Translations under genes and position numbers: made by a program
Notes under the pieces: model-generated
What the model was told of the DNA's origin: nothing
Database searches by the model: none
The model's input: only the letters and a program-made list of their open reading frames with translations
Part shown: in pieces, positions 1 to 44,278 of the stretch
Layout: each line of letters begins with the position of its first letter
How positions within the stretch are numbered: position 1 is the stretch's first letter
Assembly (NCBI GenBank): GCA_015233015.1
Contig: JADFYO010000028.1
Span: 1 to 44,278, forward strand
Length of the DNA: 44,278 bases
Reading direction: 5' to 3'
From: Nitrospirota bacterium
GTDB taxonomy: Bacteria; Nitrospirota; Thermodesulfovibrionia; Thermodesulfovibrionales; Magnetobacteriaceae

Positions 1-317
1 AAGAAAAAAGTCTCGTATTTCCTAAAGTCATTACAGAAATTGCCAGACATAATTCGCAGTTTCTTTATGCACCGTAAATTGCAATATGCTGCATAATAAT
101 ATCTACATACTTATGTACTTGTTAGTAACTCACAAACAAAGAGGAAATCAATATTAAATCAACGCCATTATTTTCAATATTTTAAGATAAATTCATAGTG
201 AGGCAAAGGACATTTGGTTGAACCAAACCGGCAATTTGCTCAAAGCAGCTTTACCACGGGGCCTTACGCAAACATTAACCGTCACTTAGTCCCCTATCCT
301 GTTTGCGTTTCATTGCC
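1..317. other. AT-rich stretch without a recognised gene
   Basis: I see no credible coding region on either strand. The only structure noted is a perfect 8-base inverted repeat (266-273 with 301-308) separated by 27 bases. It lies just beyond the stop of the first minus-strand gene and could be a weak transcript-end structure, but there is no T-run, so I do not call a terminator. Confidence 0.5.
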
Positions 318-818
318 TTAGTACCGCGTGTCTTCACATCTGCGAATATTTAAATCCTTGTTTGTAAAATGATATGTTACCTCGTCCTGATCTAAATGTT
401 CCGGGTCGTCAACGACTTCGCCTTTATCGTTAATAGTGTCCTGTTCTATCCTGAAACTGAATTTTATCTTGACTTTGTCTAATTTAACGCCCTGCCGTTT
501 TTTTATTACAACAAAATCATCGTAGAAAAATTTCTTATCGAAGCCGCAGGGGCCGCCCGGGCAAGATGCGTGGTAATTTCCGCCGTAGTTCTTATTATTT
601 TCCACAGCAAATCCAATTGGTGTCCATCTTGGTATGCGGTGTATTTCGGCATTAGTTACGTCAAACTCGAAACCGCGAACCCGGTAAAATACCTTGTTGG
701 GTTTAGTAAACTTCTTTAATGAAACGCAGTAGAGGCCGTTGTCTCCTTCGACAAAAGAGAAGGCGAACAAGACTATTGTCAGTATAATTAATGTCTTCGT
801 GGTTTTAGGGGTAAGCAT
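318..818 (-). CDS. putative secreted protein, paralog A of a three-gene tandem family
   Basis: The 166-residue product starts with a hydrophobic signal-like segment (residues 8-24), so it is probably exported. I do not recognise the family. After the leader comes a YCVSLKK stretch, then YRVRGFEFD and an IHRIP motif, and a cysteine close to the C-terminus (IRRC). The same order of motifs occurs in the two genes directly upstream, so the three are diverged tandem paralogs. This copy is the most divergent: it lacks the SDKDAI motif and has an extra CPGGPC pair of cysteines. The ATG at 818 lies inside the 3' end of the preceding gene (31-base overlap), which suggests translational coupling. No Shine-Dalgarno sequence is evident. 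Function unknown. Confidence 0.7.
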   Translation of the reverse strand: MLTPKTTKTLIILTIVLFAFSFVEGDNGLYCVSLKKFTKPNKVFYRVRGFEFDVTNAEIHRIPRWTPIGFAVENNKNYGGNYHASCPGGPCGFDKKFFYDDFVVIKKRQGVKLDKVKIKFSFRIEQDTINDKGEVVDDPEHLDQDEVTYHFTNKDLNIRRCEDTRY

Positions 819-1291
819 TTGTCTATTTTTTTTACATGAAAAGGAGAAACATGTATTGATAATGAGTCTAATATGGAAGCATCAATGCCGCTGCCGCCTT
901 CTTTGTCAATATATATGGCGCTAAATTCTATATGTATATTATATTTAGACATATCTTTAGGTTGTCTAAGGATAGCAAATTTCTCAAGGTCTTTAAAGCT
1001 GATAGCATCTTTATCCGACTTAGCCGCGGCGGTGACCGTAGTAATATCCCCATCATTATTATCAAAAACATATACCCATGACGATGGAAATTGGGGAAGC
1101 TCATAGATATAAGCGAAGGAAACTGATATCTCAAATGCCCTAAGTCTGCGTGTTGGATATGAGTGGCTATCACCAAACAAGGCATAATAATATATATCTT
1201 CACATTCAGCCGCGACATCGGCAGCGGCAAACAACATCAGCGCCAACACTGACGGCAACACCAACATTCTATTCATCAGGTTAATCATCAT
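788..1291 (-). CDS. putative secreted protein, paralog B of a three-gene tandem family
   Basis: The product is 167 residues long. Residues 1-28 look like a cleavable signal peptide ending in an AAADVAA-type site. The mature part has a Cys at its start (CEDIYYYAL), then LRAFEIS, a YELPQFPSSW segment, KSDKDAI, and a Cys near the end (IDKC). These line up with the equivalent motifs of the upstream gene (YTVSLK, VRAFFFD, IPKIPGGW, YSDKDAI, IHKC). The two terminal cysteines conserved in position suggest a disulfide-bonded periplasmic or extracellular domain; that is inference. The start overlaps the upstream gene by 11 bases and has an AAGG-type ribosome site. An ATG at 1288 is equally usable. Family not recognised. 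Confidence 0.75.
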   Translation of the reverse strand: MMINLMNRMLVLPSVLALMLFAAADVAAECEDIYYYALFGDSHSYPTRRLRAFEISVSFAYIYELPQFPSSWVYVFDNNDGDITTVTAAAKSDKDAISFKDLEKFAILRQPKDMSKYNIHIEFSAIYIDKEGGSGIDASILDSLSIHVSPFHVKKIDKCLPLKPRRH

Positions 1292-1742
1292 GAACCTTCA
1301 GGCATTTATGAATTTCCTTAATAACAAAGTCTTTAGTGTCAAGAACTTTGAGTTCAGAGATTCCATTGGGTTTAATATAAATCAATTTCATTGCAACATA
1401 CTTTTTTTCACCTCTAATATATGGTGTTATAATAAATGTGAAAAAATCCTTAAAATACTTTATATCTATGGCATCTTTGTCTGAATAAGACGTGGCAATT
1501 ACAGCGAATGATGAGTCCTCGTTAAAGTCATAGCGCCAACCACCGGGTATTTTGGGTATGCCATATATTCCATAGCCTGTATCAAAAAAGAATGCCCTAA
1601 CCTTATAATTCTTCTTAAGGTATGAGTCTTTTAATGAAACAGTATAAAACTTATTCTTGCATTTACCAGCAAGCCCGTCCTTGGGTGAGAACACTGCCAA
1701 TGAAATAATCAACAAAACAGCTAATCTCACATACAACGACAT
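1281..1742 (-). CDS. putative secreted protein, paralog C (first gene of the tandem family)
   Basis: I chose the ATG at 1742, not longer upstream options, because GGGAG lies 8 bases before it and because it places a clean signal peptide (MSLYVRLAVLLII...GLAG) at the N-terminus. The mature protein of about 130 residues shows CKNKFYTVSLKDS, YKVRAFFFD, IPKIPGGW, SYSDKDAI and a terminal IHKC motif, shared with the two genes downstream. It is the first gene of the overlapping triplet and is separated by a strong terminator from the RlpA-fold gene upstream. The triplet must therefore have its own promoter in the 1743-1821 gap or rely on readthrough. The function is unknown. Confidence 0.75.
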   Translation of the reverse strand: MSLYVRLAVLLIISLAVFSPKDGLAGKCKNKFYTVSLKDSYLKKNYKVRAFFFDTGYGIYGIPKIPGGWRYDFNEDSSFAVIATSYSDKDAIDIKYFKDFFTFIITPYIRGEKKYVAMKLIYIKPNGISELKVLDTKDFVIKEIHKCLKVHDD

Positions 1743-1824
1743 ATCTTTAACTCCCATTCTGATTTTAAATATGTATCTTTTGAAGGATAAACATACGTAC
1801 ATTCAATTGTCAAGTCTTTTTTCA

Positions 1825-1859
1825 TAAAAAAGAGAGGGGCATGGATATACCCCTCTCTT
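1825..1859 (-). terminator. rho-independent terminator of the RlpA-fold gene
   Basis: On the minus strand a perfect 10-base-pair stem (AAGAGAGGGG with CCCCTCTCTT) with a 10-base loop is followed immediately by a run of T. It lies 19 bases past the stop codon of the gene ending at 1878. Confidence 0.88.
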
Positions 1860-1877
1860 GCTGCTATGTTACTTAGA

Positions 1878-3074
1878 CTACCGGCGCTTACTCTTTGGGC
1901 AGTGATTTTCCGGGTTGTTCTTGAACTTATCTGAATCGTGTAAACACTGCGCCTCACGCACTTTGTTATCAATTGCTGGCTGGCGGTTTTCAGGCCGTGC
2001 GTTTTGTTCATTATATTGACGCAGTCCTTCTTTAGAGTCCAGAAACTCTACCTTAACATTCAGGATGCCTTTGTTCATATTGTCACCAGCAATTTTGGCA
2101 TAGGCCGCTTGCGAGAGATCAATGCCTCTTGTTGGGTCAGGCATTGGGGCAGATTTACCGTTAATTTTAACAGGTGCATATGGCCCTCTGTCATTAACCT
2201 TGACTATAACACTCTGTGGCGGCTTCGTACCCAGGTTGGTAACCTTAGCATATACATGGTGGCCCTCATCCTTATTATAAGGAATTCTGCCGACAAGTTC
2301 TGGTTGCATTGCTGCGGTATATTTATACTTATTGAAAAGTTCACCACTTGCTGTATGTTTTGGGTTCCCTTTTTCTAGCCCGCTCGTCTGTTTATGAAAT
2401 TCATCAGAATACAGCGAAGCATGTGTCGTGCATTCATTGCCGCTGCATTGAGTGTGATTTTTCGGATCCTCCATATGTCGGTCTTTGTTTATCTCATCAT
2501 AATTAGTGGCTTTTTTCTTGATGTCATCCGCCTGCTTCTTTCCCTCTTTAGAAACAGTATCATGATCTAACTTAGGCGCTGGTCTATAAGATTTCTCATC
2601 ACTCATATTCTGCACCCCCGACTTGCCGCCTGCCAAATTCAGCGCGAAGTCTGCAGCGCCCGGCACCGGCGCACCGGCGTAACTGCCTATCAGCGTATCA
2701 ACCTCATCTGAACCAGTTTTTGATCTTATGCCATTCCAATAACTGGCGTCCCGGTCTAAAAGATCAATCGCCTTAGCGTAACGGCCCGATGAGCGGCTGT
2801 CCTTTGTCAACTCGTATAGCGCCTCAGGGTAGCTCATCTTCCCGCTGTTAACCGCACGCGCTAATTCCTCTGCCTTGTCCTTTGCCGCGCTATCCTGACG
2901 TTGCAGCGTTCCTGCGGCTGCCGCAGCTTCAACCCTGCGCACAATTGCACTCTTATCCTGTTCCACTTTTTGCAGTAGCTTCTCTGACGCCTCGCCGGTA
3001 TTATTGGAACATCCCGGCCTTCTCCCCATAAACCTGCCCGTCTTTGTGTCTTTAATGTAACAAGCGTCTTCCAT
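1878..3074 (-). CDS. RlpA-like double-psi beta-barrel protein with a long unrecognised N-terminal region
   Basis: The 398-residue product has an RlpA-like double-psi beta-barrel in its C-terminal half, about residues 225-350: ASLYSDEF, KHTASGE, KYTAAM, KVTNLG, VKVNDRGPY and GIDLSQAAY match the family's successive motifs, including the NDRGP loop with its conserved Asp. RlpA proteins are lytic transglycosylases or septal peptidoglycan binders. Residues 1-220 are polar and Ala/Lys-rich with no recognised domain. I see no signal peptide or lipobox, so export would need another route. The start is set at 3074 because GAGGAGG ends 6 bases before it; the ATG at 3080 abuts that sequence. A strong promoter lies at 3147-3175 and a terminator follows the gene, so it is probably monocistronic. 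A peptidoglycan role is inferred from the fold. Confidence 0.8.
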   Translation of the reverse strand: MEDACYIKDTKTGRFMGRRPGCSNNTGEASEKLLQKVEQDKSAIVRRVEAAAAAGTLQRQDSAAKDKAEELARAVNSGKMSYPEALYELTKDSRSSGRYAKAIDLLDRDASYWNGIRSKTGSDEVDTLIGSYAGAPVPGAADFALNLAGGKSGVQNMSDEKSYRPAPKLDHDTVSKEGKKQADDIKKKATNYDEINKDRHMEDPKNHTQCSGNECTTHASLYSDEFHKQTSGLEKGNPKHTASGELFNKYKYTAAMQPELVGRIPYNKDEGHHVYAKVTNLGTKPPQSVIVKVNDRGPYAPVKINGKSAPMPDPTRGIDLSQAAYAKIAGDNMNKGILNVKVEFLDSKEGLRQYNEQNARPENRQPAIDNKVREAQCLHDSDKFKNNPENHCPKSKRR

Positions 3075-3146
3075 AAACATCCTCCTCGTTAAAATATTTG
3101 GATTATGCAACAAGAATCCTGCTATGAATATAGCAGTTCACATACT

Positions 3147-3175
3147 ATGATAACACATAATAGATTATTTGTCAA
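3147..3175 (-). promoter_or_regulatory. sigma70-type promoter of the RlpA-fold gene
   Basis: On the minus strand a perfect TTGACA (3175-3170) is followed after 17 bases by TATCAT (3152-3147), one mismatch from consensus. The predicted transcript begins about 65 bases before the start codon at 3074. Confidence 0.65.
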
Positions 3176-3185
3176 TATTTATTTT

Positions 3186-3214
3186 TTGACATAGGCAATA
3201 TTATTATTTTATAT
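3186..3214 (+). promoter_or_regulatory. divergent sigma70-type promoter toward the NlpC/P60 lipoprotein
   Basis: TTGACA (3186-3191) is followed after 17 bases by TTATAT (3209-3214). Its -35 box forms an inverted repeat with the minus-strand -35 box (TGTCAA, 10 bases, TTGACA), so the two promoters diverge back to back from 3170-3191. Confidence 0.45.
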
Positions 3215-3316
3215 GTGTTACTATGGGAGCATTACTACGGCTGACACGTTTCGGCCTTCATAGCTGATACGAGAACCTATCGCCTAAACAGCTGGTACGG
3301 CAATTGCATATAAAAC

Positions 3317-3427
3317 ATGAGATATGGCAGTTACAACAAATACATTGGCAGAGCGGCCTGTATCTTTGCGGATACCATGTGTGAGAACGCGGCAGCGGCA
3401 GCCAATAAATTGACGGAGGATATATAG
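3317..3427 (+). CDS. candidate 36-residue small protein upstream of the lipoprotein
   Basis: An uninterrupted frame runs from ATG 3317 to TAG 3425-3427, one base before the lipoprotein start. It encodes a short peptide with Tyr/Arg at the front, two Cys and an Ala-rich, helix-prone centre (CENAAAAANK). The frame is closed upstream by TAA at 3311. I see no good Shine-Dalgarno sequence before it. The lipoprotein's own GGAGG site lies inside its last codons, which would suit translational coupling. It could be a leader peptide, a small protein or chance. Confidence 0.3.
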   Translation: MRYGSYNKYIGRAACIFADTMCENAAAAANKLTEDI

Positions 3428-3428
3428 T

Positions 3429-4094
3429 ATGATTACGCGGCATTATAAGGCATATATAGTCTTTATCTCATTGTTAATTCTAACAAGCTGTTCGGCTCAC
3501 CGTGAAGTGAAAAGGACCATCCCGCAGGAAATCGCAAAACCTGCCCCTGTTGTAGAAGACCCTTATGACATCATGGAGAAAAATATTCCCACCATTTCTA
3601 AGGTCTATATAGGAAAGGATTACAAGCTTGGCGCTAACCCGGACAAGAATGTTGAGTCGGACTGCTCCCATCTGGTATGCGCAATAGCCAGAAACAGCTT
3701 AATCGGCACCAAATACGAATTTAAACCCTACTACGTCCCATCGTGGAAGATATATGATTACACGTATCAAATAGAAAAATCTGAAACAAGACCCGGTGAC
3801 ATCATTTTCTTTAAGGATCAGCAAAAGAAACAAAATCATCTGGCGCTTATCACTCAGATAAGAAGCGATACGATTTATTTCATCCAGGCGTCGTCGTCCT
3901 CAGGTGTGATAGAACGTTCGACCCAGTCCGAGGGTTGGGTTTATTGTTGGAAGAAGAGATTCGATTCCTTCAGGCGCTGGAAGAAAGAGGTTTTCGAAGA
4001 GAAAAAGTCTTACGTTTCAGAAGAGGAGATAAAGTCCTACGTTTCTGAGATTGAGGCCGGCAAAGAATACTTCAGGCTTTCACAGAACCCTTAA
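3429..4094 (+). CDS. NlpC/P60-family lipoprotein (putative cell-wall peptidase)
   Basis: The 221-residue precursor has a lipoprotein signal peptide with the lipobox LTSC (Cys21). An NlpC/P60-type cysteine peptidase fold follows: DCSHLV with nucleophile Cys79, RPGDIIFF at 121-128, and His137 in NHLALI. This family usually cuts peptide stems of peptidoglycan (gamma-D-glutamyl bonds). The third catalytic polar residue is less clear. After about residue 165 the tail is highly charged and repeats KSYVSEEE/IKSYVSEIE, probably a helical extension. A strong ribosome site (GGAGG) precedes the ATG. The gene is divergent from the RlpA-fold gene, and both products point to the cell wall. Its last 23 bases overlap the convergent transporter gene. 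Confidence 0.82.
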   Translation: MITRHYKAYIVFISLLILTSCSAHREVKRTIPQEIAKPAPVVEDPYDIMEKNIPTISKVYIGKDYKLGANPDKNVESDCSHLVCAIARNSLIGTKYEFKPYYVPSWKIYDYTYQIEKSETRPGDIIFFKDQQKKQNHLALITQIRSDTIYFIQASSSSGVIERSTQSEGWVYCWKKRFDSFRRWKKEVFEEKKSYVSEEEIKSYVSEIEAGKEYFRLSQNP

Positions 4095-5340
4095 CCGGCG
4101 ATTTGACCCGTATCAATAGCAGAAGCCCGGCGATGAAAAACAGTGAAATCGAGACTATTGCCGGACGCTGGCTCCTGAAATACGCCGACGTAATGCCAAA
4201 TATCAACGGGCCTAATATGGCCGAGGTCTTTCCTATCATCGAATAAACGCCAAAATACTCGGACTCCCGCCCTTTAGGAATAAATCCCGAAAAAAATGCC
4301 CTCGACGCCGCCTGCACCGTCCCAAGCCCCAGTCCTGCCGTCGTGGCTATGATAAAAAACTCCCCCTTGCCCGTCACGAAATATGACGCTACCGCTACCG
4401 CACTCCACAGCACCAACGATATGGCAATCACCTTCTTCGGCCCCCACAGGTCAATCGGCCTCGCCATAATCATCGACCCCGCGAAGGCAGTCACCTGCAC
4501 AGTCATAAATAAGTATATCAGCTCTGCGTTATTAAAATTCAGCGTGGCGGCGGCAAATATACTTGAGAACACTATTACTGTATTTACGCCGTCCTGGTAC
4601 ATGAAAAAAGAAATGAGAAACCTGCGCAGCTCCCTCTGCCTTAACAGCTCAATGAGTGAACCAAAAAGCCGCTTTGCATTGAATACTGCGGCGGCGGCAA
4701 TTGCCTTCCCCGAAGCGCCGCCCGTTTTCTTATCGCCCGGTAAATTAATAAACGCAGGAAGTGTAAACACTACGATAAATACTGCGACAAGCGGCCATAC
4801 CATTCCTAAGTTACCTGACTTCACCAGCGGCAGCGCCAATATCAGGGCAGTAAAAGACCCAATATAACCTAACCCAAATCCCCACGCCGACACCCTCCCC
4901 TTATGAGACGCGCCGGCTATCAGCGGCAGGTATGAGTTATAAAACACCATCCCGCCCTCGTGGCCTATGTTGGCGGCAACCATCAACAAAAACCCCGCGA
5001 CCACCATGCCGGGCACAAGCGCCGACATGCACATTATCGAAAGAACCGCCAATATTGAATAACCGATTAAAAACCTCTTACGAAGGCCGCCATAATCCGC
5101 TATGCCGCCTAAAAACGGGGAACTCAGGGCTACAAAGGCCATGCTCAGGGAAATCGCCCTGCCCCACCATAAATCCCCAAGGCCGGCCTCATTCCCTACG
5201 ATGACATTCACATAATAAACCGGAAATATGACCGTGGCAATAATGGCGGAATATCCCGAATTGGCAAAATCATAAAGACACCAGCTGAAGATTTCCCTGC
5301 TGAACAGACGGTTTTCCGGTCCAATCGTTTTCACGGTCAT
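4072..5340 (-). CDS. major facilitator, UMF1/Atg22-like transporter
   Basis: The 422-residue protein has about 12 hydrophobic segments. Features typical of the UMF1 branch of the major facilitator superfamily are the N-terminal WCLYDFANSGY, a cytoplasmic loop GGIADYGGLRKRF after the second or third helix, and FMYQDGVNT at mid-protein. Substrates of bacterial UMF1 proteins are not established; yeast Atg22 exports amino acids from vacuoles. It is the last gene of a three-gene unit and begins 2 bases after the GAPDH stop, so it is co-transcribed. Export or import of a metabolite linked to lower glycolysis is possible but speculative. Confidence 0.85.
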   Translation of the reverse strand: MTVKTIGPENRLFSREIFSWCLYDFANSGYSAIIATVIFPVYYVNVIVGNEAGLGDLWWGRAISLSMAFVALSSPFLGGIADYGGLRKRFLIGYSILAVLSIMCMSALVPGMVVAGFLLMVAANIGHEGGMVFYNSYLPLIAGASHKGRVSAWGFGLGYIGSFTALILALPLVKSGNLGMVWPLVAVFIVVFTLPAFINLPGDKKTGGASGKAIAAAAVFNAKRLFGSLIELLRQRELRRFLISFFMYQDGVNTVIVFSSIFAAATLNFNNAELIYLFMTVQVTAFAGSMIMARPIDLWGPKKVIAISLVLWSAVAVASYFVTGKGEFFIIATTAGLGLGTVQAASRAFFSGFIPKGRESEYFGVYSMIGKTSAILGPLIFGITSAYFRSQRPAIVSISLFFIAGLLLLIRVKSPVKGSVKA

Positions 5341-5342
5341 TT

Positions 5343-6584
5343 TTAGGAAGAGTCTTCGGCTATCATCTTTGTAAGCATAGAGAGGGCGTTTACGTAACTG
5401 CCCATTTCGTTGTCATACCAGCCATATATTACGGTCTGAGTGAGGGGAATGCGTACCATGTTGTCTTTCAGGCCGTCGAGTAATTCTTTTTTCACGCCGG
5501 TGAGACGCCCCGCGTCGAAGGTTATCTCGGCCGTGCGCGTGTGGGTCTCGTGTCCTTCGATTACCACGGCGGCAAGCGGCATCGAGATTATATCGCTCGA
5601 TACGTTTTGCTCATCGGAATAGACGACCAGCCTGTGTTGGGAATTTAAAGCGGCCTCTTTATATATACCGTTGATGTAATCACGGTCTATTAATATCCTG
5701 TCAGGGTCTTCCTGAATATTTACTACAAGAATGACGAGTGAACCGGTTGTCGTGGGGATTCTCACAGACTCGGCAATAAACCCAATCTGGGACATCTCCG
5801 GTATGACAAGAGCAAGCGTCTCGGCAGCTCCGGTTGTGGTCAGAATGATATTGTTAAATATGCTGCGGTTCTTTCTCAAATCCTTATCTCCGGACTTGGC
5901 AAGCCTGTCAAGCACCTCCTGCGTACCCGTTGCGGCATGGACTGTGGCCATCGAGGCGGTCAGGATTTTCTTTGGCCCTATTTTATTTATTAAGGGTTTG
6001 AACATATGGGCAAGACAGGTCGTAGTGCACGATGCGGCCGAGATAAGTTTGTGCCTGGCCGGGTTATAGTCATGCTCATTGATGCCCATGACAGTCGTTA
6101 CGGCGTCATCGGGCATGGGTTTGGACTTGTCCTTGATTTTAAACGGGGCGCTGAGAATTATCTTTTTCGCCCCTGCCTCTAAGTGTCCGCGAAGGGAACC
6201 CTTTGGGTCATCGGGTGGCTTTGTGGGATCGACAAACGCGCCTGACGTGTCAACTACTATTTCTACGCCGTGGTCTTTCCAGCCAATTTCCCTGGGGTTT
6301 CTTGATTTCCTTAGTACGGTAATCTTAACCCCGTTTATTGTCATCGTCCCCGACACGTCATCGACATCGGTAATTGCCGTATGGTCTTTGAAACCGTACA
6401 GGTATTTCTTCAATGAACCATAGGTGGAGTCCCTTTCGATGTAATAGGCAATGTCATTGAGAGATGTGCCTGCCGCACGGCCTGTGTTTACCACTATTTC
6501 ATCAAAGTTCCTCTCTGCAACATTGCGCCACAAGACAAGTTTTCCAATCCTTCCAAGCCCGTTTATCCCTAATTTTCCACCCAT
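5343..6584 (-). CDS. gap: glyceraldehyde-3-phosphate dehydrogenase, long form
   Basis: This is an NAD(P)-dependent GAPDH: INGLGRIGK nucleotide-binding loop at residues 7-15, catalytic Cys186 in SAASCTTTC, catalytic His216 in ATVHAATG, and the C-terminal WYDNEMGSYVNAL signature. It interconverts glyceraldehyde-3-phosphate and 1,3-bisphosphoglycerate in glycolysis/gluconeogenesis. At 413 residues it is about 75 longer than typical GapA. Extra residues lie before the catalytic domain (around 95-165: SRNPREIGWKDHG, PTKPPDDPKGS, KDKSKPMPDD). Such long GAPDHs are known in several bacterial phyla. The ATG lies 1 base after the stop of the PPDK-like gene, which implies co-translation and points to a role in the same carbon flux. 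Confidence 0.93.
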   Translation of the reverse strand: MGGKLGINGLGRIGKLVLWRNVAERNFDEIVVNTGRAAGTSLNDIAYYIERDSTYGSLKKYLYGFKDHTAITDVDDVSGTMTINGVKITVLRKSRNPREIGWKDHGVEIVVDTSGAFVDPTKPPDDPKGSLRGHLEAGAKKIILSAPFKIKDKSKPMPDDAVTTVMGINEHDYNPARHKLISAASCTTTCLAHMFKPLINKIGPKKILTASMATVHAATGTQEVLDRLAKSGDKDLRKNRSIFNNIILTTTGAAETLALVIPEMSQIGFIAESVRIPTTTGSLVILVVNIQEDPDRILIDRDYINGIYKEAALNSQHRLVVYSDEQNVSSDIISMPLAAVVIEGHETHTRTAEITFDAGRLTGVKKELLDGLKDNMVRIPLTQTVIYGWYDNEMGSYVNALSMLTKMIAEDSS

Positions 6585-6585
6585 A

Positions 6586-9500
6586 TTAACACATCTCCAT
6601 GTTGATTATTTCCATTTCGCCCTCGTAGATGCCACCCTCGGCGGCGTCAATCGTTATAAAATCTCCGGAGACGATTGTCCTATTATTCAGGACAAACCTC
6701 TTTTCCTTTTCATAGAAGAGCATATCCACACAGCCAACCACGCATGTCTTACCCAGACGGTATGCCACAATTGCCGCGTGGCTTGTTGCCCCGCCGCGAG
6801 CGGTCAAAAGGCCGTCCGATGCAGAGACTTCGTTGATGTCGTCAGGGACGGTATCCCTTCTTATCAGAATCAGGGGCGTCTTTGGCTCAGCCTCCCGGTA
6901 ATATCTTATATCTTCAATCGTAAACACCACCCGCCCTGCCATCGCCCCGCCGCTTACGCCTATTCCATGCCCAAGCAGCCGCTGCGACAACTCATGGGTT
7001 ACCATAAGTGTGTGTTCATGTTGTTTTTCCCTTATTTCCATATCTCTGGACTGCAATATATAAACTGATTCTTTATGTTCGCCCTCAAACGTAAACTCTA
7101 TGTCCTGGGGGTTCCACAGCCTGTCTTCTATAAGAAAACGGGCAGTTTCGACAAGTTCTTCATAGACTTCAGGGAATAGTCTCTCAAGTGAATTCTCAAC
7201 CGGCCTGTTTTCACGCCTTGCCTGGTTAACCGATAGGGCATGTGTCTGTACAAGGCCAGATACGATGTCGTCTCCCTGGACGCATATGGCATAGTCACCC
7301 CAAGGTCTAAGCTCATACTCAGAGAGTTTCGGATTGTGCGTAAATAATACTCCAGAGCCTGATTTATCGCCGATATTGCCATACACCATACGCTGAACCG
7401 TCACGCTTGTGCCCCAATCGTCAGAGATACCTATTATTCTTCTGTAACTTTTGGCCTTATCGGTATCCCACGAATCCAATACTTTTCTAATTGCAATATA
7501 AAGCTGCTCTTTAGGTCTTTCCTCCAGTCTAATCCCCCTTCCGATAACGAAGTCCTTATAGGACATGGTGATTTCTCTCATCTGCGCGGGGGTAAACTCC
7601 TTTTTGAAATACACATTGTACTGTTCTTTATAAAGATTTATTATGGCGTCAAAGCTATCGCGGTCTAAGCCGAAGGACATGCCGTAGTGTTGAATAAACC
7701 TTCGGTAACAGTCCCACACGAACCAATCCCTGCCTGTTGTCTCTATCATACCCCTTACTATGGTCTCATTCATACCCACGTTCAGATATGAATCGAGCAT
7801 ACCGGGCTGCGATATAGCAGAACCACTCCTTACGGAGACAAGGAGCGGGTTTTGGGGATTGCCAAACTCCCTGCCCGTAAGTTTTTCAAGCCTCGCAACC
7901 TCGACATCCATACGTTCTTTGAAATTCCTGTCGGCAGCCTCGTATATATCAAAGAGTTCCCTGCACTTAAAGGCATCGGTAGTTATCAAAAAACCGGGCG
8001 GAACGCGCAGACCTAGTGTCTTCATTCTCATAAGATTAAACCCCTTGTTGCCCATGTGAATGACATTGGATACCTTGGCAAGAGGCTCAACAATCGATGT
8101 GACCGCATTGTCGGGATTATATGTTACAAGCAGGTGGTGCTTGCCGGCGGGGATTCTCTCGGCCTCATGCCATAGGGTGCTTAGGATTCTGGTAATAAAC
8201 AGGTCAAGGCTCTGAAGCCCTAAAGACGATGCAATGGAATCCCTGAGGAAGACCTCGGATACCCTGTGGAATAATCCTGCGTCATCTAAAACATCGGCCT
8301 GATACTTTAAAAGCAGCTTTTCCTTTGGCATAGCCTCAAGTATTACTTTAAGCGTTTCCATGTGCATATTATTAAAGTAATCGTTTACAATATTTCTTAT
8401 AACATGCGCTAATTCCTTAAATATATCTACGAACTGAGAAAACGTAAAGCCCCTTACCGACAGGGCAGCCTCAAGCATATAGAGCTGTCTGTCGAACTCC
8501 CTGGTGGCAATACCGTCAATTGTCAGTGCCTTTTTGTAGAGTTTCAGATAATCGTAAATCCTGTGGAATGTTGCGCGCGTGATAAAACTAAGGTCAAACC
8601 CTTCTATCAGCTCCTCAAAGAGTGTATTGACAAGGGTTTCAAGCCTGAAGGTAAGCCCGAGGGCGTCGAATTTCACCTCATGGTAGCTGCCGTACATGGA
8701 GGGTATCTCAGTAGAGATATGGCGCTTCCTGTAGATGTCCTCCCGAACCTCAAAATGCAGCGGAGATTGAATCAGTTCTTTGAGTTTCACCAGATGTTCC
8801 AGGACGCCGTTTAGTTTGTCATATGCGTTCGGCTCTGAAATAGCCTTGACTAGATTATCCAGCTTTGGGAAGGCGCTTGTGTGAACCTGCGCGATTACGC
8901 TGTCTATTTCGCTGAAGCTCGCGCTGTATTTCTGGTGAAGAAGTTTATAAAATGAAATAGTGAGGGCAACCTTCTCAACGTCGGCAGCGTAGTCCTGTCC
9001 GACTGCACTCAAAATACCGCCAAAATAATCGTCCCCTATGGTTAACAAATCGCTGACCTCTCGCAGTCCTTTGAGTTGAAATATCTGATTTATCACCATA
9101 TGTACGCCATCGACATACTGGCCTGAGTTTTCCTGCTCCGCATAAATGTCCGGAGGAAGGTACTGTTTGAGCACGGCCTTGTCACGGGTCCTCCAGAACT
9201 CAAGGGCAGCCTCAACGACAGAGAGTATCTTATTGGAGCTTTCCACATGGCTTTGTTTTCTTAGAAAATGTATAAGCGCGTCATGGCGTTTACAGGCCTC
9301 GTCCATTCTCGTAGAAATATCCCGCAGCTGCCCCTCTGCGCCCAGTTCATTAAAATATGAGGGGAAGAGCCTCATAAGCTGCTTCACCAGGTTATAGACC
9401 AGCCTTATATCGGCATTCAGGAAATACGTTATATCGCGCGGAAACAAATCTGTGTCCTTGATAATAACGCCTGACAGGGAGAGATTTACGATAAGGGCGG

Positions 9501-10791
9501 ACAGGAGTTTTTTTGACCAGCACGGGTTAAGCCTTATAATCTCCATACACGTGCGAATATTTTCTATGTGCGCTGAGTTGCCTATTATCTGCCAGTCGCT
9601 GCCGATACCCCCGAAATCAGGCGTTTGAAAGCCAAGGGTGATAACCGCGTGGTTAAAAAAATTTACAAGCATGCTGTCATTACTTTCATAAACGCCCATA
9701 CCCATATTGAGTACGCAGCGCAATACCGTGTTTGGGTATTGCAGAACAGTATTTTTCAGAATATCAAATGTCTTCTGGATCAGGGTCTTGTTATCTTCGT
9801 AGTGTTCGTGAGTGATAATGTATTTGATTATCCTGTTAATCTCCCTGATAGTCTCTTCGTGAATCGCCGAAAGCCCCTGAGTGTTCATTATGTGAAATAG
9901 AAAGATTAGCTCGTACTGGCGCTGCAGCTTTTCATCCAAATGGCTTTGGCATATTATCGATGGGATTTTATTGAAATGAGCGACAATGTCCCCGAACCCC
10001 GGCAGCTCTGTCATTTCTTTAAGGTTATCTCGCAAACAACTGTTATTATTGATTTCATTAAGACGAGTGATATACCTGTTAATTCCCTCGTGGGAGATAG
10101 GGTCGAATATCTCAGAGTTGAATATCTCCGGTATCGATGGTTTTATTTCCCTGCCAACTTCCTCGGTGAACCAGTCTCTTGGATTTTTTTCTGTAAGCCA
10201 GTACGAGTAGGTAAACCTAAGATAATGAAGCATCAGGGAGTTAATTGCTGTGAACTGTGAATCGTCTGTTACAGCGTCATAGAAGTTGTTGGCAAGTTTA
10301 TTTAAGCGGTAGTGGCTCTTGGCAATGATAATGAAACGCTTGCCGGGAAGGGCGTCCGCCATGTTGAAGCCATGATTAATGACCGGGAGATATTTTTCGA
10401 TAAGTATGTCCTTAGGGGTATCCTTAATTAATTTCTGACTGAAAAGGTAATATAGGCTGAAGGCATCTGAAGAGACCTGTTGATCTTTAGAGCTGTTGAG
10501 GGCCTCAAATATCGTATTCATGTAGAGCATAGCCGCCGCCGGCCCTTCCGGGTGGGCAGTGAGTTCGTAGAAATATCCAAGTGAATACGTCCATGTCTCT
10601 TTAACGATATACTGCCAGTTCTTGTATGGATGGCAGAGTTCTTTAAGATATGTGGTGATACCTTCCTGAAGGCCGAAATAGCGCGCCATGACTTCCTGTA
10701 TTGGTTTATATTTATCGTCAATGGCCACATCGACACTGTAATCGGCAATATTTATTTGCAGTGCCCGCGAGGATTTTGCATTTTCTATCAT
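6586..10791 (-). CDS. PPDK-like ATP-grasp/phosphohistidine protein with a large unknown N-terminal region
   Basis: The 1401-residue protein ends in two domains of the pyruvate phosphate dikinase/PEP synthase superfamily. The ATP-grasp domain spans roughly residues 905-1260, with KGFNLMRM and VRSGSAISQPGMLDS, the latter closest to PPDK. The swivelling phosphohistidine domain spans about 1290-1390, with GGATSHAAIVA and phosphorylatable His1338. The C-terminal PEP-binding barrel of true PPDK is missing. Residues 1-900 are mostly helical and unrecognised. It could therefore transfer a phosphate from ATP through the His to an unknown acceptor, as glucan-water dikinases and rifampin phosphotransferases do; that is inference. 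It opens the unit with GAPDH and the UMF1 transporter. No Shine-Dalgarno is visible, and a -10 box lies 6 bases before the ATG. Confidence 0.85.
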   Translation of the reverse strand: MIENAKSSRALQINIADYSVDVAIDDKYKPIQEVMARYFGLQEGITTYLKELCHPYKNWQYIVKETWTYSLGYFYELTAHPEGPAAAMLYMNTIFEALNSSKDQQVSSDAFSLYYLFSQKLIKDTPKDILIEKYLPVINHGFNMADALPGKRFIIIAKSHYRLNKLANNFYDAVTDDSQFTAINSLMLHYLRFTYSYWLTEKNPRDWFTEEVGREIKPSIPEIFNSEIFDPISHEGINRYITRLNEINNNSCLRDNLKEMTELPGFGDIVAHFNKIPSIICQSHLDEKLQRQYELIFLFHIMNTQGLSAIHEETIREINRIIKYIITHEHYEDNKTLIQKTFDILKNTVLQYPNTVLRCVLNMGMGVYESNDSMLVNFFNHAVITLGFQTPDFGGIGSDWQIIGNSAHIENIRTCMEIIRLNPCWSKKLLSALIVNLSLSGVIIKDTDLFPRDITYFLNADIRLVYNLVKQLMRLFPSYFNELGAEGQLRDISTRMDEACKRHDALIHFLRKQSHVESSNKILSVVEAALEFWRTRDKAVLKQYLPPDIYAEQENSGQYVDGVHMVINQIFQLKGLREVSDLLTIGDDYFGGILSAVGQDYAADVEKVALTISFYKLLHQKYSASFSEIDSVIAQVHTSAFPKLDNLVKAISEPNAYDKLNGVLEHLVKLKELIQSPLHFEVREDIYRKRHISTEIPSMYGSYHEVKFDALGLTFRLETLVNTLFEELIEGFDLSFITRATFHRIYDYLKLYKKALTIDGIATREFDRQLYMLEAALSVRGFTFSQFVDIFKELAHVIRNIVNDYFNNMHMETLKVILEAMPKEKLLLKYQADVLDDAGLFHRVSEVFLRDSIASSLGLQSLDLFITRILSTLWHEAERIPAGKHHLLVTYNPDNAVTSIVEPLAKVSNVIHMGNKGFNLMRMKTLGLRVPPGFLITTDAFKCRELFDIYEAADRNFKERMDVEVARLEKLTGREFGNPQNPLLVSVRSGSAISQPGMLDSYLNVGMNETIVRGMIETTGRDWFVWDCYRRFIQHYGMSFGLDRDSFDAIINLYKEQYNVYFKKEFTPAQMREITMSYKDFVIGRGIRLEERPKEQLYIAIRKVLDSWDTDKAKSYRRIIGISDDWGTSVTVQRMVYGNIGDKSGSGVLFTHNPKLSEYELRPWGDYAICVQGDDIVSGLVQTHALSVNQARRENRPVENSLERLFPEVYEELVETARFLIEDRLWNPQDIEFTFEGEHKESVYILQSRDMEIREKQHEHTLMVTHELSQRLLGHGIGVSGGAMAGRVVFTIEDIRYYREAEPKTPLILIRRDTVPDDINEVSASDGLLTARGGATSHAAIVAYRLGKTCVVGCVDMLFYEKEKRFVLNNRTIVSGDFITIDAAEGGIYEGEMEIINMEMC

Positions 10792-10797
10792 CGCGCT

Positions 10798-10806
10798 ATT
10801 ATATCA
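10798..10806 (-). promoter_or_regulatory. extended -10 promoter, apparently leaderless, for the PPDK-like gene
   Basis: On the minus strand TGATATAAT is a perfect extended -10 element. Six bases separate TATAAT from the ATG at 10791, so the predicted first transcribed base is the A of the start codon. The -35 region is poor, as expected for extended -10 promoters. Confidence 0.55.
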
Positions 10807-10895
10807 CACAATGTGGTGGTTTTGGGAAAGGGCTTTGCAGAGGAAATAATTTTATTACTATGACGCAGAGCGGGAGGGCCGGGGGCAAACCTGTC

Positions 10896-10925
10896 TTGAC
10901 ATTCGCTGCCGCTAAATATTATAGT
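10896..10925 (+). promoter_or_regulatory. sigma70-type promoter, apparently leaderless, for the small membrane protein
   Basis: TTGACA (10896-10901) is followed after 18 bases by TATAGT (10920-10925). The ATG at 10932 follows exactly six bases later. Confidence 0.5.
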
Positions 10926-10931
10926 TTTCTT

Positions 10932-11189
10932 ATGGATTCAGGAGTCAGGAAACGCATAGTAAAGGTCATTTGGTATGGTCTTCTGACCGGGTTTATTGGC
11001 GGCCTTGCCGTGTTTTTTCTTATGCTTCCTGTCGGGGTATTGCTTCATGTGATGGGGATTAAGGTACTATTGTACATTTCTAAAGGCGGGATTTTCTCGC
11101 TGCGTTATACGCTTGTCGCCTTGCAGGCAGTTATAGCTGCCGCCGGCATCGCCTATTTCACATGGAAAGAATTTTATAAAAAAAGTTGA
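10932..11189 (+). CDS. small membrane protein with two or three hydrophobic helices
   Basis: From the ATG at 10932 the product is 85 residues: a short basic N-terminus (GVRKRIVK), a hydrophobic hairpin (about residues 13-50), a short loop, a further helix (VALQAVIAAAGIAYF) and a basic end. No family is recognised. The start is uncertain. An in-frame ATG at 10860 would give 109 residues, but it lies upstream of the best promoter in the region (TTGACA-N18-TATAGT), which places the transcript start at about 10932. Neither start has a well-spaced Shine-Dalgarno. It is divergent from the PPDK-like gene and is followed by the DsbC/G-like gene. Confidence 0.55.
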   Translation: MDSGVRKRIVKVIWYGLLTGFIGGLAVFFLMLPVGVLLHVMGIKVLLYISKGGIFSLRYTLVALQAVIAAAGIAYFTWKEFYKKS

Positions 11190-11239
11190 CTAAAACGATA
11201 TTATTTTTATATCGTACGTGCTGGACGTTTAAATACTTC

Positions 11240-11248
11240 TGGTAAAAT
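11240..11248 (+). promoter_or_regulatory. extended -10 element before the DsbC/G-like gene
   Basis: TGGTAAAAT matches TGnTATAAT with one mismatch and lies 25 bases before the start codon. A 7-base-pair inverted repeat (11195-11201 with 11209-11215) sits just upstream. Confidence 0.35.
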
Positions 11249-11273
11249 ATGCCTGTGACGGAGGATTATCGCT

Positions 11274-11795
11274 ATGTATAGAAAGTTTATAATATATCTG
11301 TTTACGGCGGCGTTTATATTGGCCGCTGTTTCAGCGGGCGCGGAGCAGCCTGTGATACCACAGCACGCCGGAACCATTCCTACCGACAACGCCATACGTA
11401 TCGGCATTGGCAAAAACACTGTAATCGAATTCGAAGACCCTGATTGTCCTTTCAGCAGGAGGCTCTCCGGTTATATGAGTAACAGGCCGGATGTAACGCG
11501 GTATGTGTTTTTTATTCCCGCTGAACGAATTCATCCAAACGCAATGGATAAGGCCAGATTCATCCTCTGCTCAAAAAACAGCGCTCAGACCTTTATAGAC
11601 GTTATGAACGGTAAATACGACAAAACACTTCCCCCTGTTTGTAAGGATGAACAAGTCGAAAAGACACTTAAAGCGCATAAGGAATTGGGGGATAAACTTG
11701 GCGCCTCGGCCACGCCTTATTTAATAATAAACGGCACATATATACTTGGCGCAGATATCGAGAAGATAGAGGGTGTCATAGGCCCGGCCAGATAG
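11274..11795 (+). CDS. periplasmic DsbC/DsbG-like thioredoxin-fold protein with a CxxS site
   Basis: The 173-residue precursor starts with a Sec signal peptide (residues 1-23, ending SAGA), so it should be periplasmic. The thioredoxin-like core has FEDPDCPFSRRL, in the place of the FTDxxCxxC site of DsbC/DsbG, and a cis-Pro loop ATPYLIING (Thr147-Pro148). The second active-site Cys is Ser61, leaving Cys58 as a monothiol. Cys99 and Cys123 could partner it. A CxxS site often favours isomerase, thiol-protecting or glutathione-linked chemistry over oxidation; this is family knowledge, not shown here. It lacks the N-terminal dimerisation domain of classical DsbC. A GGAGG ribosome site precedes the ATG. 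Confidence 0.82.
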   Translation: MYRKFIIYLFTAAFILAAVSAGAEQPVIPQHAGTIPTDNAIRIGIGKNTVIEFEDPDCPFSRRLSGYMSNRPDVTRYVFFIPAERIHPNAMDKARFILCSKNSAQTFIDVMNGKYDKTLPPVCKDEQVEKTLKAHKELGDKLGASATPYLIINGTYILGADIEKIEGVIGPAR

Positions 11796-11825
11796 TTATA
11801 TTTGCGCGGCTCAACCCTTGGGGCG

Positions 11826-12278
11826 TCAACTCTTCCTGAAATGGCTGATTATCATCAACCCTATGCCGCATGTCAGGGCCATATCTGCTACGTTAAATGC
11901 GGGCCAGTGATACCTTCCGGCATAAAAATCAAGAAAATCCACGACTGAGCCTGTCGTTATCCTGCCGGTCATGTTCCCCGCCGCCCCGCCCAATATCAGT
12001 GACAGCGGCAAGAGGTCCTTCTTTCCATAGATCAGAAGACCGGCTATTATTACCAGAACAATAACGGTTATCACAATAAACGGCATGTTTCCCCAGTTTT
12101 GAAACATCCCAAACGCCGAACCCCTATTGCGCGCGCTCACTATGTTAAAAAACGAGGTAACGGGGATGGATTCATACAGGTGCAGTTTTTGTTCTATAAG
12201 ACGTTTTGTAATCTGGTCGGCGGCGAACACGAAAATAGATATAATAAAGTATTTCTTTGCCGACGGGTTTATGCTCAT
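11826..12278 (-). CDS. lspA: lipoprotein signal peptidase II homolog lacking one catalytic Asp
   Basis: This 150-residue, four-helix membrane protein has the LspA signatures DQITK (21-25), a NRGSAFG motif (51-57), GGAAGNMTGR (97-106), VVDF and FNVAD (128-132). LspA removes the signal peptide of lipoproteins using two aspartates, in GNxxDR and FNxAD. The second is present (Asp132). The first is Gly105: its codon on the minus strand (11966-11964) reads GGC where GAC is expected, a one-base difference. The enzyme may be inactive or altered, or the base may be an error. The gene overlaps ileS by ATGA; the ileS-lspA pairing is common, which supports orthology. Confidence 0.9.
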   Translation of the reverse strand: MSINPSAKKYFIISIFVFAADQITKRLIEQKLHLYESIPVTSFFNIVSARNRGSAFGMFQNWGNMPFIVITVIVLVIIAGLLIYGKKDLLPLSLILGGAAGNMTGRITTGSVVDFLDFYAGRYHWPAFNVADMALTCGIGLMIISHFRKS

Positions 12279-15145
12279 GGATTACCCATTTGCTTTAACA
12301 CATCGTAACATCTCTGGCAGACCTCAGGTTCGTCTTTAAGACTTCCGACGGTTGTGCTGAAGTTCCAGCAACGCCCGCATTTCTCGCCCTCTGCCTTTGT
12401 GACAACGATAAACAGTTCGGGCAGGGTATCCTCTGTATGGGATTGCTGCCTTAGTTCGTCTGTCAGGACGTTAAGCGGCAAGAGCTTGGCCTGCGATACG
12501 ATTAAAAGTGTCGGCAAATCAGATTCGTAGCCTTTCAGAAATTCGTATTGTGCATCACCGGCATAAAGTGTTACTTTAGCTTCAAGGGCGTTACCGATGA
12601 ATTTTTCTTGACGTTTCAGTTCAAGTGCCTTGTTTACTACGTCTCTGATTTTTAGAAACGTACGTAGGCGCTCCTCCAGTCCTTCGTCGATAAATCCTTT
12701 GTCGGCAATGGGAAATGCACTGAGAAATACGCTCTCTTCGATTACCATTTCATTTTTTTTCAGGGACTGCCAGACCTCCTCCGCGGTAAACGAAAGGATT
12801 GGCGCCATGAGCCCTGTGATCCCTAAAAGGATTTGTTTCATCGTCCACTGTGCGGCCTTTCTTTGCTGCGATTGTTTTGCGCTTATGTAAAGCCTGTCTT
12901 TTATAATGTCCAGATAGAACGAACTCATATCCACTATAAGAAAGTTGTACAGGTTATGAAATACGTCATGAAAACCAAAATCTCCGTATGAATTTGTGAT
13001 GCGCTCAATAAAGAGATTGAGGCGGCTTATCGCCCAGCGGTCAAGCTCTGTAAGCTTCTGAAGTGAATCTCCAGGGTCGAAATCTATGTCGAGTCCGTTG
13101 ATGTTTCCAAGCAGAAATCGGCATGTGTTGCGAATTTTTCTATATGCCTCTGTAAGGCGCTGGAGAATTTCCTTTGATATTCTGACATCGAAATTATAAT
13201 CTTCGGAGGCGGTCCAGAGCCGCAGGATCTCCGCGCCGTTTTGCTTTATTATATCATCGGGCGATATGACGTTGCCCAGAGATTTGGACATCTTTTTGCC
13301 CTTCCCGTCAACAACAAAACCGTGCGTCAGGACTGTTTTAAATGGTGCCCTGCTCTTCGTAGCCATCGAGGCAAGCAGTGAGCTTTGGAACCAGCCCCTG
13401 TGCTGGTCGCTGCCTTCAAGGTACATATCGGCAGGCCATGTGAGATTTGACCGCCTCTCAAGCACCGCGGCCTGGCTTACTCCTGAATCAAACCATACGT
13501 CAAGGATATCAGTCTCTTTGGCGAATGTGCCGCCGCCGCATTTCTTACATTTATATCCATCTGGAAGAAGCTCTTGCGGCTCCAATGTGAACCATACGTC
13601 TGAGCTGTGTTCTCTGAATTGCGCCACGATTTTATCAAGCACTACCTTATCAGTTACCACTTCGCCGCACTCCTTACACAGTAACAGGGCAATCGGCACA
13701 CCCCACGTGCGCTGTCTTGATATGCACCAATCAGGGCGGTTTTTCACCATCGCATAAATCCTGTCTTTCCCCCATGAGGGCACCCATGTAACCTTGTCGA
13801 TTTCTTCGACGGCGCGTTTTTTTAGTTCGACGTGTTCCATTGAGATAAACCACTGCTCGGTCGCGCGGAATATGACGGGTTTCTTACATCGCCAACAGAT
13901 CGGGTAGGAATGCTTGAAATCATCGGTGCTACCCGTAAGGTAGGTATGGTTATTTTTCAATGTGTCAATGATTTCCTTGTTCGTGTTCTTATCAAGGACG
14001 AATTTCCCTTTGAGAACTAATTCCCCTTTGAGATTTTCTTCCGCTGCGTCAGTAAACTTGCCTCTATCGTCAACGGGGACATATATATCAAGGCCATATT
14101 TGATTCCAACCCTGTAATCATCCTCACCGTGACCTGGGGCGATGTGAACGACACCTGTGCCGACTTCTGTTGTAACGAAATCGCCCAAGACTACCTGCGA
14201 CAGCCTGTCAATAAACGGGTGATGGGCATTAAGACCTTCAAGTTCTTTACCTTTTACCTGTTTAATTATTGTGCTGTTTCTTCCTATAATCAAGAGTTTT
14301 TCGAGAACTTTTTCGAGTAGCTGTGCGGCAACAATGTAGGATGCCTCTTCAGCGTCGACAACCACGTAGTCAATATCGGGATGGACAGCAAGTGCGAGAT
14401 TCGCTGGCAGCGTCCACGGGGTCGTTGTCCATATGACAATAAAAACATCTTTATCGGGTTTATTCCCGAATAATTTAATCACACTATCATCATCCAGTTT
14501 GAATTTAACATATATCTCTGGCGATGGTATAAGGTCATATTCCACTTCGGCCTCGGCAAGGGCGGTAACACAAGTCGGACACCAATGGACTGGTTTCTTT
14601 CCCCTATAAACGTACCCCTGAGTTACAATCTTGAAAAACTCCGCCACGATGTCGGCCTCGTAGTCGTAGTCCATTGTGATATATGGGTTAGACCAGTCGC
14701 CGAATACGCCGAGGCGTATGAACTCAGCCCTTTGGATGTCAATAAACTTCTGCGCGTAGGAGCGGCAGTGAGCGCGTTTTTCGATTATAGTAACAGAGTG
14801 TTTCTTTGACCCAAGCTCCTTGTCGGCCTGAAGCTCGATGGGAAGGCCGTGGCAGTCCCAACCGGGGACGTACGGTGAGTAATGGCCGTTCATAGTGTGA
14901 AATTTAACAATGATGTCCTTGAGGATTTTATTGAGGGCGTGCCCGATGTGGATATGCCCGTTTGCATAGGGCGGGCCGTCGTGTAGGATATATGCAAGTT
15001 TATCCCTGTTTTTCTCATCCATCTTCCCGCGAATATCGCTATCTTTCCAGAAGGCCAGAAAATCCAGCTCCCTCTGCGCAAGGTTCGCCTTCATGGGGAA
15101 ATCTGTATCGGGCAGATTCAGCGTGTCTTTAAAGTCTTTTGCCAT
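12275..15145 (-). CDS. ileS: isoleucyl-tRNA synthetase
   Basis: The protein is about 956 residues, the usual bacterial IleRS size. It has the class I HIGH motif in GPPYANGHIHIGHA, the editing (CP1) domain with TTPWTLPAN, the KMSKS motif in KGKKMSKSLGN, and a C-terminal zinc finger (CGRCW ... CQRC). It charges tRNA-Ile in the cytoplasm. The start is uncertain. ATG 15145 is chosen because it begins with the typical MAKDFKDTLNLP; a GTG at 15163 is possible. No Shine-Dalgarno precedes either. The stop overlaps the lspA start (ATGA). No tyrosine-type or mupirocin-resistance features were noted. Confidence 0.95.
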   Translation of the reverse strand: MAKDFKDTLNLPDTDFPMKANLAQRELDFLAFWKDSDIRGKMDEKNRDKLAYILHDGPPYANGHIHIGHALNKILKDIIVKFHTMNGHYSPYVPGWDCHGLPIELQADKELGSKKHSVTIIEKRAHCRSYAQKFIDIQRAEFIRLGVFGDWSNPYITMDYDYEADIVAEFFKIVTQGYVYRGKKPVHWCPTCVTALAEAEVEYDLIPSPEIYVKFKLDDDSVIKLFGNKPDKDVFIVIWTTTPWTLPANLALAVHPDIDYVVVDAEEASYIVAAQLLEKVLEKLLIIGRNSTIIKQVKGKELEGLNAHHPFIDRLSQVVLGDFVTTEVGTGVVHIAPGHGEDDYRVGIKYGLDIYVPVDDRGKFTDAAEENLKGELVLKGKFVLDKNTNKEIIDTLKNNHTYLTGSTDDFKHSYPICWRCKKPVIFRATEQWFISMEHVELKKRAVEEIDKVTWVPSWGKDRIYAMVKNRPDWCISRQRTWGVPIALLLCKECGEVVTDKVVLDKIVAQFREHSSDVWFTLEPQELLPDGYKCKKCGGGTFAKETDILDVWFDSGVSQAAVLERRSNLTWPADMYLEGSDQHRGWFQSSLLASMATKSRAPFKTVLTHGFVVDGKGKKMSKSLGNVISPDDIIKQNGAEILRLWTASEDYNFDVRISKEILQRLTEAYRKIRNTCRFLLGNINGLDIDFDPGDSLQKLTELDRWAISRLNLFIERITNSYGDFGFHDVFHNLYNFLIVDMSSFYLDIIKDRLYISAKQSQQRKAAQWTMKQILLGITGLMAPILSFTAEEVWQSLKKNEMVIEESVFLSAFPIADKGFIDEGLEERLRTFLKIRDVVNKALELKRQEKFIGNALEAKVTLYAGDAQYEFLKGYESDLPTLLIVSQAKLLPLNVLTDELRQQSHTEDTLPELFIVVTKAEGEKCGRCWNFSTTVGSLKDEPEVCQRCYDVLKQMGNP

Positions 15146-15153
15146 TGCATTGG

Positions 15154-15183
15154 AAATTAACACTCTCAGGTTGTAAAAGTCAA
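15154..15183 (-). promoter_or_regulatory. possible promoter of ileS
   Basis: On the minus strand TTGACT (15183-15178) is followed after 18 bases by TAATTT (15159-15154), eight bases before the ATG at 15145. If used, the leader would be at most one or two bases. Confidence 0.3.
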
Positions 15184-15236
15184 GATTGAAAACGGCTGGT
15201 CATGACTGAATTAATGTCCACTACTGACATCACAGC

Positions 15237-15572
15237 TCACTTGTCACTTGTCAGACCACTCCATAGATGAGCTATTTTGAACGAATTCTTTATTTCCCGC
15301 ATCGCATCGTCAACAGATACGCTTTCCGATGGCAGCGTAAACGAAAAAAGTTCGGCATCCACCGTGCCTTCATTGCTGTCCCCGGAAAGAAGACTTTCTA
15401 TCATCACTGTAAAAGACGTTAAGTAGCGGTAGGCCTCGTCTATCTCCCTGAACTTATCAGGATTAAATTCAGGCGGATAACGCTTTACAAGCTTGTAATA
15501 CGTGGATTCTATCTCTTCTTTCCCTGCCGCTGAGGAGAGCTTCAATATGTTCAGTGCTGTGTCTCTTGTCAC
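15237..15572 (-). CDS. J-domain-like protein without the HPD tripeptide
   Basis: Residues 1-55 of this 111-residue protein resemble a J domain: helix I-II (ALNILKLSSAAGKEEIESTYYKLVKRY), then FNPDKFREIDEAYRYL, the usual end of helix III. The HPD tripeptide needed to stimulate Hsp70 ATPase is replaced by PPE (residues 33-35). The C-terminal half has no recognised domain. It is the last gene of the GrpE-Hsp70 operon and starts on a GTG overlapping the stop of the 667-residue gene (GTGA). This location makes a chaperone link likely. It may bind Hsp70 without activating it, or act as a scaffold. Family-level function is inferred. Confidence 0.75.
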   Translation of the reverse strand: MTRDTALNILKLSSAAGKEEIESTYYKLVKRYPPEFNPDKFREIDEAYRYLTSFTVMIESLLSGDSNEGTVDAELFSFTLPSESVSVDDAMREIKNSFKIAHLWSGLTSDK

Positions 15573-17572
15573 TTTGACCGCCTCGTCCTTATTTTACTAT
15601 TTTTAAGTCTTCCTAATAATTCCGAAACTTTGATTTTGAGGGGTTTGAATATCGCTTCACCATGTTGACAACGGTGTTCAAGCAAGTTGCTCAGCCTGAT
15701 TATAATCGGGTCTTTGGAATAGTATTTTGCAATAATTTCTGTAAGGTCTTCTATGGTTGAGATGTTCGCTGTCTTTAAATCTTCCCAATGCTCCCTGAGC
15801 GCGTCAAAGGCAGCCTTCTCCTTTTGCCTGACTAATTTATATAGAGAATCATCACCCGGTAATGAGCCATAGGCATCGTCCGTCAAATCATTGAATTCAG
15901 ATTTCTTTAAATTTATATTCTTAATCTCCCAGAGCAACGCACTCACACCACCCCATGCATACACTTTGTTAAGTGCACATCTATGGGCAGTTTCTGTAAA
16001 ACAGCCATCGGGATAACATTCAATGTAATCAATCAAAAAGTTAAAGGCCTCATAGCCCCGCAAAGAAACCAACTCTTTACGTAGTATTCGAAGATCCTCT
16101 TTCCGCTCGGTAAACCCCATCATTTCCATTGGGAACGGTATTTCCCCGTTGTGCCTGACCACTGAGTTTATAAATAATATCGATTGTAGCTCCTGCAAAA
16201 CCATGTCGGCCATCACTTCAATAAGTTTCTTTTCATCTCCAAGCAAGTCAAGTATAGACTTCAGCAAGCTTACCCTGGGAAACACGACAAAAGAACACTC
16301 ACTCATGAGCCAATCTATGTCTTCAATCGTTATCTTAAGGGGCTTTCTAATTGTATTTTCTGCAAATTCCCTTAGTTTCCGTAATTTTAATTCCCCTGCT
16401 ACCAGAAGAGACAGCATAGAAAGCCTTATTTCAAGACATCCACTTTCTGCCGCTGACAGTAGTATGTCGGCAAGTTCATAGGGAGTTCCCCATAATATAT
16501 GAATGTCTTGCAGCATCGCACCACCTAAAACACGTGGGAGTTCCCTTTTTTCCCTTTCGGAAAGATGTCCTAAGCGCTTTGCTACATCAGAAAGAATGCC
16601 CTTATAGAGACTAAACATATATTTACTATAGACTTCCCTTTCACCATCTTTTGACAGCCTCCTAATCGTACCGATAAGGGCAACCCTCTCCTCAAAACTC
16701 CCCTGGGATATTTTTTTTGCAAGATATTTATGGTCTATATCATGGGGATTGTAGTGCATCAATCTTTCGCCAACTTCACCGGCCTTATCACCAGCCACCA
16801 AAGAGAATAGATACGGTATTGCCGATACTATTTTGGCGATTGTTACTGCAGGGGCATTTCCCGGTAAAGATCTGAGATATTTATTCATCTGGAATATAAA
16901 AGGATAGGAAATCACTTTATGGAGACCTGAAGGAAGGTTCCTCGCTATGAAAAGCAACCGGATGTCAATGTCGTTGAGTTTGGTGATATTAACTTTGTTA
17001 TGACCCTTAGTGCCGATACTTCGGATGTAGGCAATATCGTCTCCAAGTCGTTTAAATGATAATAACAGTGCCCTATCGTTAAACAATTTGTTTGTCATAG
17101 GAGCGAGGTCAAGGTAATACTTTTTCGTGATTTTCTCTGGTCTTTTAACAAAGGCGTCAAGTATTTTTCTTACTTCCTTTTCAGGAAATACATCATCATT
17201 CCACGTAGCAGCCCTTTTTCGCAGTTCCTCGGCAGGCAAACTCAAACCTTTCAATGTCAGAAGCTCGGTAGAAAGATTATCTTCATATATAAAATCACGT
17301 AAAAGGAAGAGAAACTTAACGTCTGGTATATCGGGATATGACGTAATGCCTTTCAGTTTCCTCAAGAAATCCGTAAGTCTTCCTGGTAATCGCAGTGCCT
17401 GCTTTGCCAGCGACTGCCACACATCTTTCATTTGCTTATCGAGGCCATCCAGCTTATTGGAAACATCTTGTAAATTTTCGGCATTAATTTTATCGAGCCA
17501 TTCCCAATACTTACCTGAAGAGAGTAGTTTGTCGAGTTCCTTTCTTACCCTTCTTTCCTTTGACTTATTCAC
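15569..17572 (-). CDS. unknown 667-residue helical protein of the Hsp70 operon
   Basis: I do not recognise the family. The sequence is rich in Leu, Lys and Glu and appears all-helical, with amphipathic helices suggestive of a HEAT/TPR-like solenoid. There is no signal peptide or membrane segment. The N-terminus (KSKERRVRKEL) and C-terminus (LLGRLKNSKIRTRRSK) are very basic. The start is GTG 17572, 18 bases after the Hsp70 stop, with only a weak ribosome site. Its end overlaps the J-like gene. Being locked between an Hsp70 and a J-like gene, it is a candidate dedicated client, substrate adaptor or structural partner of this chaperone set; this is inference from position only. Confidence 0.7.
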   Translation of the reverse strand: MNKSKERRVRKELDKLLSSGKYWEWLDKINAENLQDVSNKLDGLDKQMKDVWQSLAKQALRLPGRLTDFLRKLKGITSYPDIPDVKFLFLLRDFIYEDNLSTELLTLKGLSLPAEELRKRAATWNDDVFPEKEVRKILDAFVKRPEKITKKYYLDLAPMTNKLFNDRALLLSFKRLGDDIAYIRSIGTKGHNKVNITKLNDIDIRLLFIARNLPSGLHKVISYPFIFQMNKYLRSLPGNAPAVTIAKIVSAIPYLFSLVAGDKAGEVGERLMHYNPHDIDHKYLAKKISQGSFEERVALIGTIRRLSKDGEREVYSKYMFSLYKGILSDVAKRLGHLSEREKRELPRVLGGAMLQDIHILWGTPYELADILLSAAESGCLEIRLSMLSLLVAGELKLRKLREFAENTIRKPLKITIEDIDWLMSECSFVVFPRVSLLKSILDLLGDEKKLIEVMADMVLQELQSILFINSVVRHNGEIPFPMEMMGFTERKEDLRILRKELVSLRGYEAFNFLIDYIECYPDGCFTETAHRCALNKVYAWGGVSALLWEIKNINLKKSEFNDLTDDAYGSLPGDDSLYKLVRQKEKAAFDALREHWEDLKTANISTIEDLTEIIAKYYSKDPIIIRLSNLLEHRCQHGEAIFKPLKIKVSELLGRLKNSKIRTRRSK

Positions 17573-17590
17573 GATTAAAGATACCGTCCC

Positions 17591-19315
17591 CTATTCCACG
17601 TCTTCTGCTTCTTCCATCTTTTCGATAAGCAGGGTTTCCAGGTCGTCTATTGTGTCTTCATCTTTCCCGTCTCTTAATGCCCGCTCATATGCTGTTCCTA
17701 TTTTAACAAGTTCCAGCTTTAAGTCTTCTGGCAACCCCTCTTTAGCGACAATTTTTTTGTACTTCTCGACTATGTAATTCAATACCGACCGAGTGTCCCC
17801 ACTGGCATCTTTCTCTTTCACTTCCCTGTTACGCACGTCAAGAGTTACGTCTTTACTGTTATTATATCCCTTCTGTTGCATAGTAATATGGACTATGCCT
17901 TCCTTATCATAGGAAAATTCTGCGACCACCGGACAATAAACTGGAGCTGGCTTCAGCTCATAGATAAATTTGCCAATCAGAGTGTTTTCCTTGCACGAAT
18001 TGCTTTCCCCCTGGAAGACCTCGATAAGGACTTTGTCCTGATTATCGTATGTTGAATAATATATGTCGGCCTTGCGTACAGGAATTTTTGTATTACGCCG
18101 GATAATCATGGAGAAATGATCGGGATCCATTGTCTCCTCATCAAAGTCATCCGCTGTTTTTATTCCTAACGAATGAGAAGTTACGTCTAACAGTATATGG
18201 CCAAGCGGCTCACCGGTTATAAGTCCACTTTGAACCGCTGCCCCAAGTGAGACGCATAGGTCGGGATCCACAGAATGATATATGGGAATATCGAAAATTT
18301 CCGATAACGCCTGTTGTACCATTGGTGTTCTCGTGGTGCCGCCAACTAATAGCACCTCGCCTATATCGCCAATAGTCAGCCTGGCCTCTTCTAATGCCTC
18401 GTTAACCTTTTCTATAGTCTTATTGACCAGGTCGCTTATCATATCCTCGTATTCATCACGTTGAATCTCGATATCCAGATTGATAGGGTTACCGTCGATA
18501 ACTATTATCGAAGCTTCCCTTACTGTGGTATAGGGTTTATCAGAAAGAATGATTTTTGTTCTTTCGGCAATTTCTTTCAATCGCATGTGCAATGCCCTGT
18601 TATCGGACGAGAAATCCATGCCTGTTTTCTCCCGTATATTACGCAGGAATAACCCGACAAGCCTTTCATCAAAATCATCGCCGCCAAGGGATGTGTCTCC
18701 GCACGAGGCCAGCACTTCCTTTATTTCTCCCTTTATCTCGAGAATAGACACATCGAATGTTCCACCGCCAAGGTCATATACAAGTATGTATGGACTATTC
18801 ATATCATCTTCTTTTGTCACATAGTCATATACTAAAGAAGCTGCCGTTGGTTCGTTAACGATGCGTAAGACCTCTAAACCTGCTAACTCTCCCGCAGATA
18901 TGGTCGCTCTTCTCTGTGCGTCATCAAAATACGCCGGTACAGTTATAACCGCCTTTTTTATCGTTTTACCCGTTATATTTGCTGCCTTCTCCACCAGCAT
19001 CTTCAGAATAAATGACGATACATCCTCTGGCGTGTATGTCTTTTTGCCAAGGTGAACCTTCGTATCTTTTCCCATGAGACGCTTTATCGAACGAACGGTA
19101 TGGTTTGGAAATGCCGCCAACCGATTGAGAGCCTCCCTGCCAACTATCATTATCTCAGCACTTTCGTCATAACTTACCACCGAGGGCATGATAGCAGAGG
19201 TCCCTTCCACTGGAACTACAAATGGTTTCCCTTCCCTGAGATATGAGATACAAGAATTAGTCGTCCCTAAATCGATACCGCAGATAACTTCTCCTATGTT
19301 TTCTATATTAGTCAC
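17591..19315 (-). CDS. Hsp70-family chaperone (DnaK-like)
   Basis: The 574-residue protein has an Hsp70 nucleotide-binding domain (about residues 10-375) with CGIDLGTTNS, the AVITVPAYFDD segment, VYDLGGGTFDVS, NEPTAASL and EVLLVGGTTRTP. A substrate-binding beta domain follows (about 380-500), then a short helical lid of about 75 residues, shorter than in DnaK (about 638 residues). It lacks the EEVD-type or Asp/Glu-rich DnaK tail apart from a short acidic end. The GTG start at 19315 is supported by GAGGAG six bases upstream. It overlaps the grpE-like gene. Because it sits in a special operon with an unknown partner and an HPD-less J protein, it is likely a second, specialised Hsp70, not the housekeeping DnaK. 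Confidence 0.88.
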   Translation of the reverse strand: MTNIENIGEVICGIDLGTTNSCISYLREGKPFVVPVEGTSAIMPSVVSYDESAEIMIVGREALNRLAAFPNHTVRSIKRLMGKDTKVHLGKKTYTPEDVSSFILKMLVEKAANITGKTIKKAVITVPAYFDDAQRRATISAGELAGLEVLRIVNEPTAASLVYDYVTKEDDMNSPYILVYDLGGGTFDVSILEIKGEIKEVLASCGDTSLGGDDFDERLVGLFLRNIREKTGMDFSSDNRALHMRLKEIAERTKIILSDKPYTTVREASIIVIDGNPINLDIEIQRDEYEDMISDLVNKTIEKVNEALEEARLTIGDIGEVLLVGGTTRTPMVQQALSEIFDIPIYHSVDPDLCVSLGAAVQSGLITGEPLGHILLDVTSHSLGIKTADDFDEETMDPDHFSMIIRRNTKIPVRKADIYYSTYDNQDKVLIEVFQGESNSCKENTLIGKFIYELKPAPVYCPVVAEFSYDKEGIVHITMQQKGYNNSKDVTLDVRNREVKEKDASGDTRSVLNYIVEKYKKIVAKEGLPEDLKLELVKIGTAYERALRDGKDEDTIDDLETLLIEKMEEAEDVE

Positions 19316-19883
19316 AGCTTTCTCCTCTACAAGCGTCAACAATCGGCTTATCATCGATAATCGGCATATCGCCGATCTGTACCTTGGCTGGTCTTATTAC
19401 ATTACCCATGTATATGAACCCGGGCTGATACACCTTTAACACAACGGGACTGTCGTTTTTATTCGATATGCTATCTACGGTCTCGTGACTTTTTGAATCG
19501 AAGGAGAGTCCTTCTTGTCTTATAATCTCAAGGCCTACGGTAGAAAGGAGGTTCTCCATTTTCTGCCATACTATTTCTACAGCTTCGGAATGTCCCCGAG
19601 ATAACTCTTGCCATTCCTTAAAGGAATTTATGAGATGAAAAAAATTATCTGCAATTTCCAAGTAAGGCTGCAATTCTTTAACTTCCTTCTTGTCAATTCT
19701 ACTAATTACATCGGTTTTGAAGGCTTCTATTAAAATGCCTTGTTTTCTCAAAATCTTTTTAACGTCTTTTAGTTCCGCGATAAGTTCAACACCGTTTTTC
19801 TCAATATTATTAAGTCTTTCGGACTTATCTTTTCGCCGTTCAAATAACCTCATTAATAATAACCCTTTTATTTCAGACCACAT
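19308..19883 (-). CDS. GrpE-like nucleotide exchange factor
   Basis: The product is 191 residues from the ATG at 19883, which has AGAGGA six bases upstream. The N-terminal half is basic and helical, as the GrpE dimer helix is. The C-terminal beta domain shows the GrpE pattern LSTVGLEIIRQEG, FDSKSHETV, VLKVYQPGFIYMGNVIRPAKVQIG. It should promote ADP release from the Hsp70 encoded immediately downstream, whose start it overlaps by 8 bases. The sequence is diverged from housekeeping GrpE and ends in a Cys-containing tail (ACRGESCD) that I cannot explain. A 12-base palindrome lies just upstream of the gene. Confidence 0.82.
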   Translation of the reverse strand: MWSEIKGLLLMRLFERRKDKSERLNNIEKNGVELIAELKDVKKILRKQGILIEAFKTDVISRIDKKEVKELQPYLEIADNFFHLINSFKEWQELSRGHSEAVEIVWQKMENLLSTVGLEIIRQEGLSFDSKSHETVDSISNKNDSPVVLKVYQPGFIYMGNVIRPAKVQIGDMPIIDDKPIVDACRGESCD

Positions 19884-19902
19884 AAGGCTTCCTCTGATTA
19901 CG

Positions 19903-19914
19903 ATACAATTGTAT
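19903..19914. promoter_or_regulatory. 12-base palindrome upstream of the GrpE-Hsp70 operon
   Basis: ATACAATTGTAT is a perfect palindrome 20 bases upstream of the grpE-like start codon, next to possible -10 sequences. It could be an operator. It does not match the CIRCE heat-shock element. Confidence 0.3.
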
Positions 19915-19945
19915 GATGATACCACAGCCTGCAACTCAAAGAAAA

Positions 19946-20027
19946 TGCGAAAGAAGGGAGTCGAACCCTCATGGTGTTACCCACTGGATCCTAAGTCCAG
20001 CGCGTCTGCCAGTTCCGCCACTTTCGC
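19946..20027 (-). tRNA. tRNA-Leu (anticodon UAG)
   Basis: On the minus strand a full cloverleaf can be drawn. The acceptor stem GCGAAAG pairs with CTTTCGC. The anticodon stem-loop CTGGA-CTTAGGA-TCCAG gives anticodon UAG, reading CUN leucine codons. There is a long variable arm typical of class II tRNAs and a T-loop GGTTCGACTCC. The discriminator base is A, as in tRNA-Leu. CCA is not encoded. It is placed head to tail before the GrpE-Hsp70 operon. Confidence 0.95.
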
Positions 20028-20034
20028 GTAAAGT

Positions 20035-20064
20035 ATTTTACATCTATTGTTGAAATCTTATCAA
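20035..20064 (-). promoter_or_regulatory. promoter of tRNA-Leu
   Basis: On the minus strand TTGATA (20064-20059) is followed after 18 bases by TAAAAT (20040-20035). The predicted start is within a base or two of the mature tRNA 5' end at 20027. Confidence 0.6.
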
Positions 20065-20111
20065 GTATTGTCGATATCTTATCAGGCGACCATTGTCGAT
20101 ATCTTATCAGG
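20046..20111. repeat. three tandem 20-base repeats upstream of tRNA-Leu
   Basis: Copies at 20046-20065, 20067-20086 and 20092-20111 share ATTGTCGATATCTTATCAGG; the second and third are identical over 20 bases and the first has three or four changes. The copy nearest the tRNA contains its -35 box. They could be regulator sites or promoter duplications. Confidence 0.7.
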
Positions 20112-20148
20112 CAGCCGAATTACAAAACTGTTATAGGATAAACGGATG

Positions 20149-21237
20149 TTAAACAAGTCCCTTGGCAGTAAGTTCTTCCTTAAGATAGGCGTAGTATATT
20201 GGGGCTGCGATAACGCCGGGAAGGCCGAATGCGGCCTCCATTACGAGCATCGCAAGTAATATCTCCCATGTCTTTGATTTTGTCTGAGAGCCTACGATCT
20301 TAGCGTTTAAGAAATACTCCAGCTTGTGAACTACCACAAGAAATCCCATCGAAGCAACTGCAACGTTAAACGAATTGCTCAGACTAACGACAATAATTAT
20401 GGAGTTAGAAATGAGATTCCCTACAACCGGCAGCAGGCCGACAAGAAACGTAATCGTTATCATTGTCTTGATTAAGGCCAAATGTACTCCAAACATGGGC
20501 AATATAACGGCAAGATAAATTGCCGCCAAACTCGTGTTGATGGCCGAAATGCGCATCTGAGCAAATACGATGCGTCTAAAGGACAACGCAAGTTTTGAAA
20601 CGCTCCCCATCAGGGATTTTGCCAGCGGCTTATACTCATGCCCACTGGAGATTTCGTTCAGGGCTGCCAGCACCCCCATAACCATACCGACGAGGATATG
20701 TGCGGCGGTTCTGGCCGCTTCTTTGCCTGCAGACTTGAGTTCTGCCGCGTGTTGACGCAGCAATTCGGAGATGGCATTCTTAACGCCCTCGGCGTCTGTC
20801 GGCAGATAGTTCGTAATCCATACTGGCAGAGTACTCAGCGAGTTATCTATGATGTCGGCCATCTTTTGAAGCAGAACAGAATAATTATCTGAGCTGCCTC
20901 TGAAAAGACCGGACGCTCCCAACGACAACAAAAACAACACCGTTACGATGAAAATGCCAAGCAGCGCTACAACTATCATCCTGGAGGCATAGCCGGTAAG
21001 GCCCCTTACCTTTATCTTACAAGATAGAATATGTATAAGCTCAAACACGAGCAACCCGCTCAGTAGGGCGGACAACAAATGAAGATTAAGAACAAGCAAA
21101 AGCAGCGACACGATAATAACCCATGCGGCTGCGTCGTAGATTGAAATAATAACCCCGGCCCTGTGGTTATTGTTCATACTCCCAGTTCTGTCGTTATTGT
21201 TCATACTCCCAGCTATATCATTTCCATGCTCACTCAT
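20149..21237 (-). CDS. AI-2E family permease (PF01594 type)
   Basis: The 362-residue membrane protein has the AI-2E/YdiK family layout: two N-terminal helix pairs, a long non-membrane stretch (about residues 110-180), and a C-terminal helix bundle with GLLPVVGNLISNSIIIVV and AAFGLPGVIAAPIYYAYLKEEL. Members include TqsA-like permeases and Na+/H+ antiporters, so the substrate cannot be named. The N-terminal 28 residues are a soluble, Asn-rich tail with a 9-residue tandem repeat (GSMNNNDRT GSMNNNHRA). The ATG at 21237 has no Shine-Dalgarno but lies exactly six bases after a TATAAT. It stands alone between tRNA-Leu and the divergent vorB-like gene. Confidence 0.88.
   Translation of the reverse strand: MSEHGNDIAGSMNNNDRTGSMNNNHRAGVIISIYDAAAWVIIVSLLLLVLNLHLLSALLSGLLVFELIHILSCKIKVRGLTGYASRMIVVALLGIFIVTVLFLLSLGASGLFRGSSDNYSVLLQKMADIIDNSLSTLPVWITNYLPTDAEGVKNAISELLRQHAAELKSAGKEAARTAAHILVGMVMGVLAALNEISSGHEYKPLAKSLMGSVSKLALSFRRIVFAQMRISAINTSLAAIYLAVILPMFGVHLALIKTMITITFLVGLLPVVGNLISNSIIIVVSLSNSFNVAVASMGFLVVVHKLEYFLNAKIVGSQTKSKTWEILLAMLVMEAAFGLPGVIAAPIYYAYLKEELTAKGLV
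21166..21212 (-). repeat. in-frame 27-base tandem repeat in the AI-2E permease N-terminus
   Basis: Twenty identical bases recur at 21166-21185 and 21193-21212 with a period of 27 bases, encoding two copies of a GSMNNN-type nonapeptide. Such repeats are prone to copy-number change. Confidence 0.75.
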
Positions 21238-21243
21238 CTCACA

Positions 21244-21249
21244 ATTATA
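21244..21249 (-). promoter_or_regulatory. -10 box six bases before the AI-2E permease ATG
   Basis: On the minus strand a perfect TATAAT is followed by six bases and then the start codon at 21237. No good -35 box is visible. This is the same spacing as before the PPDK-like gene and the small membrane protein. Confidence 0.45.
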
Positions 21250-21296
21250 CCTCTGCCCGACAAATAAATACTACCATTAAATTGCTATTTTAGAAG

Positions 21297-21326
21297 TTGC
21301 GGCTAAGTCTGCCTCTATGTTATAAT
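21297..21326 (+). promoter_or_regulatory. promoter of the vorB-like gene
   Basis: TTGCGG (21297-21302) is followed after 18 bases by a perfect TATAAT (21321-21326). The leader before the ATG at 21399 would be about 65 bases and contains a duplicated start region. Confidence 0.5.
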
Positions 21327-21372
21327 GCCGTGTGAATTTAGAATTGGCTGAAATATATGGAACGACCTTATT

Positions 21373-21410
21373 TTTGATATGGGTAATAGAGCTTTGATAT
21401 GGGTAATAGA
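21373..21410 (+). repeat. duplicated start region with a 12-codon upstream ORF
   Basis: Eighteen bases (TTTGATATGGGTAATAGA) occur at 21373-21390 and again at 21393-21410. Each contains an ATG. The first (21379) opens a 12-codon frame ending at TAA 21415-21417, inside the gene that starts at the second ATG (21399) in another frame. Confidence 0.8.
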
Positions 21411-22481
21411 ACTATAAACAAGCAATTGCCGTTGTCAAAGGTGTTGATGAAAGGCAATGAGGCCATTGCCGAAGCTGCTATTGAGGCGGGATGCCGGTTC
21501 TATGCGGGGTATCCAATAACGCCGCAGAACGAGATTCCCGAGTATATGTCCGAGCGAATGCCCGATGTTAATGGGATATTCATCCAGGCAGAGAGCGAAA
21601 TTGCCGCTATCAACATGGTTTACGGGGCGGCGGCGGCAGGGGTGAGGGCAATGACATCGTCGTCTTCGCCAGGGATAAGTCTCAAGCAGGAGGGATTGTC
21701 CTTTCTCGCAGGGGCGGAACTGCCGGCACTGATAGTAAATATCCAGCGCGGCGGCCCGGGGCTTGGCAATATCTCAGGCTCTCAGGCCGACTACTTTCAG
21801 GCCGTCAAAGGCGGCGGTCATGGCGACTACAGGCTGCTCGTCTATGCACCATATAATGTTCAGGAGATGTGGGACCTGACTATGCTTGCCTTTGACAAGG
21901 CTGACCAGTACAGAAACCCCGTAATGATACTTGCCGACGGTATTCTTGGGCAGATGATGGAACCTTTTATGCCAAATCCCCATGTGATGCCCAGCCTACC
22001 CGAAAAAACCTGGGCGCTGACGGGCTGTTTGAACAGGAAACCAAACGTTATCAAAACCCTGTACATGGGCGACAATGAGCTTGAAAACTTCAACCTCAAG
22101 ATGCAGGCTAAATACGATATGATGAAAAGGGAAGAAACGCGCTCAGAGGCCATTGGCACTGAAGACGCCGAGGTCGTAGTGGCTGCCTTCGGCTCAGCCG
22201 CCCGAATTGCCTACTCCGCCGTTATGGCACTCAGGCGCAAAGGATATAAGGTTGGACTTTTCAGGCCGATAACGCTTTTTCCGTATCCTGACAATGCCCT
22301 CACTGAACTTGTAGCGCAGGGCAGGAAGAAATTCTTAGTCGTAGAGCTTAACTCAGGGCAGATGGTAGAAGACGTGAGGCTTGCCATAAACGGCAAGGCC
22401 GAGGTGTTGTTTTACGGCAGGCCGGGCGGCGCGATGATAAAGCCCAACGAAATATACGACAAAATAAAAGCAATATACTAG
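21399..22481 (+). CDS. vorB: 2-oxoacid:ferredoxin oxidoreductase alpha subunit, VorB-like, orphan
   Basis: The 360-residue protein matches the alpha subunit of 2-oxoacid (2-ketoisovalerate/2-oxoglutarate type) ferredoxin oxidoreductases: KGNEAIAEAAIEAGCRFYAGYPITPQNEI at the start, the AESEIAAINMVYGAAAAG segment, SSSSPGISLKQEG and ERGGPGxG-like QRGGPGLGNISGSQAD. These enzymes oxidatively decarboxylate 2-oxoacids to acyl-CoA and reduce ferredoxin, typical of anaerobes. The beta (TPP-binding), gamma and ferredoxin-like subunits that normally adjoin it are absent: proB follows after about 100 bases and a divergent permease precedes. They must be encoded elsewhere. The start codon lies in a duplicated segment and lacks a clear Shine-Dalgarno. 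Confidence 0.88.
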   Translation: MGNRTINKQLPLSKVLMKGNEAIAEAAIEAGCRFYAGYPITPQNEIPEYMSERMPDVNGIFIQAESEIAAINMVYGAAAAGVRAMTSSSSPGISLKQEGLSFLAGAELPALIVNIQRGGPGLGNISGSQADYFQAVKGGGHGDYRLLVYAPYNVQEMWDLTMLAFDKADQYRNPVMILADGILGQMMEPFMPNPHVMPSLPEKTWALTGCLNRKPNVIKTLYMGDNELENFNLKMQAKYDMMKREETRSEAIGTEDAEVVVAAFGSAARIAYSAVMALRRKGYKVGLFRPITLFPYPDNALTELVAQGRKKFLVVELNSGQMVEDVRLAINGKAEVLFYGRPGGAMIKPNEIYDKIKAIY

Positions 22482-22529
22482 CAAATACTAGCGGCATCGC
22501 CGCAAAAAAATACGTGAAAATACGAGGTC

Positions 22530-22575
22530 AAGGAGGGTTACCCTCCTTGCGGGAGTTTGAGGGCAGCGCCCTCAA
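22530..22575. repeat. double hairpin between vorB and proB
   Basis: Two adjacent perfect hairpins: AAGGAGGG-TTA-CCCTCCTT (22530-22548) and TTGAGGGC-AGC-GCCCTCAA (22557-22575), eight base pairs each. There is no T-run. A similarly built pair occurs at 33239-33285, which suggests a dispersed palindromic repeat family. Confidence 0.7.
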
Positions 22576-22586
22576 TGCCTTAGATC

Positions 22587-23681
22587 ATGGAAACCATAGT
22601 AATCAAAATCGGAAGCAGTATCGTCACTACACCGGAGGGCCTCAACGAAACCGTAATCAACCGGCTTGCCCGCGATATATCGGCACTTTGCGACATCGGC
22701 CATCAAACGGTGGTAGTTTCATCCGGGGCGGTAGCCGCAGGCAAAGGCAAGCTCGGAATCGAAGGGCCGATTAGCGACATCAACATTAAACAAGCGGCGG
22801 CGGCGGCGGGGCAGAGTTCTCTGGTCTGGGCATACGAGAGGGCCTTCTTCACGTACAATAAAAAAGTTGCCCAGGTGTTGCTCACAAGGGATGTGTTCTC
22901 TGACAGGCGTCGCTACCTCAACGCCCGCAACACCCTGAAAACCCTGCTTGACTTTAATATAATTCCGATTATCAACGAAAACGACACAGTATCCATTGAC
23001 GAGCTTAAATTCGGCGACAATGACCGGCTGGCCGCGCTTGTCGCCTCATTGATCTGTGCAGACAGGCTCATTATCCTGTCCGATGTGGACGGCCTGTATG
23101 ATGCCGACCCGAGAAGGAATAAATCAGCAAGATTAATTTCAGTTGTAAAAGAAATCACCTCCGAACATGAAAAAGCCGCCTGCGGCACGGCAAGCCAATG
23201 CGGTACGGGCGGGATGTCCTCAAAACTCGTGGCAGCAAAGATGGCAACAGCAGAAGGTATCACCGTCAACATAGTAAACGGTAACTCTGACGGCGCTTTA
23301 ACGAAAATTTTTGACGGCAGCCCAATAGGTACTTGCTTTGAACCGTCGGCTAAGAAGTACTGCGCAAGGAAGGGCTGGATTGCCTTTGGTATTCGCTCTA
23401 AGGGCAGGCTTACCCTTGACGACGGTGCCTCAAAAGCCGTTACATCTGGCGGGAAAAGCCTCCTGCCTTCTGGTATTAAATCTATTCAGGGTGTGTTCGA
23501 CAGTGGGGACGCCGTATATTGCATCACTTCCGGCGGCAAACGAATAGCCAAGGGCCTTGTAAACTACGGCAATGCCGAATTACTAAAAATCATCGGCCAC
23601 AAGTCATCGCAAATCGAGGGCATCCTCGGCTATAAATACTCCGACGAGGTCATTCACAGAGACAATATGACGATACTATAG
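22587..23681 (+). CDS. proB: glutamate 5-kinase
   Basis: The 364-residue protein has the amino-acid kinase fold of ProB: VIKIGSSIVT at the N-terminus, VVVSSGAVAAGKGKLG, the glutamate-binding INENDTVSIDELKFGDNDRLAA, LSDVDGLYDADP and GTGGMSSKLVAAKMA. A C-terminal PUA domain (about residues 270-355) contains KGRLTLDDGA and KGLVNYGNAEL. It phosphorylates glutamate to glutamyl-5-phosphate, the first step of proline synthesis, and is normally feedback-inhibited by proline. Full length for the family. proA is not adjacent. Its last 32 bases overlap the convergent DUF4416 gene. Confidence 0.95.
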   Translation: METIVIKIGSSIVTTPEGLNETVINRLARDISALCDIGHQTVVVSSGAVAAGKGKLGIEGPISDINIKQAAAAAGQSSLVWAYERAFFTYNKKVAQVLLTRDVFSDRRRYLNARNTLKTLLDFNIIPIINENDTVSIDELKFGDNDRLAALVASLICADRLIILSDVDGLYDADPRRNKSARLISVVKEITSEHEKAACGTASQCGTGGMSSKLVAAKMATAEGITVNIVNGNSDGALTKIFDGSPIGTCFEPSAKKYCARKGWIAFGIRSKGRLTLDDGASKAVTSGGKSLLPSGIKSIQGVFDSGDAVYCITSGGKRIAKGLVNYGNAELLKIIGHKSSQIEGILGYKYSDEVIHRDNMTIL

Positions 23682-24240
23682 ATTTATGAATCAATTCTCT
23701 TCCCTTCTTAAAAAACTCAATAGATTCAGCCTCACAATAATCATGATAAGTAAAACAATTCGCAGTGTAGGAGCTGCCCCTGAACAGCAAAGTTACCTCG
23801 GCATATATGCCGTTGCGCAGGTGAATCCTGTGGGAGTAGTTTTTCGTAGTAGCCAGCACCAGCTTTGACATTGTGATATAGCCCGGGTCTATGTTGAATT
23901 GCCTTTTGCCGTTTATGGAGAGACTTTGTTCCAGTTCATTTGTCATGAGTTTTATATCAGGCAGTGTCTCAGAGCGAATTAACGTATCGAAGATTACAAA
24001 ACGCCTCATAATGGGTACCCCAAGCTCTTCATTATAGTATTTCGAGTGGTCCCACGGCCTCTCTTCCGATTCCATTATTATTGGGCAAAACAAATCGACA
24101 AGCCGCTGCCTGAGCAACTCATAAGAGCGTCCCTCAGCATATAGCAGCCCGGCAAAAAGGAGCGTATCTTCTGAATCTACCCTTTGGTTCGCTGCATCTG
24201 CTGGTAACCCGGCCCGCGCAGATTTGGCCATTCTGGCCAT
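23650..24240 (-). CDS. DUF4416 family protein
   Basis: The 196-residue soluble protein matches the DUF4416 family, with LFAGLLYAEG, ERPWDHSKYYNEELG, LMTNELEQSL, FNIDPGYITMSKLVLATTK, YSHRIHLRNGIYAEVTLLF and a C-terminal FTYHDY (usually a WTYPDY-like segment). Its function is unknown. Conserved Asp, Thr, His and Arg in NIDPGY and HRI suggest a binding or catalytic site, but nothing is established. It is the third gene after clpC and the TlpA-like gene, starting 3 bases after the latter's stop. The N-terminal 20 residues (MARMAKSARAGLPADA) are an unusual basic tail. Confidence 0.8.
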   Translation of the reverse strand: MARMAKSARAGLPADAANQRVDSEDTLLFAGLLYAEGRSYELLRQRLVDLFCPIIMESEERPWDHSKYYNEELGVPIMRRFVIFDTLIRSETLPDIKLMTNELEQSLSINGKRQFNIDPGYITMSKLVLATTKNYSHRIHLRNGIYAEVTLLFRGSSYTANCFTYHDYCEAESIEFFKKGRELIHKSIVSSYCLCE

Positions 24241-24243
24241 AGG

Positions 24244-24774
24244 TTAACCCCTGGAGAGGAGTTCATTTACTAATTCTTTTAAGGCGGCAGATTCCCATTC
24301 GATAGGCCCAAGAATCTTCTTAAAAAGTACGCCCTGCTTGTCTATGAAAAAGGTCTCCGGCACCCCGGTCAGACCGAAAGCACGCGCGTTGACACTCTTC
24401 TGGTCAAGGAAAACCGGTAAATCATACTTATTTTTCTTCATAAACTTCATAGCATCGTCATAGCTGTCCTTATATAAAACAGTGATTACGGCAAGCGATG
24501 AGTTGGATTTGTTGGCTTCATAAAATCTCTGAAACGAAGGCAGCTCAGCCACGCAGGACTCACACCATGACGCCCAAAAATTAACGATAACCGCCCTGCC
24601 CCTGTAATCTTCGGACGAGATAACCTTCTCGCCGGGAGTGCCCAGCTTAAACAACGGCGCTTGCAGGCCTTCGACCATCTGATTGCTGTCGCGATTTCCC
24701 CCATGTCTTCCAGCCTGCATTATAAGCACGGCCGCGGCAATAATAAGCATGATGATAACCAGCTTTGACTTCAT
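24244..24774 (-). CDS. TlpA/ResA-type membrane-anchored thioredoxin
   Basis: The 176-residue protein has an N-terminal membrane anchor or uncleaved signal (residues 3-20), then a thioredoxin fold with FWASWCESC (active-site Cys71 and Cys74) and the cis-Pro segment TGVPETFFID. TlpA/ResA proteins reduce periplasmic disulfides, especially on apocytochrome c during heme attachment. That would fit the multiheme cytochrome in this window, although they are not adjacent. The ATG overlaps the clpC stop (ATGA), so it is translated with clpC. Confidence 0.9.
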   Translation of the reverse strand: MKSKLVIIMLIIAAAVLIMQAGRHGGNRDSNQMVEGLQAPLFKLGTPGEKVISSEDYRGRAVIVNFWASWCESCVAELPSFQRFYEANKSNSSLAVITVLYKDSYDDAMKFMKKNKYDLPVFLDQKSVNARAFGLTGVPETFFIDKQGVLFKKILGPIEWESAALKELVNELLSRG

Positions 24775-27218
24775 CAGTTAATGCCCGCGGGTATGTACTG
24801 CATCTCTTCAACCCCTATAAATACCGGGGCATTGTCTCTGAGGACTATCTTTACCGTATGCACGCCCTTAAATCTTCCCCTTAGTATCTCCTCAGAAAGC
24901 GGGTCGTCGATTTCTTTCTGAATGGCACGCCTCATCGGCCTTGCCCCATAGATGGGCTGATAATATTTTTCGACAATCCATTCCCTGACCTCGTCAGAAA
25001 GCTCGATTGCGATGTCATGGTCTATGAGCTGGATGTTCGTCTCCTCTATCAGCAAATCGATGATTGCATAAAGGTCGAGTTTTTCCAGCGGATGGAACAC
25101 AATGATGTCGTCAACCCTGTTTATAAACTCAGGGTTGAATGTCTTTTTGAGTTCGTCCATGACATTGTCCTTGATCTTGGTGTAAACATCCGATTTCGCA
25201 TTCCTCTGGAAGCCAAGCGGCGTTGACTTCTCAATAATCCTTGCGCCAAGGTTAGACGTCATAATTATTACGGTATTTTTAAAGTCAACCTTTCTGCCGT
25301 AGTTATCGGTAATCACGCCTTCGTCCAGTATCTGGAGAAGGACGTTAAAGACGTCATGGTGAGCCTTTTCTATCTCATCGAAGAGCAATACCGAATATGG
25401 TTTCTTCCTGACCTTCTCGGTAAGCTGCCCACCCTCTTCGTAACCAACATAACCGGGAGGCGCGCCGGTGAGTTTTGAAACATTAAACCTCTCCATGTAC
25501 TCTGACATATCTATTTTTATGAGAGCCTTCTCGTCGTTAAAGAGAAACTCAGCAAGAGCCTTTGCCAGTTCAGTCTTGCCTACGCCCGTCGGGCCTAAGA
25601 AGAAGAACGAGCCAATGGGTTTTTTCCTGCTCTTAATTCCAGCGCGCGACCGCCTGATTGCCCGGCTTACGGCCGCTATGGACTCGTGTTGAGAGATCAC
25701 CCTTTTGTGTAACTCCTCTTCCATATGCAGAAGGCGCTCGGTCTCCTTTTCCTCTAATCTGGACAATGGTATGCCGGTCATCTTCGATACCGTATATGTT
25801 ATGTCCTCTTCAATAATCACAGGGACTTCGCTGTTGAGATTCTCCTGCCATTTCCTCTGTATTGAGTCGTAGATGCGTTTTAGTTTTTCCTCTTCACCTC
25901 TTATCGAAGCCGCCTTTTCGATGTCGTTAAGACGAAGGAAGAGGGTCTTTTCCTTATTGAGCCTGCCGAGGTCTTTTTCTATGTCCTTCAGCTCTATGGG
26001 AGGAGTGAACCTCTTGAGTTTAATCCTCGAGCCTGTTTCGTCAATGATGTCTATGGCCTTGTCTGGAAGATTCCTGTCCGATATATAAAGGTCAGAAAGC
26101 CTTGCCGCTGATGACAGGGCGTCATCGGCAAGTTTTACGCCGTGATGGCTTTCGTATCTGTTTCTGAGACCGGCCAGTATTTTTACCGTATCTTCAACCG
26201 TTGGCGGCTCGACATACAGGGGCTGGAATCTGCGCTCCAGGGCGCCGTCCTTCTCGATATATTTTCTGAATTCCGACGAGGTAGTAGCTCCAATACACTG
26301 TATCTCACCCCTCGAGAGAGCCGGCTTCAACATGCTCGAGGCATCCACCGAACCCTCGGCAGCCCCGGCGCCGATTAATGTGTGCAGCTCATCGACAAAC
26401 AGGATTACATTGTCGGATTGCTTTATCTCCTTCATGATAATCTTCAGGCGTTCCTCAAACTGTCCCCTGTACTTCGTACCAGCTATGAGGGCACCGAGAT
26501 CGAGGGCTATAATTCTCTTTCCCGCGAGGTTTTCTGGTATGTCTCCAGATGCTATTTTTTGCGCGAGGCCCTCTACAATTGCGGTCTTCCCTACGCCGGG
26601 CTCTCCAATTATCGCCGGGTTATTTTTTATCCTGCGTCCAAGTATCTGAAGAATCCTCTCAACTTCGTCCTCTCTGCCGATGACAGGATCAAGGACGCCT
26701 TCCTGTGCCATTGCCGTCAGGTCTCTGCCAAACTCGTTAAGCGCCGGCGTTGTGTTTTTCTTCATCTTGGTGTAGGCCTGCGTCCGCATAGACAGATTTA
26801 TCGTCAGCTGCCTTGCTCCCAAAAGATTAGCCCCAAGGTTTCTTAATATCTTACCGCCTATCCCTTCATCTTCCCTTATTAACCCCAGGAGCAGGTGTTC
26901 GCTGCCAATATAATTGTGGCCCAGCAGCCTCGCCTCTTCCACTGATAGTTCAAGGACTTTTTTAGCACGAGGTGTGAAGGGTATCTCTCCGAAAGTCAGG
27001 AGATTTGTCCCCGCCGGCAGATTCCGCTCTACCTCAATCCTGATGTGCTCGGTCGAGAGGCCCATCTTTCTTAAGATAGCCACCGGAAGACCGTCTTTAT
27101 CCCTCAGTATGGCAAGAAGTATGTGCTCTGTTCCCAGATAATCGTTTTGTCTGTTCTCAGCCTCTTCTTTGGCATATATTATTATCTTTCTTCCTCTTTC
27201 AGTAAATTTCTCAAACAT
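24774..27218 (-). CDS. clpC: ClpC-type AAA+ unfoldase
   Basis: The 814-residue protein has two N-terminal Clp repeats ([35 protein letters not shown]), AAA1 with GEPGVGKTA and [15 protein letters not shown], a middle coiled region with a UVR-like stretch, AAA2 with [17 protein letters not shown] and [10 protein letters not shown], and the C-terminal D2-small domain. It unfolds substrates for ClpP, which is not encoded here. The ATG at 27218 follows GAGGT by 7 bases, and upstream in-frame codons lack such a site. ClpC is typical of Gram-positives and several Gram-negative phyla including Nitrospirota. No McsA/McsB/CtsR genes lie beside it. Confidence 0.93.
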
Positions 27219-27254
27219 CTCAGCTACCTCGACACAGCGTTTTAAAAGCCTCAT

Positions 27255-27602
27255 TCACGCGCTATATGATATCCTCTTCCATCTATAAAATAAACGTTTT
27301 TACACCATAAAGTCAATAATTTTATTGCCACAATGTTAATAAAGTTGATTAGTCGCGGCAAGAGTGCCGTATTCACAGGTTTTCCATGCCAAGAGAAGCT
27401 GTTAATAACAGGTTAGTCAATTACCGGTTAAAAGTAAAACCGGACAATCGCGCATAATTTCACTCAAAAACACTTGATAAAATGCCCCTACGTAAGGTAT
27501 TCTTTCTTTATCGCGACTTAAACATTGCCTTACCCGTTGCAGCGCCGGGGGATGCGCCGGGGGTGCACCGTGAACTTTGGAACTTATTAGAGGAAGAGTG
27601 GG
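27255..27602. other. divergent intergenic region upstream of clpC and the PASTA gene
   Basis: I see no gene here. It holds a small inverted repeat (CCGGTT with AACCGG, about 27424-27443), a tandem GC-rich motif GCGCCGGGGG repeated within 27541-27562, and on the plus strand TTGATA-N18-TATTCT (about 27474-27503) as a weak candidate promoter for the PASTA operon. The clpC promoter should lie at the 5' side, but no convincing box stands out. Confidence 0.5.
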
Positions 27603-27629
27603 ATGTCAACCCGTAAAGATAAACAGTGA
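27603..27629 (+). CDS. candidate 8-residue leader ORF overlapping the PASTA gene start
   Basis: ATG at 27603 follows AGAGGA by 7 bases and opens an 8-codon frame (MSTRKDKQ) whose TGA overlaps the GTG start of the next gene (GTGA). The GTG itself has no Shine-Dalgarno, so ribosomes would reach it by termination-reinitiation. It could also be the relic of a lost upstream gene. Confidence 0.4.
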   Translation: MSTRKDKQ

Positions 27630-28324
27630 ATACTCTGTTAAGATTGGCGATGTTCTTTGCTTTGTTTATAGCTATATCAGTGTTGGCCGGTTACGCTACA
27701 TTCGCCCTGCTGACGACGAGCAAGAGCGTTGAGGTGCCCGATTTGAAATTGAAAAATCTTGTAGAGGCAACCGAGGCATTAAACTCCGTAAAACTCTATT
27801 TAAGAGTTGAAGGGGAGGATTATGACCCAATAGTGCCAGCCGGACATATTTTAAAACAAAACATACAGTATGGCAATAAAGTAAAAGAGGGACGGACAGT
27901 CTCCGTACTAATGAGCAAGGGGCCGCGCTACCAGTTCATGGGAGACCTTAGGGGAATCCCACTGGAAAAGGCACAGGAAACAGTGGCTCGCAGCAAAGTA
28001 AAGATAAGCAAAATAATTGAGGTACACTCAGACACAGCGGCACAGGGAATAGTAATCTCACAAAGGCCCGGCCCGGACGAAAAAAGCGGTGGAGATATTA
28101 CACTGGTTGTAAGTAAAGGTACTGCCCCCACGACATACTATTGCCCTGATTTTGTTGGTAAAGACAGGGGACAGGCTGAGCAGCTGGCCGCGTCTCTGGG
28201 CCTGAAAATAGACGCCTCCGGCGCAGAGGGACCCATAAACAGCCAATCCCCCAATCACGGGGCATTAGTAACCAAAGGCGACGTAGTTCGTATTATGACA
28301 CTTGCAACCGGAAAAAAGGAGTAA
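27626..28324 (+). CDS. membrane-anchored PASTA-domain protein
   Basis: The 232-residue protein has a short cytoplasmic start, one membrane helix (residues 8-30) and three PASTA repeats outside (about 36-100, 102-166 and 168-232), each ending in a VSVLMSKGP, ITLVVSKGT or VVRIMTLATG strand. PASTA domains bind peptidoglycan fragments or beta-lactams. There is no kinase or penicillin-binding domain, so it is a stand-alone PASTA protein. Start GTG 27626; an upstream in-frame stop excludes a longer form. It precedes rpe by 5 bases. This PASTA-rpe order is one I associate with Nitrospirota and Deltaproteobacteria. Confidence 0.88.
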   Translation: MNTLLRLAMFFALFIAISVLAGYATFALLTTSKSVEVPDLKLKNLVEATEALNSVKLYLRVEGEDYDPIVPAGHILKQNIQYGNKVKEGRTVSVLMSKGPRYQFMGDLRGIPLEKAQETVARSKVKISKIIEVHSDTAAQGIVISQRPGPDEKSGGDITLVVSKGTAPTTYYCPDFVGKDRGQAEQLAASLGLKIDASGAEGPINSQSPNHGALVTKGDVVRIMTLATGKKE

Positions 28325-28329
28325 TAATC

Positions 28330-28989
28330 ATGGTATTGACAGCACCATCTATCTTGTCGGCGAATTTTTTAGAATTAGGCAGGGAAATAAGAGAAACTCA
28401 GGAGGCAGGGGCAGATTTCTTTCACATCGATGTCATGGACGGCAGCTTTGTCCCCAACATCACAATAGGGCCTTTCATTGTCGAGCAAGTGAAAAAGGCC
28501 GCCACACTGCCGCTTGACGTCCACCTGATGATTGAGCGTCCCGACAGATATGTAAAGAACTTCATTGACGCAGGCGCAGATATTCTCACCATTCACTATG
28601 AAGCGGACAGACACCTTCACAGTACGCTCAACCTTATCAAGTCCCTTGGGGCGAAGGCGGGCGTCTCCATAAATCCATCCACACCTGTATCCGCGCTTGA
28701 GGACATACTGCATGACGCCGACGTAATCATGTTAATGTCAGTAAATCCAGGGTTTGGCGGGCAGCGTTTTATCCCCAATTCACTTAAAAAAATCGCCGCC
28801 CTGAAATCCATGATAACGCAAAAGGGTCTCACCACCGTTCAGATAGAGGTTGACGGTGGCGTCACGATTGACAACGCCGCAGATGTCGCCGGGGCCGGGG
28901 CAGATATATTAGTCATGGGGTCCGCATTTTATAATTCAAAAAACTATAAGGAAACAATTCAAGCCGTAAGGGAAAAGACAGCAAGATAA
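28330..28989 (+). CDS. rpe: ribulose-phosphate 3-epimerase
   Basis: The 219-residue TIM-barrel enzyme shows the Rpe motifs APSILSANFLELG at the N-terminus, FHIDVMDGSFVPNITIGP, LDVHLMIERPD, ILTIHYEA, MLMSVNPGFGGQ and IEVDGGVTIDNA. It interconverts ribulose-5-phosphate and xylulose-5-phosphate in the pentose phosphate pathway. His, Asp, His and Asp metal ligands are all present. AAGGAG lies 8 bases before the ATG. Genes before and after are spaced by only 5 and 1 bases, so this is one transcript with the PASTA and TPR genes. Confidence 0.95.
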   Translation: MVLTAPSILSANFLELGREIRETQEAGADFFHIDVMDGSFVPNITIGPFIVEQVKKAATLPLDVHLMIERPDRYVKNFIDAGADILTIHYEADRHLHSTLNLIKSLGAKAGVSINPSTPVSALEDILHDADVIMLMSVNPGFGGQRFIPNSLKKIAALKSMITQKGLTTVQIEVDGGVTIDNAADVAGAGADILVMGSAFYNSKNYKETIQAVREKTAR

Positions 28990-28990
28990 T

Positions 28991-30070
28991 ATGGACGCTA
29001 AAACTCTCATTGAAATGGCGCAATACCAAAGCAGCAAGTCTAACTACGCCCAGGCGGCCAAAATTCTGAAGGCCGCACTAAAAGCCGCTGCTGCCGACAA
29101 GCGCCTCTACATCGAGTGTCTTACCTCAATCGCTGACACGCAGCGTATGACGGGCAATTATAGGACTGCCGAAGGAAATTACACAAAGGCCGCGGAAGCG
29201 GCTCTTGAGGCATCCATAGAGGACGCCGCCCTCGATGCCCGGCTTGGCAGGGCACTCTCACGTCGGGCACTGGGAAACTGGCAGGACGCCCTCACAGATA
29301 TATCACAGATAAAGACGCGCTACACTGAGTTAGGCGACAGCGCCGGGGCTGCCTTCAGCACATGGGCACTTGCCGGAACTCTCCGCGTGAAGGGCGATAT
29401 AAACGGCGCAATCGAAGCATTTACCGAGGCACAGGGAATGTTTATTACTAATGCCCCCAATGATACATCCAGCACCGGTTACTGCCAATGCGGCCTGGGC
29501 GGGGCATACAGGATGAAAGGCATGTACGATGAATCGCTTCGATGCTATACCAATGCCGGAAATTACTTCTCTGCAAACAGGGACCGTTTCGGCACGGCAT
29601 ATTCGCACTGCGGCATTGGCAACGCCCTGAGAATGAAGGGCCAGTATGCCGATGGGCTTAGGCATCTTCTGACAGCCCTTGACATGTACAGGAAGATTGG
29701 CGACATCGTCAGCTCGGCATATACGCTCTGGAGCATTGGGATGCTGAAGTTGATGGTATCTGAGGTCGTGTCCGGCGAAAGTTTTTTCAAGGCGGCAGGG
29801 GCACGTTTTAAAAAGACGCTGGATGTGCGCGGCTCAATTTATGCCGACCTCGGCATTTGCCAGGCCAGATATTTATACAGGCATCTGGGGCAATATAAAC
29901 TGTCTCTTCAAAGGGCGATTAAAAATGCCGACCGCTATTCCTTACGGTTAGAAGGCTGCCATGCCATAAAACTTCGCTCAATTATTATGGAAACCGGCTC
30001 TGCCGAATGTTATAATACACTTGGGATACGGGAATTAAAAGAAAATACAATACCGGTTAATATACCTTGA
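28991..30070 (+). CDS. tetratricopeptide-repeat protein
   Basis: The 359-residue protein consists mostly of TPR-like helix pairs about 40 residues apart: NYAQAAKILKAALKAA, NYRTAEGNYTKAAEAAL, DINGAIEAFTEAQGMF, MYDESLRCYTNAGNYF and QYADGLRHLLTALDMY. There is no signal peptide or membrane helix, so it is probably cytosolic and involved in protein-protein contacts. The later repeats share YRMKG and LRMKG linkers. No partner can be named. It starts one base after the rpe stop and its end overlaps a possible TTG start of pgsA. Confidence 0.8.
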   Translation: MDAKTLIEMAQYQSSKSNYAQAAKILKAALKAAAADKRLYIECLTSIADTQRMTGNYRTAEGNYTKAAEAALEASIEDAALDARLGRALSRRALGNWQDALTDISQIKTRYTELGDSAGAAFSTWALAGTLRVKGDINGAIEAFTEAQGMFITNAPNDTSSTGYCQCGLGGAYRMKGMYDESLRCYTNAGNYFSANRDRFGTAYSHCGIGNALRMKGQYADGLRHLLTALDMYRKIGDIVSSAYTLWSIGMLKLMVSEVVSGESFFKAAGARFKKTLDVRGSIYADLGICQARYLYRHLGQYKLSLQRAIKNADRYSLRLEGCHAIKLRSIIMETGSAECYNTLGIRELKENTIPVNIP

Positions 30071-30078
30071 GAGGCAAT

Positions 30079-30615
30079 ATGGGCGTACTAAACATACCAA
30101 ACACACTGACACTGTTACGCATAGTGGCAATACCTTTTTTTGCCTCCACACTGATTTACCACAGGTACGACATAGCCCTGCTGGTATTCATTCTGGCGTC
30201 CGTCACTGACGCCCTTGACGGCCTGATTGCCCGCGTTACTAAGAAGCAGACGAAACTTGGACAATTTCTTGACCCGATGGCAGATAAAATTCTCATCATA
30301 ACGTCATTTATACTTTTTTCCATATATGGGTGGGTTCCCACATGGCTGACAATTTCCATCATAAGCCGCGACCTGATTGTGGTTGTAGGCTGGATGTTGT
30401 TTTACTTAATACACGGGGTAATGTTCACACGGCCAAGCGTACTGGGGAAATCGGCCATCGCGGCACAGATGGTACTTCTGGCCTATATCTTATTGAGAAT
30501 AAACTTTCACGGGCTGCTGCCGGACCCGGCCATCCTTGTCTGGGTTACAACCATTCTAACGGTAGCCTCGGGGCTGCACTACATCCTAAAGGGGCTTGTT
30601 TACACTAATGGCTAA
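30079..30615 (+). CDS. pgsA: CDP-diacylglycerol-glycerol-3-phosphate 3-phosphatidyltransferase
   Basis: The 178-residue membrane enzyme carries the CDP-alcohol phosphotransferase signature D-G-x2-A-R-x8-G-x3-D-x3-D in DALDGLIARVTKKQTKLG followed by QFLDPMADK. The N-terminus NIPNTLTLLRI is typical of PgsA, which makes phosphatidylglycerophosphate. Four hydrophobic helices follow. The ATG at 30079 is preferred over an upstream TTG (30067) because GAGAGG precedes it. Its last 8 bases overlap the next gene. Confidence 0.92.
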   Translation: MGVLNIPNTLTLLRIVAIPFFASTLIYHRYDIALLVFILASVTDALDGLIARVTKKQTKLGQFLDPMADKILIITSFILFSIYGWVPTWLTISIISRDLIVVVGWMLFYLIHGVMFTRPSVLGKSAIAAQMVLLAYILLRINFHGLLPDPAILVWVTTILTVASGLHYILKGLVYTNG

Positions 30616-31891
30616 TAAAATAGAAACTGTCTCAGACGGCTCACTCGCGCACGAGGCCGGCCTCAGGGCAGGCGATGAGTTAATCTCCATAAACGGACAC
30701 ACCATCGCTGACGAAATAGACCTCCTGTTCTATTCAAACGAACCGGAATTCTCCATGTTGATGAGCAGAAGGGGAAAGTTATTTGAAAGGACGATTAATA
30801 AGGCAGACGGCACATATCTGGGCATCGAGCTGAAATCCTTTAAGATATCGACATGTAAAAACCGCTGCATATTCTGTTTTGTCAATCAACTCCCCAAAGG
30901 GCTTAGGAAAACCCTCTATGTCAAAGACGAAGACTACCGGTTGTCTTTTCTCTATGGAAGCTATATAACGCTTACAAATCTGAGTGACGCCGATAAGCAG
31001 CGTATTGTGGCGCAGAGACTAAGCCCACTCTATATATCCGTTCATTCCACAAACGAAGAGATCAGGAAAAGGCTGATTGGCAACGCTAAGGCCGGAGACG
31101 TCTTAAAAGAGATACAGTTCCTGACAAAAAACAAGATAAAACTGCACGCCCAGATAGTCCTCTGCCCCGGGTACAACGACGGCACCGACCTCGAGCATAC
31201 TATCATGGATCTGAAAAAGTTCTATCCACACCTGTCGTCAATAGCCGTAGTGCCCGTCGGCTTAACCGCACATGGGAATAAGAAACTGAACCCCGTTACA
31301 AAAGAAGACGCTGCTGGTGCACTATCAATCATCGAGGCATTTCAGAAGAAGTTTCTGAAAAAATACGGAGAGCGCATAGTCTATGCCGCCGATGAGCTAT
31401 TCTTAAAAGGTGAACTGCCCTTCCCTCCCCTGAGTGACTACGGCGAACTTCCTCAAAAAGAAAACGGCGTAGGGATGGTGCCGGAGTTTTTACACAGGGC
31501 AGAGCGGTTTAAGAAACTTAAACGCATACCTAAGACTCCTGTCTCGATGTTTACCGGCATGTCGTTCTATCCATATCTTAAGAAATTTACACAAAAGTTA
31601 AATAAAAAGACCGGTATGGATTTAAGGGTAGTCCCCGTCGAAAATCAATTTTTCGGCACGACGGTAACCGTAACCGGCCTTCTGACCGGCAGAGACATTA
31701 TGCGTGCCTTCATGGGGCAGATAAGACCGGACGAGGTAATATTTATACCGGATGTAACGCTGCGCGATGGTCAGAATATGTTTCTCGATGACACCACGAC
31801 AGATTTTATAGGGGAGGCCCTCAGTGTAAAGACAAAAATCGTAGAGTCTTCGTTTGAAGGCTTGATAAAGGCATTAGAGGAGCTGGACTAA
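30608..31891 (+). CDS. PDZ/radical SAM/DUF512 protein
   Basis: The 427-residue protein begins with a PDZ-like segment (GSLAHEAGLRAGDELISING), followed by a radical-SAM-type iron-sulfur motif CKNRCIFCFVNQLPKG (CxxxCxxC) and a long C-terminal DUF512 domain with VPVGLTAHG, YAADELFLKG and a final FIPDVTLRDGQNMFLDD. The family is widespread in anaerobes; its reaction is unknown. The start at 30608 overlaps the pgsA end, and the stop is directly followed by the aroE ATG. Confidence 0.88.
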   Translation: MANKIETVSDGSLAHEAGLRAGDELISINGHTIADEIDLLFYSNEPEFSMLMSRRGKLFERTINKADGTYLGIELKSFKISTCKNRCIFCFVNQLPKGLRKTLYVKDEDYRLSFLYGSYITLTNLSDADKQRIVAQRLSPLYISVHSTNEEIRKRLIGNAKAGDVLKEIQFLTKNKIKLHAQIVLCPGYNDGTDLEHTIMDLKKFYPHLSSIAVVPVGLTAHGNKKLNPVTKEDAAGALSIIEAFQKKFLKKYGERIVYAADELFLKGELPFPPLSDYGELPQKENGVGMVPEFLHRAERFKKLKRIPKTPVSMFTGMSFYPYLKKFTQKLNKKTGMDLRVVPVENQFFGTTVTVTGLLTGRDIMRAFMGQIRPDEVIFIPDVTLRDGQNMFLDDTTTDFIGEALSVKTKIVESSFEGLIKALEELD

Positions 31892-32731
31892 ATGATTACA
31901 GCACATACCAAACTGGCGGGGCTTATAGGCAACCCCGTGGGGCACACCCTGTCACCGTCCATGCACAACGCAGGCTTTAAGCATCTGGGGATTGACTGCC
32001 GCTACTTAGCGTTCGATGTCAAGCCAGAAATGCTTGGGGATGCGATACGCGGCATACGCGCGTTAAACTTTATTGGTGCTAATATTACAATTCCATATAA
32101 GGAAAAGGTCATTCAGTTGCTTGATGATATGCATGGGGAAATTCATGAAGAGGCAAGGTTTATTGGGGCGGTTAATACGATTGTAAACGACGGCGGCAGG
32201 CTTATTGGCCACAATACCGACGGGCGCGGGTTTATGAAATCACTTGAAGAGTCCAGAGTAACCATTAGAAATAAAAGAGTATTTGTGGCCGGAGCCGGAG
32301 GCGCAGCAAAGGCTATAACGTATTATATAGCTAAAGAGGCCGCTGAACTTAGGATCTTTGACATCGACACTGTAAAATTAGATACCCTCGTTCGTGACTT
32401 AAAAAAGATAAACCCTGAAGTCCACGCCGAATCCTCAGCCAATGCAGTAACTAACTCTGACATATTAATAAACGCCACTCCGCTTGGGCTTCATCTGGGC
32501 GACCCTATTCCTATTGATAAAACGCTACTAAAAAAAGGGATTATCGTATGCGATGTTATTTACAAAGACACGCCACTTCTTATTGAGGCAAAAAAACTCG
32601 GCTGCAAAACAGTAAACGGCCTCGGTATGCTTTTTTGGCAGGGTGTTATCGCTTTTGAACTATGGACACAGACAATTGCCCCCGATGAGGTTATGTTTAA
32701 TGCCCTTATGACCTCATATAATCGTTTATGA
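31892..32731 (+). CDS. aroE: shikimate dehydrogenase
   Basis: The 279-residue protein has the AroE motifs LIGNPVGHTLSPSMHNAGF (shikimate binding), NITIPYKEKV with catalytic Lys, GAVNTIV, NTDGRGF, and the NADP-binding GAGGAAKAITYYI. The C-terminal NGLGMLFWQGVIAFELWTQ is also typical. It reduces 3-dehydroshikimate in aromatic amino acid synthesis. It is the last gene of the plus-strand run that begins with the PASTA gene. Its stop codon lies inside an FNR-like palindrome that precedes the next gene. Confidence 0.95.
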   Translation: MITAHTKLAGLIGNPVGHTLSPSMHNAGFKHLGIDCRYLAFDVKPEMLGDAIRGIRALNFIGANITIPYKEKVIQLLDDMHGEIHEEARFIGAVNTIVNDGGRLIGHNTDGRGFMKSLEESRVTIRNKRVFVAGAGGAAKAITYYIAKEAAELRIFDIDTVKLDTLVRDLKKINPEVHAESSANAVTNSDILINATPLGLHLGDPIPIDKTLLKKGIIVCDVIYKDTPLLIEAKKLGCKTVNGLGMLFWQGVIAFELWTQTIAPDEVMFNALMTSYNRL

Positions 32732-32741
32732 TATTTATCAT
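32728..32741 (+). promoter_or_regulatory. FNR/Crp-type operator upstream of the oxidase-like gene
   Basis: ATGATATTTATCAT carries the core TGAT-N4-ATCA of FNR-type sites. A TAGTAT or TATAGA -10 box at about 32764-32772 would put the site centre near -40 to -44, the class II activation position. A Crp/Fnr regulator is encoded 600 bases away. Confidence 0.5.
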
Positions 32742-32805
32742 GGTATTACCTCATATGAACTGATAGTATAGATTAAAAGAAACTACTACTATGGAGGTAT
32801 GAGAG

Positions 32806-33225
32806 ATGGATAGTTATGTAAAGAATTTTATTATTGCAAGCGTTGTGTATTTGGGAATATCGTCGTTGTTTGGCATAATGATGATGGCCTCCCCCGCCCA
32901 TTTGACATTGAAATTCGTGCATTCACACCTTATGTTATTAGGCTGGGTAACGATGATGATATACGGCGTGGGCTATCATGTGCTACCAAGATTTGCAGGC
33001 CGTCTGATAAAAAGCCGCAAGGCAGCCGAGGCACAGTTCTGGCTTGCAAACATTGGACTAATCGGCATGGTCATTAGCTACACAATCCCCGCATATTACA
33101 GCGCGCAGGAATGTGTATTAAGAATAGCAGGCGCCGCGTTTGGCATCATGGAAGCCGCGTCAATTATGCTGTTTGTATATAATATGCTAGCCACATTGGT
33201 TCCAAAACCAGAGCATCCGGCATAA
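32806..33225 (+). CDS. small heme-copper-oxidase subunit I-like membrane protein
   Basis: The 139-residue protein has four membrane helices. Helices 1-2 with H32, H39 and H41 (VHSHLMLLGWVTMMIYGVGYH, His58 at its end) resemble the N-terminal helices of the NorB/CcoN group of heme-copper oxidases, where such histidines bind the low-spin heme. It is far too short for the full 12-helix subunit and has no later copper or heme histidines, so it is not itself an oxidase. It may be a heme-binding or redox-sensing relative, or a subunit of a split complex. GGAGGT precedes the ATG. An FNR-like box lies upstream. Confidence 0.7.
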   Translation: MDSYVKNFIIASVVYLGISSLFGIMMMASPAHLTLKFVHSHLMLLGWVTMMIYGVGYHVLPRFAGRLIKSRKAAEAQFWLANIGLIGMVISYTIPAYYSAQECVLRIAGAAFGIMEAASIMLFVYNMLATLVPKPEHPA

Positions 33226-33238
33226 AAGGATTAACGAC

Positions 33239-33285
33239 GAAGGGGGATAATCCCCCTTCACCCCTGTAGCCGCCCTTTGGCGGCT
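33239..33285. repeat. double hairpin between convergent genes
   Basis: GAAGGGGG-ATAAT-CCCCCTTC (33239-33259) and AGCCGCC-CTTT-GGCGGCT (33268-33285) form two adjacent perfect hairpins in the gap between two converging genes. The second is followed by TTTGGT on the plus strand. It may end both transcripts, and it resembles the pair at 22530-22575. Confidence 0.65.
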
Positions 33286-33310
33286 TTGGTATTCTGGGTA
33301 TCTATAGGCA

Positions 33311-33970
33311 TTAAGGTCCAAACAGGCCTAGTCCTTCGGGATCTTTGATGACGAACATGCCCTTTTTCTCCGCGATGAGGCCAAGCTTCTTAAACTTGCT
33401 TATAGTGCGAATGGCAGTCTCAACAGTCGTGCCTGCCATGTCGGCAATGTCCTGTTTGGTGAGTTTTAGATCAATGCGCAGGGCGTCGGGTGAGGATTTT
33501 ATGGCAAGCTTCAACAACAGCGAGGCAATGCGGCTCTCGACACGCTCCAGTGCAATGTTTTTCAGCGTGTCGTGGGAGTTTTTCATTCTGTCACCCAGCA
33601 CAGACGCAATAGAAAACATCACGCTCGGAAACATGTCGATGATCTTAAAGAGGTCATTACGTGAGACTTTTAACACGGTAGAGGATTCCATTGCCACGGC
33701 ATTGGCCGGATAGGGAAATCCCTTAAAAGCGGCAACCGCTCCGAAAAGTTCATTGGGCTGGATGAGTTCAAGGATGAGTTCTTTGCCGTCCTGCGATTGT
33801 CTGGTGATCTTTATTTTGCCTTTACTGACAATATAAAACCAGTCCGAACGGTCACCCTCAGAAAATATCATCTCCTTCTTTCTGTAGGTTACGCTTTTGA
33901 AATAAGGTCTTATCTCCTCACAATCCTCGTCCGAAAGGACGCTGAAAAAACTCACATCTTTAAGATTCAT
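33311..33970 (-). CDS. Crp/Fnr-family transcriptional regulator
   Basis: The 219-residue protein has an N-terminal cyclic-nucleotide-type beta barrel (EGDRSDWFYIVSKGKIKI, ELFGAVAAF), a long dimer helix, and a C-terminal winged helix with LTKQDIADMAGTTVETAIRTISKFKKLGLI. The N-terminus lacks the cysteine cluster that binds iron-sulfur in FNR, and the cAMP-contact residues are not evident, so the signal is unknown; heme, NO or redox sensing occurs in related proteins. It recognises DNA with an ETAIR helix close to the FNR ExxSR pattern, which fits the TGAT-N4-ATCA site at 32728. It converges on the oxidase-like gene. Confidence 0.9.
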   Translation of the reverse strand: MNLKDVSFFSVLSDEDCEEIRPYFKSVTYRKKEMIFSEGDRSDWFYIVSKGKIKITRQSQDGKELILELIQPNELFGAVAAFKGFPYPANAVAMESSTVLKVSRNDLFKIIDMFPSVMFSIASVLGDRMKNSHDTLKNIALERVESRIASLLLKLAIKSSPDALRIDLKLTKQDIADMAGTTVETAIRTISKFKKLGLIAEKKGMFVIKDPEGLGLFGP

Positions 33971-34023
33971 AGCAGCCTGCCTTTTTAAGAAGTCTGGCGT
34001 TTAGGAGCGAATAAATACAATGT

Positions 34024-35358
34024 CTATGTCTTTCTGGTGTAAGCGCACTTCTTGCATAACAGGACATAGAGTGCGTTGATTGTCTCAATTAAATCCCTGA
34101 TAATGTTATTTATATTTTCAGTTAACTCAAACCCGTACGTCTTAATTTTACCCGACAGCAACTCCCAGTCGCTTTGTTTCCAAACTCCATCTCTTTCCAA
34201 TAAGAAGTCTAATATGTTGCGGCACAATTCAGGGATAATTTTCTCTGCAGTGATGTCAGTAGGCAGGGCTGAGACGTATAATTTTTTTACGGCCTCCAGC
34301 AGGGCGCCGATATACTGTACTATATCGTTTGAAAACGGGACGCCGTGCCGTTTTACGTCTATTAATATATCCACCCAGCTGTCTTCGTCCCAAACACCTT
34401 TGTGCGTTATGACAAAGCTGCATACCTTATCGAGTAAGAACCCAATATCTCTCATATTGATCTCACATACTTCATTGAAAAAACTGTAGCGATTCTTTCC
34501 GAGTTCTTTTGCGCGGTACATGGCCGCATCCGCCTCTTTTAATAGCGCTGTCAACGTATCGCCATCATTGGGAAATAATGATATGCCAACACTGACACCT
34601 AAAGAACAGTTCATCGAATTAATATAAAAGGGCTTCCCAACGGATAGAATTAACTTTATGGCTGCTTCGCTGGCATCCTCAGGGGTTGAAATATTTGTAA
34701 GCACCACGATGAATTCATCGCCCCCCAGGCGCGCTACCGTATCGGAATCTCTGACACATGTCGTCATCCTCGCGGCCGCGTCACCCAACAACCGCTCTCC
34801 GAATTCCTGGCCCATAGCATTGTTTATAGCGTCGAAATCGTTTAAATCTATCATCAACACGGCCAAGGACTGCCGGCTTCGTTTTGCCTGTTTCAGGGCT
34901 TGCTCCGTCCGGTCATAAAATAACATACGGTTAGGAAGGCCGGTCAATGTATCATAAAATGCCGCGTCTTTCAGCTTCCCTTCTACGCGGTGCTTATATA
35001 ATGCCATCTCGATGTTGGATTGCAGTTCTTTACTATTAAACGGCTTTAGTACGTAACCATATGGCTGTGTTATCTTAGCCCGCTCTAAAATTGCCATATC
35101 AGAATGGGCGGTAAGATAAACTATGGGGACACTCATTTGCCTGAGTATCTCACTTGCAGCTTCAATTCCATCCATTCGCCCTTGCAGCTTGATATCCATA
35201 AGGATTAAGTCAGGCTTGTGTTTCAGCGCACTTTCTATAGCGTCCTCTCCGGAAAACTCATGCGAGGTTATGACATATCCCATATTTTCAAGTACATCCT
35301 GAATGTACGCCGCAGTCAGCCCTTCATCCTCTACTATCATTATTCTGTTATTAGGCAT
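34024..35358 (-). CDS. response regulator with GGDEF (diguanylate cyclase) and a duplicated C-terminal module
   Basis: Residues 1-120 form a receiver domain with Asp55 as phospho-acceptor (LMDIKL) and Lys at LKPFN. Residues 135-295 are a GGDEF domain with an intact GGDEF signature (212-216) and an RxxD inhibitory site (203-206) five residues upstream, so it should make cyclic di-GMP with product feedback. Residues 305-444 contain two copies of an unrecognised module about 70 residues apart (GVWDEDSW at 321 and GVWKQSDW at 391, each ending in LxExxxxLYV). It lies 88 bases after the sensor kinase on the same strand, its likely partner, and has its own possible promoter. Confidence 0.9.
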   Translation of the reverse strand: MPNNRIMIVEDEGLTAAYIQDVLENMGYVITSHEFSGEDAIESALKHKPDLILMDIKLQGRMDGIEAASEILRQMSVPIVYLTAHSDMAILERAKITQPYGYVLKPFNSKELQSNIEMALYKHRVEGKLKDAAFYDTLTGLPNRMLFYDRTEQALKQAKRSRQSLAVLMIDLNDFDAINNAMGQEFGERLLGDAAARMTTCVRDSDTVARLGGDEFIVVLTNISTPEDASEAAIKLILSVGKPFYINSMNCSLGVSVGISLFPNDGDTLTALLKEADAAMYRAKELGKNRYSFFNEVCEINMRDIGFLLDKVCSFVITHKGVWDEDSWVDILIDVKRHGVPFSNDIVQYIGALLEAVKKLYVSALPTDITAEKIIPELCRNILDFLLERDGVWKQSDWELLSGKIKTYGFELTENINNIIRDLIETINALYVLLCKKCAYTRKT

Positions 35359-35393
35359 CTTGTGTCTCCCTGGATAACTTCAATCGTATTTTT

Positions 35394-35423
35394 ATATTAC
35401 ATTATTTGTATTCATTCAATCAA
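35394..35423 (-). promoter_or_regulatory. possible internal promoter for the GGDEF response regulator
   Basis: On the minus strand TTGATT (35423-35418) is followed after 18 bases by TAATAT (35399-35394), 35 bases before the start codon. A GGGAG ribosome site follows. Confidence 0.4.
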
Positions 35424-35446
35424 TCTTTTTTACAATCCTATTTCTC

Positions 35447-37594
35447 CTATTTTTTGAACCTCAAGCTGAATTTTGTTCCATTTGCCCTGTCTATTTCCAT
35501 GACGCCCTTAATCTGCTTAACCAGGATTGAGACGACCTTCAGGCCTAAACTCCTGGTTTTTCCGATTTCTATGCCTTCAGGTAAACCAACGCCGTTATCG
35601 CTTACGATTAGTTCAAGCTCGTCTGCCTCTAACACGTTGAGCATGATTGTAATCTCGCCGCTGTCTCTGCCTTTGAAGGCATATTTTAAAATATTCGTAA
35701 GCAGCTCGTTTATTATCAGTCCGCATGGAATCGCAACATCTATTCCAACATTAATGTCTTCCATGTCAAATCTAAGGCCAATCTTATCTTTGTCAACATT
35801 GAAAAATATGAACAGATCCCTGGCAAAACTGGTTATATATTCTTTAATGCTGATCTCCGAAAGGGTTTCAGTGTTATAAAGTTTCTCATGCACCAACGCA
35901 ATCGATTGTATTCTGAACTGGGTATCTTTAAGCGCAGCTTTAGAACCTTTATCTTCAATATGGCTGATCTGCAGCCCCACAAGCCCGGCAATCACCTGCA
36001 GATTGTTCTTTACGCGATGATGCAGTTCCCTCAGGAGCAGCTCCTGTTCGGCGAGGGATTTTCTTAATTTCTCCTCGGTCTCTTTTTGTGTAGTAATATC
36101 CGATATAACTGCAAAAGATCCTATGAAATTTCCCTGCTCGTCCATAAGGGGCGATGCTGATACAAATACATAGACCAATTTGCCATTCTTATGCAGGAGT
36201 GCCGTTTCCAATCGATCTCTCTTCCCTGTATTGATTTGGTTATTTACGCTATCTTGAGCCTTGGCCTTCGCATTATCATCCATGAACTCAAAAAAATTCA
36301 CTCCTAACATCTCCTCGACTCCGTAGCCAAGCATTTCGGCAGATGCCTGATTCAAAAATATAGTATTACCATTTTTATCGATGGCCCATACTCCCTCCTG
36401 AGACATCTCTACGAGCTGGCGGTATTTATATTCACTTTCATGCAGTGTTTTCTCCAATAAGAACATTTGTTCCATCTTCGTCTCTAACTCCTGAGTTCTT
36501 TCTGACACCTTCCGTTCAAGTCCTTCATTTATTTTTTGTATTGTCTTTTCGTATTCCCTGCGTCTTCTTATGTCCAACTCCATACGTAAAATGACTATGC
36601 CTATAAGAAATATTACTGCTACACCTATTACCGAGTACAGACTCTGCTCGAAGATTTCCTTATTTACTCTCGATAATCCGGTAAGAATATGTATATGCCA
36701 ATCACCGTTATCATTGTGCACCTCTTCCATAAGATATTTGACGTCCTTATATGTATTATTCTCTTTATGATCCTTCCAGCGAAGGGTAACGATGGTTATA
36801 TTATCTTCATTCACAGATTTCACTATCGGCAATGGGGGTAAAGTCTCCAATAAATATTGCCTGCTGTCTTTTATTTGCCGCATGGTTTCCTCAGGCAATT
36901 TACCTAAAGTGTGGAACAGATACCTGTCGTCATTGGTAGCAAATACCACGTTATTTTTATCTGCCATAAGCAATATCCCATTGATTTCAAAGTGTTTTGC
37001 CTGAAAAATATCCAAATTATACTTGATTACAAATACGCCGGTTATTGCCTCGCCATTCCTGATGGGATAAGCGGCAAAATATCCTGGGAGTTTACTCACA
37101 GTGCCTATGGCAATATAACCATTTGGCTGTCCATTAATGGCCTTCCTGAAGTATTCCCTGAAGCCAAAATTACTGCCGATAAAACTTCCCGGGGATTTAT
37201 AATTGCTTGAGGCAATTGTAAGGCCGTCTTTGTTCATAATATAGGTTACGTAGGCTCCGACTGAGGAATTGAAGTCCGACAGGTATTTATTCATGGCTTC
37301 AACTTTGTCCGGTTCAGGGTGATTACAAAGCCCGGCGATTAGGGGATTTCCTGCTAATATTCTCGCATAGACGTCATAACTGCCTATCTTGGCCGTAATA
37401 TAACGATCAAATAAAGCCAAACGTTCTATGGTTTCCTTCCGCAGGTTTTGAGTCTCGTTTTTCTTTGTGACAGTAAAGGAAATCCAAACAGTAACCATGC
37501 AAATTGTCAGATAGGTGAGAACAATATAGAGAACCCTTTTGTTAAGACAAAATTTTGTCCTGATTAAGTTAAAGTAACACTTTATATTTATCAT
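35447..37594 (-). CDS. transmembrane sensor histidine kinase (HisKA_2 type) with extracellular Cache-like sensor and PAS domain
   Basis: The 715-residue protein has a first membrane helix (about 21-43), a periplasmic sensor region (about 45-318; likely a double Cache domain), a second helix (about 320-340), a coiled coil, a PAS domain (about 388-500; YRQLVEMSQEGVWAIDKNG), a HisKA_2 dimer domain with phospho-acceptor His in LHHRVKNNLQVIAGL (about residue 524), and a HATPase with NELLTNILKYAF and DNGVGLPEG. It should autophosphorylate and pass phosphate to the GGDEF response regulator downstream. The ligand is unknown. GAGGG lies before the ATG, and a promoter is present at 37619-37647. Confidence 0.92.
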   Translation of the reverse strand: MINIKCYFNLIRTKFCLNKRVLYIVLTYLTICMVTVWISFTVTKKNETQNLRKETIERLALFDRYITAKIGSYDVYARILAGNPLIAGLCNHPEPDKVEAMNKYLSDFNSSVGAYVTYIMNKDGLTIASSNYKSPGSFIGSNFGFREYFRKAINGQPNGYIAIGTVSKLPGYFAAYPIRNGEAITGVFVIKYNLDIFQAKHFEINGILLMADKNNVVFATNDDRYLFHTLGKLPEETMRQIKDSRQYLLETLPPLPIVKSVNEDNITIVTLRWKDHKENNTYKDVKYLMEEVHNDNGDWHIHILTGLSRVNKEIFEQSLYSVIGVAVIFLIGIVILRMELDIRRRREYEKTIQKINEGLERKVSERTQELETKMEQMFLLEKTLHESEYKYRQLVEMSQEGVWAIDKNGNTIFLNQASAEMLGYGVEEMLGVNFFEFMDDNAKAKAQDSVNNQINTGKRDRLETALLHKNGKLVYVFVSASPLMDEQGNFIGSFAVISDITTQKETEEKLRKSLAEQELLLRELHHRVKNNLQVIAGLVGLQISHIEDKGSKAALKDTQFRIQSIALVHEKLYNTETLSEISIKEYITSFARDLFIFFNVDKDKIGLRFDMEDINVGIDVAIPCGLIINELLTNILKYAFKGRDSGEITIMLNVLEADELELIVSDNGVGLPEGIEIGKTRSLGLKVVSILVKQIKGVMEIDRANGTKFSLRFKK

Positions 37595-37618
37595 AGTCCA
37601 ACCCTCGGCTGATTTATT

Positions 37619-37647
37619 ATCATAGCCGATTATTTTGATTTGTGCAA
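37619..37647 (-). promoter_or_regulatory. promoter of the sensor kinase gene
   Basis: On the minus strand TTGCAC (37647-37642) is followed after 17 bases by TATGAT (37624-37619), 25 bases before the start codon. Confidence 0.5.
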
Positions 37648-37702
37648 GGTGTTAATTTTCAGTACAGGTTGGGGGGGTTACTCCATGCGTATCATTAAAA
37701 TT

Positions 37703-39298
37703 CTAATCCGGCTTAAGCGGTTTATCTCTCAGGTGATTTACGATGCAGAAAAAACCAAACGGCCCTTCGGCACCCTCGTTGCGAAGCTGATGTACGTGAA
37801 GCGGCGGCACACAGGCAATATCAAATGGCCGCAAGGTGAAACTCCGTCCGTCACAAATCAGTGTACCCGTACCCCGGACGCATATGATTACATGGACATG
37901 GACATGCTTCTCTAAAGAGGAAAACCCTCCATGTTCAATTTGAAAATATCTCAAATCATAATCTGTCTGCACGCCGGTTTTACCAATCAGTTCGTGCCTT
38001 GTTATTCCCTTAAAATCGAATTCTCCGCCGGTCTTATACACAACGGGTTTTACGCCGTCCCAATGGTAGTCCCCGCCGAATGCCAAATGAATTTTCTGCG
38101 CGCCTGACAGCGTACTCCCCGAATTTAAATCACACGACGATACGGCGGCAGAGGGACTGAAAGCCGGCGTTTCTAAACGCTCACTAAAAAACCCGCGTAT
38201 CTTATCCATAAAAACGCGTGTGCCGACAGATAGATCATTATCTTGAGCGTGCAGTGCCCCGCCTATCAGGTAAATCGTGTCAGGGCCGTAAAGCGCCGCC
38301 ATTTCGGCAATATTATCAAGGGCCATGCCGCCAGCAGGTGCTGGAAACGACGGGTTCATACGGCCAAGGCTGCCCCGGAGTGCGTTATTCAGACGTACGC
38401 ACTCATCTGAACTAAAACTGAACCTGCCCCCGGCGTTCGGATAAATTGATACATCCGCACCGGCAAGACGAAAAATCGTGCCCAGAAGCAGAGACGGCGC
38501 TATGCCGTGGCGTGGGTCATGAAAATTTGTCCCCGTGAGTGCCGGGTGTGCCATTACAACAATTGGATAGTTCGAAGCCAGATGCCTTACCGTATCCAGA
38601 CCAACAAGATATGGGGCAATTAATATACCGGCGGCACCGTGGCCTGCGGCAAACTCCACCTGCCGTTCTATGTCACCAAACCCGGCCAGTATGTTGGGGA
38701 TATAGAGACATTTCCTTCCGGTTTTATCTGCCGCCCTTTCGACTGCCTCGAGGCACCAGAGCACGCGTTGTTCAAATCCGCAGAAACTGTGGTCAACGAG
38801 GCCGTGGTCGTCCTTCACAATGTCACCTCCGCCAATGGCGAAGGCAGAGGCGGTTGCGGCAAGTTCGGCGGCATCAGCCCCCATAGGTTTCAGCGCCGTG
38901 GCAAGCAGTGGCCTGCCGTAAACACCAGTTAACGCCCTGACGCCTTCAATCCCATAGTTCGGGCCTTTAAATTTATCGAGAAACTGCCGGGGAAATTCAA
39001 TGCCGGTGACTTTAATATTTGTCTTAATCGATATATTGCCGTAGAGGACATTTAGAAACTGCGGCAGCTGCCAGCCGGTGATTTCAGCAGAATATTCGAT
39101 TTCGGCGGCATAGCGGCCACTGTCTAAGGGTGCAATTTGCCTTATCGAGCCGGTTATACTCCCCGTTATTTCCTCTTTCAAAGGGAATTCAACGGGCAGT
39201 TCTACCGTTTGCTCATAAGCAATCGCTTTGGCAGCCTTATGCGCGTCTGCGGCATCTTTGCAGGTCAGTTCATATGTTACGACAATCGGGTTATCCAT
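37703..39298 (-). CDS. RuBisCO-like protein fused to a C-terminal cupin domain
   Basis: Residues 1-375 are a RuBisCO-like protein: N-terminal domain with EQTVELP (29-35), then the barrel with TALKPMG (Lys137), GGDIVKDDHG (Lys162, Asp164, His165 where the RuBisCO carbamate Lys-Asp-Glu triad lies), AHPALTG, SIYPNAGGRFSF and PAGGMAL. Loss of the metal-site Glu and of loop 6 indicates form IV, not a carboxylase. Residues about 400-531 form a cupin with HVHVH (465-469) and PPLHVHQLRN (498-507), likely metal ligands. In R. rubrum separate RuBisCO-like isomerase and cupin methylsulfurylase catalyse consecutive steps of the methylthioadenosine-isoprenoid shunt; a fusion would suit that. Other form IV reactions (isoapionate type) remain possible. 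It ends the glgA-containing run. Confidence 0.85.
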   Translation of the reverse strand: MDNPIVVTYELTCKDAADAHKAAKAIAYEQTVELPVEFPLKEEITGSITGSIRQIAPLDSGRYAAEIEYSAEITGWQLPQFLNVLYGNISIKTNIKVTGIEFPRQFLDKFKGPNYGIEGVRALTGVYGRPLLATALKPMGADAAELAATASAFAIGGGDIVKDDHGLVDHSFCGFEQRVLWCLEAVERAADKTGRKCLYIPNILAGFGDIERQVEFAAGHGAAGILIAPYLVGLDTVRHLASNYPIVVMAHPALTGTNFHDPRHGIAPSLLLGTIFRLAGADVSIYPNAGGRFSFSSDECVRLNNALRGSLGRMNPSFPAPAGGMALDNIAEMAALYGPDTIYLIGGALHAQDNDLSVGTRVFMDKIRGFFSERLETPAFSPSAAVSSCDLNSGSTLSGAQKIHLAFGGDYHWDGVKPVVYKTGGEFDFKGITRHELIGKTGVQTDYDLRYFQIEHGGFSSLEKHVHVHVIICVRGTGTLICDGRSFTLRPFDIACVPPLHVHQLRNEGAEGPFGFFCIVNHLRDKPLKPD

Positions 39299-39325
39299 GT
39301 CAGATGCCGTTTATGACCGGTGCCG

Positions 39326-39844
39326 TCATACGTCGATATAGTCGATAAGGTCAGGGATCTGCTCTTTTACTTGTTTTTTAGATTTCTTCTTCACCGCGCG
39401 TTCAAAAAAACTTTTGAGGAGCAGCTTGTCACCTGCTTCAGGCATGTCATATTTCAAATGATCGGTTATGAGATCGACTGTAGAGCGGTACTGTATCGGG
39501 TCTTTGTGTTTATCGATGCCGCGGAGAATTCCTATGAACTGGGCAATAGCCTCAACGGCTGCCAATGCCGATGCAAGTTCAGCGCCGGGGACAGACTTGG
39601 ACTCGGAGTCCTCAACCCCGAATTCCATATCTTTCAGAAGCTCTTCCTTTATCACTGAAAGCGTAATCCTTCCGGCAAGCGGGTGTTTTATATGTGGAAC
39701 TGCGAGGACTAAAAACCTGTAGTATTCGTTAGCAAGCGTATTTGCCAGCTCACGGGAAAGATCCTTGACGGTATTTATCTCCGCCCTGATAAGCTGTTCA
39801 CATAGAGGCATGAGATCCTCGTCAGGTATCGGCTTCTTAGTCAT
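39326..39844 (-). CDS. unknown helical protein between glgA and the RuBisCO-like gene
   Basis: The 172-residue protein is soluble, predicted mostly helical and highly charged, with a lysine-rich tail (FFERAVKKKSKKQVKE). I do not recognise it. Its start overlaps the glgA end by 8 bases (39837-39844) and the RuBisCO-cupin gene starts 27 bases after its stop, so the three are probably co-transcribed. A Ser/Ala-rich middle segment (VEDSESKSVPGAELASALAA) may be a linker. No function is proposed. Confidence 0.65.
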   Translation of the reverse strand: MTKKPIPDEDLMPLCEQLIRAEINTVKDLSRELANTLANEYYRFLVLAVPHIKHPLAGRITLSVIKEELLKDMEFGVEDSESKSVPGAELASALAAVEAIAQFIGILRGIDKHKDPIQYRSTVDLITDHLKYDMPEAGDKLLLKSFFERAVKKKSKKQVKEQIPDLIDYIDV

Positions 39845-41522
39845 TACGCGTGTCCCGGCTGTCAGTCTTAATATTCGAATACAGGTGAAAGGCGCAGTCA
39901 GGCCCGATGAGCCGTGCGGCCCCGTCGTAGTGAATCCACACCTTGCCCTTCATAATCATCATCCTGTACTTGTACTTTATCCTCATCTGCTCGGCCTTCT
40001 CTGTCTTCATGCCACCATCCATTTGAAGTCGCGAGCCAGTCTTTTTTTCAATGGCCTTTATATAAAGTTTTTCGTATTGCTTTGCAGCGGCGTCCCACGT
40101 AAAACGCTTACTCATCGCCCTTTGGATAAGGCCTTCCATCAGGTCTTTGCGGTTGTAGTATGTGTAAACCGCCCACTCCACCGTGTTTCTGAGTGCGTCC
40201 GCGGTCAGGTCATAAAATTTAAGGCCTGTGCCAATACCACCACCCGCTTCGTCCAGGTTTTCGATGGTATCGTTAAGACCGCCCACCGCCCTGACAATAG
40301 GAATCGTGCCATAGCGCATACTGTACATTTGGTTCAGACCGCATGGCTCAAAACGCGATGGCATAAGGAAAAAGTCCGACCCAGCCTCAATCTTATGAGC
40401 AAGTGTGTTGTCGTAACCAATATAACAGCCAAACTTGCCTTTATAGTGGTTAGGCATATCGCCAAAGAAAAAATGCGCCCACACCTCACCTGCCCCAAGC
40501 AGGACAACCTGTATATCCAGCTCCAGAATACTGCTTATCGCCTCGGCAAGAATGTCTATGCCTTTTTGCTTAACAAGACGGGTTACAAGCCCTATGACAG
40601 GGACGTCCGCCCTCTCGGGCAATCCGAAAGTCCGCTGCAGATCGGCCTTACAGAGCGCCTTGCCGGCAAGGTCATCTTTTGAATACGTTTTTGCTATGAG
40701 TTTATCGGTTTCAGGGTTCCAGTTCTCGTAATCGACGCCGTTTATGATACCGTACAAATTTTCCGCCCTATCCATTAGGACGCCTTCGAGGTTCGTGCCG
40801 AATTCCGGCGTTTGAATCTCTCTGACATAGGATTCGCTGACTGTATTAATAAGGGTTGAATGATAAATTCCGCCTTTTAACAGATTGGTCTTGCCATCCC
40901 GTTCAAGTCCGAGGTAATTAAAATGTTCCCATCCAATATCGAGGACATCCATAAGCCCCTCATAGAACTCCCCCTGATGCTGCATGTTGTGAATGGTCAA
41001 TAATGTGGCACTGTGACCGGCAATTGGGTCGTCTTTATATACGGTGTTTAGCAGAATTGGAACTGCCGCGGTGTGCCAGTCGTTAACGTGGATGCAGTCT
41101 GGTTTGAACTTTAGCGACCTGCAAAGTTCTATGACTGCTCGTGAAAAGAATGTGAAACGGTTGTCGTTGTCCATATATCCTTCGCCGTCAACTGTTGAAT
41201 AAAGTCCGCCGGGACGGCCAAAGAAATATTCGTTCTCGATAAAATAAACAGTAACCTCTGTACCGGGCAGTTTTCCTTCCATTATAGTGGCCTCAAGTGT
41301 GCCGATTACTCCCATCGGGACAGAAAGCGTCTCTTTACGCGGTGTCAAATTATATTTCTTTGGGTCTATTTGATAGTAGAGCGGCAGGACGAGCCTGACG
41401 TCGTGTCCCATCAGAGACAACGCTGCGCTCAACGCCCCCGTAACATCGGCAAGCCCGCCCTCTTTTACAAATGGGGCAGCCTCTGACGCGGCCATTAAAA
41501 TTTTCAATTGTGTCCCAACCAT
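39837..41522 (-). CDS. glgA: glycogen synthase (ADP-glucose type) with a C-terminal extension
   Basis: The 561-residue protein is a GT5 glycogen synthase: MAASEAAPFVKEGGLADVTGAL (KxGGL substrate loop), HVNDWHTAAVP, TIHNMQHQG, VTRLVKQKGIDILAEA and PSRFEPCGLNQMYSMRYGTIPIVRAVGGLNDT. It extends alpha-1,4-glucan from ADP-glucose. The usual GlgA ends near residue 485; here about 75 further residues (KTGSRLQMDGGMKTEKAEQM ... KVWIHYDGAARLIG) follow, basic then beta-rich, and I cannot assign them. Most starch/glycogen genes are not adjacent. The ATG is weakly supported by a TAGGA site. The end overlaps the 172-residue gene. Confidence 0.93.
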   Translation of the reverse strand: MVGTQLKILMAASEAAPFVKEGGLADVTGALSAALSLMGHDVRLVLPLYYQIDPKKYNLTPRKETLSVPMGVIGTLEATIMEGKLPGTEVTVYFIENEYFFGRPGGLYSTVDGEGYMDNDNRFTFFSRAVIELCRSLKFKPDCIHVNDWHTAAVPILLNTVYKDDPIAGHSATLLTIHNMQHQGEFYEGLMDVLDIGWEHFNYLGLERDGKTNLLKGGIYHSTLINTVSESYVREIQTPEFGTNLEGVLMDRAENLYGIINGVDYENWNPETDKLIAKTYSKDDLAGKALCKADLQRTFGLPERADVPVIGLVTRLVKQKGIDILAEAISSILELDIQVVLLGAGEVWAHFFFGDMPNHYKGKFGCYIGYDNTLAHKIEAGSDFFLMPSRFEPCGLNQMYSMRYGTIPIVRAVGGLNDTIENLDEAGGGIGTGLKFYDLTADALRNTVEWAVYTYYNRKDLMEGLIQRAMSKRFTWDAAAKQYEKLYIKAIEKKTGSRLQMDGGMKTEKAEQMRIKYKYRMMIMKGKVWIHYDGAARLIGPDCAFHLYSNIKTDSRDTRND

Positions 41523-41532
41523 AGACGATCCT

Positions 41533-41565
41533 ATTGTAACATTAATACAATGAGGCGTGCCTCAT
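41533..41565. repeat. two adjacent inverted repeats between the cytochrome gene and glgA
   Basis: ATTGTA-N7-TACAAT (41533-41551) and ATGAGG-CGTG-CCTCAT (41550-41565) lie side by side in the 46-base gap. No T-run follows on the minus strand, so they look more like operators or an mRNA processing structure than a terminator. Confidence 0.5.
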
Positions 41566-41568
41566 CAC

Positions 41569-42771
41569 TTAATTATATCTCAGGACTTTTCTCTCTGAAT
41601 GAACGGGAAACTCCAGCCCTTCTTTGTGGATATATACGAGCTTGGCCTCAATCTTCACGAGTTTCTCACGCTCTGGAAAGACGGCGTAGTACTCTTCGGT
41701 GGTAGTCTTCCTTGGCTGAAGAGAATAGTCCAGAATATCCTTTATTTCCCATGTGTCATAGCGCCGGTTGCCTTCTATGTCGAGACCTGGCTCAAAGAAT
41801 TCCTTCTGAGCTGACCATATCACCTTATCATTATCGTCTGTTGCCGTTACCGTGAGGAGCACGCGCGATGTCCACATGCAGCCGTCAGGGATTCTGTGCC
41901 CAGCCTTATTTGTTATATCTACGGTTATAGCCGCCGCAGGGAACCATTTCTTTTCACCGTATGATTGCGTTTTAAACGCCCTTGCATTTACCTCCAGAAG
42001 CATTCCCTCTTTAAGCATAACGGGAGCGTAGGCACCGGGGAAGGTGTGCCCACGATTGCTTTTGGTCATGTGGCATTCCTGGCATGTCGTCTGCCCTCCT
42101 GCGGCAACGTACTGGTCACGGTAGCTTTGCGCTATGGTGCTGCAAATTATCCGTTCACTGTCGGGGGCGGTGTAAAGCCCATGGCACTGCATACAGAATA
42201 TGGAATTATCGAGATATGTGGTCTTTTTAATGGTGTGATATGCAGCGTTTCCTTTAATATTACCGGGACCATGGAGACCGTAAACGGTTTGCTTTTCGGG
42301 CGTGTGTGGCGGCGGTACGGCCCTAAGATTATGGCACGTATAGCAGGAGACATTTAAATGGGAGAGCAGTTCTTTTGCCTTTTTCTTACCTTCGGGGTTT
42401 GCAGATTTGCCGCCCGCTATTTTAATCGCATCAACCACTTCTTTAATAAATTTATCTGAGGCATACTCCATAACGGGGGCGTGGCAGTTCAGGCATTTCA
42501 TCAGCTCACCCTTCAGGGGCAGTCCCTTTCTTATGGGGTCTTTCTCTATACCGTCAACTATAAATGAGTAGATACCGTCTATCGAGTGAAGCAGCGATGA
42601 TGAATGTAACGACATTTTCCATTGCGTATTGATATCGCCGTGGCAGGCGGCACACGCTTCGGAAGTATTTAAAATATCCGTTGCATTTTCTATCATCACC
42701 CCAAGGGCTTCAGCGGGTGTTATCACCAATAAAAACTTCAAAAAAATTGCCAACAACAGGTATCTCTTCAT
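41569..42771 (-). CDS. secreted pentaheme c-type cytochrome
   Basis: The 400-residue precursor has a signal peptide (residues 1-23) and five CxxCH heme sites: CAACH, CLNCH, CYTCH, CMQCH and CQECH, all in the first 240 residues. The last third is a beta-rich domain starting near ITVDITNKAGHRIPDG, a segment common in multiheme cytochromes. It should be periplasmic and carry electrons. The gene lies 33 bases after the YeeE/YedE transporter stop, with GAGG 8 bases before the ATG, so the two are co-transcribed. That pairing suggests a role in oxidation or reduction of a sulfur compound; this is inference. Confidence 0.9.
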   Translation of the reverse strand: MKRYLLLAIFLKFLLVITPAEALGVMIENATDILNTSEACAACHGDINTQWKMSLHSSSLLHSIDGIYSFIVDGIEKDPIRKGLPLKGELMKCLNCHAPVMEYASDKFIKEVVDAIKIAGGKSANPEGKKKAKELLSHLNVSCYTCHNLRAVPPPHTPEKQTVYGLHGPGNIKGNAAYHTIKKTTYLDNSIFCMQCHGLYTAPDSERIICSTIAQSYRDQYVAAGGQTTCQECHMTKSNRGHTFPGAYAPVMLKEGMLLEVNARAFKTQSYGEKKWFPAAAITVDITNKAGHRIPDGCMWTSRVLLTVTATDDNDKVIWSAQKEFFEPGLDIEGNRRYDTWEIKDILDYSLQPRKTTTEEYYAVFPEREKLVKIEAKLVYIHKEGLEFPVHSERKVLRYN

Positions 42772-42804
42772 AAGCGTAACCTCATAAGTTCACAGATTTA
42801 TTTG

Positions 42805-43851
42805 TCATTCTATATCCATAGGCCGGATAAACTTAATATAGACCATAGACCAGTTCCCAAGTATTATAAAGATAATCGTAACAAAACTCGATACTGCGAG
42901 CGTTGAAGCCCCGGTCAGGCCATGGCCGATGTTACATCCCCCGCCGACAACTGCGCCAAACCCCATGAGAAGTCCGCCCATGAAGGCATCTATGGTCTCA
43001 TTAGCACCACATGATTTTAGTTTAAACTCCCCGCGTCGTCTGCTGCTGAGGTATGAGCCAAACACCATGCCAAGGATCAAAAAGACACTCCACGTAGGGT
43101 CATCCCCCTGCGTAACCCATCTGAACAGTTCCACCGTCGGGCCGGTGAAGGACATCCCGCGCGCCTTGCCGCCGAAATAATCTGAAGCCCACCATGCTGC
43201 AATTCCGATAAGCCCCAGGAGCGGCCCGGCGACATACCACGAGTAACCGGAGCGTGACTTATGGAACTCTCCCTTGAGGATAAAAAATAATATGGCGGCC
43301 CCCAGCACTGCTACGACTACCCACTTATTGATGCCAAAAAGGTTATAGAGCGTCAGCGGGTAGATGTCCGCATGTGAGGCCCACGCAGTTTCGACCTCTT
43401 TGGTGGTGAGGAGTTTAAGGCCGCTTCCGGTAAGCCAAACCTGGTAGTTGGAGAGTGACTGATTAAGCCGGAGAAGCATCCCTTCTGAAGTGGTTACAAT
43501 CCCTATAAAAAAACCAAGCACAGAGACCCATGCCGGCACAATCCCCTCGCCGAGTTTAAACCAAATGCCGCTGGCGCACCCGCTTGCCATCACTATCCCG
43601 ATACCGAATAAATAACCGCCCATGATGTTGGCAACAGGCATAAACCCCTGCCGGTAGAGTACCTTAATAATGCCGGTATCCTCAAGCAGGTTCGCCCCGA
43701 TTATCATTATTAAAAGCGCGGTGAGATAGGCCTTGAAAACCTCCATGTTTTTGACCAATAGCATATCCCTGAAGGCCGAGTTCATACAAACCCTACCCCG
43801 CTGCAACACCCACCCCAACAATATCCCCACAATTATCCCTGATATTACCAC
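42805..43851 (-). CDS. YeeE/YedE-family sulfur-compound transporter
   Basis: The 348-residue membrane protein has the YeeE/YedE layout, a duplicated helix bundle with the motifs IVMASGCASGIWFKLGEG and VVGGGCNIGHGLTGAS. Three cysteines, Cys22, Cys92 and Cys306, fall where the thiosulfate transporter TsuA has three conserved cysteines; that comparison is from memory. Thiosulfate uptake is therefore the best guess; selenium- and sulfur-trafficking homologs exist. The start is GTG 43851, with only a weak GAGG 10 bases upstream. The partner gene downstream is a pentaheme cytochrome. Confidence 0.85.
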   Translation of the reverse strand: MVISGIIVGILLGWVLQRGRVCMNSAFRDMLLVKNMEVFKAYLTALLIMIIGANLLEDTGIIKVLYRQGFMPVANIMGGYLFGIGIVMASGCASGIWFKLGEGIVPAWVSVLGFFIGIVTTSEGMLLRLNQSLSNYQVWLTGSGLKLLTTKEVETAWASHADIYPLTLYNLFGINKWVVVAVLGAAILFFILKGEFHKSRSGYSWYVAGPLLGLIGIAAWWASDYFGGKARGMSFTGPTVELFRWVTQGDDPTWSVFLILGMVFGSYLSSRRRGEFKLKSCGANETIDAFMGGLLMGFGAVVGGGCNIGHGLTGASTLAVSSFVTIIFIILGNWSMVYIKFIRPMDIE

Positions 43852-44158
43852 GTCACTCTGGCCTCTTAAACATTTATATCCCGCCCGAACTAATGTGATT
43901 TATCATTTATGCCGCTGTGGTAATTATAGCAATAACCTGAAGACTTTGAAAAGGGTGTGGATTTACCATAGGGCAAACGCACTATGGCAATCCAAGTCAG
44001 AATTGTCCGTCAGGCAATGCCATGGTGGTATCCGGCAAAAACCTCACGACCATTCATCTCTGAGTGAGCGCTGATATATTACGCCGTCAACACCGGCGAA
44101 TGTCGGGGCTGTGCCTGAGAAAGTCATCAGTTTGTCGGCGTTAGTAATAATTGAGGTG
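43852..44158. other. intergenic region before the insertion sequence
   Basis: I see no gene here. Possible short frames lack ribosome sites. An imperfect repeat TGATTTATCAT at 43895-43906 has a 2-base spacer and does not match the FNR consensus. The promoter of the YeeE operon should lie here but is not obvious. Confidence 0.4.
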
Positions 44159-44159
44159 T

Positions 44160-44278
44160 GATGTCAATAGTGGACACCAATTCATTTATGCCGCAGCCCT
44201 TTTTTCATAGAACTGTTTTTCATAAGTGGCTGGGGATAGGAATCCGAGCCGAGCCTGAGTTCTCTGATGGTTATAGAA
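44160..44278 (-). mobile_element. end of an IS3-family insertion sequence (runs off the window)
   Basis: An IS end can be recognised by the TGTCAATAGTGGACACCA segment (44163-44180), which resembles IS3-family terminal repeats, followed by the 3' end of a transposase gene. The other end lies beyond the window, so length, target duplication and integrity cannot be judged. Confidence 0.7.
44186..44278 (-). CDS. IS3-family transposase OrfB, C-terminal fragment
   Basis: The last 30 codons before TAA (44188-44186) read YNHQRTQARLGFLSPATYE and then KQFYEKRAAA. This is the typical end of an IS3-family rve-type transposase (YNxxRxxxxLGxxSPxxYE). The catalytic DDE part is outside the window, so activity cannot be assessed. 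Confidence 0.8.
   Translation of the reverse strand, partial: FYNHQRTQARLGFLSPATYEKQFYEKRAAA

Follow-up and report, generated by a model that had tools for sequence, protein, structure and literature searches.

A RuBisCO-like protein fused to a cupin in a relative of magnetotactic Nitrospirota, a predicted bifunctional enzyme of the methylthioadenosine-isoprenoid shunt

The fusion gene and its surroundings

The window, a stretch of 44,278 nucleotides, carries on its reverse strand a single gene in which a RuBisCO-like protein (RLP) is joined to a cupin. Pfam searches of the 531-residue product detected RuBisCO_large (residues 117-350, 6.7e-21) and Cupin_2 (residues 452-519, 3.7e-9), both above the gathering cut-off. 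The start codon is accompanied by no strong Shine-Dalgarno sequence. An AlphaFold2 model calculated from an alignment of 59 relatives reached a mean pLDDT of 91.7 and revealed two well-folded domains. The initial annotation of this locus had proposed such a fusion, and the open reading frame, the Pfam domains and the PDB matches confirmed its position and content. The motifs quoted there were also found: KDDH corresponds to K162-H165, HVHVH to H465/H467/H469, and PPLHVHQLRN contains H503. The features of the gene are as follows.

37703..39298 (-), RLP-cupin fusion gene, 531 aa, one uninterrupted ORF with ATG start
38183..39298 (-), RuBisCO-like domain, residues 1-372, DeepYkr clade, predicted 5-methylthioribulose-1-phosphate (MTRu-1P) 1,3-isomerase
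38804..38815 (-), KDDH motif, residues 162-165, His where RuBisCO and MtnW have their metal-binding Glu
38423..38425 (-), R292, aligned to the loop-6 Lys position of RuBisCO
38084..38182 (-), linker, residues 373-405, with a disordered core (384-398, pLDDT <50)
38132..38134 (-), C389, linker Cys in the motif SSC[DE] / xxC[DE]
37706..38083 (-), cupin domain, residues 406-531, predicted 1-methylthioxylulose-5-phosphate (MTXu-5P) methylsulfurylase
37892..37912 (-), cupin metal motif E463-K-H465-V-H467-V-H469, Glu and three His kept in 78 of 78 cupins
37790..37792 (-), H503, final metal ligand of the cupin, kept in 78 of 78 cupins
37745..37747 (-), C518 in GFFCIV, candidate nucleophile, kept in 78 of 78 cupins

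The genome from which the window originates comprises 3.78 Mb and is 99% complete. Its nearest named relatives belong to Candidatus Magnetominusculus (76-81% identity), and the host is thus a relative of magnetotactic bacteria within the magnetotactic-type Nitrospirota. In the phylum sample the fusion was present in one frame in 12 of the 13 genomes of the family; no match was obtained in the thirteenth, G326, whose assembly is fragmented. An assembly artefact can be dismissed, since 11 additional genomes of the family, and 31 of the 80 named loci discussed below, have the two domains in one frame. No publication describing an RLP-cupin fusion was found; the subscription literature lay outside this search and could contain one.

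Between glgA and the fusion gene lies an ORF of 172 amino acids (39326-39844, reverse strand) which matched no Pfam or NCBIfam profile. Its sole relative among the compared loci is a Magnetominusculus protein (L107, 70%). The region upstream of glgA (41569-43851, reverse strand) encodes an ExtKL-like multihaem cytochrome, which scored over the cut-off, and a TsuA-like thiosulfate/sulfur transporter, which scored below it. On the forward strand (32806-33225) a membrane protein of 139 amino acids adjoins a Crp-like regulator; its match is confined to part of cytochrome oxidase subunit I (COX1). The glgA/172-aa ORF neighbourhood was considered as a functional clue and rejected, because other fused genes do not share it. 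It says nothing about the substrate, for which the initial annotation had considered, from the vicinity of glgA, a different compound.

Relationships of the RuBisCO-like domain and the cupin

The best PDB sequence match for residues 5-370 was the R. palustris RLP 3qfw (2e-74), onto which the model of the RLP domain was superimposed with an rmsd of 1.4 A over 349 residues. A phylogenetic tree was calculated from 81 sequences, and a quick tree was also run, with 3qfw as the reference in place of R. rubrum Rru_A1998. The fused RLP and 3qfw formed one clade, DeepYkr, with a support of 100/99. MtnW was the sister of this clade, while Photo, OiaX-type and form I RuBisCO sequences were found outside. 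The DeepYkr RLPs of R. rubrum and R. palustris have been identified experimentally as MTRu-1P 1,3-isomerases (PMC5893883).

The residues K162-D163-D164 were universal among the RLP and RuBisCO sequences compared. The following position was His in 69 of 69 DeepYkr RLPs and without exception Glu in the MtnW, Photo, Oia and form I/II sequences of the comparison. Hence the exchange of KDDE for KDDH, on which the initial annotation had relied, is a true marker of the clade, as derived in this analysis. The same annotation had stated that loop 6 is missing, which holds in a loose sense: the loop itself is present, and it is its lysine (K334 type) that is replaced, the corresponding position being aligned to R292. 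All curated profiles for other functions scored below their cut-offs: the MtnW profiles TIGR03332 and PRK09549 gave 161.5 of 513.6 bits and 219.6 of 409 bits, the OiaX profile NF042437 gave 79.5 of 700 bits, and the type III RuBisCO profile was missed by a wide margin.

A cupin-less RLP related to the fused one is encoded in an operon mtnK-mtnA-tktN-tktC-RLP on a Rhizobium plasmid. This arrangement, with mtnK, mtnA and the halves of a transketolase, ties the RLP clade to methylthioribose. A cupin-less branch of the clade was observed behind transketolase genes at several further loci (L223 611-6035; L152, L163, L165, L172, L174, L179-L182). At the two loci inspected for this feature, L174 and L223, the transketolase is split into an N and a C half. 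This branch is perhaps a further variant of methylthioadenosine (MTA) or methylthioribose salvage.

The fused cupin matched the PDB sequences 3ibm (2.5e-26), 3jzv, which is Rru_A2000 of R. rubrum (4e-21), and 3kgz (2e-19). With the cupin model alone (pLDDT 93), Foldseek returned 3kgz, 3jzv and 3ibm as the top three structures. The entry 3jzv served as the Rru_A2000 reference, the best cupin match among the sampled Rhodospirillales being 68%. In the 78 aligned cupins, Rru_A2000 included, E463, H465, H467, H469, H503 and C518 were invariant, and C518 was aligned to the sole Cys within the aligned segment of Rru_A2000 (residues 14-135). The R. rubrum methylsulfurylase reportedly binds the methylthio group to an active-site Cys, so that a methyl disulfide is formed. 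For R. rubrum and R. palustris it was established by experiment that the cupin adjacent to the RLP is the MTXu-5P methylsulfurylase, and the thiol accepting the methylthio group in R. rubrum is glutathione (PMC5893883).

In the cupin tree a branch with a support of 100/99 parted the fused cupins and the standalone proteins termed cupin B from Rru_A2000, 3kgz, 3ibm and the cupins encoded by adjacent genes. The fused cupins formed one group, weakly supported (81/38), and share approximately 35% identity with Rru_A2000. In the comparison with the R. rubrum methylsulfurylase, proposed in the initial annotation, the ligands and C518 are all conserved, and in the cupin tree the fused cupin falls outside the clade of the experimentally supported methylsulfurylases. 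Because of this position we name it a sister subfamily, which most likely acts like a methylsulfurylase.

Most fused proteins and 7 of 10 cupin B proteins share the linker motif around C389, which the adjacent-gene cupins lack. Since some fused proteins, for example that of Ca. Magnetobacterium casense, do not have this Cys, and the model shows no ordered structure for the linker, a resolving role of C389 is put forward as a proposal only.

In many Thermodesulfovibrionales-like genomes devoid of an RLP, a standalone cupin B closely related to the fused cupin was observed, in most cases encoded next to a zinc alcohol dehydrogenase (ADH1). These cupins possess the metal and Cys residues of the fused cupin, and sometimes a second alcohol dehydrogenase is encoded nearby (L082, L083, L085, L086, L089-L091).

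Distribution of the fusion and the genes of methylthioadenosine salvage

Named bacterial and archaeal genomes were scanned and the 80 best-matching loci, which are not a census, were inspected. Among these, 31 were fused according to an ORF check. In 32 a separate cupin gene lay directly beside the RLP gene, at a distance that mostly ranged from -7 to +64 bases, and the other 17 had no such cupin partner in reach. The 32 loci with separate adjacent genes make the two domains a Rosetta-stone pair. Fused genes were found in at least eight phyla, including Nitrospirota, candidate division FCPU426, KSB1, Fibrobacterota, Hydrogenedentota, Sumerlaeota, Planctomycetota (Scalindua, Brocadiaceae, Phycisphaeraceae and others) and Thermodesulfobacteriota (Desulfuromonas).

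A single clade of fused RLPs was rejected by the AU test (p-AU 1.5e-5), because unfused RLPs nest inside it. The RLPs of three alphaproteobacterial loci (L151, L155, L162) were placed within the fused RLP clade (100/98 and 99/88). The separate cupins encoded at these loci belong to the Rru_A2000 clade with a support of 100/100; they share 55-56% identity with Rru_A2000 and 37-40% with the cupin of the window. An RLP of the fused lineage paired with a cupin of the Rru_A2000 type suggests that the fused RLP makes the substrate of the methylsulfurylase. This partner swap is the strongest indirect evidence for such an activity.

The remaining genes of the pathway were searched in the genome of the window. 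Here mtnP (G000:C44:49614-50327) and mtnA (G000:C44 54263-55234) were detected above the curated cut-offs on the same contig, 4 kb apart and not adjacent to the fusion, with speD located between them. The third gene for which the initial annotation had recommended a search, mtnK, is absent from the genome, so entry into the pathway would be by phosphorolysis of MTA. The presence of mtnA and mtnP is weak evidence, as both occur in genomes of the order with or without an RLP. In other phyla mtnA scored over the cut-off in 29 of the 31 genomes with the RLP family, and in 20 of the 22 with the fused form.

In the window's genome a gene for a polyprenyl diphosphate synthase overlaps the end of mtnA by 4 bases, and the same succession was seen in many genomes of the order (L081 9221-11283; mtnA loci L033-L055). 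As evidence for the shunt this adjacency was rejected: it is general in the order, occurs also where RLP and cupin were not found, and is consequently not specific. A replacement of Dxs by the shunt was likewise rejected, since the window's genome contains dxs, a gene that scored over the cut-off in 18 of the 19 genomes searched for it. The 1-deoxyxylulose-5-phosphate (DXP) fed in by the shunt would therefore be auxiliary, a supplement to that formed by DXP synthase. No O-acetylhomoserine sulfhydrylase was found over the cut-off in the window's genome (best E 3.8e-6), where other PLP enzymes may serve, and of the 13 family genomes a single one had a match above this threshold. In the absence of the R. 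rubrum-type enzyme, methionine recovery in the manner of R. rubrum is not supported here.

Proposed function, alternatives and implications

The fusion protein is probably a bifunctional enzyme of an oxygen-independent MTA-isoprenoid shunt, and is as such a variant of a known enzyme pair, the members of which are made separately in other bacteria. From the clade of the RLP domain and the residues of the cupin we infer the following sequence of reactions. MtnP would convert MTA to MTR-1-P, from which MtnA would form 5-methylthioribulose-1-phosphate. The RuBisCO-like domain would then move the ketone by 1,3-isomerisation to give 1-methylthioxylulose-5-phosphate. In the metal cupin, C518 would remove the methylthio group from the carbon beside the ketone, yielding DXP, and transfer of this group from C518 to a thiol acceptor would release methanethiol. 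The flexible linker would hold both active sites together, and the second Cys present in the linker of most members, C389 here, could resolve the methyl disulfide of C518 within the protein. Recycling of MTA to an isoprenoid precursor, as put forward in the initial annotation, is thus retained as the best explanation. Three observations named there as speaking against it did not materialize: OiaX-type (isoapionate) RLPs lie outside the clade, the cupin shares all its ligands with Rru_A2000, and both mtnA and mtnP are present.

The closest known system is the shunt of R. rubrum and R. palustris (Rru_A2000; RPA2169-RPA2170), which has the RLP clade, the cupin ligand set and the Cys in common with the fusion. 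In both cases the two activities are genetically coupled, and mtnP and mtnA accompany the fusion in its genome. Whereas two genes are used in R. rubrum and R. palustris, the fusion is one polypeptide with a cupin of the sister subfamily and a conserved linker Cys, and its host, from a different phylum, lacks the sulfhydrylase of the R. rubrum type. MtnW (YkrW), the 2,3-diketo-5-methylthiopentyl-1-phosphate enolase, shares the RLP fold and, by prediction, a methylthio-sugar phosphate substrate with the fusion; in contrast, it retains KDDE, has no cupin and belongs to an oxygen-dependent pathway. The RLPs of the OiaX/OiaC and Photo types are form IV members of the RuBisCO superfamily like the fusion, but lie outside its clade, and the fusion scored far below the profile cut-off. 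The MtnBD fusion of Tetrahymena likewise unites the enzymes for two MTA salvage steps and includes a cupin-type one, though these are different enzymes and belong to a different, oxygen-dependent branch (PMC3698126).

The position of the cupin in the tree raises the question whether the RLP domain is an MTRu-1P isomerase whose product undergoes a different reaction in a fused cupin that has drifted in function, for instance an epimerisation or the removal of a different C1 group. The 100/99 branch that sets the fused cupins and cupin B apart from the Rru_A2000 group, and the low identity to Rru_A2000, are consistent with such a drift. We nevertheless regard it as rather unlikely, given that all ligand residues and C518 are kept, that fused-lineage RLPs are found with Rru_A2000-type cupins, and that the top structural matches are RLP-linked cupins. 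It is very unlikely that the substrate is 5-deoxyribulose-1-phosphate, derived from the radical-SAM by-product 5'-deoxyadenosine, or another 1-phospho-ketose instead of a methylthio sugar: a methylsulfurylase-type Cys cupin would have no obvious job in the absence of a methylthio group, and the gene between mtnP and mtnA, speD, is a source of MTA via polyamines. MtnP and MtnA can act on methylthio as well as deoxy sugars, which was counted in favour of this substrate. The same applies to genus g2 (G083, G099), where two genes lie directly downstream of the fusion, one for an LsrF-like aldolase/thiolase and one for a bifunctional class II aldolase/short-chain dehydrogenase, and to the occurrence of the aldolase in 12 of 12 fused family genomes examined. 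However, in the window's genome this pair is not adjacent to the fusion. The pair was located at G000:C116 (L232 5697-8722), L233 6007-9039 and L097 2963-8807.

The reading as an unrelated sugar-binding cupin attached either to an MtnW-type enolase of the universal methionine salvage or to an RLP of the isoapionate type is hardly tenable and already contradicted. Although PRK09549/MtnW was the top-scoring NCBIfam profile, all equivalog cut-offs were missed by far, MtnW and OiaX are placed outside the clade, and H165 occupies the position of the Glu. Furthermore, the genome lacks a stand-alone, MtnB-sized gene of the class II aldolase family. The bifunctional shunt enzyme is kept as the preferred assignment.

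The standalone cupin B proteins permit a more tentative extension of this assignment. An ADH1 ortholog was present in 95 of 101 genomes of the order or class that were counted by hand as cupin-B-like in the phylum sample, and in none of the 18 DeepYkr RLP genomes of the class, even though both kinds of genome occur in families f7 and f12; shared ancestry inflates the count. Possibly, a dehydrogenase pair could shift the ketone of MTRu-1-P from C2 to C4, which would give the product of the RLP, and so take its place. The cupin B/dehydrogenase clusters thereby suggest a route in which no RLP is needed. It is conceivable, if rather doubtful, that the methylsulfurylase cupin is the constant core of anaerobic MTA salvage, with interchangeable feeders in the form of a separate RLP, a fused RLP or a zinc dehydrogenase pair acting by reduction and re-oxidation, and that fused and dehydrogenase-linked cupins contain their own resolving Cys. 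If true, this Cys would free them from glutathione.

The shunt is known from some proteobacteria, Firmicutes and Meiothermus, and 25 species were listed in 2018 (PMC5893883). If the proposed function is right, it occurs as a one-gene module in no fewer than eight phyla, often in anaerobic and uncultured members, with magnetotactic Nitrospirota, anammox planctomycetes, Fibrobacterota and KSB1 among the carriers. Both committed steps in one gene would make the pathway transferable and easy to assay, and the fusion would offer a physical handle on a possible channelling of the unstable intermediate. It would also point to overlooked sources of methanethiol in anoxic water and sediment, which annotation misses because the gene is labelled as a RuBisCO-like or a cupin protein.
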